This document shows, piece after piece, positions 1 to 50,740 of a stretch of DNA of 50,740 bases. Position 1 is the first letter of the stretch. Every line of letters starts with the position of its first letter. Below the pieces are notes generated by a model, which did not search any database, was not told the origin of the DNA, and worked only from the letters and a program-made list of their open reading frames with translations. The translations under genes and the position numbers were made by a program. The stretch lies in the NCBI RefSeq assembly GCF_013464915.1, contig NZ_RAVT01000037.1, positions 17,442 through 68,181 of the forward strand, written 5' to 3'. This stretch comes from Stenotrophomonas maltophilia (GTDB lineage Bacteria > Pseudomonadota > Gammaproteobacteria > Xanthomonadales > Xanthomonadaceae).

Positions 1-8
1 AAATGGAG

Positions 9-64
9 TTGCCGGCCAGCGGCCGGCACTACCGGGCACAGTAGATCCACGCCATGCGTGGATG
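9..64. repeat. Two SMAG/REP hairpins
   Basis: A GTAGTGCCGGCC-type hairpin in leftward orientation (9-32) is followed by a GTAGATCCACGCC-type hairpin in rightward orientation (41-64). Both have the GTAG head and short inverted repeat of Stenotrophomonas SMAG elements. They lie just beyond the 3' end of nadE. Confidence 0.8.
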
Positions 65-74
65 GCCCGCTACC

Positions 75-1709
75 TCAGCCCTTGTAACCGTTGCTGATCG
101 GATAGCGACGCTCGCGACCGAACGCACGGCGCGACACCTTCGGGCCTGGTGCAGCCTGGTGCCGCTTCCACTCGCTGATGCGCACCAGGCGCAGCACGCG
201 GTCGACCACGGCCGCGTCGTAACCGGCGGCAACGATCTCCGTGCGCGACTGCTCCTGGTCGATGTAGCGGTACAGGATGCCATCGAGCACGTCGTAGGCC
301 GGCAGCGAGTCCTGGTCCAGCTGGTTCTCGCGCAGCTCGGCCGACGGCGGGCGGCTGATCACCGCCGGTGGGATCACCGGCGCACCGCCCACGGTATTGC
401 GCCACTTCGACAGCCCGAACACTTCGGTCTTGTACAGGTCCTTCAACGGCGCATAGCCACCGCACATGTCGCCGTAGATGGTGGCGTAGCCCACCGCGTA
501 CTCGCTCTTGTTGCCGGTGGTCAGCAGCAGGCCGCCAAACTTGTTGGCCAGCGCCATCAGGATCACGCCACGGCTGCGCGACTGCAGGTTTTCCTCGGTC
601 ACGTCCGGCGTGGTGCCTTCGAACATCGGTGCCAGCGATTCCATCAGGCCCTTGAACGCCGGCTCGATCGAGACCGCTTCCAGCTTCACCCCCAGTGCCT
701 GGCACTGTTCGGCAGCCAGGTCGTTGGACAGGCCGGCGGTGTAGCGCGACGGCAGGCGCACCGCGGTGACGTTCTCCGCCCCCATCGCGTCCACCGCCAT
801 GGCCAGTACCAGCGCCGAATCGATGCCACCGGACAGGCCCAGCCACACCTTCCTGAAGCCGTTCTTGCGGCAATAGTCCTGGATGCCACGGGTGACGGCA
901 CGCCAGGCCAGCGCGTCCATGCTCTCGTCGCCATCGTCCATCCACACGTGCGGCATGAAGCGGCGCGTTTGGCCGTCGTACTCCACCACCAGCCACTGGT
1001 CGACGAAGGCGGCGGCAGCGGGGTGCACCGTGCCGTCACCATCGGCCACCACCGAGGCACCATCGAACACCAGCGCATCCTGGCCACCGACCACGTTGAG
1101 ATAGGCGATGGCCGCGCCACTCTCGCGGGTGCGCGCGGCCAGCACCGCATCGCGCTGGGCGTGTTTGCCGCGTTCGTACGGCGAAGCATTGGGTACCACC
1201 ACCAGCTGCGCGCCGGCGCGCACGGTATCGGCCAGCGGCTCGGCGAACCACAGGTCCTCGCAGATCAGCAAACCCACCGGAATGCCGTTGACCTCGAACA
1301 CGCAGCTGCCACCGTCCGGATCGACATCGAAGTAGCGGCGTTCGTCGAACACGGCGTAATTGGGCAGCTCGCGCTTGCGGTAGGTCTGCTCGACCAGGCC
1401 ATCACGCAGCACGCTGGCGGCGTTGTAGACCACCGCCCCAGCCGCCTGCGGCCAGCCGACCACTGCGGTGATGCCGCGGCAGGCCGCGGCGATGCGCGTC
1501 ATTGCCTGCTCGCACTCGTACAGGAAGCCTGGGCGCAGCAGCAGGTCTTCCGGCGGATAGCCGCTCACCGCCAGCTCGGGGAACATCACCAGCTCGGCGC
1601 CGTACTCGTCGCGCGCCTGGCCGATCATCTCGATGATGCGCTCGGTGTTGCCGGCGACATCGCCGACCGGGAAGTCGAACTGCGCCATCGCGATGCGGAT
1701 CGAAGCCAT
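75..1709 (-). CDS. nadE: Glutamine-dependent NAD(+) synthetase
   Basis: Catalyses the last step of NAD synthesis, ATP-dependent amidation of deamido-NAD with glutamine as nitrogen donor, in the cytoplasm. The protein is 544 aa. The N-terminal half is a nitrilase-type amidohydrolase with the expected triad: Glu45 in FPELAVSGYPPEDLL, Lys112 in RKRELPNY and Cys150 in LICEDLW. The C-terminal half is the synthetase domain with the PP-loop SGGIDS near residues 293-298. The frame stays open for 24 codons upstream, but those codons translate a SMAG hairpin, so the start is set at the Met of MASIRIAMAQ. It is monocistronic, with repeats on both sides. The two-domain form is typical of bacteria that use glutamine directly. 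Confidence 0.95.
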   Translation of the reverse strand: MASIRIAMAQFDFPVGDVAGNTERIIEMIGQARDEYGAELVMFPELAVSGYPPEDLLLRPGFLYECEQAMTRIAAACRGITAVVGWPQAAGAVVYNAASVLRDGLVEQTYRKRELPNYAVFDERRYFDVDPDGGSCVFEVNGIPVGLLICEDLWFAEPLADTVRAGAQLVVVPNASPYERGKHAQRDAVLAARTRESGAAIAYLNVVGGQDALVFDGASVVADGDGTVHPAAAAFVDQWLVVEYDGQTRRFMPHVWMDDGDESMDALAWRAVTRGIQDYCRKNGFRKVWLGLSGGIDSALVLAMAVDAMGAENVTAVRLPSRYTAGLSNDLAAEQCQALGVKLEAVSIEPAFKGLMESLAPMFEGTTPDVTEENLQSRSRGVILMALANKFGGLLLTTGNKSEYAVGYATIYGDMCGGYAPLKDLYKTEVFGLSKWRNTVGGAPVIPPAVISRPPSAELRENQLDQDSLPAYDVLDGILYRYIDQEQSRTEIVAAGYDAAVVDRVLRLVRISEWKRHQAAPGPKVSRRAFGRERRYPISNGYKG

Positions 1710-1742
1710 GGGAATCCAGCCTGTGGTTGCAATGCGGCCATT

Positions 1743-1833
1743 GTAGATCCACGCCACGCATGGATGGCGGTGCGGCGGCACGACGGTTATCCGGGGTCAG
1801 ATCCCTTTTGCTGCGCAAAAGGGATCTGACCCC
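1743..1833. repeat. SMAG hairpin plus GGGGTCAGA palindrome
   Basis: A SMAG unit (1743-1766) is followed by a near-perfect palindrome at 1793-1833 with arms GGGGTCAGATCCCTTTT and its complement around a short loop. The palindrome belongs to a separate dispersed family also present at 7425-7461, 28607-28646 and 43293-43333. Confidence 0.8.
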
Positions 1834-1855
1834 ACGCCGCGCGGGGCCCAGACGC

Positions 1856-1888
1856 AGAAAGGCCGCCCGAAGGCGGCCTTTCTGTTTT
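1856..1888. terminator. Rho-independent terminator between sucD and nadE
   Basis: Perfect 12-bp stem AGAAAGGCCGCC / GGCGGCCTTTCT with a CGAA tetraloop (1856-1883), followed on the plus strand by GTTTT. It lies downstream of sucD. The stem ends in TTTCT on both strands, so it can act in either direction, most usefully to end sucCD transcription. Confidence 0.7.
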
Positions 1889-1907
1889 GCAGCAGTCGGC
1901 GGGAAGA

Positions 1908-1932
1908 GCAGTCGACTAACAGTCGACTCTAC
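1908..1932 (-). repeat. SMAG hairpin, GTAGAGTCGAC subtype
   Basis: GTAGAGTCGACTGTTAGTCGACT read on the minus strand, directly behind the sucD stop codon. The same subtype recurs at 42663-42749. Confidence 0.75.
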
Positions 1933-1947
1933 AGTCCCCCTGCGGTC

Positions 1948-2823
1948 TTACTTGACCAGCTTGGCGATGGCAGCGCCCAGGTCGCCCGGCGAACGCACGG
2001 TGACGACGCCAGCGGCTTCCATGGCGGCGAACTTGCCTTCAGCCGTGCCCTTGCCACCCGAGGCGATCGCACCGGCGTGGCCCATGCGCTTGCCGGCCGG
2101 AGCCGACGCACCGGCGATGAAACCGACGACCGGCTTCTTCACGTGGTTCTTGATGTACTCGGCGCCGGCTTCTTCGGCGTCGCCGCCGATTTCGCCAACC
2201 ATGATGATGCCTTCGGTCTGCGGGTCTTCGTTGAACAGCTTCAGGCAGTCGACGAAGTTCAGGCCGTTGATCGGGTCACCACCGATGCCGATGCAGGTGG
2301 ACTGGCCCAGGCCGACTTCGGTGGTCTGCTTGACCGCTTCATAGGTCAGGGTGCCCGAACGCGACACGATGCCGATCTTGCCCGGCTGGTGGATGTGGCC
2401 CGGCATGATGCCGATCTTGCACTCACCCGGAGTGATGACGCCCGGGCAGTTCGGTCCGATCAGCACGGTGTCCGGATGCGAGCGGGTCAGCACGTTCTTG
2501 ACGCGCAGCATGTCCAGCACCGGGATGCCTTCGGTGATGCAGACGATGACCTTGATGCCGGCAGCAGCGGCTTCCAGGATCGCGTCAGCCGCGTACGGCG
2601 GCGGCACGTAGATGACCGAAGCGTTGGCGCCGGTGCTCTGCACGGCGTCGGCAACGGTGTTGAAGACCGGCAGGTCGATATGGGTGGTACCACCCTTGCC
2701 CGGGGTCACGCCGCCGACAACCTGGGTGCCGTACTCGATCATCTGAGTGGCGTGGAAGGTGCCCTGCTGGCCGGTGAAGCCCTGCACGATCACCTTGGTG
2801 TTCTTGTTGATCAAAACAGACAT
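1948..2823 (-). CDS. sucD: Succinyl-CoA ligase (ADP-forming) subunit alpha
   Basis: Alpha subunit of the TCA-cycle enzyme that converts succinyl-CoA to succinate with substrate-level phosphorylation. The 291-aa length is normal for the family. The N-terminal CoA-binding Rossmann domain includes [15 protein letters not shown] near residue 15. The phosphohistidine loop [11 protein letters not shown] lies near residue 246. It follows sucC by 21 nt with an evident operon structure. The start is the ATG of [10 protein letters not shown], preceded by GGAATT about 5 nt upstream. Nothing is unusual in sequence or codon use. Confidence 0.97.
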
Positions 2824-2844
2824 TGGAATTCCTTGGTGTCGGTA

Positions 2845-4014
2845 TCAGGCGGCGTTCTTGACAGCTTCAACGATCTTCTTGGCGCCATCGTTGATGTTGT
2901 CAGCCGGGATGATGGCCATGCCGCTGTCACGCAGCAGCTGCTTGCCTTCTTCCACGTTGGTGCCTTCCAGGCGCACCACGACCGGAACCTTGACGCCCAC
3001 TTCCTTCACGGCGGCGATGATGCCTTCGGCAATCATGTCGCAGCGGACGATGCCGCCGAAGATGTTGACGAAGATGCCTTCGACCTTGTCCGAGGACAGG
3101 ATCAGCTTGAAGGCTTCGATGACGCGCTGCTTGTTGGCACCGCCGCCCACGTCCAGGAAGTTCGCCGGCTCGCCGCCGTTGAGCTTGATGACGTCCATGG
3201 TGGCCATGGCCAGGCCGGCGCCGTTCACCATGCAGCCGATGTTGCCGTCCATGGTGACGTAGTTGATGTCCAGCTCCGAAGCGATCACTTCGGTCGGGTC
3301 TTCCTGGGTCTTGTCGCGCATGGCGACCAGGGCCTTCTGGCGGAACGCGGCGTTGTCGTCGCTGTCGAACTTGCCGTCCAGCGCGTACAGGTTGCCGTCG
3401 TCCAGGATGGCCAGCGGGTTGATTTCAACCAGGGCCAGGTCCTTTTCGTTGAACAGGCGGTACAGGTTCACCATGATGCTGGCGAACTGGCCGGCCTGCT
3501 TGGCGGTCAGGCCCAGCTTGAAGCCGAAATCGCGGCCGTGGTAACCCTGCACGCCTTCGACGAAGTCGACGTTCAGCGAGTGGATCAGCTCCGGGGTTTC
3601 AGCGGCGACCTGCTCGATCTCCACGCCGCCTTCCGAAGAGGCGATGTAGGTGATGGTCTTGGTGCCACGGTCGACCAGCACCGACAGGTACAGTTCCTTG
3701 ACGATCTCGCCGGCGGTGGTCACCAGCACCAGGTTGACCGGCAGTTCAACGCCTGCGGTCTGGTAGGTGGCCATCTTGGTGCCGAGCATCTTGGCCGCAG
3801 CGGCCTTCACGTCGTCGGTGGTCTTGCAGAACTTGACGCCGCCAGCCTTGCCGCGGCCGCCAGCGTGGATCTGCGCCTTGACCATCCAGGGGCCCTGGCC
3901 CAGGGAGTTGGCAGCGGCAACCGCTTCGTCCGGGGTCGCAGCGACCTTGCCGGCCGGGACCGGGATGCCGTACTCGGCAAGCAGTTGTTTTGACTGGTAT
4001 TCGTGGAAATTCAT
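2845..4014 (-). CDS. sucC: Succinyl-CoA ligase (ADP-forming) subunit beta
   Basis: Beta subunit of the SucCD heterotetramer. The 389 aa comprise an N-terminal ATP-grasp nucleotide-binding domain ([20 protein letters not shown], the family's characteristic opening) and a C-terminal CoA-ligase flavodoxin-like domain ([19 protein letters not shown]). It is first in the sucCD operon and is transcribed away from pilS across a 357-nt divergent gap. As in other Xanthomonadaceae, sucCD is not linked to the sucAB genes here. Confidence 0.97.
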
Positions 4015-4371
4015 GCGTCACCGTGGGAATAGGAACGACCGCACGCAATTCCTCAGGGCCCCGGCGGGGCGCCGGCATGGACCGCGGCGGGCCCACTATT
4101 GTGGCCGAGCCAGCGCCGGGGCGCAAAGAAGTCTGTACAAAACGCCGGACGCGGGCAGATTTCCACCGCCATTCAGGCAGTTGCGCCAGGGCCGGGGCTG
4201 GCCACCGGTGTCCGCACCGGGCCAAATGCGCGATCCGGGTCACTTCGGCGGCGCCCCGCCTGGGGCCCTATACTGCCCTTCGCAAACGCGACGTGCCGGC
4301 CCGGCTTCAGGGGGCGCCGGCCAGGCCCGCCGCAGAATCCAGACCCAGGCAGCCAGAAGGGGAGTTCCGGC
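4015..4371. other. Divergent intergenic region sucC / pilS
   Basis: This 357-nt stretch without a gene separates leftward sucC from rightward pilS and must carry both promoters. A TATACT hexamer at 4268-4273 could be a -10 box for pilS, but I see no convincing -35 partner. No strong hairpin or repeat is evident. The pilS Shine-Dalgarno AGGGGAG lies at its right end. Confidence 0.5.
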
Positions 4372-5985
4372 GTGTCACCCAGTGCTTCATTGATCGACCG
4401 CATCGAATCGATTCCGCGGCGTGAACTGTATTTCTTCGCGCTGTACCGGGTGCTGATCGCTACGGTCATTGCCGCCCTGCTCTACAGCCCCTTGTCGGCC
4501 ATGGTCGGCGAAGCCCATCACCCGCGGCTGGCCGATGTGGTTGCGGTCATCTACCTGGCCCTGTCGCTGCTGGCCCTGGCCCTCGGCCGCAACGAACGCT
4601 GGCTGCGCCCGATCGTGGTCAGCGGCGTGCTGGTGGATATCGTGGCCGCCACCCTGCTGTCGCACGCCCTGCCCGGCGCCAGCGCCGGCATCTCGATGTC
4701 GCTGCTGTTCAACATCGCCGCCGCCGCCACCCTGCTGCCGCTCAGCCTGGGGCTGGGCCTGGCGCTGGCCGCCAGCCTGGCCACCGGCGTCGAGTACACA
4801 TGGAAGCTGCTGGAAGGCGGAGACCCCACCCGCACCCTGGCCGAGCTGGCGATGTTCGCCACCAGCTACCTGGCACTGGCCTTCATCAGCTACCAGGTGG
4901 GCAACCGCGCCCGCCGCAACCAGCAGCTGGCCAACCAGCGCGGCGACGAAGTGGCCAACCTGTTCCAGATCAACGAACTGATCATCCGCCGCATGCGCAC
5001 CGGCGTGCTGGTGGTGGACGCCGACAACCGCATCACCCTGGCCAACGAAGCGGCCTCGATGCTGCTGGGCGACAATGAGGGCAACGGCGAAAGCGGACGC
5101 CTGGACCTGGCCAGTGCCGCACCGGAACTGGCGCGCCGGCTGCAGCGCTGGCGCAATGGCTGGGCACAGGACGAACTGCCGCTGCAGCTCAATCCCGACC
5201 AGCCGGAAGTACAGCCGCGCTTCGCCCGCCTGCTGGCCGGCAGCGACCTTGCGCTGGTGTTCCTGGATGATTCCAGCGTCGTCTCGCGCCGCGCCGAATC
5301 GCTCACCCTCTCTGCCATGGGCCGCTTCTCGGCCAGCCTCGCCCACGAGATCCGCAACCCGCTGGCGGCGATCAACTATGCCGTGCAGCTGCTCGAGGAA
5401 GGTACCGGCTTCAACGAGAGCGACCGCCGCCTGCTGCAGATCATCCGCCAGCAGTGCCAGCGCACCAACGGCATCGTCGAAAGCGTGCTGGGCCTGGCCC
5501 GGCGCGAGCGTGCCACGCCCGAGAACGTGGACCTGGTCGCCTTCGTGCGCCGCTTCGTGCTGGAGTACAAGCAGGGCCAGACCCTGGAAACCGACAGCAT
5601 CGAACCGATCATCAGCGACACATCGGTGATGGCCCAGGTCGACACCAAGCATCTCTACCAGGTGCTGACCGTGCTGGTGCACAACGCGCTGAAGTACGGC
5701 CGCATCGGCCAGCAACCGGCACGGGTGCGGCTGCGCGTGGCCCAGCACGAACGCAGCGCGGTGATCGACGTGATGGACCGTGGCCCGGGCATCCCCGAGA
5801 GCGTTGCCGCACAGCTGTTCCGGCCCTTCTTCACCACGTCCGAGCATGGCACCGGACTGGGCCTGTACATCGCGCGCGAGCTGTGCAGGGCCAACCAGGC
5901 CCGCCTGGACTACATCGCGGTACCCGCTGGTGGCTCCTGCTTCCGGCTGGTGCTGCCCGGTCCACATACGCTGCTGCCCAGCTGA
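4372..5985 (+). CDS. pilS: Type IV pilus sensor histidine kinase PilS
   Basis: Membrane sensor that autophosphorylates and passes phosphate to PilR to control pilin transcription. The 537-aa protein begins with a six-helix membrane module (about residues 20-190), then a PAS-like region with LVVDADNRITLANEAA. The kinase core follows, with His325 in AHEIRNP, an N-box VHNALKYG near 438, and G-boxes DRGPGIP and GTGLGLYIA near 470-500. The frame is open further upstream, but the GTG at 4372, preceded by AGGGGAG at good spacing, gives the expected N-terminus just before the first membrane helix. pilR follows 60 nt downstream. Confidence 0.93.
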   Translation: MSPSASLIDRIESIPRRELYFFALYRVLIATVIAALLYSPLSAMVGEAHHPRLADVVAVIYLALSLLALALGRNERWLRPIVVSGVLVDIVAATLLSHALPGASAGISMSLLFNIAAAATLLPLSLGLGLALAASLATGVEYTWKLLEGGDPTRTLAELAMFATSYLALAFISYQVGNRARRNQQLANQRGDEVANLFQINELIIRRMRTGVLVVDADNRITLANEAASMLLGDNEGNGESGRLDLASAAPELARRLQRWRNGWAQDELPLQLNPDQPEVQPRFARLLAGSDLALVFLDDSSVVSRRAESLTLSAMGRFSASLAHEIRNPLAAINYAVQLLEEGTGFNESDRRLLQIIRQQCQRTNGIVESVLGLARRERATPENVDLVAFVRRFVLEYKQGQTLETDSIEPIISDTSVMAQVDTKHLYQVLTVLVHNALKYGRIGQQPARVRLRVAQHERSAVIDVMDRGPGIPESVAAQLFRPFFTTSEHGTGLGLYIARELCRANQARLDYIAVPAGGSCFRLVLPGPHTLLPS

Positions 5986-6045
5986 TGCCCATTCTGTGCG
6001 TCAAACATTTGTCGCTTCCAGCCCCCTCGTTTATCTTTCACGCCC

Positions 6046-7419
6046 ATGAATGAAACCCGCAGCGCCCTCGTCGTCGACGACGAACGCGACATCCGCGAAC
6101 TGCTGGTACTGACCCTCGGCCGCATGGGGCTGCGCATCAGTACCGCCGCCAACCTGGCCGAGGCACGTGAGCTGCTGGCCAGCAATCCGTACGACCTGTG
6201 CATCACCGACATGCGCCTTCCGGATGGCAACGGTATCGAGCTGGTCAGCGAGATCGCCCAGCACTACCCGCGCACGCCGGTCGCGATGATCACCGCCTTC
6301 GGCAGCATGGATCTCGCCGTGGAGGCGCTGAAGGCCGGCGCGTTCGATTTTGTCAGCAAGCCGGTGGACATCTCGGTGCTGCGCGGGCTGGTCAAGCACG
6401 CGCTGGAACTCAACAACGCCGAGCGCCCGGCACCGGGCCCCAACGCCGAACAGGGCGGGCGCCTGCTTGGCCACTCACAGGCCATGGATGTGCTGCGCAC
6501 CACCATCGGCAAGGTCGCGCGCAGCCAGGCGCCGGTCTACATCCTCGGCGAGTCGGGCGTCGGCAAGGAGCTGGTCGCACGCACCATCCATGCCCAGGGC
6601 GCGCGCGCGGCCGGCCCGTTCGTGCCGGTCAACTGCGGCGCCATTCCCGGCGAGCTGATGGAGAGCGAATTCTTCGGCCACCGCAAGGGCAGTTTCAGCG
6701 GCGCGCACGCCGACAAGCCCGGCCTGTTCCAGGCTGCGCACGGCGGCACCCTGTTCCTGGACGAAGTGGCTGAACTGCCACTGCAGATGCAGGTGAAGCT
6801 GCTGCGCGCGATCCAGGAAAAGTCGGTGCGCGCGGTGGGTGCGGCCAACGAGGAGCCGGTGGATGTCCGCATCCTCTCGGCCACCCACAAGGATCTGGCC
6901 GAGCTGGTCGAGGACGGGCGCTTCCGCCACGACCTGTACTACCGCATCAACGTGATCGAACTGAAGGTGCCGCCGCTGCGCGAGCGCCGCCAGGACCTGC
7001 CCGAACTGGCCGCCGCCGTGCTGGCCCGATTGGCCCGCAGCCACGGCCGCGCCACCCCGCTGCTGGCGCCGTCGGCGCTGGAAGCGCTGGCGCAGTACGC
7101 GTTCCCGGGCAATGTGCGCGAGCTGGAGAACATCCTGGAACGTGCACTGGCCCTGGCCGAGGAAGACCGCATCGGCGCCGATGACCTGCGCCTGCCGCAG
7201 CACGCGCCGCGTACGCCGGGCAGTGCCGCGCCCGCCGAAGCGGTGGCCGACCTGCAGCCGGGCAGCGCTGCCCTGCCCTCCTACATCGAGCAGCTCGAGC
7301 GCAGCGCCATCCAGCGTGCGCTGGAAGAGAACCGCTGGAACAAGACCCGTACCGCCGCGCAGCTGGGCATCACCTTCCGTGCGCTGCGCTACAAGCTGAA
7401 GAAGCTGGGGATGGAGTAA
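6046..7419 (+). CDS. pilR: Sigma-54 response regulator PilR
   Basis: NtrC-family activator that, once phosphorylated by PilS, drives RpoN-dependent pilin transcription. The order is a receiver domain with phospho-acceptor Asp55 (CITDMRLPDGNG), an AAA+ domain with Walker A GESGVGKE near 168, and a C-terminal Fis-type helix-turn-helix (RTAAQLGITFRALRYKLKKL). The sigma-54 contact loop reads GSFSGA (residues 215-220) instead of the consensus GAFTGA. The 457-aa length is normal. A matching -24/-12 site lies upstream of the prepilin gene at 10106-10543. Confidence 0.95.
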   Translation: MNETRSALVVDDERDIRELLVLTLGRMGLRISTAANLAEARELLASNPYDLCITDMRLPDGNGIELVSEIAQHYPRTPVAMITAFGSMDLAVEALKAGAFDFVSKPVDISVLRGLVKHALELNNAERPAPGPNAEQGGRLLGHSQAMDVLRTTIGKVARSQAPVYILGESGVGKELVARTIHAQGARAAGPFVPVNCGAIPGELMESEFFGHRKGSFSGAHADKPGLFQAAHGGTLFLDEVAELPLQMQVKLLRAIQEKSVRAVGAANEEPVDVRILSATHKDLAELVEDGRFRHDLYYRINVIELKVPPLRERRQDLPELAAAVLARLARSHGRATPLLAPSALEALAQYAFPGNVRELENILERALALAEEDRIGADDLRLPQHAPRTPGSAAPAEAVADLQPGSAALPSYIEQLERSAIQRALEENRWNKTRTAAQLGITFRALRYKLKKLGME

Positions 7420-7424
7420 GGGCC

Positions 7425-7573
7425 GGGTCGGATCCCTTTCCAAAGAAAAGGGCTCTGACCCGACGCGGACCCACCAACGTGGTAGTGCCGGCCGCTGGCC
7501 GGCAACCTCATGCATCGCGTCATCCACGCATGGCGTGGATCTACTGTGGAGCCGAGCATGGGCTCGGCTCTAC
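7425..7573. repeat. REP cluster between pilR and pilB
   Basis: Four hairpins fill the gap between the convergent genes: a GGGTCGGATCCCTTT palindrome (7425-7461), a GTAGTGCCGGCC SMAG (7482-7504), a leftward GTAGATCCACGCC SMAG (7521-7544) and a leftward GTAGAGCCGAGC SMAG (7546-7573). Confidence 0.8.
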
Positions 7574-7589
7574 GGAAAACCGCGTTGCA

Positions 7590-9323
<1,734 letters not shown>

Positions 9324-9545
9324 ATGAATCCTTGGCTCATGGGGTCATGCCATGCCGTACGCCTTGCACGGACACCGCACGGGGCAGCAGAACCCGCCGC
9401 GACCCAAGGGCCACCGGCATCGCCAATCCATGAGCAACACTGCCTGGCCCGGCACTCCCGGCCCGGCAGGCACGATCCTGACTCCCTCGGGGATGATAGC
9501 CCCGTCAAGGGGCAGCCAGCATCCCATTGAAGCGCTGAAGTGTGA

Positions 9546-9953
<408 letters not shown>

Positions 9954-10019
9954 GACTCCCCCTGTTTGATCCAGCAATCCCCATTGCTGCGTGCCGACCG
10001 GAATTCGTACTCCAGTCAG

Positions 10020-10047
10020 CACAAGGCCCGCCGAAGCGGGCCTTGTG
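10020..10047. terminator. Hairpin between the two prepilin genes
   Basis: Perfect 12-bp stem CACAAGGCCCGC / GCGGGCCTTGTG with a CGAA loop, located between the upstream prepilin (ends 10106) and the downstream one (starts 9953) on the minus strand. It lacks a strong U-tract, so it may attenuate rather than fully stop transcription and set the ratio of the two pilins. Confidence 0.6.
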
Positions 10048-10105
10048 TCAACTCTGATGACAGCTACAGGAGCAGCAAACTCCCATGCCTGTCAGGTCAA
10101 GAGCA

Positions 10106-10543
10106 TTAGGTACCAGTGCAGCCAGCCGGGCGGAACTTCTTGTCAACCGACACGGTGACACAGCTGAAACCACCAGCCTTAGTGATTGCACCCGAGGTTG
10201 CGTCCACGGTTGCTTCAGCATAGGTCAGTGCGATGGTGGAGCTGGTGCCGATACGGCCCGGCTCACGGATGGTGCAGGTCATGCCATCAGCATCAACTGC
10301 AATCTTAGAGCAGCTACCAGTCTCCTTCGCTTGGAAGCCTGCAGTCGCCTCGGTCGGATCACGGCCCGCGCTCTTTTCCATCTCGAACTGGGTCTTGTGC
10401 GAGGCCAGGTCGGCCAGCGCAGCGGTGACCTTCGACTTCGAGGTGTAGTCCTGGTAGGCCGGCAGCGCGATGGCGGCCAGGATGGCGATGATCGCGACGA
10501 CGATCATCAGTTCGATAAGGGTGAAGCCCTTCTGGTTCTTCAT
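10106..10543 (-). CDS. pilA: Type IV major prepilin PilA
   Basis: Major pilin precursor of 145 aa. The leader MKNQKG precedes [20 protein letters not shown] and then [13 protein letters not shown], the classical type IVa continuation. Cleavage by PilD falls between Gly6 and Phe7. Cysteines in GSCSKIA, GMTCTI, FSCVTV and RPAGCTGT would form the conserved loops, including the C-terminal D-loop. A Shine-Dalgarno-like AGGG precedes the ATG weakly, but the leader fixes the start. A sigma-54 site lies about 100 nt upstream. It is divergent from pilC and is probably the gene most strongly controlled by PilS/PilR here. Confidence 0.93.
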
Positions 10544-10895
10544 TGGTACATCCCCAAGATAGTGGTGGTTGAGTTCAGTGCACGGGATCGGACCGGGCTG
10601 TGCCGGTTGAGCGGGCCCCATGCCCTGCGGGTGGATCAACGCAGGTTGCGTGCCAACCCCGGCACGCCTCCCCCTGGATTTCCCCGCGCCCATGATGGCA
10701 GCAATTTCGCGGATGGGAACCCCCCGCTTCAGATTCTGCGATGGACGCGGCAATGTGACGCAGTGCGTCACCTTTGGCCGGCACCCGGCACGAAATCGCA
10801 CGCTGGGCCGCCTGCCAACTGCCCATCCGGCCTTGAACCCGCTACCATCGATGGCTAGTTACCCGCCTGGGGATGGCGGGTCTTGGGGAGCCAAC
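10544..10895. other. Divergent intergenic region pilA / pilC
   Basis: This 352-nt gap carries the sigma-54 promoter of pilA on the minus strand (10640-10655). A roughly 85-nt pilA leader is implied. On the plus strand it must hold the pilC promoter, for which only the ribosome-binding GGGGAG (10885-10890) is clear. Confidence 0.6.
10640..10655 (-). promoter_or_regulatory. Sigma-54 (-24/-12) promoter of pilA
   Basis: The minus strand reads TGGCACGCAACCTGCG, a close match to TGGCAC-N5-TTGC with the GG and GC dinucleotides correctly spaced. It lies about 97-112 nt upstream of the prepilin ATG, and the PilS/PilR regulators are encoded at the same locus. Confidence 0.8.
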
Positions 10896-12155
10896 ATGTC
10901 TGTCAGTCGCAGTGCGATCAAGAAAGAGCCGGTGGCGCGCGCCACCATGGAACTGCAGCCGTTTGTCTGGGAGGGGACCGACAAGCGGGGCGTGAAGATG
11001 AAGGGCGAGCAGCTGGCCAAGAACGCCAACCTGCTGCGCGCCGAGCTGCGCCGCCAGGGCATCAACCCGGGCCAGGTCAAGCCCAAGTCGAAGCCTCTGT
11101 TCGGCGCTGCCGGCAGCCCGATCAAGCCGAAGGACATCGCCTTCTTCAGCCGGCAGATGGCCACGATGATGAAATCCGGCGTGCCGATCGTGTCGTCGCT
11201 GGACATCATCGCCAGCGGGCACAAGAACCCGCGGATGAAGAAGCTGGTGGACACCATCCGCACCGACATCGAAGGCGGCTCTTCGATGCATGAGGCCATC
11301 AGCAAGCACCCGGTGCAGTTCGACGAGCTGTACCGCAACCTGGTGCGGGCCGGCGAAGGCGCCGGCGTGCTGGAAACCGTGCTGGACACGGTGGCCACCT
11401 ACAAGGAAAACATCGAAGCGCTGAAGGGCAAGATCAAGAAGGCGCTGTTCTACCCGATCATGGTGGTGGTGGTGGCGATGCTGGTCAGCGGCATCATGCT
11501 GGTGTTCGTGGTGCCGCAGTTCGAGGACGTGTTCAAGAGCTTCGGTGCCGAGCTGCCCGCCTTCACCCAGATGGTGGTGAACCTCTCGAGATTCATGGTG
11601 TCGTGGTGGTGGCTGATGCTGCTGGTCGCGATCGGTTCGGCGGTCGGCCTGGTCATGGCCTACAAGCGCTCGCCGAAGATGCAGCATGCGATGGACCGGT
11701 TCGTGCTGAAGGTGCCGGTGATCGGGCAGATCATGCACAACAGCGCCATCGCCCGCTTCTCGCGCACCACCGCGGTGACCTTCAAGGCCGGCGTGCCGCT
11801 GGTGGAGGCGCTGGGCATCGTGGCCGGTGCCACCGGCAACACCGTGTATGAAGAGGCGGTGCTGCGCATGCGCGACGACGTCTCGGTGGGTTACCCGGTG
11901 AACATGTCGATGAAGCAGACCAACCTGTTCCCGCACATGGTCATCCAGATGACCGGCATCGGCGAAGAGGCCGGCGCGCTGGACGCCATGCTGTTCAAGG
12001 TGGCCGAGTACTATGAGCAGGAGGTCAACAATTCGGTGGATGCCCTGAGCAGCCTGCTGGAACCGATGATCATGGTGTTCATTGGTACCATTGTGGGCGG
12101 CATGGTGATTGCCATGTACCTTCCCATCTTCAAACTCGGCGCCGTCGTCGGATAA
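10896..12155 (+). CDS. pilC: Type IV pilus inner-membrane platform protein PilC
   Basis: Polytopic inner-membrane protein on which PilB acts to insert pilin subunits. The 419 aa contain two GspF/T2SSF repeats: the first around KDIAFFSRQMATMMKSG and the second around FSRTTAVTFKAGVPLVEAL. Each is followed by membrane helices such as the valine-rich segment IMVVVVAMLVSGIMLVFVVP. The start at ATG 10896 has GGGGAG six nt upstream, and the upstream in-frame extension is non-conserved intergenic sequence. pilD follows after 7 nt, indicating a pilC-pilD-coaE operon. Confidence 0.95.
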   Translation: MSVSRSAIKKEPVARATMELQPFVWEGTDKRGVKMKGEQLAKNANLLRAELRRQGINPGQVKPKSKPLFGAAGSPIKPKDIAFFSRQMATMMKSGVPIVSSLDIIASGHKNPRMKKLVDTIRTDIEGGSSMHEAISKHPVQFDELYRNLVRAGEGAGVLETVLDTVATYKENIEALKGKIKKALFYPIMVVVVAMLVSGIMLVFVVPQFEDVFKSFGAELPAFTQMVVNLSRFMVSWWWLMLLVAIGSAVGLVMAYKRSPKMQHAMDRFVLKVPVIGQIMHNSAIARFSRTTAVTFKAGVPLVEALGIVAGATGNTVYEEAVLRMRDDVSVGYPVNMSMKQTNLFPHMVIQMTGIGEEAGALDAMLFKVAEYYEQEVNNSVDALSSLLEPMIMVFIGTIVGGMVIAMYLPIFKLGAVVG

Positions 12156-12162
12156 CACATAC

Positions 12163-13026
12163 ATGGCTTTTCTCGACCAGCATCCTGGCCTCGGCTACCC
12201 CGCCGCGGCCGCCTTCGGACTGCTGCTGGGCAGTTTCCTGAACGTCGTCATCCTGCGGCTGCCCAAGCGGCTGGAATGGCAGTGGAAGCGCGATGCGCGC
12301 GAAGTCCTGGAGGAACCGGACTTCTATGAACCACCCCCACCGGGGATCGTGGTCGAGCCGTCGCACTGCCCGCACTGCAAGCACAAGCTGAGCTGGTACG
12401 AGAACATCCCGCTGTTCAGCTGGATCATCCAGGGCGGCAAGTGCCGCCACTGCAAGGCGCCGATCTCGCTGCAGTACCCGCTGGTGGAGGCGATGACCTC
12501 GCTGCTGGTGGTGGCCTGCGTCTGGCAGTTCGGCTTCGGCTGGCAGGGGTTCGGCGCCATCGTGCTGACCTGCTTCCTGATCGCGCTGTCCGGTATCGAC
12601 CTGCGCACCCAGCTGCTGCCCGACCAGCTCACCCTGCCGCTGATGTGGCTGGGGCTGATAGGCAGCATCGACAACCTCTACATGCCGGCCAAGCCCGCCC
12701 TGGTGGGCGCGGCGGTGGGCTACCTGTCGCTGTGGACGGTCTGGTGGCTGTTCAAGCAGCTGACCGGCAAGGAAGGCATGGGCCACGGCGATTTCAAGCT
12801 GCTGGCGGCCCTGGGCGCCTGGTGTGGCCTGAAGGGCATCCTGCCGATCATCCTGCTGTCCTCGGTGCTGGGCGCCATCATCGGCTCGATCTGGCTGTAC
12901 AGCCGGGGCCGTGACCGCGCCACGCCGATTCCGTTCGGCCCTTACCTGGCCATTGCCGGCTGGTTGTACTTCATGTGGGGTGCGCCGCTGGTGGAGCAGT
13001 ACATGGTGATGAGCGGGCTGCGCTGA
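12163..13026 (+). CDS. pilD: Prepilin leader peptidase / N-methyltransferase PilD
   Basis: Bifunctional inner-membrane aspartic protease that cleaves prepilin and type II secretion pseudopilin leaders and methylates the new N-terminus. The protein is 287 aa. Two CxxC pairs in the N-terminal cytoplasmic loop (CPHCKHKL and CRHCKAP) form the zinc-binding methylase region. The two catalytic aspartates are in GIDLRTQLLPD and in GHGDFKLLAALGAW (GxGD motif). The predicted topology has about eight helices. The start at ATG 12163 is 7 nt after pilC. coaE follows 11 nt later, a linkage common in gammaproteobacteria. Confidence 0.96.
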   Translation: MAFLDQHPGLGYPAAAAFGLLLGSFLNVVILRLPKRLEWQWKRDAREVLEEPDFYEPPPPGIVVEPSHCPHCKHKLSWYENIPLFSWIIQGGKCRHCKAPISLQYPLVEAMTSLLVVACVWQFGFGWQGFGAIVLTCFLIALSGIDLRTQLLPDQLTLPLMWLGLIGSIDNLYMPAKPALVGAAVGYLSLWTVWWLFKQLTGKEGMGHGDFKLLAALGAWCGLKGILPIILLSSVLGAIIGSIWLYSRGRDRATPIPFGPYLAIAGWLYFMWGAPLVEQYMVMSGLR

Positions 13027-13037
13027 GGGGAGGCCCC

Positions 13038-13649
13038 ATGAGCCGCTATGTGGTTGGCCTGACCGGTGGCATCGCCTCGGGCAAGAGTGAAGTGACCCGG
13101 CGCTTCGAAGCGCTGGGCATCGTGGTGGCCGATGCCGATCTGGCCGCCCGGGCCGTGGTTGCCGCTGGCAGCCCGGCGCTGGCCCGCATCGCCGGGCGCT
13201 TCGGCGCCGGCATGCTGCTGGCCGATGGCAGCCTGGACCGGGCGCGCCTGCGCGCCCACGTGTTTGCCGACCCGGCCGAGCGGACAGCGCTGGAAGCCAT
13301 CACCCACCCGGCCATCCGCCTGCTGATGCAGCAGCAGTGTGAGCAGGCCACCAGCCCCTATGCGATTGCAGCCATTCCGCTGCTGACCGAAGTGGGTGGG
13401 CGTGACGCCTACCCCTGGCTGGACCGGGTGCTGCTGGTGGATGCGCCGGAAGCGGTGCAACACGCCCGCCTGATGCAGCGCGATGGCATCGACGCCGCGC
13501 TGGCCGACCGGATGATCGCCGCCCAGGCCAGCCGTGCGCAGCGGTTGGCACTGGCCGATGACGTGGTGGTCAATGATGGGCGGCCGGAGGACCTGCAGGC
13601 GCAGGTGGAACGGCTGCATGCGCGGTATCTGGGGTTGGCCGGGGGGTGA
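13038..13649 (+). CDS. coaE: Dephospho-CoA kinase
   Basis: Catalyses the last step of coenzyme A synthesis, ATP-dependent 3'-phosphorylation of dephospho-CoA. The 203 aa carry the P-loop GLTGGIASGKS at residues 7-17, the substrate segment VVADADLAARAVV and the lid region DGIDAALADRMIAAQ. The start ATG is preceded by GAGGGGAGG. It is the last gene of the pilC-pilD-coaE cluster and is followed at once by a block of SMAG repeats. Confidence 0.95.
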   Translation: MSRYVVGLTGGIASGKSEVTRRFEALGIVVADADLAARAVVAAGSPALARIAGRFGAGMLLADGSLDRARLRAHVFADPAERTALEAITHPAIRLLMQQQCEQATSPYAIAAIPLLTEVGGRDAYPWLDRVLLVDAPEAVQHARLMQRDGIDAALADRMIAAQASRAQRLALADDVVVNDGRPEDLQAQVERLHARYLGLAGG

Positions 13650-13656
13650 GGCCTGG

Positions 13657-13840
13657 TTGCCGGCCAGCGGCCGGCACTACCGGAGCGCATCCACGCATGG
13701 CGTGGATCTACTGATCGGGCATCCGCGCATGGCGTGGATCTACTGATCGGGCGCCCATGCGCGGAGTGGATCTACTGTAGAGCCGAGCCTGTGCTCGGCT
13801 CCGGGGAGCCAATGCAGCCGAGCGCGGGCTCGGCTCTACA
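13657..13840. repeat. Cluster of six SMAG hairpins
   Basis: Consecutive GTAG hairpins: GCCGGCC type (13657-13680), three ATCCACGC-type copies in leftward orientation (13689-13712, 13720-13743 and a diverged 13752-13774), and an inverted pair of GAGCCGAGC type (13776-13801 and 13815-13840). They fill the gap between convergent coaE and the histidine kinase gene. Confidence 0.85.
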
Positions 13841-13852
13841 CGAGGCAGGCGC

Positions 13853-15220
13853 CTACAACGGCTTCGGCGAGAACGTCAGGGTGGCGATCACGCCACGCTC
13901 GCCACCGGGGCGCACGCTCACCTGCCAGCCGTACAGGTCGCACAGACGGCTGACGATCGACAGGCCGATGCCGCCGCCCTGCGAATGGCCGGCGTGCGTG
14001 CCACGGTAGCCACGCTGGAACAGCTTGGCCGCATCTTCCTCGCTCAGGCCCGGGCCGCTGTCGGTCACCGATACCGAATTGGTGCCCACGAAGACGCGCA
14101 CTTCGCCATCCTGCGAGTACTTCACCGCGTTGCCGATCAGGTTGCCCAGCGCCACCGACAGCGCCGCCTCGGGTGCATCGATCACCAGGTTGCGCTCGCC
14201 TTCCAGCAGCAGCTCCAGCGGCTTGCCGCCCAGCTGCGCGCGGTGCGCATCCAGCAGCTGCTCGGCCACGCGGGCCACGTTGCTGGTGCCCTGCCCGCGC
14301 TCGTTGCGCGACAGCAGCAGCAGCGCGCCGATCAGGTCGCTGCACTGCTGCTCGGCACGCTGGATGCGCTGCAGGCGCTGCAGTACCTTCTCGTCCAGGC
14401 CGGGCCGGGTCAGCAGCAGCTCGGTGGCACCGCGGATCACCGCCAGCGGCGTGCGCAGTTCATGACTGACGTCTGCATTGAACTCGCGGTCGCGCTGCAC
14501 GACTTCGGTCAGCCGCGAGGAATAGTCGTCCAGCGCCTGTGCCAGCTGCCCCACCTCGTCATCGGGAAAGCGCGGCGCCAACGGCTCGGGATCACTGGTA
14601 CCGCCACGGTACGCACGCAGCCGGGCGGCCAGGTCCGACACCGGCTTCATCACCTTCGACGCCGACCACCAGCCCAGCACCAGCGACAGCACGCTGAACA
14701 CCAGCACCGACAACACCAGCGCGCGGTTGAGCTGCTTGCCACCGCGTACGCTGTCGGTCATGTCATAGGCGAGGAAGAACCAGGCGTCGGGCGTCTTCCG
14801 CACGGCCAGCTTGTAGGAATACGGTTCGCCGTGTTCGTCGCCGCTGACGCTGTGGATGCCATCGGAGAAGCCCGCCCACTGCGCGCGCTCTTCACGCACC
14901 CGGTCGAACTTGTCCTTGGAATAGGCATACGCACGGATCTGCAGCACCGGCGCGTCCGGGTTGTGGCCCGGGTGTTCGTAGTAGCGCCGCGCGTACTCGT
15001 CGATGTTGCGGTTCATCAGCTCTTCCACCAGCTGGTTTTCCACGCGCAGGCGGGCCCAGTTGGTGGCGAACGCGAACAGTGTTGTCAGGCAGAAGCCCAA
15101 CAACACGAACGAGACGATGATGCGGCTGCGCAGGCGCCGCCGATATGGCGTGCGCCGGCGCTCCCCCTTGGTTGCCACGGAATCAGGCTTCCGGGGTGGC
15201 GATGCGGTATCCGATGCCAT
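13853..15220 (-). CDS. Sensor histidine kinase (OmpR-type partner)
   Basis: Inner-membrane kinase of 455 aa. A positively charged N-terminus precedes a first helix (IIVSFVLLGFCLTTLFAF, about residues 34-52). A periplasmic sensor domain of about 115 residues follows, then a second helix (LVLSVLVFSVLSLVLGWWSA) and a HAMP region. The phospho-acceptor is His253 in SHELRTPLAV. The catalytic domain shows NLIGNAVKYS, DSGPGLSEED and a glycine-rich GGGIGLSIV. Its first 38 nt overlap the end of the response-regulator gene, so the two are translationally coupled. The stimulus cannot be named. Context links it to two small exported proteins encoded upstream. Confidence 0.9.
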   Translation of the reverse strand: MASDTASPPRKPDSVATKGERRRTPYRRRLRSRIIVSFVLLGFCLTTLFAFATNWARLRVENQLVEELMNRNIDEYARRYYEHPGHNPDAPVLQIRAYAYSKDKFDRVREERAQWAGFSDGIHSVSGDEHGEPYSYKLAVRKTPDAWFFLAYDMTDSVRGGKQLNRALVLSVLVFSVLSLVLGWWSASKVMKPVSDLAARLRAYRGGTSDPEPLAPRFPDDEVGQLAQALDDYSSRLTEVVQRDREFNADVSHELRTPLAVIRGATELLLTRPGLDEKVLQRLQRIQRAEQQCSDLIGALLLLSRNERGQGTSNVARVAEQLLDAHRAQLGGKPLELLLEGERNLVIDAPEAALSVALGNLIGNAVKYSQDGEVRVFVGTNSVSVTDSGPGLSEEDAAKLFQRGYRGTHAGHSQGGGIGLSIVSRLCDLYGWQVSVRPGGERGVIATLTFSPKPL

Positions 15221-15860
15221 GGCGGGTCTGGATCAGCGGCACTTCAAACGGCTTGTCGACCACCGCACGCAGGCCATGGATATGCACGCGCAGCGAATCC
15301 GAGTCAGGCAGCTCCTCGCCCCACACGCGGGTTTCCAGCTCCTGGCGGGTCACCACCGCCGGCGCCGCTTCCATCAGCGCCTGCAGGATCTTCAGCGCGG
15401 TCGGATTGAGCTGCAGCAGCTTGCCCTGGCGGCGCACTTCCAGCGTGTCCAGGTTGTACTCCAGATCGCCGGTTTCCAGCACGCGGGTCTGCACGCCCTT
15501 GCCGCGGCGCGACAGGGCGTTCAGACGCACTTCCACTTCCTGCAGCGCGAACGGCTTGATCAGGTAGTCGTCGGCACCGGAATCGAAGCCGGCCAGCTTG
15601 TTGTCCAGCGAATCGCGGGCGGTCAGCATCAGCACCGGTGTCTGCTTGCGCGCTTCGTTGCGCAGCTTGCGGCAGACTTCGATGCCGTCCATGCCTGGCA
15701 GGTTGAGATCCAGCACGATCGCGTCGAACTCGTGCACCACGGCCAGATGCAGGCCGGTGACCCCGTCAGCCGCGAAGTCCACCGTATGCCCCCGGTCCTC
15801 CAGATAGTCGCCCAGGTTGGCCGCAATGTCGCTGTTGTCTTCGATTACCAGGATTCTCAC
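15183..15860 (-). CDS. OmpR/PhoB-family response regulator
   Basis: DNA-binding regulator of 225 aa partnered with the overlapping kinase gene. The receiver domain has the acidic pair in VIEDNSD, phospho-acceptor Asp51 in LDLNLPGMDG and Lys102 in YLIKPF. A winged-helix domain follows (LNPTALKILQALMEAAP ... RVHIHGLRAVVDKPF). The start is taken as the GTG at 15860 (V-R-I-L-V-I-E-D), with AGAGGT just upstream, because the receiver fold begins there. It lies 8 nt after the stop codon of the exported-protein gene 15869-16339, which implies co-transcription. Confidence 0.9.
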   Translation of the reverse strand: MRILVIEDNSDIAANLGDYLEDRGHTVDFAADGVTGLHLAVVHEFDAIVLDLNLPGMDGIEVCRKLRNEARKQTPVLMLTARDSLDNKLAGFDSGADDYLIKPFALQEVEVRLNALSRRGKGVQTRVLETGDLEYNLDTLEVRRQGKLLQLNPTALKILQALMEAAPAVVTRQELETRVWGEELPDSDSLRVHIHGLRAVVDKPFEVPLIQTRHGIGYRIATPEA

Positions 15861-15868
15861 TGTCACCT

Positions 15869-16339
15869 CTAATTGACTGTACTGCCGGCGCGCATGACCT
15901 GCCTCATGTCCTGCTGTGCCCGTTCCTTCTGCCGAGCGCGCTCGGCAACGGTCATGCACTGCGTCGTGGTCCGGTTGGAACCGATGGGCTTTTCACGTTG
16001 GCATATTAGACGACTATCTTCACGCGCCTGTGTCAAAACCGTGTTCACGACCTGCTGATCGTTGAAGACCTGGGTTTGCACCGGTTCAGGCATGGAATCG
16101 CGCGCCGGGTACTGCTCCACCGCTGCCCGCATGCGCGCCAGGGCGTCGTTGACGCGGGTGCGCTCGTCCTGCTTGAGTTCCGAATAGGTTTCGCCGTCCT
16201 TGAGCTCCACCTCGATACGCGCGATCTGCTGCTGCAGCGGCTGACCGGGCACGAACACCTCCTTGCCCCTGGATGCCGATGCGGTACTGACCAGGGCGAG
16301 TCCTGACAACAGGACGGCCGACATCAAAGCCTGTTTCAT
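15869..16339 (-). CDS. Small exported protein, Xanthomonadaceae-type (paralogue A)
   Basis: Function unknown. The 156-aa product begins with a Sec signal peptide (MKQALMSAVLLSGLALVSTASA). The mature part is charged and largely helical. Its C-terminal half has the pattern QVFNDQ-NTVLTQA-EDSRLICQ-GSN-CMTVAER, shared with the neighbour at 16429-16905. Two conserved cysteines (in LICQ and QCMTV) could form a disulfide. It is encoded 8 nt before the response regulator, so it is probably part of the same operon and acts in the periplasm with or downstream of the kinase. The start is set at the Met opening the signal peptide. Confidence 0.8.
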   Translation of the reverse strand: MKQALMSAVLLSGLALVSTASASRGKEVFVPGQPLQQQIARIEVELKDGETYSELKQDERTRVNDALARMRAAVEQYPARDSMPEPVQTQVFNDQQVVNTVLTQAREDSRLICQREKPIGSNRTTTQCMTVAERARQKERAQQDMRQVMRAGSTVN

Positions 16340-16428
16340 GGCAAACAAATCCTTGTCTGTGGCGAATCCCGACTCTATTCGCACCACCTTCACGCCAGCA
16401 AGTGCCAATGGTCGGGGCAGCGGAAGCC

Positions 16429-16905
16429 CTACCGCGAGCTGGCAGGGTTGAAGTTGTTGAAGGTGCGCTGGTCGTTCAACAGCGCCTTGCCCTTTTCCTC
16501 GATCCGGCGGCGCTCGGCCACCGTCAGGCAGCGGCTTTTGGGCATGTTGCTGCCGGTGCTGCGCGTGTGCTGGCAGATCTGCCGACTGTCCTCGTGGGCG
16601 CGGGTGAGCAGGGTATTGATCCGCTCCTGGTCGTTGAAGACCTCGCCCTGCACCTGCGGTGGCAGTTCCTGCAGGCTCTGGTGGCTGCCCATCCGCGCGG
16701 TGATCCGGGCCAGTGCCTGGCGCACCTCGCTGCGGTCATCAGCGGAAATCTCGCTGTAATCGCCATCATCCAGGGCCTTTTCGACCTGGCGCACCTGCTC
16801 GGCCACCGGCGACTGCCGGTCCATCTGCACAACGGATTTCTCCGGCTTGGCCGCAGCAGATCCGGCCAGACCCAGCAACAACGCGATCATCGTGATGCGG
16901 TACAT
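16429..16905 (-). CDS. Small exported protein, Xanthomonadaceae-type (paralogue B)
   Basis: Function unknown. The 158-aa paralogue of the preceding gene has signal peptide MYRITMIALLLGLAGSAAA and the C-terminal block EVFNDQ-INTLLTRA-EDSRQICQ-TGSN-CLTVAERRR, again with two conserved cysteines. The start has a strong GGAGG seven nt upstream. It is 89 nt upstream of paralogue A and probably opens a four-gene operon ending in the histidine kinase. The two proteins look like an old tandem duplication, conserved in the C-terminal half and diverged in the N-terminal half. Confidence 0.8.
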   Translation of the reverse strand: MYRITMIALLLGLAGSAAAKPEKSVVQMDRQSPVAEQVRQVEKALDDGDYSEISADDRSEVRQALARITARMGSHQSLQELPPQVQGEVFNDQERINTLLTRAHEDSRQICQHTRSTGSNMPKSRCLTVAERRRIEEKGKALLNDQRTFNNFNPASSR

Positions 16906-16987
16906 CGCCAGCCTCCGATCCATCCAGGAACGATGGGGGCCACTCTACGGCCGTCACGCTGCCTCCACAAGGGACACCGGGCAGGCA

Positions 16988-17022
16988 TAAAAAAGACCCA
17001 GGCGGTGCCCCCGCCTGGGTCT
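16988..17022 (-). terminator. Rho-independent terminator of rimK
   Basis: Perfect 12-bp stem AGACCCAGGCGG / CCGCCTGGGTCT (16994-17005 and 17011-17022), followed on the minus strand by a run of six U. It lies downstream of rimK and upstream of the small exported-protein operon, separating the two leftward units. Confidence 0.85.
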
Positions 17023-17151
17023 GAAGTTGTATCCCGATACCGATCCTGCTGAGAGGCAGAGCTGCGGTTCGCTGAAGCCTACGCGCGGGCCGATTAAAGG
17101 CTTGTTAAAGCCGGCCTCATCCGCCCATGAGAATTTCAAGCCATTGAATAG

Positions 17152-18030
17152 TCAAGGCTTTTTAAGCTTCTCCACGTGCTCGATGATGCGCGTGGCCACA
17201 TCCACCCCGCAGGCGGCCTCGATCCCTTCCAGCCCCGGCGTGGAGTTGACCTCCAGCACCAGCGGGCCGCGCGCGGAGCGGATCAGGTCCACCCCGCACA
17301 CCGACAGTCCCAGTGCCTTGGCCGACCGCACCGCCACCTGCTGCTCGGCACGGCTGGCCTTGGCCGCCACCGCCGTACCCCCGGCATGCAGGTTGGAGCG
17401 GAAGTCCCCTTCCGGCGCTTGTCGCTGCATCGAGGCCACCACCTGGTCACCGACCACGAAGCAGCGCAGATCGGCCCCCTTGGCTTCGCCGATGAACTCC
17501 TGCATCAGGAAATTGGCGTACAACCCGCGCAGGGCCTCGACAATGCCGCGGGAGGCGCTGGCCTTCTCGGTAAGGATCACGCCCCGCCCCTGGGTACCCT
17601 CGTTGAGCTTCACCACATGCGGCGGCGGGCCCAGCATGGACAACAGGTCGACGGTGTCGTCGGGGTTGTCGCCGAACACGGTGACCGGCATGTCGATGCC
17701 CCTGGCCGCCAGCAGCTGGTGCGCGCGCAGCTTGTCGCGCGAACGCAGGATCGCGTCGGACGGATTCGGGGTGCGTGCGCCCATCAGTTCGAACTGGCGC
17801 AGCACGGCCGTGCCATAGCGGGTGATCGAGGCACCGATGCGCGGGATCACCATGTCCACGCCGGTCATCGGCCGGCCCTTGTAGTGCATCGAAAAGCCAT
17901 CGGCGGCAATGCGCATGTAGCAGCGCAGCGGATCGAGGATGCGTACGGTGTGGCCGCGCGCACGTGCCGCCTCGACCAGCCGGCGGGTGGAATAGAGGGA
18001 ACTGTTGCGGGACAGGATGGCGAGCTTCAT
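17152..18030 (-). CDS. rimK: RimK-family ATP-grasp alpha-L-glutamate ligase
   Basis: ATP-dependent ligase that adds glutamate to a C-terminus; in E. coli the target is ribosomal protein S6. The 292 aa match the family length. The N-terminal [22 protein letters not shown], the pre-ATP-grasp segment [15 protein letters not shown], the ATP-grasp core ([16 protein letters not shown]) and the metal-binding [14 protein letters not shown] are all present. A long upstream extension of the frame is non-homologous, so the start is at the Met of MKLAILSRN. The gene stands alone with its own terminator. The true substrate in this genus is inferred from the family. Confidence 0.9.
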
Positions 18031-18195
18031 CGCGGCAGGATCGGACGGCAGGCGCGCAGCATAGCGCGGGTGTGTGGCGGGCGGATGATGCCGCGCGGGC
18101 AGGCGATTCTGCGTGCCTGGCAGGGCTGTGCGAAGATGCCCTGCCGGCTGCAGGACAGGACACGGCCGGCCCATGCAAACCAAGGAGAACCACAG

Positions 18196-18561
18196 ATGCG
18201 AATGGGAATTCCGCTGTTGTTGCTGTTTGGCCTGGTGGGAGGCGCCGCAGATGTGCAGGCTGCGCCGACCCATGCAGTCTCCCGGCTCTACTTCGATGCC
18301 AACAACACCCTGATCGGCCAGGGCCTGCGCTACTGCACCGGCAGGACCCAGCACCAGGGCGTTGCCTCTCATGCCAATACCCGCTGGATCGATGTCTCCT
18401 ACGCGTGCCAGGGCGACTCGACCGACGTTTCCTACGGCAGCTGGGTGCCTGCGCAACTGCGGCAGGATTTCTGCACGCTGTATGACGCCTGCACATCGCT
18501 GATGCCATGGCCGGAACCCGGCCTGCCCGGCACCCTCGGCAACGGCTTCTACTCTGACTGA
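18196..18561 (+). CDS. Small exported cysteine-containing protein
   Basis: Unknown function. The 121 aa open with a signal peptide ([22 protein letters not shown]). The mature part of about 98 aa has four cysteines: [28 protein letters not shown]. The segment [19 protein letters not shown] resembles small secreted proteins grouped as DUF6289, in which a one-line change of state and a Cys pair recur; this resemblance is from memory and untested. AAGGAG at ideal spacing supports the ATG at 18196. It is transcribed divergently from rimK and upstream of the thioesterase gene, with no obvious shared operon. Confidence 0.7.
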
Positions 18562-18640
18562 CAGCCGCTGGCCGCCGTACCGTCTCCGGCGATGGCAGCG
18601 CCGTCGCCGGAGATTCCACCCGCTATGCCCCGGAGACTCC

Positions 18641-19078
18641 ATGCCACTGACGATCCTTCCGCGCTTCTCCGAAGTGGATGTACTCGGCCACGTCACCAAC
18701 ACCGCCCTGCCCGTCTGGTTCGAGGAAGGCCGCCAGGAGATCTTCCGGCATTTCAGCCGTGATTCCAGCATGCGCGACCTGGCGCTGATCCTGCGCCGCT
18801 ACGAGATCGACTTCCTGCAGCAGATACAGGCGGGGCACGAAGTGCGCATCGAGACCCGCATCGAGAGCATCGGCCGCTCCTCGCTGTCGATCGTGCAGCA
18901 GGCGTTCCAGTTCGAGGCCCTGGTGGCCAGCGGGCGCTGCGTGATGGTGCACTTCGACTACACGACCAACGCCTCGCGCGAGATCGATGCGGAGCAGCGC
19001 CGGGCGTTGTCGGGGCTGTTCACCGAGGAGTATGCGCAGTCGCTGCGGGAAACGAGCGCGAGGGCAGGCGCAGCCTGA
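18641..19078 (+). CDS. Acyl-CoA thioesterase, hot-dog fold (YbgC/4HBT-like)
   Basis: Predicted thioester hydrolase of 145 aa. The N-terminal motif [21 protein letters not shown] corresponds to the catalytic Asp region of the 4-hydroxybenzoyl-CoA thioesterase family (usual form D-x-x-G-H-V-N-N). It is followed by the helix and strands typical of a single hot-dog domain. The substrate cannot be predicted. The ATG at 18641 is supported by GGAG upstream. Its last 59 nt overlap the 3' end of the convergent gene at 19020-20207. Confidence 0.85.
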
Positions 19079-20207
19079 AACGCCCATCACGGGCGCGCAG
19101 CGCCAATCCGGTTTCACGCCATTCGACAGGCAGCTCCAGGGCGGTGTGGGGCGTGGGGTATCGATGGACGGCATCGAACTCCCAGCGTTCCTCATAGGCT
19201 TCGCATTGGAGTATGCCGTCATCGTCAACGTCGATCACATTGATCCAGGCCACGCTCCGGGCCTTGCCGAAGCCGCCCATCGCATGACGGGCAAAGGCCT
19301 GCCAGCGCCCCTGCCAGCAGGCAAGCCACAGGCCCTCGATGGGTCGCAGGTTTTCATCAAGCACACTGCCGGCCACCACCAGGCAGCGTCCCGACGGACT
19401 CGCGATCACCGTCTCCAGATCACAGACGTGGCGACCACTGGCGGCCTCGTCAAGGTAAAGGGAATACGGGCAGATGCACGCGAACAGGGCCGGATGCGCG
19501 GTCACGCGCAGATCATCGGGAAGCAGCGGGACCGCGCGCAGGACCCGGGCATCAGGCAGGACGTGCCTCAGCTCCCGCGGCACTCCGGCGGCCAGCGCCG
19601 GATGTCCCGGCTCCAGCCACAGACCTCGGCAGGCATGCAGCTGGGTCACGCTGCCGGACTGGCGGCGCAGCCACGACTCCGCCCCGGCGTCCCCATCGCA
19701 CTGCCGGCGCTCGCTCAGCTGCTGCCGGAACAGGCCGGGAGCAGCCGCAAGCACGTGCACCGCCTTGCGACGCTCGTCGTAGACGAACACCGCTTCGTGT
19801 CGATCCACATACCCGCTGGCCAGGCGCAGCGCGCCTCCCGGCAGGTCCTGCCATTCACCGCTGGCATCACGGCTGCCGCCGGTGGATACGCCTTCGACGA
19901 TGGCGCCATCGCGCAGCATCTGCGTGCTGTACGCCGGCCCGCCCATGCCCAGCTCGCCCCAATCCAACAGCACATCATGTGCGGGCGGCCGCTCGGCAAA
20001 GGGCTTCATCGATCGCGAGCGCAGGCGTGAACCGCCCACGGCATCGCCGACCAGATCGATTCGCTGCAGCACGCCCCCCACCGCAAGGCACACGCCAAGG
20101 CCGACCACCACGCCCAAAGGTGACCACCAGGCCACGCAGACGGCGACCAGGGCCAGGAACGGCAACCACTGGGTGTAGCGCCGGACGGCGCTTCGATCAA
20201 CCGACAT
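19020..20207 (-). CDS. Unknown membrane-anchored protein
   Basis: Not recognised. The 395-aa product has two hydrophobic N-terminal segments (WLPFLALVAVCVAWW and GVVVGLGVCLAVGGVL). A long soluble part follows that is rich in Trp, Asp and Arg and has no familiar motif. Repeated stretches such as LLDWGELGMGGPAYS, LPGGALRLASGYVDRHEAVFVYD and WINVIDVDDDGILQCEAYEE suggest a beta-rich fold. The start at 20207 gives a short cytoplasmic tail before the first helix; an ATG at 20249 is an alternative. It lies 74 nt downstream of the DUF805 gene on the same strand, and its end overlaps the thioesterase gene. Confidence 0.65.
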   Translation of the reverse strand: MSVDRSAVRRYTQWLPFLALVAVCVAWWSPLGVVVGLGVCLAVGGVLQRIDLVGDAVGGSRLRSRSMKPFAERPPAHDVLLDWGELGMGGPAYSTQMLRDGAIVEGVSTGGSRDASGEWQDLPGGALRLASGYVDRHEAVFVYDERRKAVHVLAAAPGLFRQQLSERRQCDGDAGAESWLRRQSGSVTQLHACRGLWLEPGHPALAAGVPRELRHVLPDARVLRAVPLLPDDLRVTAHPALFACICPYSLYLDEAASGRHVCDLETVIASPSGRCLVVAGSVLDENLRPIEGLWLACWQGRWQAFARHAMGGFGKARSVAWINVIDVDDDGILQCEAYEERWEFDAVHRYPTPHTALELPVEWRETGLALRARDGRFRLRLPSRSFPAATAHTPR

Positions 20208-20281
20208 GCGGATGAGAGGCGCGCAGCTGCGAGCCGTCCACGTTTGCATGGCCGCTCTGATCGATTGCGGCCGATGCGGGT

Positions 20282-20686
20282 TCAGGCATCCTGCATTCCG
20301 GGAACTGCGCCGAATCGATTCTCTTCCTCGCTCCCGGGAAGCAGCATGACCGGAAACAGGACGAACACCCCCAGCGGAATGAACGCGATCACGGTGTACC
20401 AGCCTGACTCGTCGATATCGTGCAATCGCCGCACGGTCAGGGCCAGCATCGGAGGCAGGAAGACGATGACCGCGCAGACGGTCATGACCCATCCCAGCTT
20501 CCACAGGATCTCGGACGTTTCCCAATCGAACGACAGGTAGCCGACCAGCCAGTAACCGCGATCCATCACGCTGTAGCTCACCGCTATCACGAACCCGGCA
20601 AGCAGCGAATACGACCAGAACTCCCTCCGGTCGGATCGTCCGGAAAAATCAAAGCATCGCCTGATGGGCACAAGTGCAGCGATCAT
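20282..20686 (-). CDS. DUF805 family membrane protein
   Basis: Small inner-membrane protein of 134 aa with four predicted helices. The family signature is clear: an N-terminal aromatic FDFSGRSDRREFWSYSLLAG and RRLHDIDESGWYTVIAFIPL near the third helix. The biochemical role of DUF805 proteins is not established; they often accompany mobile or prophage-like regions and stress loci. It is followed on the same strand by the unknown gene at 19020-20207, possibly as an operon. It sits next to the left boundary of the tRNA-Gly island. Confidence 0.85.
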   Translation of the reverse strand: MIAALVPIRRCFDFSGRSDRREFWSYSLLAGFVIAVSYSVMDRGYWLVGYLSFDWETSEILWKLGWVMTVCAVIVFLPPMLALTVRRLHDIDESGWYTVIAFIPLGVFVLFPVMLLPGSEEENRFGAVPGMQDA

Positions 20687-21204
20687 TCACGCTCCGGGCA
20701 ACGGATGATGGGCGTCAACAGCTAACGATCTTTTAGCATTCCGAAGCCAAGCATCAACTGAACCCTGAAGCCTGTCCAAGCCCGGGAGGCCACAGCAGCT
20801 GCAGCGGCAGCAGGGGAATTCCTGTCCTGCAGGCTCCGCGCCAGGGTGTATTCGGACACGGCCGATCCGGCCAAGGGATATCTGCGAAGCGAACGCCCAG
20901 CCCAGGCATTCACCGGCCATCTCGACCGGGATCCATGCGCGGAGAAGCAGGGATTTGGATATCGCGGAGCGTCTGCCTGATGCAGACCGCTGGAAACATG
21001 GAGCGGGTGATGGGAATTGGACATTCAGGCTTTGCCAGCGGAACGGATCGGCGGGCGGCGAAATCGTTTCGTCGGCGAGGATGCGTCTCCCCAGGAACCA
21101 ATGCCCCTTGGATCGTTCAGGCAAGAATGTCCGTACATCCAAACGTCATTTAACAAGTTGAATGGGCTTGGCTAAAAAGGAGCACCACTCAACATAGGGA
21201 TAGG
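20687..21204. other. Gene-free stretch at the left island boundary
   Basis: These 518 nt have no convincing gene. The middle carries a degenerate copy of the tRNA-Gly 3' end and its downstream flank (20891-21021, annotated separately). Only short, unsupported frames lie on either side. The stretch is visibly richer in A+T than the core genome to its left. Confidence 0.6.
20891..21021. repeat. Degenerate left att-like repeat (tRNA-Gly 3' end plus flank)
   Basis: Positions 20999-21021 (TGGAGCGGGTGATGGGAATTGGA) match the 3' end of the tRNA-Gly gene at 28470-28492 with three mismatches, including the encoded CCA. The preceding 108 nt also align to the sequence downstream of the tRNA (28321-28469), with an identical 15-mer GGATATCGCGGAGCG (20957-20971 and 28426-28440) and a gap of about 40 nt. 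The repeat is direct and brackets the peptide-export cluster. Confidence 0.8.
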
Positions 21205-22005
21205 ATGTCAAGGATGTCTCAGAACGCCCAACTGGTTTTCGGGTTGATTGCGATCGTCTTACTCCTGGTCTCCCCGCGTGCGGAAGCAGGTCTGGTCTGT
21301 GGACAAGGCACTGTAATGGGGAAGCGCCAACAGGTTTGCTATTCGGATGGCTGGGATGATCCGGGCGGCGGACCGGTCGGGAGCGGCCCCAGGGGCGCTG
21401 GGCCGGTGGGTGGCGGGAACAATGGAGCAGACCAGTATTGCCCGATTCTATTGCGGTCGAAGCCAAGCGGCTGTGCCTCGGAGGGCGCCATCCAAGGGGC
21501 TGACTATGCCTCTGACAAGTTCATGATCGGCTCCGGGCTCGCGACGGCGCTGTCGAACCTGTCAAACTCGAACATCACATCTCAGTCCCGGGGAGCGATC
21601 CAAGCCTCGCTTGGACAGCACACCGTTGATCTCTCCGACATCAGAAGGCCGTTGAACGAGGTGAACAGGACACTGATCGATGGACTGGTGCAGGCATGCG
21701 AGCTTCAACGCCAGCACGACGCGGCAAACCCGCCGTTCTCGCCTCACCCAGGCGGAGTGTCGCCTGGACTCAGGGCCTGCCTCGCAACGGTTGCGAGAGT
21801 CAACGGTGAGGCAGACTCAAACTTCGGAAGCTTCTTCCAGACCTGGCTCCACAGCAAAGGAATTGTCCTGTCTGACCTCGGAATACCGCAGACCATCGTC
21901 AACTGGTTTGCTCCCGAGAATTCGCTGAATGTGAAGTTCGAAAAGGCAAGTGAGCAGAAGCAATGCAATCTTTGGTTCAAAGAGGTCCGCGAAAATGGCT
22001 GCTAA
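21205..22005 (+). CDS. Unknown exported protein of the island
   Basis: Not recognised. The 266 aa begin with a signal peptide (LVFGLIAIVLLLVSPRAEA), then a short Cys-containing segment (LVCGQGTVMGKRQQVCYSD). A glycine/proline-rich linker follows (residues about 50-75). The C-terminal domain of about 170 residues contains several cysteines (YCPILL, SGCASEG, QACELQ, RACLAT, QCNLWF, NGC). The paired cysteines suggest disulfides in the periplasm or outside the cell. The ATG at 21205 is used; a second ATG at 21214 is possible. Lower GC and less biased codons than the core genes suggest acquisition. It overlaps the following lipoprotein gene by 11 nt. Confidence 0.75.
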   Translation: MSRMSQNAQLVFGLIAIVLLLVSPRAEAGLVCGQGTVMGKRQQVCYSDGWDDPGGGPVGSGPRGAGPVGGGNNGADQYCPILLRSKPSGCASEGAIQGADYASDKFMIGSGLATALSNLSNSNITSQSRGAIQASLGQHTVDLSDIRRPLNEVNRTLIDGLVQACELQRQHDAANPPFSPHPGGVSPGLRACLATVARVNGEADSNFGSFFQTWLHSKGIVLSDLGIPQTIVNWFAPENSLNVKFEKASEQKQCNLWFKEVRENGC

Positions 22006-22720
22006 GGCGCGATTGATGATGTCAGGTGCCCTCCTCTTGGCCGCTACCGCAATGCTCTCGGGTTGCGGCAGGAGTGATGAGGCCAGGGACATCCATTCCA
22101 CCCAGGATCAGGCCACCGACACCAGCAGTGGTGCCAGGGAGCCCGGCGCTGTTGTGATTTCGGCTGCAGATTCGAACTCACTGGGCGGCTTGCCTGCAAC
22201 CGCTCTGCAGCAGTACTACGCTTGCAAGGCGGATTCGGGCTCTTGCAGCAAGGATCCGCTGGTGGCCGCTAGCCCTGAGGAAGCACAGTGGCTCCTCGCT
22301 CGTGGCTACCCGACTCCGGATCAGATCGCAAATTCGAACTCCTACAGCGCGGACACACTGAAGCTTGCCGCCGAAAAATCTGGTGCGTTGGTTGACAAGA
22401 GCTTGTATGGCCATGCCTTGTTACGCGAGGGGCGCTACAGGGAAGCGGTAGGCTCCATGGTTGACAGCTTCATTCAAGGCGGAAACATCTACGGCCTGTA
22501 TCTTGCGTCGAACGCATACATGCACTCCGGGGAACTGCTGAACCCTCCTCTCGCGCTGGCATACCTGCGGCTTGCCTATCTTGCTGGTGATTCAAAGGCC
22601 GGCATAGCGCTTGAAATGGAGGCACCTCAGCTTTCTGCGCCGGAGCGCGCCAGCATCGACAGAAGGGCTGCGGAGCTGAGAAATCAGCTGTCGCCTGCCG
22701 GGAGCTGGCCGCGACCGTAG
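21995..22720 (+). CDS. Unknown lipoprotein of the island
   Basis: A 241-aa predicted lipoprotein. The N-terminus MAAKARLMMSGALLLAATAM ends in the lipobox LSGC, so acylation and anchoring at Cys are likely. The residues after the Cys (GRSDEA) do not include the Asp+2 inner-membrane retention signal. The C-terminal half (YGHALLREGRYREAVGSM ... LALAYLRLAYLAGDSKAG) has the alternating helix pattern of TPR or Sel1-like repeats. The frame is open upstream, but AGAGG before ATG 21995 and the lipobox fix the start. It is translationally coupled to the exported protein before it and converges with the adaptor gene of the peptide exporter. Confidence 0.75.
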   Translation: MAAKARLMMSGALLLAATAMLSGCGRSDEARDIHSTQDQATDTSSGAREPGAVVISAADSNSLGGLPATALQQYYACKADSGSCSKDPLVAASPEEAQWLLARGYPTPDQIANSNSYSADTLKLAAEKSGALVDKSLYGHALLREGRYREAVGSMVDSFIQGGNIYGLYLASNAYMHSGELLNPPLALAYLRLAYLAGDSKAGIALEMEAPQLSAPERASIDRRAAELRNQLSPAGSWPRP

Positions 22721-22744
22721 ACGTGCAGCTGCACTGAAGAGATG

Positions 22745-22780
22745 AGTGTGGGCCAAGCGCTGCCAGGCTTGGCTCACACT
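22745..22780. terminator. Hairpin between convergent island operons
   Basis: A 14-bp stem with one mismatch (AGTGTGGGCCAAGC / GCTTGGCTCACACT) between the lipoprotein gene and the end of the adaptor gene. There is no U-tract, so termination is plausible from position only. Confidence 0.45.
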
Positions 22781-22896
22781 GCGACATCAGGATCCAGGCC
22801 TGGGCTTAGGACGGTTCCCATCGGACAGCCCTTATCCGCCGCCCTTCCAGCGACAACTGAGTTTGATCTTCAGAACGGCATCGCCAGCAAGTGCTA

Positions 22897-24141
22897 CTAG
22901 CCTCCCAGCTTCCCGGTCACTGAATAGAGGGGCTCCAACAGCCATTCGTAGAGCTTGCGACGCTCCCCCATGATATCGGCTTCGAGCTGCATGCCTGGAC
23001 GGAGCGGCTCCATCGTTCCATATGCCAGAACCCCTTGCTGATCCAGGGAAACAAGGACTCGATACAGGGACTGCTTTGCATCACCGTCCTTCTGGGATCC
23101 CGCCAACGCGCTGCGAGAGATACGGATGACCGTTCCCTCGTGGGCTCCAAACTTCTGGTAAGGATAGGCTTGGTAGCGCAGGAGAACCCGGTCGCCTGAT
23201 TTGACGAAACCGACGGCCGAACTGGGCACCAGCAACTGTGCTCGAAGCTCGGAGCCTTGGGGAAGCAGGCTGAGAATGGGCTGCCCCGGCTGCACTGCCT
23301 GGCCGGCCTCAACGAGTCGATTTGCCACCAATCCAGTTACCGGCGCACGAAGGAGCAGCTCTCCGTCGGCCTCCATTCGAACGGTCTCCTGACTCAGCGC
23401 AGCCAGATCACGTTCAGAAGCTGCCTTGGCGGAGCGCCGTTGATGGGGAATTTCTGCCAGCCTCTGCTCCAGTTCGGCCAGGTTCCGCCGGATCGAGGTC
23501 GCTTGGCGTTGCAGAGCTTGTTGCGCGTTGACCGTCTCGAGCATCGACTGCTCTTGCTGGTTGATCTGAACCAGGCTGACGTAGCGCTCATCCTCGACAC
23601 TCCGGTATCGGGCAAGCGTCTCACGACCAATTCTCACCTGCTCGCCGCGGGTTCTGATCTCTGCCTCGATCTGCGAAAGCTCGCGCAGCATCGCAGAGCG
23701 CTGTGCCTTCGCACCCTCCTGCTGTGCTGCGAGCTGCCTGTCCTGGAATTCGCTCATCGCCTCCACGCTGGTCATGCGGGAGCGCTGTGCCTCAAGCACC
23801 GTTGATACGGCATCCTGTCCGGAGGAGGTGACCCGAGGCACATTGATCGTTAGCAGCCCATCCTGGCGCTGGACGTGATCCCCTTCCTCAACATCCAGTC
23901 TCGCAACCACGCCTGCCGACGGAGCGACCACGGTGGAAAGCCCGAGATCGGGCACAAGCTCGCCCATAACCCTTGATCTGCGCGAGTACTCGCCCAGGCA
24001 AAGAAAGCCGCTGACGGCTGAGGCAGCGATGGCGGCGAACGCCGCCAGAAGCCAGAAACGGAGCGGTTGCGCCAGGGATACGCCACCGAGCCAGCTCCGG
24101 CGCTGGGCATCGATGGCTTCCTTGCGGAAGAAGCCACTCAT
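22897..24141 (-). CDS. HlyD-family adaptor of the peptide exporter
   Basis: Periplasmic adaptor of 414 aa that would link the ABC exporter to a TolC-type outer-membrane channel. A cytoplasmic tail (MSGFFRKEAIDAQRRSW) precedes one helix (FWLLAAFAAIAASAVSGFL, about 30-50). The N-terminal barrel strand VVAPSAGVVARLDVEEGDHV is followed by a long coiled coil (about 115-255) and the second lipoyl half (LLLRAPVTGLVANRLVEAGQAVQPGQPIL). The C-terminal barrel includes YGTMEPLRPGMQLEADI. This is the arrangement of CvaA/RaxA-type adaptors for colicin V-like peptides. Its ATG overlaps the ABC gene stop by 4 nt. No outer-membrane partner is encoded nearby, so a chromosomal TolC is presumably used. Confidence 0.92.
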   Translation of the reverse strand: MSGFFRKEAIDAQRRSWLGGVSLAQPLRFWLLAAFAAIAASAVSGFLCLGEYSRRSRVMGELVPDLGLSTVVAPSAGVVARLDVEEGDHVQRQDGLLTINVPRVTSSGQDAVSTVLEAQRSRMTSVEAMSEFQDRQLAAQQEGAKAQRSAMLRELSQIEAEIRTRGEQVRIGRETLARYRSVEDERYVSLVQINQQEQSMLETVNAQQALQRQATSIRRNLAELEQRLAEIPHQRRSAKAASERDLAALSQETVRMEADGELLLRAPVTGLVANRLVEAGQAVQPGQPILSLLPQGSELRAQLLVPSSAVGFVKSGDRVLLRYQAYPYQKFGAHEGTVIRISRSALAGSQKDGDAKQSLYRVLVSLDQQGVLAYGTMEPLRPGMQLEADIMGERRKLYEWLLEPLYSVTGKLGG

Positions 24142-26387
24142 GCAGGGACCTCTTCGACGCCGTCCCGATCCGCTTTCACGGAGCTTGACACGTCCTGCAT
24201 CAACACCTGTGCCACTGCTCCCGCATGCATGACCAGCACCCGGTCAGCGCTGGCGATGGTTTCTGGACGATGGGCGATGATCACCCGGGTCAGCTCAAGC
24301 TGTCGGACGGCTTCATTCACCAGCCTCTCCCGCTCAACATCCAGATGGCTGGTTGCCTCGTCCAGGAAGAGCAACTGCGGCTTGCGATACAGTGCGCGAG
24401 CGAGGATCACCCGCTGCTTCTGCCCTCCGGAAAGCGTCGTACCCATGTCGCCGATCAAGCTGTTGTAGCCCATCGGCATCGCTGCGATGTCATCATGCAC
24501 AGCCGCCACCTGTGCGACCTCACGCACTCTGGCTTCATCATGATGATCGTCCTCGAAGGCAATGTTGTCGCTGACACTTCCGGCGAAGAGCTGGTCATCC
24601 TGCATCACCGCTCCGATCATGCGACGGTAGTCACCCACGCCGATCCTTGACAACGGTACGCCACCAATGCGGATCTGGCCCTCGGTCGGATGTAGCAGAC
24701 CCAGAAGTATCTTGATCAGCGTGGACTTCCCACAGCCTGAAGGGCCAATGATGGCTACCGACTCCCCGGCGTCCACCACAAAGCTGCAGTCCTTCAGCAC
24801 CCAGGGCTCACCGGGGGCGTAGCGGAAACCGAGCCCCTCAACCTCAATGCGAAGTCCATCCGGAAGCATGTTGCCCGCGCTGAAAGAGTGGTCCTCCGGC
24901 TCGGTGAGAACAATGTCGGAGAGCCGCTCGCCATGCAGGCGCAGCATGCGAAACTCCACCCACTTGTCGATCAACGCTCCCACCCGCTGTGAGAACTGAT
25001 CCTTGTAGGCGAGGTAGGCAATCAGCATGCCCACGGAGAACACATTACTCATCGCCAGCAGCGCGCCGAGCCAGATCACCGCGATACGTTCCATGCCAAA
25101 CAGCAACTGATTGGCACCACCGAAGTTCAGCCCGAACTTTGCCAACCAGACGTCATGGTTGACCGTCTCGTTCATGAGATTGAAGTAACTGGCTTGTCGA
25201 GCCGTTTCCCGACCAGCCACCTTCACCGACTGAACTCCGCGAATGGACTCGAGGAGATGGCTCTCCTGCCGAGCCGCGGCAATCAACTGCTTCTCCGTGC
25301 CTCGCCGGAGGGGCGCAAAGGCACAGGCACGCGCGATTGCATACAGAGCAACCGCAAGCAGCGTGACCAGCGCAAGCTTCCAGCTGTAGAGCAGCATCAT
25401 TCCCAGCGTCACCGCCGCCATGAGTCCATCAATGAGCGCCTCTACGAAGCTGGTCGTCAACGTTTTCTGGATGGCTTGAACGCTTCCCATCCGTGAAGTG
25501 ACATCGCCCAGATGGCGCTTCTCGAAGAAGTCCAGGGGCAAACGCTGCAGGTGTTGAAAGACGTTGCCGGTCCATTGCAGGTTGAGCCTGCTTGACAGAT
25601 AGATGACCGCTCGGCCTCGGATCTGCCCGATACAGACCTGCAGCAGCAGTGCCAGCGCGAATCCAATGCCCAGCACGGTCAGCAGGTCTCTGTCGTAGGC
25701 GACGAGCACTTGATCGACGGTCCATTGCATGAAGAACGGCGCTATCAGGACGAATAACTGAAGAGCAATGGACAAGAACAGCAGCAGCCCCAAAGCCTGC
25801 CACAAGCCCTGGATCTTCCCGGTCAGCTGTGCAAGCGAGATGGCTGGCGGACGCGGGCTGACCCGGAACCCGGTGGTTGGATGCAACTCCAGTGCAATTC
25901 CGGTGAAATGACGCGAGACCTCCTCCAGAGAGAGCTTGCGCTTGCCAAAGGCTGGATCCAGAACAGTGACGCCACTGCGACCCACTTTACTGATTACGAC
26001 GAAATGGTTGAGATCCCAATGCGCGATGCACGGCAACTGAAGTTGGCTCAGATGCTCCAGGTCCAAGCGCAGGGGGCGGCAACGAAAACCGAGCGCCCCA
26101 CCAATTTCGATGATCTGAGCAAGCGTTGCCCCTTTGAGTGAAAGGGCGTAACGGCGGCGGAGTTCTCGGAGTCCGATGTTGTTCCCATGATATGACGCAA
26201 CCATGGCCAAGCAGGCAAGCCCGCATTCGGCGGCCTCCGACTGGATTATCGTATCAATAGCCTTACCTCTCCATGCGGCAGTACCGTTGCGAGCCCTTGG
26301 CAGGCGCCCCTTGGGATGCCCCCAAGCAAGCGATTCGTTGCGCTTGAAGCGAAAATTCCTGCAGAGCGGAAACGCGGGTTGATTCAA
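24138..26387 (-). CDS. C39-peptidase ABC exporter (CvaB/RaxB type)
   Basis: Bifunctional exporter that removes double-glycine leaders and pumps the peptide across the inner membrane. The 749 aa comprise an N-terminal C39 protease with Gln49 and Cys55 (QSEAAECGLACLAMV), His128 (HWDLNHFVV) and Asp144 (VLDPAFG), all catalytic residues intact. A six-helix transmembrane domain follows (about 195-460). The ATPase has Walker A GPSGCGKST (548-556), signature LSGGQ (652-656), Walker B LLFLDEATS and H-loop His706. The first possible start is a TTG at 26387. The best-spaced Shine-Dalgarno (GGAGAGG) instead precedes an ATT at 26258, leaving 706 aa, so the N-terminus is uncertain. The neighbouring precursor at 27263-27466 is its evident substrate. 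Confidence 0.93.
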   Translation of the reverse strand: MNQPAFPLCRNFRFKRNESLAWGHPKGRLPRARNGTAAWRGKAIDTIIQSEAAECGLACLAMVASYHGNNIGLRELRRRYALSLKGATLAQIIEIGGALGFRCRPLRLDLEHLSQLQLPCIAHWDLNHFVVISKVGRSGVTVLDPAFGKRKLSLEEVSRHFTGIALELHPTTGFRVSPRPPAISLAQLTGKIQGLWQALGLLLFLSIALQLFVLIAPFFMQWTVDQVLVAYDRDLLTVLGIGFALALLLQVCIGQIRGRAVIYLSSRLNLQWTGNVFQHLQRLPLDFFEKRHLGDVTSRMGSVQAIQKTLTTSFVEALIDGLMAAVTLGMMLLYSWKLALVTLLAVALYAIARACAFAPLRRGTEKQLIAAARQESHLLESIRGVQSVKVAGRETARQASYFNLMNETVNHDVWLAKFGLNFGGANQLLFGMERIAVIWLGALLAMSNVFSVGMLIAYLAYKDQFSQRVGALIDKWVEFRMLRLHGERLSDIVLTEPEDHSFSAGNMLPDGLRIEVEGLGFRYAPGEPWVLKDCSFVVDAGESVAIIGPSGCGKSTLIKILLGLLHPTEGQIRIGGVPLSRIGVGDYRRMIGAVMQDDQLFAGSVSDNIAFEDDHHDEARVREVAQVAAVHDDIAAMPMGYNSLIGDMGTTLSGGQKQRVILARALYRKPQLLFLDEATSHLDVERERLVNEAVRQLELTRVIIAHRPETIASADRVLVMHAGAVAQVLMQDVSSSVKADRDGVEEVPA

Positions 26388-26482
26388 TCCTCGCCAGCCA
26401 CGAATGCTGCGAGATCGGCAATCGAAATCGCTTACGGGAGAAGCCGTCCTGCATACCAGGCACCACAGGATCAGGCCTCAGC

Positions 26483-27130
26483 TCACGACTGAATTCCGTA
26501 GTCCCTGAGCGTTGGATAGAATATGACCCACTGCGTAATCGTAAGATTGATGGTGCCGTGCACTGTTGCCAGCTGGGTCGTGCTCAACCTGAATTGACAA
26601 GCCAATACGCAGAGAAGTATCGAAAACAGGAAGGATGAAACAAATGCACCGACGTGGACTGCAGCAAATGCAGCACTAACGATGATGGTGCCTAGAAAAC
26701 GCCCAAAGTAGTGCGATGTGCCATCAAAAAGCAGGTGCCGCACAACCTTCTCCTCAAAAAGAGGTGCGACGACGCAGCTGGTCACCAAGCCCAGGACATA
26801 GAACCTGGTGGGGATTTCGCCAAAAGGGATGAAGGTGGTTTCGGGTATTGCAGGGATGCCGATGGCAAGAATCCAGACTGCTCCCCCAACGGCCCCAACA
26901 GCCACCAGAGCGGCTCCAAGCCGAAACGTCCACTCTCTTCGGGACTCATTGGGAAGCAGCCAGACGCAAACAGCAAAGGCGACAATTTCGGTCATTGCCT
27001 TTGATCCGAAAACGTCAAAATGGCGCAGAACTCCCTGTGCCGCACCGACACCCACAATTGCAATTGCAGCTACGAATATCTTGTTTTCCGCTATGGGACG
27101 AGGCTTCCAGCGCGCGACCTTTGTAATCAA
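26483..27130 (-). CDS. CPBP (Abi/CaaX-like) intramembrane protease
   Basis: Polytopic membrane protein of 215 aa. All three CPBP motifs are intact: EEKVVR (126-131, EExxxR), FAAVH (155-159, FxxxH) and HGTIN (191-195, HxxxN), set in predicted helices. Members linked to bacteriocin genes act as self-immunity factors or process peptides. Its place between the double-glycine precursor and the exporter supports one of these roles, which is an inference. The start is a TTG at 27130, with GGGAG six nt upstream; no ATG is suitably placed. Codon use is distinctly less GC-rich than in the core genes. Confidence 0.88.
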   Translation of the reverse strand: MITKVARWKPRPIAENKIFVAAIAIVGVGAAQGVLRHFDVFGSKAMTEIVAFAVCVWLLPNESRREWTFRLGAALVAVGAVGGAVWILAIGIPAIPETTFIPFGEIPTRFYVLGLVTSCVVAPLFEEKVVRHLLFDGTSHYFGRFLGTIIVSAAFAAVHVGAFVSSFLFSILLCVLACQFRLSTTQLATVHGTINLTITQWVIFYPTLRDYGIQS

Positions 27131-27144
27131 AATGTTCTCCCAAG

Positions 27145-27172
27145 GGCCCAGGCCCGAACTCGGGCCTGGGCC
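27145..27172. terminator. Hairpin between peptide precursor and CPBP genes
   Basis: A 13-bp perfect inverted repeat GGCCCAGGCCCGA / TCGGGCCTGGGCC with a very short loop. There is no U-tract. It lies after the precursor stop codon on the minus strand and could protect a short, abundant precursor mRNA while allowing some read-through into the CPBP and exporter genes. Confidence 0.5.
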
Positions 27173-27262
27173 GATGCTTCCGCCTCTACATCATCATGAA
27201 CCGTGCATCAAAGGCTTGGCCTTGAGCCGACGCCACCGAGGCGGGCGATCAGACTGCCCGGA

Positions 27263-27466
27263 TCATCGAGCCATGAGGTAATGGTAGATCAAGCCAGCAG
27301 CGCCGATCCCACTGAATGGCGCAACCCTTCCATACATATAGGCAGCCTCTCCAAGGTCGTGCAGGGTGCCGCTGATATGAGTGCCTTCGCTGGAACCAAC
27401 CTGGAAGTTGATTCCGCGCGTACCACCTGAAACTTCTGCAAGTTCAAAATGACTGAGATCACGCAT
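27263..27466 (-). CDS. Double-glycine leader peptide precursor (putative microcin)
   Basis: A 67-aa precursor. The leader MRDLSHFELAEVSGG matches the colicin V/RaxX-type consensus (L-S-x2-E-L-x2-V-x-G-G), placing cleavage after Gly15. The mature peptide would be 52 aa: a polar N-terminal part (TRGINFQVGSSEGTHISG) and a hydrophobic Gly/Ala/Tyr-rich C-terminal part (YMYGRVAPFSGIGAAGLIYH), with no cysteine. The start has GGAGG at correct spacing. The downstream CPBP protease, C39 exporter and adaptor on the same strand form a complete maturation and export set. A bacteriocin or microcin is most likely; a signalling peptide such as RaxX is possible, but no sulfotransferase gene is present. Confidence 0.85.
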   Translation of the reverse strand: MRDLSHFELAEVSGGTRGINFQVGSSEGTHISGTLHDLGEAAYMYGRVAPFSGIGAAGLIYHYLMAR

Positions 27467-27650
27467 AGAGCCTCCATTTCATAGTTGTCGGGACGTCCAT
27501 CCTTCCGAACCCGCGCTGGGCGTCGGGCTGGAGCCATGCCACAGCGACAGTCACTCGTTTCGTTGCGACGTTGCACTGAAGCAGGACTCCCATGGAAAAA
27601 CGGGGGAAGGCAGCATTTCCCCCAACCGCCCCGCTCATGACGTTCACAAT

Positions 27651-28040
27651 TCATTCACATCGCACCATAAGCAGCAGGGGCTGGCCTGCCTGTGCTCTGG
27701 AGCAACGCGCCTTCGGCCGGGTCGACAGCATTCTTTCGGGGCTCGTCCCGGGATGCGATGAGTTGTCCGATCCCACCATCGGAATTGTGGCCAGGAAGCC
27801 AGAAACTCCGCCCACAAGCATCACCCCAGCTGCTCGCAGTTGCGCCACTTCGTTGACACGTACGCCACCGTAGAGGCCCTGTATCGGCGCCCAGAAGCGA
27901 TGCGGTTGCCTCAATGCCCAGTGCGGGAAGCCCGCTTCGGTCGCCAGCCACAGTTCGTCATGCGTGAACGGAGGACCCGTCTCCAGCGCCGCCACTCCTG
28001 GCCGCTCCGTCGATAAGGCGATGCCTTCCATCAGGCCAAT
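27651..28040 (-). pseudogene. Tyrosine recombinase (integrase) relic
   Basis: A fragment of a phage-type integrase. The minus-strand translation contains FTHDELWLATEAGFP, then PHRFWAPIQGLYGGVRVNEVAQ. This is the conserved box I region of tyrosine recombinases (usual form FW-PL-GL-TGAR-NE-QL), with the catalytic Arg position present. After VAQLRAA...GFLAT the homology moves to another frame (GGIGQLIASRDEPRKNAVDP), matching the next family segment, so a frameshift lies near 27770. The rest of the catalytic domain (His-x-x-Arg and Tyr) is missing. It lies on the same strand as tRNA-Gly and just downstream of it, the usual position of an island integrase. Confidence 0.75.
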
Positions 28041-28320
28041 CTGCAGAAGCCGCAGCTTGCACAGGTGCGAGTGGGCCTGACGGGACCGAAGGCGACCTGG
28101 GGACCTGAGGCACGTAGCCAGCAACCGCAGCAGCCAACAGGTTCTTCCCCGTAGACTGCTCCATCAGTCACTTCAGCATCTCCACGCCCTGGAGCGTTTC
28201 CAGCTGATCACTCGCAACGTGCGTTCCGTCGCGCAGCTTCATGCCTTCAATGATCAAGTCCCTGCGCTACCAGTACATACCCGCCCGCAGGCAGGCTCAG
28301 GCAGAGGACGAACCAGGAAG
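28041..28320. other. Decayed sequence between integrase relic and att flank
   Basis: No intact gene is visible. Short minus-strand frames such as DLIIEGMKLRDGTHVASDQL (around 28170-28258) look like coding remnants but cannot be assigned. This is probably decayed island sequence, possibly including the N-terminal part of the integrase. Confidence 0.4.
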
Positions 28321-28469
28321 CGCAGGCCCAGCCGGGGCATTCATCGGTCGCCACGACCGAGATCTACGTGCGAAAAAAGAGGGGGGTCCAAGGCCACTCC
28401 GACGCGGTGAATCGCGGAGCAGTCTGGATATCGCGGAGCGCCTGAGACGGCGCAAACCGTTGGGAGACA
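28321..28469. repeat. Right att-flank repeat downstream of tRNA-Gly
   Basis: Aligns to 20891-20998 with one insertion of about 40 nt; it includes the identical 15-mer at 28426-28440. With the tRNA 3' end it forms the right-hand member of the direct repeat bracketing the island. Internally, ATCGCGGAGC occurs twice within 30 nt. Confidence 0.75.
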
Positions 28470-28543
28470 TGGAGCGGGCGATGGGAATCGAACCCACGTC
28501 AGTAGCTTGGGAAGCTACAGCTCTACCATTGAGCTACGCCCGC
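28470..28543 (-). tRNA. tRNA-Gly (CCC)
   Basis: Complete cloverleaf on the minus strand: acceptor GCGGGCG pairs with CGCCCGC, followed by discriminator T and encoded CCA. The D-arm is GCTC/GAGC. The anticodon stem GTAGC/GCTAC holds the loop TTCCCAA, so the anticodon is CCC. The T-loop is TTCGATT. Its 3' end is partly duplicated at 20999-21021. Confidence 0.96.
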
Positions 28544-28606
28544 GTTGCGGTGGAAAGTCTATGCGGAGGGACCGGTACAGCGCAATGGTGGCCACCGCAT
28601 CCGCGC

Positions 28607-28646
28607 GGGGTCAGAGCCCTTTCCTTGCGGAAAGGGATCCGACCCC
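28607..28646. repeat. GGGGTCAGA palindrome
   Basis: GGGGTCAGAGCCCTTTCC and its near-complement, between tRNA-Gly and the autotransporter gene. One of four copies of this family in the window. Confidence 0.8.
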
Positions 28647-28658
28647 GGCGGTTCCTGC

Positions 28659-30494
28659 TTAGAAGCTGCCGCTGAAGTTGGCGAACAGCGTTGCGTCCTG
28701 GGCACGCTTCTGCCCGGCCGAAGCGCTCACGCCGAAATTGCTCTGCAGCCCGAACAGTTCGGTGCGGGCGCCCAGCACGACAGTCGCGTAGTCCTTGTCG
28801 AACTTCAGGCCCGGCACACGGTAGCTGCCCAGCTCCGGCAGGGTCTGCAGCCACGCGCTGGCCTGCTTGGTGTCTTCGAACTCATGGTCGTAGGTCAGCT
28901 GCGCGTACGGCTTGAGGGTGCCGCCATCGAAGCGGGCCTGCCAGCCGATGCGGCCAACGGTCGAATCAACGTTCTGGCGGTCGTAACCCAGCGCGGTAGC
29001 CAGGGTGCCGGCCGCAGCGCTTTCGGTGTAACCATCGATCTTCACCTTCTGCCAGATCACCGAAGCGATCGGACCGTGGCGGAAGCCGCCTTCGGTGCCG
29101 AACTCGTAACCGGCATTCAGGGCGGCGGTCAGGTTGCTGCCGTCCGGCGAACCGCCGTGCTCGCGGGTGGCCGGGCCGAGCTGGACCTTGCGGTTCACGT
29201 CGTACGACAGCCAGGTGTAGCTGACCTGGCCGTTCACCCAGATGCGATCGCCGTACCAGCCGGCAAACAGACCGGCGGTGGTGTCCTTCTGGGTGAAGTC
29301 GCCACGGCTGTTGCCGAAGTCGGCGTTGAGGCGGCCGAAGCCGGCGAAGCCACCGAACACCATGCCGTCGCGCGCCCAATCGATGCCGAACAGGCCGGCC
29401 GGCGCCAGGCCGTCGTACAGATCCGCGTGGTCGTAGCGCTGCAGGTCACCGCGCACGCCACCCCACCAGGACAGGCCATCGGCCGGACGGCCGCCCAGGT
29501 GCATGCTGACCTGATCGGCACGCGAACGACCGATGGTCTGCGCCGAGTGGCTCAGTACCTGCTGCAGGCGCGGGGCTTCCAGCACCGAGACCGCGTACTG
29601 GCCCAGCAGCTGGTGGCCCGCCGTGGTCGGGTGCACGCCATCGGCGAACAGATAGGTGTTGGCCGCATCCGGGCTGACATAGCTGGTCGGATTGCAGCCG
29701 ATGATGCTCGCGGTGGAGTTGTTCGGATCGATCTTGCAGGCGGTGCTGGTGACGTTGGTGAAGCCGTACATCGCCGGGTTGGCTGCCACTTCGCCCAGCA
29801 CGGTGAAGGTATCGAGCGGGATGAACTCGATGCCGGCCTGCTTCAGGCCACCGTACAGGGCCTTGTTGTAGCCGGCCGACAGCGCGGTGGCGGTGGCCGC
29901 GTTCGGGCCGCGGAAGGCCGGGGTCAGGCCGACGTTCGGCAGGTTCGGCACCAGCACGTACTGTGCACCGGCCTGCTTCAGCGCACCCACCAGGGCGATC
30001 TGGTCGGTGACAGCCGCGCCGATGATGGCCTGCGCCTGCGCTGGCGCAGCGGCAGCAGCGAACAGGTCGTTGGCACCACCCCACACCGTATACAGGACAT
30101 TGCCGTCAGCCTTGCCGCCATTTGCGGCGAGGTAACGGGCGGCCTGCGACTTCAGCGACGGGATGGTCCCCATTGCGCTCGGCACGTCCACGCCAACGCG
30201 GGCGCCGCCGGCCGCATAGTTGTCACCGTTCTGGCCGTTGCCGTTGGCGCCGCCGTTGAGGCCGTAGTAATTGGCAACCTGCTGCGACCACACCCAGCCC
30301 GGGTTGGTGGTGAACTGGCCGGTGACCGGCTGCACGCCCGGATCGAGCAACGGGCGGAAATAGCCGGCATCGGTGAGGCTGTCACCGAAGAACACGGCCT
30401 TGGAATACGGGGACTCGCCTGCCATGGCCGGAAGCGCGGCCAGCGCGATCGCGGCCGCCATCAGGGAGCGGATCGGGTGTTTGCTGAGCTGCAT
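28659..30494 (-). CDS. estA: GDSL-family autotransporter esterase
   Basis: Outer-membrane-anchored lipase/esterase of 611 aa. A signal peptide (cut after AMA, residue 25) precedes a GDSL hydrolase passenger. Block I has the nucleophile Ser39 in FFGDSLTDAG, a block III-like WGGANDLF carries the oxyanion Asn, and DGVHPTTAGH carries the catalytic Asp/His. The C-terminal 280 or so residues form an autotransporter beta-barrel ending in a terminal Phe (FANFSGSF), as required for BAM-dependent insertion. It closely resembles EstA of Pseudomonas in architecture and length. The frame is open upstream, but the start is fixed by the signal peptide and TAGGA before ATG 30494. Confidence 0.92.
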   Translation of the reverse strand: MQLSKHPIRSLMAAAIALAALPAMAGESPYSKAVFFGDSLTDAGYFRPLLDPGVQPVTGQFTTNPGWVWSQQVANYYGLNGGANGNGQNGDNYAAGGARVGVDVPSAMGTIPSLKSQAARYLAANGGKADGNVLYTVWGGANDLFAAAAAPAQAQAIIGAAVTDQIALVGALKQAGAQYVLVPNLPNVGLTPAFRGPNAATATALSAGYNKALYGGLKQAGIEFIPLDTFTVLGEVAANPAMYGFTNVTSTACKIDPNNSTASIIGCNPTSYVSPDAANTYLFADGVHPTTAGHQLLGQYAVSVLEAPRLQQVLSHSAQTIGRSRADQVSMHLGGRPADGLSWWGGVRGDLQRYDHADLYDGLAPAGLFGIDWARDGMVFGGFAGFGRLNADFGNSRGDFTQKDTTAGLFAGWYGDRIWVNGQVSYTWLSYDVNRKVQLGPATREHGGSPDGSNLTAALNAGYEFGTEGGFRHGPIASVIWQKVKIDGYTESAAAGTLATALGYDRQNVDSTVGRIGWQARFDGGTLKPYAQLTYDHEFEDTKQASAWLQTLPELGSYRVPGLKFDKDYATVVLGARTELFGLQSNFGVSASAGQKRAQDATLFANFSGSF

Positions 30495-30701
30495 GTAGGA
30501 AACTCCTTTGGGGAAATCGTTGGGGACCCGGCGGACGTACGCCGGCGCACGGTGAATGGTTTCACTGCACCGCGTTTTGCTCACGCTGCGCCGCCGCATG
30601 GATTGTCGCCCGATCGCCGGGAAACCTGCTGTGCCGGAGCTGGCGCCCCGTTCAATTTGCAAGCGTTCCGATCCCGGCGGGCTATAGGCGACAATGCGCG
30701 G

Positions 30702-30902
30702 ATGAACATCCAGCTCAATGGCGAACCCCGCACCCTGCCCGCTTCGGCGACCCTCCACGACCTGCTGGAGGCCGAGCAGTTGCTGCAGCGCCGGGTGGCC
30801 GTGGAGGTCAACGGCGAGATCGTCAGCCGCAGCCGCCACGGCGAACATGTACTGGCCGAGGGTGATGTGGTCGAGATCGTGCACGCGCTGGGCGGGGGCT
30901 GA
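30702..30902 (+). CDS. thiS: Sulfur carrier protein ThiS
   Basis: Ubiquitin-like sulfur carrier for the thiazole half of thiamine. The 66 aa have the ThiS opening [20 protein letters not shown], the central [15 protein letters not shown] and a C-terminal di-glycine (ALGGG) that is adenylated and thiocarboxylated. A long upstream extension of the frame runs antisense to the autotransporter gene and is discarded. thiG follows after a 154-nt gap occupied by an inverted pair of SMAG repeats. The last residue is a third glycine, one more than the usual GG end. Confidence 0.93.
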
Positions 30903-30913
30903 GACCTGCCTTG

Positions 30914-30986
30914 GTAGTGCCGGCCGCTGGCCGGCAATCCGACGCCGTGAGGCACCCTGCATCTGCCGGCCAGCGGCCGGCACTAC
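30914..30986. repeat. Inverted pair of SMAG hairpins between thiS and thiG
   Basis: GTAGTGCCGGCC-type units head to head (30914-30937 rightward and 30964-30986 leftward). The pair can also fold as one long stem and lies inside the probable thiSG transcript, where it could modulate mRNA stability. Confidence 0.8.
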
Positions 30987-31056
30987 CCTCACCCTCCTGC
31001 GGACAGCACCACCATTGCGTGATCCCATCTTCAGGCGGATAGGCGATAATCCCGCC

Positions 31057-31851
31057 ATGAACGTTCATGTCTCCCCCGATTCGCTGGTGATCGCCGGCAA
31101 GACCTATGGCTCGCGGCTGCTGACCGGCACCGGCAAGTTCAAGGATCTGGAAGAAACCCGCCTGGCCACCGAGGCTGCAGGCGCCCAGATCGTTACCGTG
31201 GCGATCCGCCGCACCAACATCGGGCAGAACCCGGGCGAGCCGAACCTGCTCGACGTGCTGCCGCCGGAGCGCTACACGATCCTGCCCAACACCGCCGGCT
31301 GCTACACCGCCGAAGACGCGGTGCGCACCTGCCGGCTGGCCCGTGAGCTGCTGGACGGCCACAACCTGACCAAGCTGGAAGTGCTGGGCGACCAGAAGTC
31401 GCTGTACCCGGATGTGGTGCAGACCCTCAAGGCCGCCGAACAGCTGGTCAAGGACGGCTTCGAAGTGATGGTCTACACCTCCGACGACCCGATCCTGGCC
31501 AAACGCCTGGAAGAGATCGGCTGCGCTGCGGTGATGCCGCTGGCCGCGCCGATCGGTTCGGGCCTGGGCATCCAGAACAAGTACAACCTGCTGCAGATCA
31601 TCGAAGACGCCAAGGTGCCGATCATCGTCGACGCCGGCGTCGGTACCGCCTCCGATGCGGCGATCGCGATGGAGCTGGGCTGCGACGGCGTGCTGATGAA
31701 CACCGCCATTGCCGGTGCGCGCCACCCGGTGCTGATGGCCAGTGCCATGCGCAAGGCGGTCGAGGCCGGCCGCGAAGCCTTCCTGGCCGGGCGCATTCCG
31801 CGCAAGCGCTACGCCAGCGCCTCCTCCCCGGTGGATGGGCTGATCGGCTGA
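31057..31851 (+). CDS. thiG: Thiazole synthase ThiG
   Basis: TIM-barrel enzyme that forms the thiazole phosphate of thiamine from deoxyxylulose phosphate, dehydroglycine and ThiS thiocarboxylate. The 264 aa include [48 protein letters not shown], the Lys-containing LTKLEVLGD expected to form the Schiff base, and the phosphate-binding [15 protein letters not shown]. The start ATG 31057 is clear. Its stop codon shares one base with the trmB start, so the two are coupled. Confidence 0.96.
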
Positions 31852-32585
31852 TGACCAATCCTTTCGACAGCGCCGGTTCCAAGGCCCCGCCCAAGCCCTT
31901 CACCGTGAGCGAGGGCCGCCGCGAGGTGCGCAGCTTCGTGTTGCGCCAGGGCCGTTTCACTCCCGCCCAGCAGCGCGCGTTCGACGAACGCTGGCCGCGC
32001 TTCGGCATCGACTACAACGGCCAGCCGCGCGACCTGGACGCCACCTTCGGCCGCCCGGCGCACAAGGTGCTGGAAATCGGCTTCGGCAACGGTGCCGCGC
32101 TGCGCTTCGCCGCCCAGCATGATCCGTCGCGCGATTACATCGGCATCGAGGTGCACGCCCCGGGCGTGGGCCGCCTGCTGAACGCGCTGGCCGAGGACAA
32201 CGCCGACCACGTGCGCCTGTACCACCACGATGCCGTGGAGGTGCTGCAGAACGAGATTGCCGACGGCGCGCTGGATGAAGTGCGCATCTACTTCCCGGAC
32301 CCGTGGCACAAGAAGCGCCACAACAAGCGCCGCCTGCTGCAGCCGGCGTTCGCCGAGCTGCTGGTGCGCAAGCTGCGCCCGGGTGGCCGCCTGCACTGCG
32401 CGACCGACTGGGAAGACTACGCCGAGCAGATGTGGGACGTGCTCGATGCCACCGCCGGCCTGGTCAACCGCGCCGGCCCGCGTGGCAGCGTGCCGCGACC
32501 GGACTGGCGCCCGCAGACCCACTTCGAGACCCGCGGCCAGAAGCTCGGCCATGGCGTCTGGGACCTGTTGTACGACCGCACCTGA
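31851..32585 (+). CDS. trmB: tRNA (guanine-N7-)-methyltransferase
   Basis: Makes m7G46 in the tRNA variable loop with S-adenosylmethionine. The 244 aa have the SAM-binding motif [14 protein letters not shown], the following [15 protein letters not shown] and the family signature [15 protein letters not shown]. The start ATG overlaps the thiG stop by one base. The N-terminal 35 residues are variable, as usual. It is co-transcribed with thiG, and the SLC13 transporter gene follows after 27 nt. Confidence 0.95.
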
Positions 32586-32612
32586 CGATCGCCTGAGGAC
32601 ACCGCGCCCCAC

Positions 32613-34460
32613 ATGGATACCGCGCTGACGCTGACCAACGACATGAAGCTCGTGCTCGGGCTGGTCGGCTTCACGATGGCGATGTTCCTGTTCGAGCGCA
32701 TCCGCGCCGACGTGGTCGCGCTGGTGGTGCTGGTGGTGCTCGGTGTCACCGGGCTGATCGCGCCGGAGGAAATCTTCGGCGGCTTCTCCGGTAACGCGGT
32801 GATGAGCATCATCGCCACCACCATCCTCGGTGCGGGCCTGGACCGCACCGGGGCGCTGAACCGGCTGGCCGCGTGGTTGCTGCGGCGCGGCCATGGCGTC
32901 GAGCAGCGGCTGCTGATGATGACCACGGCCATTGCCGGCCTGAACTCCTCTTTCATGCAGAACCCGTCGGTGATGGCGCTGTACCTGCCGGTCGCCTCGC
33001 GACTGGCAGCGCGCACGGGCCTGACCCTGCAGCGCCTGCTGCTGCCGATCTCGGCGGCGATCGTGATGGGCGGCGCGCTGACCATGGTCGGCAACTCGCC
33101 GCTGATCCTGCTGAACGACCTGCTGGCCTCGGCCAACAACAACCTGCCCTCGGGCCTGGCCACCATCGAGCCGCTGCGCATGTTCGCGCCGCTGCCGATC
33201 GGCGTGGCCCTGCTGATCGCCTCGCTGCTGTACTTCCGCTACTACGGCGACCGCAAGCTGGTTGAAGAAGAAAGCCTGGTCAACGACGGCGTCACGCCGG
33301 CACGCACCGAGAGTTACTTCGCCAAGACCTACGGCATCGAAGGTGATGTGTTCGAGCTGGTGGTCAGTGCCGAAAGCCCGCTGGTCGGCATGACCCTGGG
33401 CGAGGCCGAGAACCTGCACGATGCGCCGCTGCTGCTTGCCCTGAAGACCGGCAACGACACCCGTCTGGCGCCGCCGGCGGAGATGCGCATCTGGGTCGGC
33501 AGCGTGCTCGGTGCGATGGGGCCGCGTGAGCAGATCAACGACTTCGCGCAGAACCAGTTCCTGCGCATGTCCTCGCGGCTGAAGCACCTGGGCGACCTGT
33601 TCAACCCCAGCCGCGCCGGTATTTCCGAGGCGGTGGTGCCTCCGACCTCGAACGTGATCGGCAAGAGCGCGGCCGATCTGCGCCTGCGCAAGGAGCGCGG
33701 CATCAGCCTGCTGGCGATCAACCGCGACAAGCAGGTGATCCGCGAGGACGTGCGCGATGTGCAGCTGCGTGCCGGCGACATGCTGGTCTTCCACAGCATC
33801 TGGACCGACCTGGCGCAGGCCGCGCGCAGCCGTGACTTCGTGGTGGTGACCGACTACCCGACCGGCGAGCAGCGCCCGCACAAGTTCAAGATCGCCATGG
33901 CGATCTTCGCGCTGACCATCCTGATCGCGCTGACCAGCAAGCTGCCGGTGGCGCTGACGCTGATGACCGGCGTGGCCGGCATGCTGCTGACCGGCGTGCT
34001 GCGCATGGACGAGGCGTATGCCTCGATCAACTGGAAGACGGTGTTCATGATGGCCGGGCTGATTCCACTCGGCTGGGCAATGGACTCCAGCGGCGCGGCG
34101 GCGTGGGTAGCCGGGCATACGATCGACAAGCTGCCGACCGGTATCCCGGTGTGGGTGCTGGAGGTGGCGCTGGCGCTGTTGACCACGGCGTTCTCGCTGG
34201 TGATCAGCCATGTGGGCGCGACCATCGTGATGGTGCCCATTGCGGTGAACCTGGCGCTGGCGGCGGGCGGCAACCCGACCGCATTCGCGCTGATCGTGGC
34301 GCTGTCGGCGTCCAACAACCTGATGACGGCCTCCAATCCGGTGATCTCGATGATCACCGGCCCGGCCAACTACACCCCGCGCGAGATGTGGCGGGTCGGC
34401 GGACCGCTGTCGCTGATCTATACCTGCGTGGTGGTGCTGATGATCAACCTGATGTTCTGA
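32613..34460 (+). CDS. SLC13/DASS-type transporter with central RCK_C domains
   Basis: Inner-membrane transporter of 615 aa. Two blocks of transmembrane helices (about 10-210 and 425-615) flank a cytoplasmic region of about 200 residues. That region contains two TrkA-C-like modules (YGIEGDVFELVVSAESPLVGMT and ISEAVVPPTSNVIGKSAADL). The repeated hairpin/selectivity motifs NSSFMQNPSVMALYLPV and SASNNLMTASNPVISM match the ion-transporter superfamily SNT/NPxV-like elements. The substrate (sulfate, dicarboxylate or other anion) cannot be determined. It is the last gene of a thiS-thiG-trmB cluster and is followed by a large repeat region. Confidence 0.88.
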   Translation: MDTALTLTNDMKLVLGLVGFTMAMFLFERIRADVVALVVLVVLGVTGLIAPEEIFGGFSGNAVMSIIATTILGAGLDRTGALNRLAAWLLRRGHGVEQRLLMMTTAIAGLNSSFMQNPSVMALYLPVASRLAARTGLTLQRLLLPISAAIVMGGALTMVGNSPLILLNDLLASANNNLPSGLATIEPLRMFAPLPIGVALLIASLLYFRYYGDRKLVEEESLVNDGVTPARTESYFAKTYGIEGDVFELVVSAESPLVGMTLGEAENLHDAPLLLALKTGNDTRLAPPAEMRIWVGSVLGAMGPREQINDFAQNQFLRMSSRLKHLGDLFNPSRAGISEAVVPPTSNVIGKSAADLRLRKERGISLLAINRDKQVIREDVRDVQLRAGDMLVFHSIWTDLAQAARSRDFVVVTDYPTGEQRPHKFKIAMAIFALTILIALTSKLPVALTLMTGVAGMLLTGVLRMDEAYASINWKTVFMMAGLIPLGWAMDSSGAAAWVAGHTIDKLPTGIPVWVLEVALALLTTAFSLVISHVGATIVMVPIAVNLALAAGGNPTAFALIVALSASNNLMTASNPVISMITGPANYTPREMWRVGGPLSLIYTCVVVLMINLMF

Positions 34461-34473
34461 GGGTGGGGTTTGT

Positions 34474-34680
34474 TGGCAGGGCTGCGCCCTGCACCCGCAG
34501 AGGCCGAAGCAACGGCAACGGCAAAAGCGTGCATTTCGTGGGATGGCGGGGTGGGTCCGGTTGCGGGGGACGCCGTAAACCCGTCCGTGGGGGCTTGGCC
34601 GCGGCATCCATGCCGCGGACACCCCCGCAACCGGCCCCACCCCGCCTTCGACAGATTTCTGCGATCTGCCAGAACGGCGT
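34474..34680. repeat. Large palindromic dispersed element, copy 1
   Basis: A roughly 205-nt element with arms GGCGGGGTGGGTCCGGTTGC... (34545-34569) and its complement (34622-34646; 25 nt, one mismatch). The loop contains a second perfect hairpin CCGCGGCATCCATGCCGCGG. A small GCAGGGCTGCGCCCTGC hairpin precedes the main stem and an imperfect CAGAT/ATCTG hairpin follows it. A second copy, with the same layout and scattered substitutions, is at 50526-50725. Confidence 0.85.
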
Positions 34681-34692
34681 CGTGCACCGCTC

Positions 34693-35267
34693 TGGTAGGT
34701 GTCGACCTTGGTCGACACGGTAGATCCACGCCATGCGTGGATGGATCTCTGGATGCCTGTTGATCCGGCGGCTGCGGACCGTTGGTCCGCGCGCGGCTGT
34801 TGGTAGGTGCCGACCTTGGTCGACACGGTAGATCCACGCCGTGCGTGGATGGATCTCTGGATGCCCGTTGATCCGGTGGCTGCGGACCGTTGGTCCGCGC
34901 GGCTGTTGGTAGGTGTCGACCTTGGTCGACACGGTAGATCCACGCCATGCGTGGATGGATCTCCGGATACCTGTTGATCCGGTGGCTGCGGACCGTTGGT
35001 CCGCGCGCGGCTGTTGGTAGGCGTCGACCTTGGTCGACACCGTAGATCCACGCCATGCGTGGATGGATCTCTGGATGCCTGTTGATCCGGTGGCTGCGGA
35101 CCGTTGGTCCGCGCGCGGCTGTTGGTAGGTGTCGACCTTGGTCGACATGGTAGATCCACGCCATGCGTGGATGGATCTCTGGTCGACACGGTAGATCCAC
35201 GCCGTGCGTGGATGGATCTCTGGATACCCATTGATCCTGTGGGTGCGAACCTTGGTTCGCACGCCGG
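34693..35267. repeat. Tandem array of ~108-bp composite REP units
   Basis: Four regular units begin near 34694, 34801, 34907 and 35016, and a fifth, truncated and partly duplicated, begins near 35124. Each unit has three hairpins: GTCGACCTTGGTCGAC, a SMAG GTAGATCCACGCCATGCGTG, and GCGGACCGTTGGTCCGC, joined by GGATCTCTGGATGCCTGTTG-like spacers. Unit lengths differ by a few bases and substitutions are mostly isolated. The last unit carries two SMAGs and a diverged hairpin (GCGAACCTTGGTTCGC). Confidence 0.9.
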
Positions 35268-35272
35268 TTGCC

Positions 35273-35608
35273 TCAGGCCAGGTAGACCTGCCCGTCGCGC
35301 ACGTCCACCGGCACCGCACGCAGGCGGTCGCCCTTGCACGGGCCGGCAATGCAGTCGCCGCTGTCCAGTGCGAACGAGGCGCCATGCGCGGCGCACACCA
35401 GGTGGCCCTCACGGCTCTTCAGGAACTGGCCCGGGGCCCAGTCCAGGCGGCGGCCGGCGTGCGGGCAGATGTTCAGGAACGCACGCACCTGCGCACCGTC
35501 GCGGTACAGCACCAGCGATTCGGCATCGCCATCAACCACCGCTTCGACCTCGGCAAACGCGCCATCGGCAATGGCATCAAGGGCGATCAGGGCAGCAGCG
35601 GCAGTCAT
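35273..35608 (-). CDS. Rieske [2Fe-2S] ferredoxin-like protein
   Basis: Small soluble Rieske protein of 111 aa. The cluster ligands are CPHAGRRLDWAPG and CAAHGASF (C-x-H ... C-x2-H, 18 residues between the pairs). It lacks a membrane anchor and a fused oxygenase, like the NirD/ferredoxin components that donate electrons to a partner enzyme; none is encoded nearby. The start is placed at the Met of MTAAAALIALDAI. A longer frame adds 12 residues without support. It is a single-gene unit, divergent from the small membrane protein gene. Confidence 0.88.
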   Translation of the reverse strand: MTAAAALIALDAIADGAFAEVEAVVDGDAESLVLYRDGAQVRAFLNICPHAGRRLDWAPGQFLKSREGHLVCAAHGASFALDSGDCIAGPCKGDRLRAVPVDVRDGQVYLA

Positions 35609-35683
35609 GGCGAAGGCTCGGACAGTAAACGCGCATTGTCGCACGCCCGCTCAGGTGACTGGCTGCAACATGAACACAAGTCA

Positions 35684-35711
35684 TTGATTCGTAATAAGCA
35701 CAGGCTATATT
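35684..35711 (+). promoter_or_regulatory. Sigma-70-like promoter for 35787-36068
   Basis: TTGATT (35684-35689), 16-nt spacer, TATATT (35706-35711), in an A+T-rich stretch about 75 nt upstream of the small membrane protein start. Unusually clear for this GC-rich genome. Confidence 0.6.
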
Positions 35712-35786
35712 TAACGAGTTTTTCACTCAATGACAGTGGCGCGTCCCGATACTCTGGTTTCGCTGATCCCAGCCTATCGAGCCGCC

Positions 35787-36068
35787 ATGTTCAATCGCGC
35801 ATCCGCCTTCAACCAGTTCCGCACCCTGTTCGCGCCGCGCAAGCCGCGCCATCCGTTGGTGCGCGTTGCCGTGGGCCTGCTCGGCCTGGCGATCCTGGCC
35901 GCGATGGTGTTCATCGGCGTGTTTGTTGGTGCAGCGATGATCCTGGTCGGCCTGGCATGGAAGCTGCTGGCTTCGCGCAAGCCGGGCACTGCGCGTCCGG
36001 TCGATCCGACCGTGGTCGAAGGCGAATACCGCGTGGTGCGCAAGCCGGTGCTGCCGGCCTCGCGCTGA
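35787..36068 (+). CDS. Small membrane protein of unknown function
   Basis: A 93-aa protein. A basic N-terminus (MFNRASAFNQFRTLFAPRKPRH) precedes a long hydrophobic stretch (LVRVAVGLLGLAILAAMVFI GVFVGAAMILVGLAWKLLA) able to form two helices as a hairpin, then a polar tail ending in VEGEYRVVRKPVLPASR. No known motif is recognised. The start ATG 35787 is preferred to a longer frame beginning at 35730, because that extension would run over the region just after the promoter and lacks a ribosome-binding site. It is encoded alone between the Rieske and FAH-family genes. Confidence 0.7.
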   Translation: MFNRASAFNQFRTLFAPRKPRHPLVRVAVGLLGLAILAAMVFIGVFVGAAMILVGLAWKLLASRKPGTARPVDPTVVEGEYRVVRKPVLPASR

Positions 36069-36143
36069 TCCGCATCTTCGGCGCCCGCTGACGGCGGGCG
36101 CCATGCGTTCTAGACTGCGGGCACGCCCTTCCTGGATGCCCGC

Positions 36144-36860
36144 ATGCCCGATGTCTCCGATGTGATCCCTGCCGTAGCCCTGCCGCGTGTACCGGTGGTG
36201 GGCGGTGGCAGTTTCCCCGTGCACCGCATCTACTGCGTCGGCCGCAACTTCGCCGACCATGCCCGCGAGATGGGCGCAGCGGTGCCGGCGGCCGATGACC
36301 GCGGCCGCCCGATGTTCTTCAGCAAGCCGGCCGATGCCATCGTGGTCGGCCACGACGATGCCATCCCCTACCCGCCGGCAACCGCCAACCTGCACCACGA
36401 AGTGGAACTGGTGGTGGCGATCGGCCGCGATGCGCCTGCCGGTGAGTTGGCCGTGGCCGATGCCGAAGCACTGGTCTACGGCTACGCCGTCGGCCTGGAC
36501 CTGACCCGCCGCGACCTGCAGGCTGCGGCCAAGGACAAGGGCCACCCATGGGATGCCGCCAAGGGCTTCGATGCCTCCGCGCCGATCAGCGAAATCGTCC
36601 ACGCCGAGGAAGTCGGCGACCTGGCCGCGCTGAACCTGTCGCTGGAGGTCAACGGTGAAGTGCGCCAGCAGGCGCTGCTCGACCAGATGATCTGGAACGT
36701 GCCGGAGATCCTGCATGAGCTGTCCAAGCTGTGGCAGCTGCGTGCCGGCGACCTGGTGTTCATGGGCACCCCATCCGGGGTGGCTGCATTGAAGCCGGGC
36801 GACCGCTTCAGTGCCCGCCTGGAAAACGTGGCCGAGCGCCACGGCGTGATCGCCGGCTGA
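36144..36860 (+). CDS. Fumarylacetoacetate hydrolase family protein
   Basis: Predicted C-C bond hydrolase or decarboxylase of 238 aa. Metal and active-site elements of the FAH fold are present: [15 protein letters not shown] near the N-terminus, [10 protein letters not shown], the acidic metal ligands [11 protein letters not shown], and [25 protein letters not shown]. The C-terminal [19 protein letters not shown] is typical. The size and the RNFADHA motif fit fumarylpyruvate or acylpyruvate hydrolases. The physiological substrate is not clear, since no aromatic-degradation genes are adjacent. mscL follows after 55 nt. Confidence 0.9.
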
Positions 36861-36915
36861 CATCACCTGCGCTACCCTGCGCGCTGTCCACTTCCCCCAC
36901 CGGAGAAAAACAACA

Positions 36916-37320
36916 ATGGGAATGCTCACCGAGTTCAAGGAATTCGCGATGCGCGGCAACGTCATCGACCTCGCCGTCGGCGTGGTGATCGGCGCGGCCT
37001 TCGGCAAGATCGTGACGGCGCTGGTCGAGAAGATCATCATGCCGCCGCTGGGCTACCTGATCGGCCGCGTGGACTTCTCCAGCCTGGCCTGGACCCTGTC
37101 GCCGGCTCACCTGGGTCCGGATGGCAAGGAGATTCCGGCCGTGGTGGTTGGCTACGGCGACTTCATCAATACCATCATCCAGTTCGTGATCGTGGCCTTC
37201 GCCATCTTCGTCGTCGTCAAGGCGATCAACCGCCTGTCGCGCAAGCAGGAAGCCGCCCCGGCCGCACCGGCCGAGGAAGTGGTGCTGCTGCGCGAGATCC
37301 GCGACAGCCTGAAGAAATAA
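36916..37320 (+). CDS. mscL: Large-conductance mechanosensitive channel
   Basis: Homopentameric inner-membrane channel that opens on hypo-osmotic shock. The 134 aa show the amphipathic N-terminal helix ([20 protein letters not shown]), pore helix TM1 ([20 protein letters not shown]), TM2 ([20 protein letters not shown]) and a charged C-terminal bundle helix ([15 protein letters not shown]). The start follows a GGAG six-plus nt upstream. A SMAG pair and a clear terminator follow it. Confidence 0.97.
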
Positions 37321-37332
37321 GGCAGCCTACCG

Positions 37333-37395
37333 GTAGTGCCGGCCGCTGGCCGGCAACATCGGAACATGCGGGAGCCGGCCAGCGGCCGGCACTAC
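37333..37395. repeat. Inverted pair of SMAG hairpins after mscL
   Basis: GTAGTGCCGGCC-type units, rightward at 37333-37355 and leftward at 37374-37395, the same arrangement as between thiS and thiG. Confidence 0.8.
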
Positions 37396-37406
37396 CGCGA
37401 CTGCAC

Positions 37407-37438
37407 GAAAGCCCCGCTCCGGCGGGGCTTTCGCTTTG
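37407..37438 (+). terminator. Terminator downstream of mscL
   Basis: Perfect 11-bp stem GAAAGCCCCGC / GCGGGGCTTTC with TCCG loop, followed by GCTTTG. It lies beyond the SMAG pair and before the peptidase gene. Confidence 0.7.
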
Positions 37439-37543
37439 CCGGACATGGCGGAAAACAGCGTTCGCGCCGGCCATGACCTCCCGCCCATGCGCGGGCCTGA
37501 ACGACTGTTAAGCTCCAAGGCTTGGTCCCTTCCGGAGTTGCCC

Positions 37544-38965
37544 ATGCGTCGCCGCGTCCTTGCCATCGCATCCTCCCTCGCCCTGCTGGCCGCTCCGGCC
37601 TTTGCGGCGCCCCACACCACCACCCTGCCGCCGGCGTCGCTGGCCACCGCTGCGCAGCTGCGCGACCAGGCACTGGCCGACGACACCGGCTGGAAGGTGG
37701 TCGAATCGCTCACCACCGAAATCGGTCCGCGCATTGCCGGCAGCGAAGCCGACGCCCGTGCCGTGGCCTGGGCCGAAGCCAAGTTCAAGGCATTGGGCTT
37801 CGACAAGGTGTGGAAGGAACCGGTGACCTTCCCGAAGTGGGAACGCCGCAGTGAACATGCCGCGGTGACCGGCAGGAACCCGCAGCCGCTGCAGATCACG
37901 GCACTGGGCGGCAGCCCGGGCGGCACCGTGGAAGCGGAAGTGGTGCGCTTCGCCGACCTGGCCGCGCTGCAGGCGGCACCGGCCGGTTCGCTGAAGGGCA
38001 AGATCGCCTTCGTCGATTACCAGATGCTGCCGTTCCGCGATGGCCGCGACTACGGCCGTGGCGGCGCGATCCGCAGCAAGGGCCCGTCCGAGGCGATCCG
38101 CAAGGGCGCGATCGGCTTCCTGATGCGCTCGGCCGGTACCGATTCGCACCGCGTGCCGCACACCGGCATCACCCGATTTGACGATGGCCTGACCCCGGTG
38201 CCGTCGGCAGCACTGTCGGTGCCCGACGCCGACCAGCTGGCCCGCCTGCTGGCCCGTGGCAGCACCACGGTGAAGGTGGCGCTGGACTGCGGCTGGGATG
38301 GCACGGCAACCTCGTACAACGTGATCGGCGAGATCACTGGCCGCAGTCTGCCGAAGGAAGTGGTGGTGATCGGCGGCCACCTGGATTCGTGGGACCTGGG
38401 CACCGGCGCGGTCGATGACGGCGCGGGCGTGGGCATCACCATGGCCGCTGGCCACCTGATCGGCCTGCTGAAGCAGGCGCCGAAGCGCACCATCCGCGTG
38501 ATCGCCTTCGCCAACGAAGAACAGGGCCTGTACGGCGGCAAGGCCTACGCCGAGGCGCATGCCAAGGACGTGGCCCTGCACCAGCTGGCTGCCGAGAGTG
38601 ACTTCGGTGCCGGCCGCATCTATGCCTTCAATACCGGTTCGCCGAACCCGGAAGGCTCGCGCGAGGCCACGAAGCAGATTGCCGAAGTGATGAAGCCGCT
38701 GGGCATCGAGTACCAGGCCGACAAGGGTGGCCCGGGCCCGGACGTCGGCCCGCTGGCCGCCAAGGGCGGTGCGTGGGCGTGGCTGGCGCAGGATGGTTCG
38801 GACTACTTCCACCTGCACCACACCGCCGACGACACGCTGGACAAGATCGACCCGAAGGCGCTGGCACAGAACGTGGCCGCCTATGCGGTGTTCGCGTACC
38901 TGGCCGCGGAAGCCGATGGCAGCTTCGGCAGCGAAGCCAAGGCGACCACGCCACCGAACGAGTGA
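37544..38965 (+). CDS. Exported M28-family metallopeptidase with PA domain
   Basis: Secreted or periplasmic zinc aminopeptidase/carboxypeptidase of 473 aa. A signal peptide (MRRRVLAIASSLALLAAPAF) is followed by a protease-associated domain (about 120-260). The M28 catalytic domain has the ligands in order: GGHLDSWD (His, Asp), AVDDGAG (bridging Asp), NEEQG (catalytic Glu and ligand Glu), AAESDFG (Asp) and HLHHTADDT (His). All metal ligands are intact. The start is set at the signal peptide ATG with GGAG upstream. It is monocistronic with its own terminator. Confidence 0.93.
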   Translation: MRRRVLAIASSLALLAAPAFAAPHTTTLPPASLATAAQLRDQALADDTGWKVVESLTTEIGPRIAGSEADARAVAWAEAKFKALGFDKVWKEPVTFPKWERRSEHAAVTGRNPQPLQITALGGSPGGTVEAEVVRFADLAALQAAPAGSLKGKIAFVDYQMLPFRDGRDYGRGGAIRSKGPSEAIRKGAIGFLMRSAGTDSHRVPHTGITRFDDGLTPVPSAALSVPDADQLARLLARGSTTVKVALDCGWDGTATSYNVIGEITGRSLPKEVVVIGGHLDSWDLGTGAVDDGAGVGITMAAGHLIGLLKQAPKRTIRVIAFANEEQGLYGGKAYAEAHAKDVALHQLAAESDFGAGRIYAFNTGSPNPEGSREATKQIAEVMKPLGIEYQADKGGPGPDVGPLAAKGGAWAWLAQDGSDYFHLHHTADDTLDKIDPKALAQNVAAYAVFAYLAAEADGSFGSEAKATTPPNE

Positions 38966-38979
38966 AATTCTGAAGGCGG

Positions 38980-39016
38980 AGGACGCTGAGTTGCAGGCTC
39001 AGCGTCTCCCCCTCTT
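38980..39016 (+). terminator. Terminator after the M28 peptidase gene
   Basis: Stem GGACGCTGAG / CTCAGCGTCTCC around TTGCAGG, followed by CCCTCTTTCC. It isolates the peptidase gene from the HEPN-like gene downstream. Confidence 0.6.
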
Positions 39017-39070
39017 TCCTTCAACTGCGAGCATCCCCATACAGACAATCCGTCTTCCTGGAAAGTACGC

Positions 39071-40060
39071 GTGGAAGGATTCGAACTACTCGACCAGATG
39101 GATTTCCACTTGGGTTTCCATAGCGCATACCCGTTCTGGCTGGGACAACGCGTCAACATCTATGATCCCGAACAGAATCAATGCCTTCTCGGCATCATTC
39201 CGGAAGTGAAGGCGTGCCTGCAAACCGAACGATTCAATGCGGCAATCTGCGTCAACGGTTTAATGCTGCTGAATGTGCGGCACCTTTCGCAGACCGCGCC
39301 AGACATGGGCATTTCAGGTGATTTTGATCAGTCCGCAATATGGATGGATCGACACTTGGATTACGCCAATGCACTTCAGCTGTGCTTGGAATCGGAGTCG
39401 ATAAAGCATCCTGACTCCTACGAAGTCTCCGCCACTGCAACCCGGGCGAAGGAGATATGCAAGGTCGGATTCCTCGACGGCCGCCCCGTAAACGTCAGCT
39501 TTGGCACGGCTCGCACCTTGACCACGGTCATGCATGCGCTGTCCGGATGGGTAGCTGGAGGCGCCCTTACGCCTTCTCCCCTGGAAGCACCCGGATGGAG
39601 AATTCCCCACGAAGTAGTTCATGTCGAAGCTGCTCGGTTTGCGCTGCAGAAATTCGCGCTCATAGCACGCAACGAACATCACGTCACATGGCTCTCCTAT
39701 CTGCTCAAGGCCAAAACCGCATACGCCGACAACGACTACAGGATGTCATTCGTCCTCTCATGGTTCATCATCGAGTCCTCTCTCCGGTGGCACTGGATGA
39801 TCGAGAACGAGGAGAACGTTAGATCTCCCGAAACCTGGAAGATCATCGACGATCTTTGTGCAGGGAAACTGATCTGCGACGAACAAAAGCGCGCCCTCAC
39901 GTCTTTGCGGAAGCTGAGAAACGAACTCATGCACAATCCCGCCGACACCGTCTGCCAGCCAATTCAATGTTACGAGGCTGGACAGATCGCGTGTGATCTT
40001 GCGCTGCTCGGCACCGACGTGGACCTCGTAACATCGTGGCGCACCAAGGTGCAGTTCTGA
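39071..40060 (+). CDS. Orphan protein with C-terminal HEPN-like domain
   Basis: Not recognised as a named family. The 329 aa have an N-terminal alpha/beta region of about 200 residues without known motifs. A helical C-terminal domain (about 215-315) follows, with SFVLSWFIIESSLRW and LRKLRNELMHNP; the latter contains R283-N-E-L-M-H288, the R-x4-H signature of HEPN ribonucleases, with the usual polar Asn after Arg. HEPN domains cut RNA in toxin-antitoxin, abortive-infection and CRISPR systems, so a defence or RNA-processing role is an inference. No partner nucleotidyltransferase or antitoxin is adjacent. The start is a GTG at 39071. Lower GC and mixed codons set it apart from its neighbours. 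Confidence 0.65.
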   Translation: MEGFELLDQMDFHLGFHSAYPFWLGQRVNIYDPEQNQCLLGIIPEVKACLQTERFNAAICVNGLMLLNVRHLSQTAPDMGISGDFDQSAIWMDRHLDYANALQLCLESESIKHPDSYEVSATATRAKEICKVGFLDGRPVNVSFGTARTLTTVMHALSGWVAGGALTPSPLEAPGWRIPHEVVHVEAARFALQKFALIARNEHHVTWLSYLLKAKTAYADNDYRMSFVLSWFIIESSLRWHWMIENEENVRSPETWKIIDDLCAGKLICDEQKRALTSLRKLRNELMHNPADTVCQPIQCYEAGQIACDLALLGTDVDLVTSWRTKVQF

Positions 40061-40169
40061 ACCAAATGTTGCTGGAGAAGCGTCCCCGGCTCGTTTACTT
40101 CTCGAGCCGAGGCACTTCCAACTGGACCGGCAGACGTGGACTCGAATCACCCTAGCCTGTCTGCAGCTC

Positions 40170-41006
40170 TCACCTCACGCGGCGACTGGCCCACTGCGCC
40201 AGCAGCACTGCCGTGGCCGAGGCCACGTTCAGGCTCTCCACCGCACCACTGCCGGGGATCGAGACCTGCAGGTCGCACTGCCCTGCCAGGCCACGGTCCA
40301 TGCCTTCGCCTTCGGCGCCCATCACGTACACCAGCCGCTCCGGCAGGGACGCGCGGAACACGTCATCTCCGCCCTCGACCAGGGTTGCGGCCAGGCCGAA
40401 ACCGGCACTGCGCAGCTGTGCCATCGCCTCTGCAGTCTCCGGCAACTGCACCAGCGGCACCGATTCCGCACCGCCTTCCGCCACGCGTGCGGCAGCACCG
40501 GACAGTGCCAGCGTGCTGCCGGCCGGCAGCAGCAGCGCCTTGACGCCGAAGTGCGCGGCCGAGCGCAGGATCGCGCCGAAGTTGTGCGGGTTGCCGACAC
40601 CATCCAGCCACAACGCCAGCACCGGGCCCTGCTCCAGATCGGCCAGCCACTGCGCCAGCGGCACGACCGGCGCACGCAGCACGTCGGCCACCAGGCCTTC
40701 GTGATGGGTGGTGGCGGCCAGCTTGTTGAGGTCGCCTTCCTCGACGACGCGGTAGCCCACGCGGTTGGCCACGCACCACTTCAGCACCGGCTGCATGCGC
40801 GGAATCAGCGCGTCCACCAGGTACAGCTTGCGCAACGCCTGCGGGCGCTTGGCGAACAGCGCCTGCACGGCGTTCCAGCCATACAGGCGCAGTTCGTCGT
40901 TGCCGCGCCCCGGCGGCGGCGGGGTGCCGCCCTCACGCGGAGGCAGCGGGGTGGCCCGCGGCGGTCGCGACGACGGGCGGCGGGCGTTCTTCCAGGGATC
41001 ATTCAC
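40170..41006 (-). CDS. TrmH/SpoU-family RNA 2'-O-methyltransferase
   Basis: SAM-dependent RNA ribose methyltransferase of 278 aa. A basic, proline-rich N-terminal tail (about 1-40) precedes a substrate-binding domain (ELRLYGWNAVQALFAKRP). The SPOUT knot has its three motifs: GVGNPHNFGAILRSAAHFGV, VYVMGAEGEGMD and IPGSGAVESLNVASATAVLL. It is of the RlmB/TrmH class, but the target nucleotide is not predictable. The start is taken as GTG 41006, overlapping the symporter stop codon by 8 nt, so expression is probably coupled to the symporter. A SMAG-free gap follows. Confidence 0.88.
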   Translation of the reverse strand: MNDPWKNARRPSSRPPRATPLPPREGGTPPPPGRGNDELRLYGWNAVQALFAKRPQALRKLYLVDALIPRMQPVLKWCVANRVGYRVVEEGDLNKLAATTHHEGLVADVLRAPVVPLAQWLADLEQGPVLALWLDGVGNPHNFGAILRSAAHFGVKALLLPAGSTLALSGAAARVAEGGAESVPLVQLPETAEAMAQLRSAGFGLAATLVEGGDDVFRASLPERLVYVMGAEGEGMDRGLAGQCDLQVSIPGSGAVESLNVASATAVLLAQWASRRVR

Positions 41007-42519
41007 TACGGGACAACTCCAGCTTGCGTTGACGCCAGAAATCGGCGTTCTTGATGCCCAGGGCATCGGGGTCGAAGGTCGGATCGAGGCCGAGCTTCTT
41101 CTGTCGTTCGTAATCACGCAGGGCCAGCATGGCCGGCTTCTGGATGATGAGGATGGCAATGATGTTCAGCCAGGCCATCAGGCCCACGCCGATGTCACCC
41201 AGCGCCCAGGCCAGGGTGGCATTGTGGAACGCACCGAACACCACCATGCCGATGATGCCCAGGCGCAGCAGCAGCACGGTCAGCGGGCGCTTCTTGTTGT
41301 GGTTCACATAGCTGAGGTTGGTCTCGGCCATGTAGTAGTACGCCATGATGGTGGTGAAGGCGAAGAAGAAGATGGCGATCGAGACGAACGCCGAGCCCCA
41401 GCCCGGCAGCACGGCTTCAACGCCCGCCTGCGCGTAGCCCGCGCCTTCTGGAATGCCGGCCAGGCCCTGGAAGATCGGCGGAGCGCTGGCGCCTGCCGGC
41501 GAGTACACATTGTAGGTGCCACTGGCCAGGATCAGGAACGCGGTGGCGGTGCACACCATCATGGTGTCGAAGTAGATGGCGAAGGCCTGCACGTAGCCCT
41601 GCTTGGCCGGGTGCAAGACTTCCGAGGCGGCTGCCGCGTGCGGGCCCGAACCCTGGCCGGCTTCGTTGGCGTAGATGCCGCGCTTGATGCCCCACTCCAC
41701 CGCCAGGCCCATCATCGCGCCGAATGCGGCGTGGGTGCCGAAGGCACTCTTGAAGATGATGCCGAACATTTCCGGCACGCGGTCGTAGTTGATGATCATG
41801 ATGACGATGGCCATCAGGATGAAACCTGCGGCCATGAACGGCACCACCACTTCGGCGAAGTTGGCGATGCGCTTGACGCCACCGAAGATCACCACGCCCA
41901 GCAGCAGGGCCACCACGATGCCGATGCCCAGCTTCAATGCCTGCACCGATTCCATGCCGAAGGCCTGGCCATCGAGCGGGCCGCACAGCGCGGTACCACG
42001 GCAGGCGTTGATGATGCTGTCGGCGATGGCATTGGCCTGCACGCCCGGCATCAGGAAGCCGGCAGCGATGATCGTGGCGATGGCGAAGGCCAGCGCGTAC
42101 CACTTCAGGCCCATGGCCTTTTCGATGTAATAAGCCGGGCCACCGCGGTAGCGGCCTTCGGCGTCCTTGGTCTTGTAGATCTGCGCCAGGGTGCATTCCA
42201 CGTACGAGGTGGACGCGCCGAGGAAGCCCATCACCCACATCCAGAAGATGGCACCGGGGCCGCCGAAGGCGATGGCGGTGGCCACGCCGGCGATGTTGCC
42301 GATGCCCATGCGGCCGGCCATCGACATGGCCAGGGCCTGGAACGAGGACACGCCGGCGTCGGATTTCTCACCCTTGACGGTGAGGCGGCACATCTCGACG
42401 AAACCCCGGATCTGCATGAAGCGGGTGCGCAGGCTGAAGAACAGGCCAGCAGCCAGGCACATGAAGATCAGTGCCTTGCTCCAGATGATGCTGTTGATGA
42501 AATGTACGGTAGCTTCCAC
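40999..42519 (-). CDS. Alanine/glycine:cation symporter (AGCS family)
   Basis: Sodium- or proton-coupled amino acid importer of 506 aa, about ten to eleven helices. Family hallmarks are GMGNIAGVATAIAFGGPGAIFW-like (here GRMGIGNIAGVATAIAFGGP), the following FLGASTSYVECTLAQIYK, and GIYANEAGQGSGPHAAAASE in the middle of the protein. It corresponds to AlsT/DagA-type carriers for alanine or glycine. The start ATG 42519 is normal. The stop overlaps the methyltransferase start. A pair of SMAG repeats lies upstream. Confidence 0.93.
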   Translation of the reverse strand: MEATVHFINSIIWSKALIFMCLAAGLFFSLRTRFMQIRGFVEMCRLTVKGEKSDAGVSSFQALAMSMAGRMGIGNIAGVATAIAFGGPGAIFWMWVMGFLGASTSYVECTLAQIYKTKDAEGRYRGGPAYYIEKAMGLKWYALAFAIATIIAAGFLMPGVQANAIADSIINACRGTALCGPLDGQAFGMESVQALKLGIGIVVALLLGVVIFGGVKRIANFAEVVVPFMAAGFILMAIVIMIINYDRVPEMFGIIFKSAFGTHAAFGAMMGLAVEWGIKRGIYANEAGQGSGPHAAAASEVLHPAKQGYVQAFAIYFDTMMVCTATAFLILASGTYNVYSPAGASAPPIFQGLAGIPEGAGYAQAGVEAVLPGWGSAFVSIAIFFFAFTTIMAYYYMAETNLSYVNHNKKRPLTVLLLRLGIIGMVVFGAFHNATLAWALGDIGVGLMAWLNIIAILIIQKPAMLALRDYERQKKLGLDPTFDPDALGIKNADFWRQRKLELSRSE

Positions 42520-42662
42520 GCGCGCTCTCTCCAGTCGGCGGGTTGTAAGGACGTCCCGTCGGCTGGAAGGGACCGGTCGATTCTCCCTGATCGAAGGCCG
42601 CTGCGGTAGCGCCGGAAGGAACGGGGGAGGCAGGCGGCCTCGGGAGGGCCGGAACAGCGGCG

Positions 42663-42749
42663 GTAGAGTCGACTGTCAGTCGACTGCTCTCCTTCAAGCT
42701 GCGGAAAAACCCGCGCTGCGCGCGATAGTCGACTGACAGTCGACTCTAC
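42663..42749. repeat. Inverted pair of SMAG hairpins, GTAGAGTCGAC subtype
   Basis: Rightward unit at 42663-42687 and leftward unit at 42724-42749, between the GNAT gene end and the symporter start. The rest of the 250-nt gap shows nothing recognisable. Confidence 0.8.
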
Positions 42750-42769
42750 CCCTCCCCCTCCCCGGCTGC

Positions 42770-43366
42770 TCAGGGCAGCTGGGTGCGCACCCGGGCGAAG
42801 CGGCGCAGGTCGTGCAGTTCGCCGCGCTTGTAGACCGCACAGCGGTCCACGCCTTCTTCCTGGAAACCGTTCTTTTCCAGCACCCGCGCCGAGCCGAGGT
42901 TGAAGTCCACTACCCCGGCCTGCAGCCTGAACAGGCGCAGCTCGTCCATCACCCACGGCACGAACAGGCCGACCACGCGGGTCATCAGGCCCTGGCCCCA
43001 GTAGGCCTGGCCCAGCCAGTAGCCGAGTTCAGCCATATGACCGCGCTCGGCACTGCCCTGCTGCGCGCCGACGCTGCCGCAGGCCTGGCCGTCGATCTCA
43101 ATGGCCAGATTCAGGGTACCCGGCGTCAGCACGCGACCGGCGAGGAAGGCTTCGCCATCGGCCCGCGTGTACGGGTACGGGAAGCGGTCGCGCAGGCCAC
43201 GCGATACGTCGGGGTCGTTGGCGTGGCGCAGCAATGATTCGAGGTCGTCGGGGTGCCAGGGGCGCAGTCGGAAGCCTGGGCCTTCGAGGTGTGGGGTCAG
43301 AGCCCTTTCCCTTTGGGAAAGGGATCCGACCCCGTCAGGCACCCCGCCGGCGCGAGGGTCAGGCAT
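42770..43366 (-). CDS. GNAT-family N-acetyltransferase (RimJ/RimL-like)
   Basis: Acetyl-CoA-dependent acetyltransferase. The core starts at FRLRPWHPDDLESLLRHAND and contains AELGYWLGQAYWGQGLMTRV (acetyl-CoA-binding motif region) and LQAGVVDFNLGSARVLEKNGF, typical of RimJ/RimL-type enzymes. The substrate is unknown. The only ATG in frame, at 43366, overlaps the RND gene stop and forces translation through a dispersed palindrome (43293-43333), giving an N-terminal tail encoded by the repeat. The true start may be a non-ATG codon near 43290, or the tail may be real. It is last in the efflux transcription unit. Confidence 0.8.
   Translation of the reverse strand: MPDPRAGGVPDGVGSLSQRERALTPHLEGPGFRLRPWHPDDLESLLRHANDPDVSRGLRDRFPYPYTRADGEAFLAGRVLTPGTLNLAIEIDGQACGSVGAQQGSAERGHMAELGYWLGQAYWGQGLMTRVVGLFVPWVMDELRLFRLQAGVVDFNLGSARVLEKNGFQEEGVDRCAVYKRGELHDLRRFARVRTQLP
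43293..43333. repeat. GGGGTCAGA palindrome inside the GNAT 5' region
   Basis: GGGGTCAGAGCCCTTTCC and a near-perfect complement, fourth copy of the family. It lies between the RND stop codon and the conserved start of the acetyltransferase domain. Confidence 0.8.
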
Positions 43367-46300
43367 GCCCGCCGACCGAGGGCGACTCGGCTTCCTGCTT
43401 CTCCAGCTCGCGCTTCACCGCTTCCGGCGAGCGCGTGTACGGGGCCAGCCGCGCGTAGAACGCCGGCACCACGAACAGCGACAGGAAGGTCGAGAGGGTC
43501 ACGCCGAAGATGATCACGATGCCGATGGTGCCACGGCTGGCCGAGCCGGGACCACCGGCTACCACCAGCGGGATCGCACCGACCACGGTGGCGATCGAGG
43601 TCATCAGGATCGGGCGCAGGCGCACCATCGCCGATTCGATGATGGCCTCGCGCACCGTGCGCCCGTCATCGCGCAGCTGGTTGGCGAATTCGACGATGAG
43701 GATGCCGTTCTTTGCCGCCAGGCCGACCAGCATGACGATGCCGATCTGGCTGAAAAGATTCACCGTGCCCCCGCTCACCCACAGGCCCACCAGCGCGCCC
43801 AGCACGCCCAGCGGCACGGTCAGCATGATGGTGAGCGGGTGGATGAAGCTTTCGAACTGCGCGGCCAGCACCAGGTACACCACCAGCAGGGCCATGGCGA
43901 AGGTCAGCAGCACGGCGCCACCGGCACTCTGGTACTCGCGCGATTCGCCCTTCCAGTTCACCTGCGCGTACTGCGGCAGCTCTTCGCGGGCCACGTTCTG
44001 CGCCCAGGCGATGGCCTCGCCCAGCGGATAGCCTGGCGCCAGGCCGGCGGTGATGGTGATCGAGCGCAGGCGGTTGAAGCGGTTCAGCGTGCCCGCCTCG
44101 GCCACTTCACTGAGCGTGACCAGGTTGGACAGCGGCACCAGCTCACCGGAGGTGGCACGCACGCGGATCGCGGCCAGGTCGGCCGGGCTGGCGCGTCCAT
44201 CGCGACCGGCCTGGACCAGCACGTCGTACTCCTCACCGTTGTCGACGAAGGTGGTGACACGACGCGAACCCATCATGGTTTCCAGCGCCGAACCGATTGC
44301 GGTGACCGGCACGCCGAGGTCGGCCGCACGCTGGCGGTCGATGTTCACCCGCATCTGCGGCCGGGTTTCCTTGTAGTCCGAATCCGGGCCGACCAGGCCG
44401 GGATTGTCGGCCATGCGCAGCAGGATGCGGTCGCGCCACTGGGCGATTTCCGCGTACTCCGGCCCGCCCAGCACGATCTGGAAGGGCTGGCCGCCACTGC
44501 GCACCAGGCCACCGCCCACCTGCGTGCGAACGCGCACGCCGCGCATGGTGTCCAGTTCCTTCTGCAGCTCATTGGCCACTTCCGGCGTGCCCTCGCTGCG
44601 CTGGCGCCACGGCTGCAGGAAGATGCTGACGCGGCCGGTGTGCATTTCCTCGCTGGCACCCCAACCACCCGGCACGCGCGGATTGGCACGCACGATCGGC
44701 TTGTCCGGGCCGACATGCGGCGCCAGCAGCGCTTCCACCTGCTGTACCTGCTGCACGGTGTAGTCGTAACCGGCGCCTTCCGGGCCGTCGATCATGATCT
44801 GGAATGAACCGCGGTCTTCGGCCGGCGCCAGCTCCGACGGCAGCAGCTTCAGCAGGCCCCAGCTGGCGGCCAGCGCGGCCACCATCACCAGCAGGTAGAT
44901 CCAGGTGCGGTCGACATGGTGGTCGAGCACGCGGCCATAGCCCGAGGCCAGGCGTTCCAGGTTGCGGTTGATGAAGCCATGCAGGCCGCGCGGTGCCTGC
45001 CCGGTGTGCGGCTTGAGCAGCTTGGAGGCCATCATCGGCGTCAGCGTCAGCGCCACGAACGCGGACAACGCCACTGCTGCCGCCAGCGCCACCGCCAGTT
45101 CGCGGAACAGGCGACCGGTATTGCCTTCCAGGAAGCCGACCGGCAGGAACACCGCCACCAGCACGGCGGTGGTGGCGATCACCGCGAAGGCAACCTGCGT
45201 GGTACCGCGCTTGGAGGCCACCAATGGGGGCTCGCCCAGATCGATGCGGCGCTGCACGTTCTCCACCACCACGATCGCATCGTCCACCACCAGGCCGATG
45301 CACAGCACCAGCGCAAGCAGGGTCAGCAGGTTGATCGAGAAGTCGAACGCATACAGTGCGATGAACGCCGCGACCAGGCAGACCGGCACCGTCACCGCCG
45401 GAATCAGTGCGGCGCGGAAGCTGCCCAGGAACAGCCAGATCACCGCCAGCACCAGGATCATCGCCTCCACCAGCGTGGCGTAGACGCGGTCCACGGCGGC
45501 TTCGATGAAGGTGGTGTTGTCGAACGCCACGAAGATCTGCGTGCCCTTGGGCAGCGACAGCGCGACGCGTTCCGCTTCGGCACGCGCGGTGCGGGCCACG
45601 TCCAGCGAGTTGGCGGTGGAGGTCTTGACGATACCCAGGCCGATGCCGGGCTCGCCGTTGCTGCGGTAGTACGCGCGACGCTCGGCCGAGGCCAGTTCGA
45701 TCTTCGCCACGTCGCCCATGCGCACCACGTAGCCGTCGCGGCCCTTGCCCAGCGGGATGGTCGCGAAGTCTTCCGGCTTGATGTAGTTGCGCTCCACGCG
45801 CAGGGTGAAATCGCGGTCGGTCGACTCGATGCGGCCGGCCGGCAGTTCCACGTTCTCGTTGCGCAGTGCGGTTTCCACATCACCCGTGGTCAGCCCGCGC
45901 GCGGCCAGCTGGTCGCGATCCAGCCAGATGCGCATCGCATAGCGCTGGCGGCCACCGATGCGGACCTGGGCCACGCCATCGAGGCTGGAAAAACGATCGA
46001 CCACATAACGGTCGGCGTAATCGCTCAGCTCCAGCGTGTCCATGGTCGAGGAGACCATGTTGAACCAGATGATCGGGTCGGCATCGCTTTCGACCTTGGC
46101 GATCTCCGGCGGGCGCGCTTCCTCCGGCATGCGGTCGGCGACGCGGCTGACCGCATCGCGCACGTCATTGGCCGCCGCTTCGATATCGCGGTTGGAGGTG
46201 AACTCGATGCTGACCTGCGAGCGGCCGTTGGTGCTGCGCGCGTTGATGGTATCGATGCCTTCGATGCCAGCCAGTGCATCTTCCAGCACCTGGGTGATGC

Positions 46301-46484
46301 GGCTTTCGATGACGGCTGCCGAGGCGCCGGTGTAGTCCACCGACACCGACACGATCGGTGGATCGATGGCGGGCAGTTCGCGCAGGGTCAGGCGGGTGAA
46401 GGACATCACGCCCAGCACCAGCAGCAGCAGGCTCATCACCACGGCGAACACCGGCCGCTGGATGGAGATGTCGGACAGCTTCAT
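43359..46484 (-). CDS. RND multidrug efflux transporter (HAE1 type)
   Basis: Proton-driven inner-membrane pump of 1041 aa, the normal RND length. The N-terminus MKLSDISIQRPVFAVVMSLL has the family opening. The middle contains the duplicated large periplasmic loops. Helix 4 has the proton-relay aspartates in the LVLCIGLVVDDAIVVVENVQ segment, and the helix 10-12 region has IVMLVGLAAKNGILIVEFAN. It is translationally coupled to the adaptor gene upstream (ATGA overlap). No outer-membrane factor gene follows, so a chromosomal TolC homologue is likely used. Among S. maltophilia pumps the two-gene layout fits SmeMN or SmeGH; I cannot decide from sequence alone. Confidence 0.93.
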   Translation of the reverse strand: MKLSDISIQRPVFAVVMSLLLLVLGVMSFTRLTLRELPAIDPPIVSVSVDYTGASAAVIESRITQVLEDALAGIEGIDTINARSTNGRSQVSIEFTSNRDIEAAANDVRDAVSRVADRMPEEARPPEIAKVESDADPIIWFNMVSSTMDTLELSDYADRYVVDRFSSLDGVAQVRIGGRQRYAMRIWLDRDQLAARGLTTGDVETALRNENVELPAGRIESTDRDFTLRVERNYIKPEDFATIPLGKGRDGYVVRMGDVAKIELASAERRAYYRSNGEPGIGLGIVKTSTANSLDVARTARAEAERVALSLPKGTQIFVAFDNTTFIEAAVDRVYATLVEAMILVLAVIWLFLGSFRAALIPAVTVPVCLVAAFIALYAFDFSINLLTLLALVLCIGLVVDDAIVVVENVQRRIDLGEPPLVASKRGTTQVAFAVIATTAVLVAVFLPVGFLEGNTGRLFRELAVALAAAVALSAFVALTLTPMMASKLLKPHTGQAPRGLHGFINRNLERLASGYGRVLDHHVDRTWIYLLVMVAALAASWGLLKLLPSELAPAEDRGSFQIMIDGPEGAGYDYTVQQVQQVEALLAPHVGPDKPIVRANPRVPGGWGASEEMHTGRVSIFLQPWRQRSEGTPEVANELQKELDTMRGVRVRTQVGGGLVRSGGQPFQIVLGGPEYAEIAQWRDRILLRMADNPGLVGPDSDYKETRPQMRVNIDRQRAADLGVPVTAIGSALETMMGSRRVTTFVDNGEEYDVLVQAGRDGRASPADLAAIRVRATSGELVPLSNLVTLSEVAEAGTLNRFNRLRSITITAGLAPGYPLGEAIAWAQNVAREELPQYAQVNWKGESREYQSAGGAVLLTFAMALLVVYLVLAAQFESFIHPLTIMLTVPLGVLGALVGLWVSGGTVNLFSQIGIVMLVGLAAKNGILIVEFANQLRDDGRTVREAIIESAMVRLRPILMTSIATVVGAIPLVVAGGPGSASRGTIGIVIIFGVTLSTFLSLFVVPAFYARLAPYTRSPEAVKRELEKQEAESPSVGGHA

Positions 46485-47587
46485 CCGCCGTGGCCCTCGG
46501 CCGCGACCGGTGCCGGTGCATCAGCCGGCTTCGCACCGCTGGCCGGTGCCGCATCCCTGGCCGCGACCTTCAGGCCCGGGCGCAGCTTGCCGGTGCCGTC
46601 GACCACGATGCGCTGGCCGGCGTCCAGCCCCTGCTTGATCTCGACCACGCCGGCACGGCGCGCACCGGTCACCACGTCCACGCGCTCGACGCTGTCGTCG
46701 TTCTTGATGCGGTACACGAAGGTATCGCGGCCCACCTGCACCACGGCGATTTCCGGCACCACCAGTGCCGGGCGCTCGGGGCGGAACAGGCGCACGTCCA
46801 GCAGCATGCCCGGGCGCAGCGCGTGGTCGCCGTTGGCGAAGTCGGCACGCACGGTCACCGCGCGGGTAGCCGGGTCGATGCGCGCATCGATGGTGCTGAC
46901 CACGCCTTCGAAGCTGCGGCCCGGCCACGCCACGCTGGTGGCGCTGACCTTGTCACCGACACCCAGTGCGGCCAGTTCCACTTCCGGCACCTGGAAATCG
47001 ATGTGCATGTGCTCGATGTCGTCGAGCGTGGCGATCACCGTGGTCGGCGTCAGCAGCGTGCCCGGGCTGACCTGGCGGATGCCAAGCACGCCAGCGAACG
47101 GCGCGCGCACGCGGCGGTCACCGATGTCCGACTGCATCTGCGCCACGCGCGCCTCGGCGGCATCGCGGATCGACTTCTGCGTATCCAGCGTGGCGCTGGA
47201 GACCAGCCGCTGCGTGGCCAGCTCGCGCTGGCGCTTGTACAACTGGTCGGCCTCGTGGAAGGTGGCCTGCGCCTGCACCAGCGCCGCTTCCTGGGCCTGC
47301 CCGCGCAGGGTCACGATCGGTGCACCGGCGGCGATGTGCTGGCCGCTTTCGAAATGCACCTTCTCGACGATTTCGCTGACCTTGGCGGTGACGCTGATCG
47401 ACTCGCGCGCCTTGGCCGTGCCCAGCGCCTGCAGGGTGTCATTCCACTGCGTGGGCTGCACCACCTGCGCGGTGACCGGCACCGCTTCGCCCTGCCGACG
47501 TGCGGCGGCCTCCTGTTTGCCTGCGCACCCGGCCAGTACGGCCAGGCTGAGGCCAAGGGCCAGGGTCGAAGCGATACGAGCCAACAT
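46481..47587 (-). CDS. RND efflux periplasmic adaptor lipoprotein
   Basis: Membrane-fusion protein of 368 aa that bridges the RND pump and an outer-membrane channel. The signal MLARIASTLALGLSLAVLAG ends in lipobox LAGC, so the mature protein is lipid-anchored. The lipoyl half-motif (SEIVEKVHFESGQHIAAGAPI), a short alpha-hairpin (about 100-150), the second lipoyl half (RVRAPFAGVLGIRQVSPGTLL) and beta-barrel and membrane-proximal domains follow. The short hairpin is typical of RND rather than ABC adaptors. The C-terminus is Ala/Pro-rich (ASGAKPADAPAPVAAEGHGG). The start is fixed by the lipobox. It is the first gene of the efflux operon. Confidence 0.93.
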   Translation of the reverse strand: MLARIASTLALGLSLAVLAGCAGKQEAAARRQGEAVPVTAQVVQPTQWNDTLQALGTAKARESISVTAKVSEIVEKVHFESGQHIAAGAPIVTLRGQAQEAALVQAQATFHEADQLYKRQRELATQRLVSSATLDTQKSIRDAAEARVAQMQSDIGDRRVRAPFAGVLGIRQVSPGTLLTPTTVIATLDDIEHMHIDFQVPEVELAALGVGDKVSATSVAWPGRSFEGVVSTIDARIDPATRAVTVRADFANGDHALRPGMLLDVRLFRPERPALVVPEIAVVQVGRDTFVYRIKNDDSVERVDVVTGARRAGVVEIKQGLDAGQRIVVDGTGKLRPGLKVAARDAAPASGAKPADAPAPVAAEGHGG

Positions 47588-47899
47588 GAACGGTCCTGAT
47601 TGATCCACGGCCGCCGAGTGTAGGCAAGGGCCCGCAGAAGCGGTATGTGCCAAGCGTTTACCAGCGTGGAACCGAAGCCGTGATAGCGCCTTGAACCCGT
47701 TCCGTGCAAGGCTGCACATGGCAGTGTCGGCGTGTGTCGGGGTGTATCCAGCCGTGCACCGCAGGCGTTGCCATCGTAGAGTCGAAGCTGCCCGACGGAG
47801 GGCGTTGGGCAGGGGGCGGATCCTGGCGGGGATCCGGCCCCGTTTTTTTGTCCGGCAGCAACGCCAGGCATGGCCCGGCGCTACCGTTCCGCACGCGGG
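47588..47899. other. Intergenic region between efflux adaptor and copper receptor
   Basis: This 312-nt gap has no coding frame worth calling. It holds the leftward efflux promoter and, at its right, two consecutive hairpins ending in a run of seven T on the plus strand (see the terminator entry). No plus-strand gene is present to need that terminator. Confidence 0.5.
47790..47849 (+). terminator. Orphan plus-strand intrinsic terminator with preceding hairpin
   Basis: Hairpin GCCCGACG / CGTTGGGC (47790-47810) followed by stem GGGGCGGATCC / GGATCCGGCCCC (47813-47841) and TTTTTTT (47843-47849). It points rightward although the flanking genes all run leftward, so it may end a small non-coding RNA transcribed from the gap. 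Confidence 0.7.
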
Positions 47900-49963
47900 T
47901 CAATACCGGTAGCTCACCTTCATCCACAGGCTGCGCCCGGGCTCGTTGATGCGCACCGGATCGGCCGGGAAGCCGAAGTCGGCGCTGCCGGCCAGGTTCA
48001 GGTGCTCGCTGTAGGCGCGGTCGAACAGGTTGTCGATGCCTGCACTGAGCTGCAGCTGCGAACTGAAACGGTACGCGGCGTTGAGCGCGAACGTGGCGAA
48101 GCCGGCACTCGGCCCGAGGTCCTGGGCCACCACGTTGCCCTGCCCATCGGCAACGCGATGCTGGTGGGTCACCGCGCGCAGCAGTGCCCCGGCAGTCCAG
48201 CGCTGGCCTTCCCAGTTCGCACTCAGGCGGGCTTCCAGCGGCGGCATCTGCGGCAGCGGACGCTGCTGGTCGCGGTTCTCGCCCCAGGCGTAGGCCAGCG
48301 TGCCGCCCAGCTTCCACTGTTCGGCCAGGCTCACTTCCAGCCCAGCCTCGGCACCGGCGATGCGCGCATCGATGTTGCTGGCCTGGCTCATGCCCATCAT
48401 GCCGCTACCGTGATAGGTGAACAGGATGTAGTCCTGGATCTGCCCGGCGTAGGCCGAGACCCAGGCCTGCACGCGTGGGCCCTTGTACTGCAGGCCGACG
48501 TCAAGCTGGGTGGTGCGCTCGGGCTGGATGCCGGTGAATGCGTTCACCGCACCGGACGGGCCGTGGTCGGGCGAGAACAGCTCCCAGTAATCGGGCATGC
48601 GCTGGCTGTGGCCGAGACCGGCATACCAGGTCAGGCCGTCGGCCAGGTCCTGCTCGTAGCGCAGGAAACCGCTGCCGAGCCACTCCTTGCGCGTCTGCCC
48701 GGCGGTGGGATTGGGCCGGTTGCCCATCATGCCGCGGATCGACTGCCGCTCATCGCGCACGCTGGCGCGATCGATGCGCAGGCCACTGATCCAGCGCTGG
48801 TCGGTGCCGGCGCCCAGCGTCAGTTCGGTGAACACGCCATAGCGACGGAAGTTGGCATCGGTCTCCCACGCTGCCTGGCGGTAGGTATCGCGGCCCATGC
48901 CCATGCGGCCGCGGTGGCGGCTGTCTTCGCCATCCACGCCCGCCACCAGCTGCACGTCCTGCCAACGCCACTCGGAACTGACCCGGCCGCCCTGGGTACG
49001 GCGGTCCACGTTCGACGCCATCGGCATTGGCATCATGCTGTTGGGATTCGGCGTGCGCAGCGTGTAGTTGTCCATCACGTGGTCGGCTTCGTTGTAGTAC
49101 ACGTTGGCCTGCACCGTGTCCCACGCGCCCGGCAGGTTGCGCTTCTCGAAGCGTGCCGCGTAGCTGGTGCGCTCGAACGCGGCGCCGTCCATGCCGCGCC
49201 CGGCGTAGCGCGCGATCGCATCACCGGCACCGGCGGAGATTTCCAGCAGCGTATCGGCGTCCGGCGTCCAGCCAATGGCCACATCACCGTTCCACTTGCG
49301 CCACTTCGACGGCACCACCTCACCGTGGCCGTCCTTGTAGTCATCGGCTTCGGAGCGGTTGCCGCTGACGCGCACGTACCCGGTCGGGTTGCCCAGGGTC
49401 AGGTCCAGTACCTGGTCGTTGCGGTTGCGCGAACCGACCAGCGCGCTGGCATCGGCACGCAGGCCGGGTTCATCGAAGCGCGGTGTATCGCGCTCGAAGC
49501 GCACGGTGCCAGCCGACGCACCTGCGCCCCAGCGCACGCTCTGCGGGCCCTTGATGATGGTCAGCCGGTCGAAACTCTCCGGGGCGATGTAGGACAGCGG
49601 ATTGTCCATGCGCGACGGGCAGGCTCCGATCAGGTTGCCGTCGTTGCTGAGGATGTTCAGGCGCGAACCGAACATGCCGCGCAGCACCGGGTCACCGTTG
49701 GTGCCGCCATTGCGGATGGCGGAGAAGCCGGGAACGGTTTTCAGGTAATCGGCACCGTCGCTGGCCGGTACCGGTTGCCGCGGCAGGCGCGGATCGGTCA
49801 CCCAGTGCAGTGGCGACGACGGCGCGGCGGCGGTGACCACCATCGTGTCGAGGGTGCGCGCCTCGTCGGCAGGCGCAGCGTGGGCCAGTGACGCGGCCAC
49901 GGCCAGGCCAAGGGCAACCGGCAGGCGCGCGCAGGCGCCCGCGGGGCGGGAAGTCATTTTCAT
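47900..49963 (-). CDS. TonB-dependent copper receptor (OprC/NosA-like)
   Basis: Outer-membrane receptor of 687 aa. A signal peptide (LPVALGLAVAASLAHA) precedes a plug domain with LRGMFGSRLNILSNDGNLIGACPSRMDNP and LTIIKGPQSVRWGAGASAGT, characteristic of the copper-receptor subfamily. A 22-strand barrel follows, ending in the aromatic WMKVSYRY. Methionine-rich loops (NSMMPMPMASN, GMMGN, GSGMMGMSQ, RGRMGMGRD) could bind copper. The start ATG 49963 has GGAG at correct spacing. It lies 71 nt downstream of a Met/His-rich DUF2946 gene on the same strand, a pairing seen in copper-responsive loci. Confidence 0.92.
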   Translation of the reverse strand: MKMTSRPAGACARLPVALGLAVAASLAHAAPADEARTLDTMVVTAAAPSSPLHWVTDPRLPRQPVPASDGADYLKTVPGFSAIRNGGTNGDPVLRGMFGSRLNILSNDGNLIGACPSRMDNPLSYIAPESFDRLTIIKGPQSVRWGAGASAGTVRFERDTPRFDEPGLRADASALVGSRNRNDQVLDLTLGNPTGYVRVSGNRSEADDYKDGHGEVVPSKWRKWNGDVAIGWTPDADTLLEISAGAGDAIARYAGRGMDGAAFERTSYAARFEKRNLPGAWDTVQANVYYNEADHVMDNYTLRTPNPNSMMPMPMASNVDRRTQGGRVSSEWRWQDVQLVAGVDGEDSRHRGRMGMGRDTYRQAAWETDANFRRYGVFTELTLGAGTDQRWISGLRIDRASVRDERQSIRGMMGNRPNPTAGQTRKEWLGSGFLRYEQDLADGLTWYAGLGHSQRMPDYWELFSPDHGPSGAVNAFTGIQPERTTQLDVGLQYKGPRVQAWVSAYAGQIQDYILFTYHGSGMMGMSQASNIDARIAGAEAGLEVSLAEQWKLGGTLAYAWGENRDQQRPLPQMPPLEARLSANWEGQRWTAGALLRAVTHQHRVADGQGNVVAQDLGPSAGFATFALNAAYRFSSQLQLSAGIDNLFDRAYSEHLNLAGSADFGFPADPVRINEPGRSLWMKVSYRY

Positions 49964-50034
49964 CGGAACAGCTCCAAGGTACGCACGCGCGCACGGCGCC
50001 CGGTCAGGCGTCGTGCGGCAGATTCATGGGGATA

Positions 50035-50466
50035 TCAGCGGACGATGGAGAGGCGCGGTGGCCCACGTGCGGCATGCGCTGGCCAGTGCAGCGCGGGCAG
50101 CACCTGCTGCGACCACGGGAATACCAGGCGCGGCCGCCACAGCAACGGCAACAGCAGCACCAGCACCGCCAGCCACGGCAGCAGGCGCATGGCCAGCACG
50201 CAGTACTCGCAGGCTTCGCCATGCATGGCGTGGGGATCGGCCGGGCGGTTGGGCGCGGCCGGCGCAGCGCCCTGCTGATCGTGCCCGCCCATGGCCATGT
50301 CGTGCATGTGATGGCCCATGGCGGCGTGGTCCATGCCCGCCATTGCGGTGTGGTCCATCGGCGGCGCCTGCAGCTCGCGGCTGACCAGCGGCGCAAGCAC
50401 CATCAGCAGCGTCGCCAGGACGGCGAGCTGGAGCAGAAGGCGCTGCGGGCGGGACAAGCGGGTCAC
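50035..50466 (-). CDS. DUF2946 membrane protein, Met/His-rich
   Basis: A 143-aa protein with an N-terminal helix (LLLQLAVLATLLMVLAPLVS). The periplasmic Met/His-rich segment reads MDHTAMAGMDHAAMGHHMHD and continues MAMGGHD. A CxxC pair (ACEYCVLAM) and a second helix (LLPWLAVLVLLLPLLW) follow. The CEYC pair and histidines are the DUF2946 hallmark, and the composition suggests binding of copper. The start is put at GTG 50466, just before the first helix. Upstream codons belong to a repeat element and cannot be coding. It is probably co-transcribed with the copper receptor and supplies or buffers the metal in the periplasm. Confidence 0.82.
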   Translation of the reverse strand: MTRLSRPQRLLLQLAVLATLLMVLAPLVSRELQAPPMDHTAMAGMDHAAMGHHMHDMAMGGHDQQGAAPAAPNRPADPHAMHGEACEYCVLAMRLLPWLAVLVLLLPLLWRPRLVFPWSQQVLPALHWPAHAARGPPRLSIVR

Positions 50467-50525
50467 CGCGCTAGTGTAGAGGCGGGTCCAGGGTTGCCCT
50501 GTGCGACGAACGGTCGCAGGAGGGG

Positions 50526-50725
50526 GGTTGTCGGCAGGGCTGCGCCCTGCACCTGCCGAATCAACGTCAACGTCAAAAGCGGGCAATCCGTGGGATGGCG
50601 GGGTGGGTCCGGTTGCGGGAGACGCCGTAAATACGTCCATGTAGGCTCGGTCGCCGCATCCATGCGGCTCACGCCCCCGCAACCGGACCCACCCCGCCTT
50701 CGACAGATCTCTGCGGTCTGTCGGA
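50526..50725. repeat. Large palindromic dispersed element, copy 2
   Basis: Same layout as 34474-34680: GCAGGGCTGCGCCCTGC hairpin, spacer GCCGAATCAACGTCAACG, main arms at 50597-50620 and 50674-50698, inner hairpin around GCCGCATCCATGCGGC and a closing GACAGA/TCTGTC hairpin. The variable position in the stem is paired here (T-A) where copy 1 has a mismatch. It fills the end of the window upstream of the DUF2946 gene. Confidence 0.85.
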
Positions 50726-50740
50726 ACCACTCTCGGGGTG

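Follow-up and report, generated by a model that had tools for sequence, protein, structure and literature searches.

A double-glycine peptide cassette in Stenotrophomonas maltophilia with a CPBP protease as its candidate immunity protein

Introduction

What does a short gene with a double-glycine leader make when it shares a strand with an intramembrane protease and a peptidase-containing exporter, and what is the protease doing there? The question is raised by the window, the 50,740-nucleotide stretch of S. maltophilia DNA analysed here, in which four genes lie on the minus strand in the order precursor, CPBP protease, C39/ABC exporter and HlyD adaptor. The preliminary description had listed a 67-residue reading frame with a double-glycine leader and Shine-Dalgarno sequence, a CPBP protease, a C39 exporter with its catalytic residues and an adaptor, all on one strand, and every one of these is present. 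Homology places the limits of the cassette at 22895-27553, with the following features:

27263..27466, minus strand: precursor peptide, 67 aa (open reading frame with Shine-Dalgarno sequence; homologs)
27422-27466, minus strand: double-glycine leader, 15 aa, part of the precursor reading frame
27130..27262, minus strand: intergenic region between precursor and CPBP gene, with a strong RNA hairpin
26483..27130, minus strand: CPBP (Rce1-like, Abi) intramembrane protease, 215 aa, TTG start (PF02517)
24138..26258, minus strand: C39-peptidase ABC exporter (PCAT), 706 aa from a probable AUU start (PF03412)
22897..24141, minus strand: HlyD-family periplasmic adaptor, 414 aa (PF13437)

Judging from sequence, the cassette would most likely make and export a small antibacterial peptide, with the membrane protease protecting the maker. 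The reading we favour, with some but not strong confidence, is a chromosomal class II microcin-like bacteriocin cassette in which the CPBP protease would be the immunity protein.

Results

The precursor is a conserved gene with a double-glycine leader

A Shine-Dalgarno sequence (GGAGG) lies 4 nt 5' of the precursor ATG. The leader, MRDLSHFELAEVSGG, agrees with the Gram-negative motif M[R/K]ELX3E[I/L]X2[I/V]XG[G/A], as given in the accessible text of PMC9200625, except at position 3, where it has D for E. A strict leader scan found one match in the window, whereas 40 windows simulated with a second-order Markov model averaged 0.075 matches each. Homologs occur in five congeners (E 2.5e-27 to 2.4e-9, matches from E 0.02 upward being dropped), making 6 of 91 genus genomes with its own, and four other genera contribute 12 further genomes. 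Among these 18 genomes, G175 matches in the core only (profile 13-59); G378, G366 and G237 were dropped as precursor relatives, as the likeness of L050 and L051 is confined to the leader and L052 looks spurious. By simple Nei-Gojobori values, with dS saturated in several comparisons, dN/dS of the precursor is 0.19 against G038, and the Stenotrophomonas pairs other than that of G060 (below) range from 0.19 to 0.51. Conservation across genomes and the leader-scan control led us to reject a chance reading frame, and by these comparisons the precursor is a real gene.

The core has 52 residues, a mass of 5515 Da and a pI of 6.7; its charge is near neutral rather than cationic, which counts against the microcin reading. 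It lacks cysteine, as first described, and this description extends to the Stenotrophomonas members only, since 10 of the 12 relatives from outside the genus carry a cysteine pair. From the AlphaFold2 model of the precursor (mean pLDDT 62.9, pTM 0.46) we used the order of elements alone, which suggests, with modest confidence, a β-hairpin followed by two helices.

The core matches no family searched

The core had not been recognised as any described microcin, and the searches bear this out: there was no match in NCBIfam and none above cut-off in Pfam, and a tblastn search of 72,556 plasmid records (E<=10) was also empty. Similarity to verified microcins was sought at the level of these families and records. 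We regard as noise both a match of the precursor to PF16460 (E 0.22, below cut-off) and the matches of the core to PDB chains (best E 0.066, mostly antibody chains), and no relative was confirmed when the precursor by itself was searched against the genome contigs. PADLOC had no match to the precursor or CPBP; what it reported for the exporter and adaptor were weak or ATPase-type cross-matches.

RaxX is a sulfated peptide with the raxST sulfotransferase gene adjacent. The preliminary description had named it as a known case of a double-glycine leader cut by a C39 exporter. A link to RaxX finds no support, and we reject that identity: Pfam, run on 12 window ORFs (four of the cassette and eight flanking), found no sulfotransferase among them, a judgement from gene content rather than from the RaxX sequence. 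The lack of similarity to verified microcins weighs little, because their cores reportedly vary widely (PMC9746304, accessible text).

Export genes and their expression

The exporter matches PF03412 (E 2.3e-36) and ABC domains; with the C39 stretches QSEAAEC, HWDLNHFV and DPAFG and the ABC motifs present, it is a PCAT with the Cys/His/Asp peptidase residues. Among the best 25 of 2309 records, annotated plasmid PCATs share 46.7-53.4% identity with it. The adaptor, whose ATG overlaps the stop codon of the exporter, matches PF13437 (E 6.8e-23) and, below cut-off, TIGR01843. There are 26 OEP-domain matches in the genome, none of them tied to the window exporter. These genes support the earlier claim that a double-glycine peptide has a C39 exporter and an adaptor of its own.

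The ORF caller started the exporter at a TTG (26387). We think that it probably starts instead at the AUU at 26258, where ATT (26258-26256) is preceded by GGAGAGG. At the corresponding site, relatives have ATT (L034, L035, L036, L149) or ATG (L150, L037). A non-standard start is forced in L034 only, because there a TAG stands two codons upstream of the ATT and no ATG, GTG or TTG precedes QSEAAEC; L035, L036 and L149 have a GTG three codons after the ATT.

Between the precursor and the CPBP gene lies a hairpin with a 12-bp stem (GGCCCAGGCCCG/CGGGCCUGGGCC; z -2.26 for the stretch). Hairpins with unrelated stems occupy the corresponding place in L033/L034, L035 and L037, and L055, L056 and L065 have similarly placed hairpins (without shuffle control); the structure in L054 is ambiguous. 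Hairpin and AUU start together may keep precursor output above that of CPBP and exporter.

The CPBP protease accompanies the precursor

The product of the second gene matches PF02517 above cut-off (E 1.2e-8), with intact motifs EEKVVR, FAAVH and HGTIN (EExxxR, FxxxH, HxxxN). Its AlphaFold2 model (mean pLDDT 88.3) has long helices; no PDB fold matched at E<=0.001, SagB-SpdC being best (E 5.3e-3). By its motifs it is a PF02517/Abi protease, and the model helices indicate a polytopic membrane protein.

In 17 of the 18 genomes the precursor is followed directly, on its own strand, by a CPBP-related gene; in G165 none was seen beside the precursor within 1.5 kb. The neighbour in G191 has lost all three motifs, and that in G106 has EK instead of EE, so that with these three exceptions proteolysis cannot be the rule everywhere. 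The CPBP alignment, run against the genome contigs, brought up 10 named loci, and a class-wide profile search at E<=1e-20 found CPBP in 2 of 369 genomes, its own and G100, both of the same bacterial family.

We then compared exporter loci. Within the genus, 6 of 26 PCAT matches (all at E<=1e-180) have CPBP beside a double-glycine ORF, and five of these six hold a precursor of the window type. This count is fairer than that of the whole 48-locus survey, part of which was chosen for precursor or CPBP (6 of 48: the window, L034-L037 and L053), a leader-only match (L057) or a C39 search (L094). The survey used simple patterns, three loci being cut by contig ends; matches of the loose leader pattern to the exporter's LSGGQ in many loci and a false CPBP pattern in L167 (EEQQERR) were left out of the counts. 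Among 20 further PCAT loci of the bacterial family, picked by exporter alone, none had CPBP. CPBP thus travels with the precursor and is no general companion of the exporter.

Its place immediately 3' of the precursor would also suit a maturation protease that cuts the precursor or core a second time as it is exported, rather than one conferring immunity, and peptide processing is considered possible for some CPBP proteins (PMC9200625, accessible text). We think this unlikely: the intact C39 domain should suffice to remove the leader, and CPBP persists, seemingly under constraint, where precursor and exporter are gone.

Cargo and exporter are separable

The four-gene cassette is portable, and its parts are also found apart: CPBP by itself, the exporter by itself, or precursor and CPBP where the exporter has been deleted. 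The cassette is complete in S. rhizophila G029; in Stenotrophomonas G004, between flanks matching those of G029 (91.7% and 87.6%), CPBP is the sole cassette part. The two CPBP genes give dN/dS 0.115 over 213 codons (dS 2.5), and the orphan seemingly remains constrained. The five orphan loci amount to about four cases, because G005 and G004:C11 share an identical CPBP sequence; a CPBP cut by a contig end (G072) was not counted. GG-containing ORFs near orphans, found with loose patterns (e.g. L038 12833-12648, L042 6922-6704), had no convincing leader. Co-occurrence with the precursor, orphan copies and substitution ratios strengthen the earlier proposal that CPBP may act as protector.

S. maltophilia SJTL3 (G060) lacks the exporter DNA between window positions 23119 and 26180 and keeps precursor and CPBP. 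Against G003, dN/dS is 0.21 for CPBP and 1.05 for the precursor (67 codons, few changes), whose usual ATG reads ATC; this precursor looks relaxed. Of the 15 precursor loci whose flank was usable, 7 have no exporter beside them. Because two of these seven genomes, G060 and G106, have only short C39 frames, the precursor-CPBP pair can persist without export, which would fit a mainly intracellular, toxin-antitoxin-like pair for which export is optional. That reading is highly improbable in our view, given the relaxed G060 precursor, a PCAT elsewhere in five of the seven genomes lacking an adjacent one, and the retention of a double-glycine leader, for which no purpose is obvious where a C39 exporter is missing.

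Of 18 further exporter loci in the genus, the strict leader scan matched in 7, so that many exporters lack cargo that can be recognised beside them. The layout recurs in a second cassette of the window's own genome, where a 73%-identical exporter is accompanied by a different CPBP and by a core of unrelated sequence. Comparison of the loci shows cargo (precursor and CPBP) and exporter pair to be, at the sequence level, separable modules.

Discussion

In the favoured bacteriocin reading, PCAT would recognise the leader and cut after Gly-Gly, as in its family, and the 52-residue core would leave by way of the HlyD adaptor and a TolC-type channel whose gene lies elsewhere. The core would most likely act as an antibacterial peptide on the envelope of close relatives, and CPBP would shield the producer, probably as an inner-membrane enzyme that cuts the peptide there, by analogy with SkkI, PlnI and PlnL.

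More tentatively, and with rather less confidence than in the cassette itself, we propose a Lysobacteraceae microcin family with intramembrane-protease immunity. Precursor and protease would co-diversify as swappable cargo on a common PCAT/HlyD pair, a lone protease would give non-producers resistance, and output would be set by a hairpin conserved in shape rather than sequence and by the AUU exporter start. If true, a double-glycine ORF followed by CPBP offers a searchable mark for more such systems in Gram-negatives, a defined peptide-protease pair with which to test how CPBP proteins confer immunity, and narrow-spectrum peptides out of a multidrug-resistant opportunist's genus.

We compared the cassette with known systems, citing the papers from their accessible text. 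The Neisseria nap island is alike in its GG peptides, C39 peptidase and immunity candidate NapI, itself compared with LagC, and differs in a FapF-like channel and an autolysis role (PMC11798529). The Nap peptides did not kill competitor species (PMC11798529), and the window peptide could likewise be a signal or a self-acting, autolytic peptide rather than a weapon. We consider this improbable, more so than a maturation role for CPBP, as 22895-27553 contains no gene that we recognised as a regulator or receptor, and the cargo varies between strains while the exporter is conserved, as expected of weapons.

From the same bacterial family come the Xylella CvaC/Cvi operon, with a double-glycine leader and a 103-residue precursor against 67 in the window (PMC11885251), and the class II microcin candidates of Xanthomonas, also with a double-glycine leader and likened here by description, not sequence (PMC13174018). 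The accessible text of the former contains neither 'CPBP' nor 'CAAX', and that of the latter no 'Stenotrophomonas'. In the open-licence literature we found no paper joining class II microcins with CPBP, which is no proof of absence in print, and Stenotrophomonas, microcin and double-glycine together gave only broad reviews, by title.

By the count of a 2022 survey, experiments have validated ten class II microcins, E. coli being the source of most (PMC9746304). The class IIa members (microcin V/CvaC type, Enterobacterales) share with the cassette a GG-leader precursor, a PCAT with Cys/His/Asp and a membrane fusion protein, and their immunity gene near the precursor has a candidate counterpart here (PMC9746304); by contrast, the core of the window cassette is unrelated to any family searched and its immunity candidate is a CPBP protease. 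Verified microcin immunity proteins are inner-membrane proteins of 51-216 aa with no obvious mutual similarity, and 'CAAX' is absent from the survey's accessible text (PMC9746304). Immunity by a membrane protease is already known from Gram-positive bacteriocins: sakacin 23K (SkkI) and plantaricin (PlnI, PlnL), both class II, likewise have Abi-family immunity proteins, whose action by proteolysis is a suggestion only (PMC8538875, citing Kjos 2010). From these the window system differs in its Gram-negative envelope, HlyD adaptor, single precursor and unrelated core.

The precursor and its cassette

As the preliminary description supposed, the precursor is a genuine gene: the strict leader pattern matched the window once, at the precursor, against a mean of 0.075 in simulated windows, and homologs occur in 18 genomes (6 inside the genus and 12 outside, genus search and family profile search combined). 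It was found in 5/90 other genus genomes (E 2.5e-27 to 2.4e-9; next candidate, E 0.02), and in 15/395 family genomes and 5/54 genera with a ten-row profile. The cassette and the nearby tRNA gene are arranged as follows:

27466-27263, minus strand, precursor, first of four genes in order
27130-26483, minus strand, CPBP protease, second
end at 24138, minus strand, C39/ABC exporter (PCAT), third
24141-22897, minus strand, HlyD adaptor, fourth, its start overlapping the stop of the exporter
28470-28543, tRNA-Gly gene

GC content is 0.54-0.62 across the cassette vs. 0.66-0.68 past 28.5 kb; the genome comprises 4.65 Mb in 114 contigs. A 25-30 bp element, 100% identical at 8-33, 7481-7510, 13655-13681, 30913-30988 and 37332-37357 and at 15644-15674 of locus L034, is likely a dispersed repeat.

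The core peptide has 52 residues (5515 Da, pI 6.7), and YGR.APFSGI is common to all six Stenotrophomonas precursors. Its description as cysteine-free holds for the Stenotrophomonas members but fails outside the genus, where 10/12 cores have two cysteines and 2/12 (G106, G175) have one. This pair aligns with Ile19 and Ile31 of the window peptide (alignment A4). An AlphaFold2 model of the precursor places strands at 18-23 and 29-34 and helices at 35-48 and 53-65. Block means stand at 69-76 from residue 31 onward and below that earlier in the chain. The hairpin predicted in this weak model is compatible with closure by the Cys pair.

The CPBP protease accompanies the precursor

All 18 precursor genomes were checked. 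In 17 of them, the precursor is followed on its own strand by a CPBP-related ORF; in G165, none lies near the precursor within the 1.5 kb seen. All three CPBP motifs are kept in 19 of the 21 proteins compared (the window's excluded, five orphans included). The exceptions are G106, with EK in place of EE, and G191, in which all three are lost from the CPBP-like neighbor of the precursor (L059, 7560-8228), possibly a pseudoprotease immunity protein. At L058 (G366), a relative by leader only is followed by CPBP-like sequence across two reading frames (7072-8016). A CPBP-alignment search returned 10 named loci in Stenotrophomonas and Pseudoxanthomonas, the former being S. maltophilia SJTL3, ATCC 700475 and NEC1, S. 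rhizophila DE0483, and strains VV52 and PS02289.

Exporters of the cassette's kind (E ≤ 1e-180) occur in 22/91 genus genomes (26 matches) and 140/395 family genomes. We surveyed 48 exporter loci: all 26 from the genus (6 fetched earlier, 20 new), 20 from the family and two others. A CPBP-motif ORF stood beside a double-glycine ORF at 7/48. The window's precursor family accounts for six of them (G181 and five genus loci), and the seventh is a second cassette, L094. All but one of the seven had been known before the survey began; the fairer count is that of the genus, 6/26. Among the 40 loci newly chosen by exporter alone, the combination appeared in none. Several surveyed loci had no recognized cargo beside the exporter, and others carry peptides quite unlike the precursor, such as the tandem pair at L150, which adjoins an 80%-identical exporter with no CPBP. 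Because of these survey results, the CPBP protease goes with the precursor, cargo and CPBP switching jointly while the platform of exporter and adaptor stays.

The second cassette lies in the window's own genome:

L094 (contig C56), 6550-11440, second cassette, exporter/adaptor pair on the opposite strand

Its peptide (7587-7417) has a GA leader and starts MRELTIFEVSEVSGA; its CPBP protein (7404-6550, 284 aa) differs from the window's, and its exporter and adaptor are 73% and 69% identical to the window's. At L065 (Pseudoxanthomonas suwonensis, 5604-7992), four double-glycine-leader peptides with differing cores occupy 2.4 kb, one belonging to the window's precursor family with its CPBP. L184 (4541-5655) carries five tandem double-glycine peptides of 49-54 aa with Pro/Glu-rich cores adjoining a PCAT, and L186 two of similar make. 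Short double-glycine peptides form tandem pairs by Stenotrophomonas PCATs at L150 (8264-8593), L156 (8476-8858) and L162 (5511-5832), looking like two-peptide bacteriocins; the CPBP pattern is absent at these three loci.

The modules also occur apart

Among the 15 precursor loci with usable flanks (a base leaving out G165, G175 and G329, with 1.5 kb flanks only), eight hold the full cassette (window, G003, G038, G032, G029, G181, G100, G296) and seven hold precursor and CPBP with no adjoining exporter (G060, G204, G106, G285, G191, G200, G307). Five of these seven genomes carry a PCAT elsewhere, and G060 (S. maltophilia SJTL3) and G106 have short C39 frames only; in G060, exporter DNA equivalent to window 23119-26180 is gone. 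The exporter (87%) and adaptor (92%) are found alone in G048 at the window's chromosomal site, by the tRNA-Gly/GDSL autotransporter region, with precursor and CPBP absent. A second stretch at this site is variable: 18092-22877, which separates the cassette from the RimK region, is unmatched in G048 though both sides match. In G003, G038, G032 and G060, the cassette occupies a different site, because the flanks (13-18 kb fetched) match the window only in short repeats.

CPBP stands alone at five loci (G005, two in G004, G065, G077), with no convincing double-glycine ORF in the vicinity. One of these, L042 of G004, sits between flanks that it shares with L037, the full cassette of S. rhizophila, and the two CPBP genes compare at dN/dS 0.115 (213 codons, dS 2.5). 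Retention of a protector after loss of the weapon is what an immunity gene predicts, and a pure processing enzyme does not. The precursor gave dN/dS 0.19 between the window and G038 (64 codons). Between G060 and G003, values were 1.05 for the precursor (67 codons, few changes) and 0.21 for CPBP; the G060 precursor has ATC at the others' ATG position and another ATG 12 codons upstream.

Expression signals

A strong hairpin lies between precursor and CPBP at 8/9 folded loci, with z of −2.3 to −4.9 in the window, L033, L034, L035 and L037, and folded without shuffle control at L055, L056 and L065; the ninth, L054, is ambiguous. Its stem sequence varies by lineage, and conservation of shape while sequence changes suggests that it is functional. 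The window hairpin lacks a T run and is not among the terminator-like sites found. It would perhaps act as a stop or stabilizer, raising the precursor above the remaining genes.

The C39 exporter probably starts at AUU in five genomes, as read from ATT after a Shine-Dalgarno sequence in the window (26258), L034, L035, L036 and L149; L150 and L037 have ATG at the identical place. The ATT start is forced in L034 only, because a GTG follows three codons later in L035, L036 and L149, and a TTG lies upstream in the window. AUU start codons are rare, infC being the known case.

Comparison with known systems

Searches of Pfam (above its cut-off), NCBIfam and 72,556 plasmid records found no similarity of the candidate microcin to described families. 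Candidates from Xanthomonas are presented in PMC13174018. The cassette has the structural marks of class II microcins. Its proposed immunity type is like that of the Gram-positive SkkI/PlnI/PlnL bacteriocins. By analogy, the cassette would work like a class II microcin system, of putative activity, with Gram-positive SkkI/PlnI/PlnL-type immunity.
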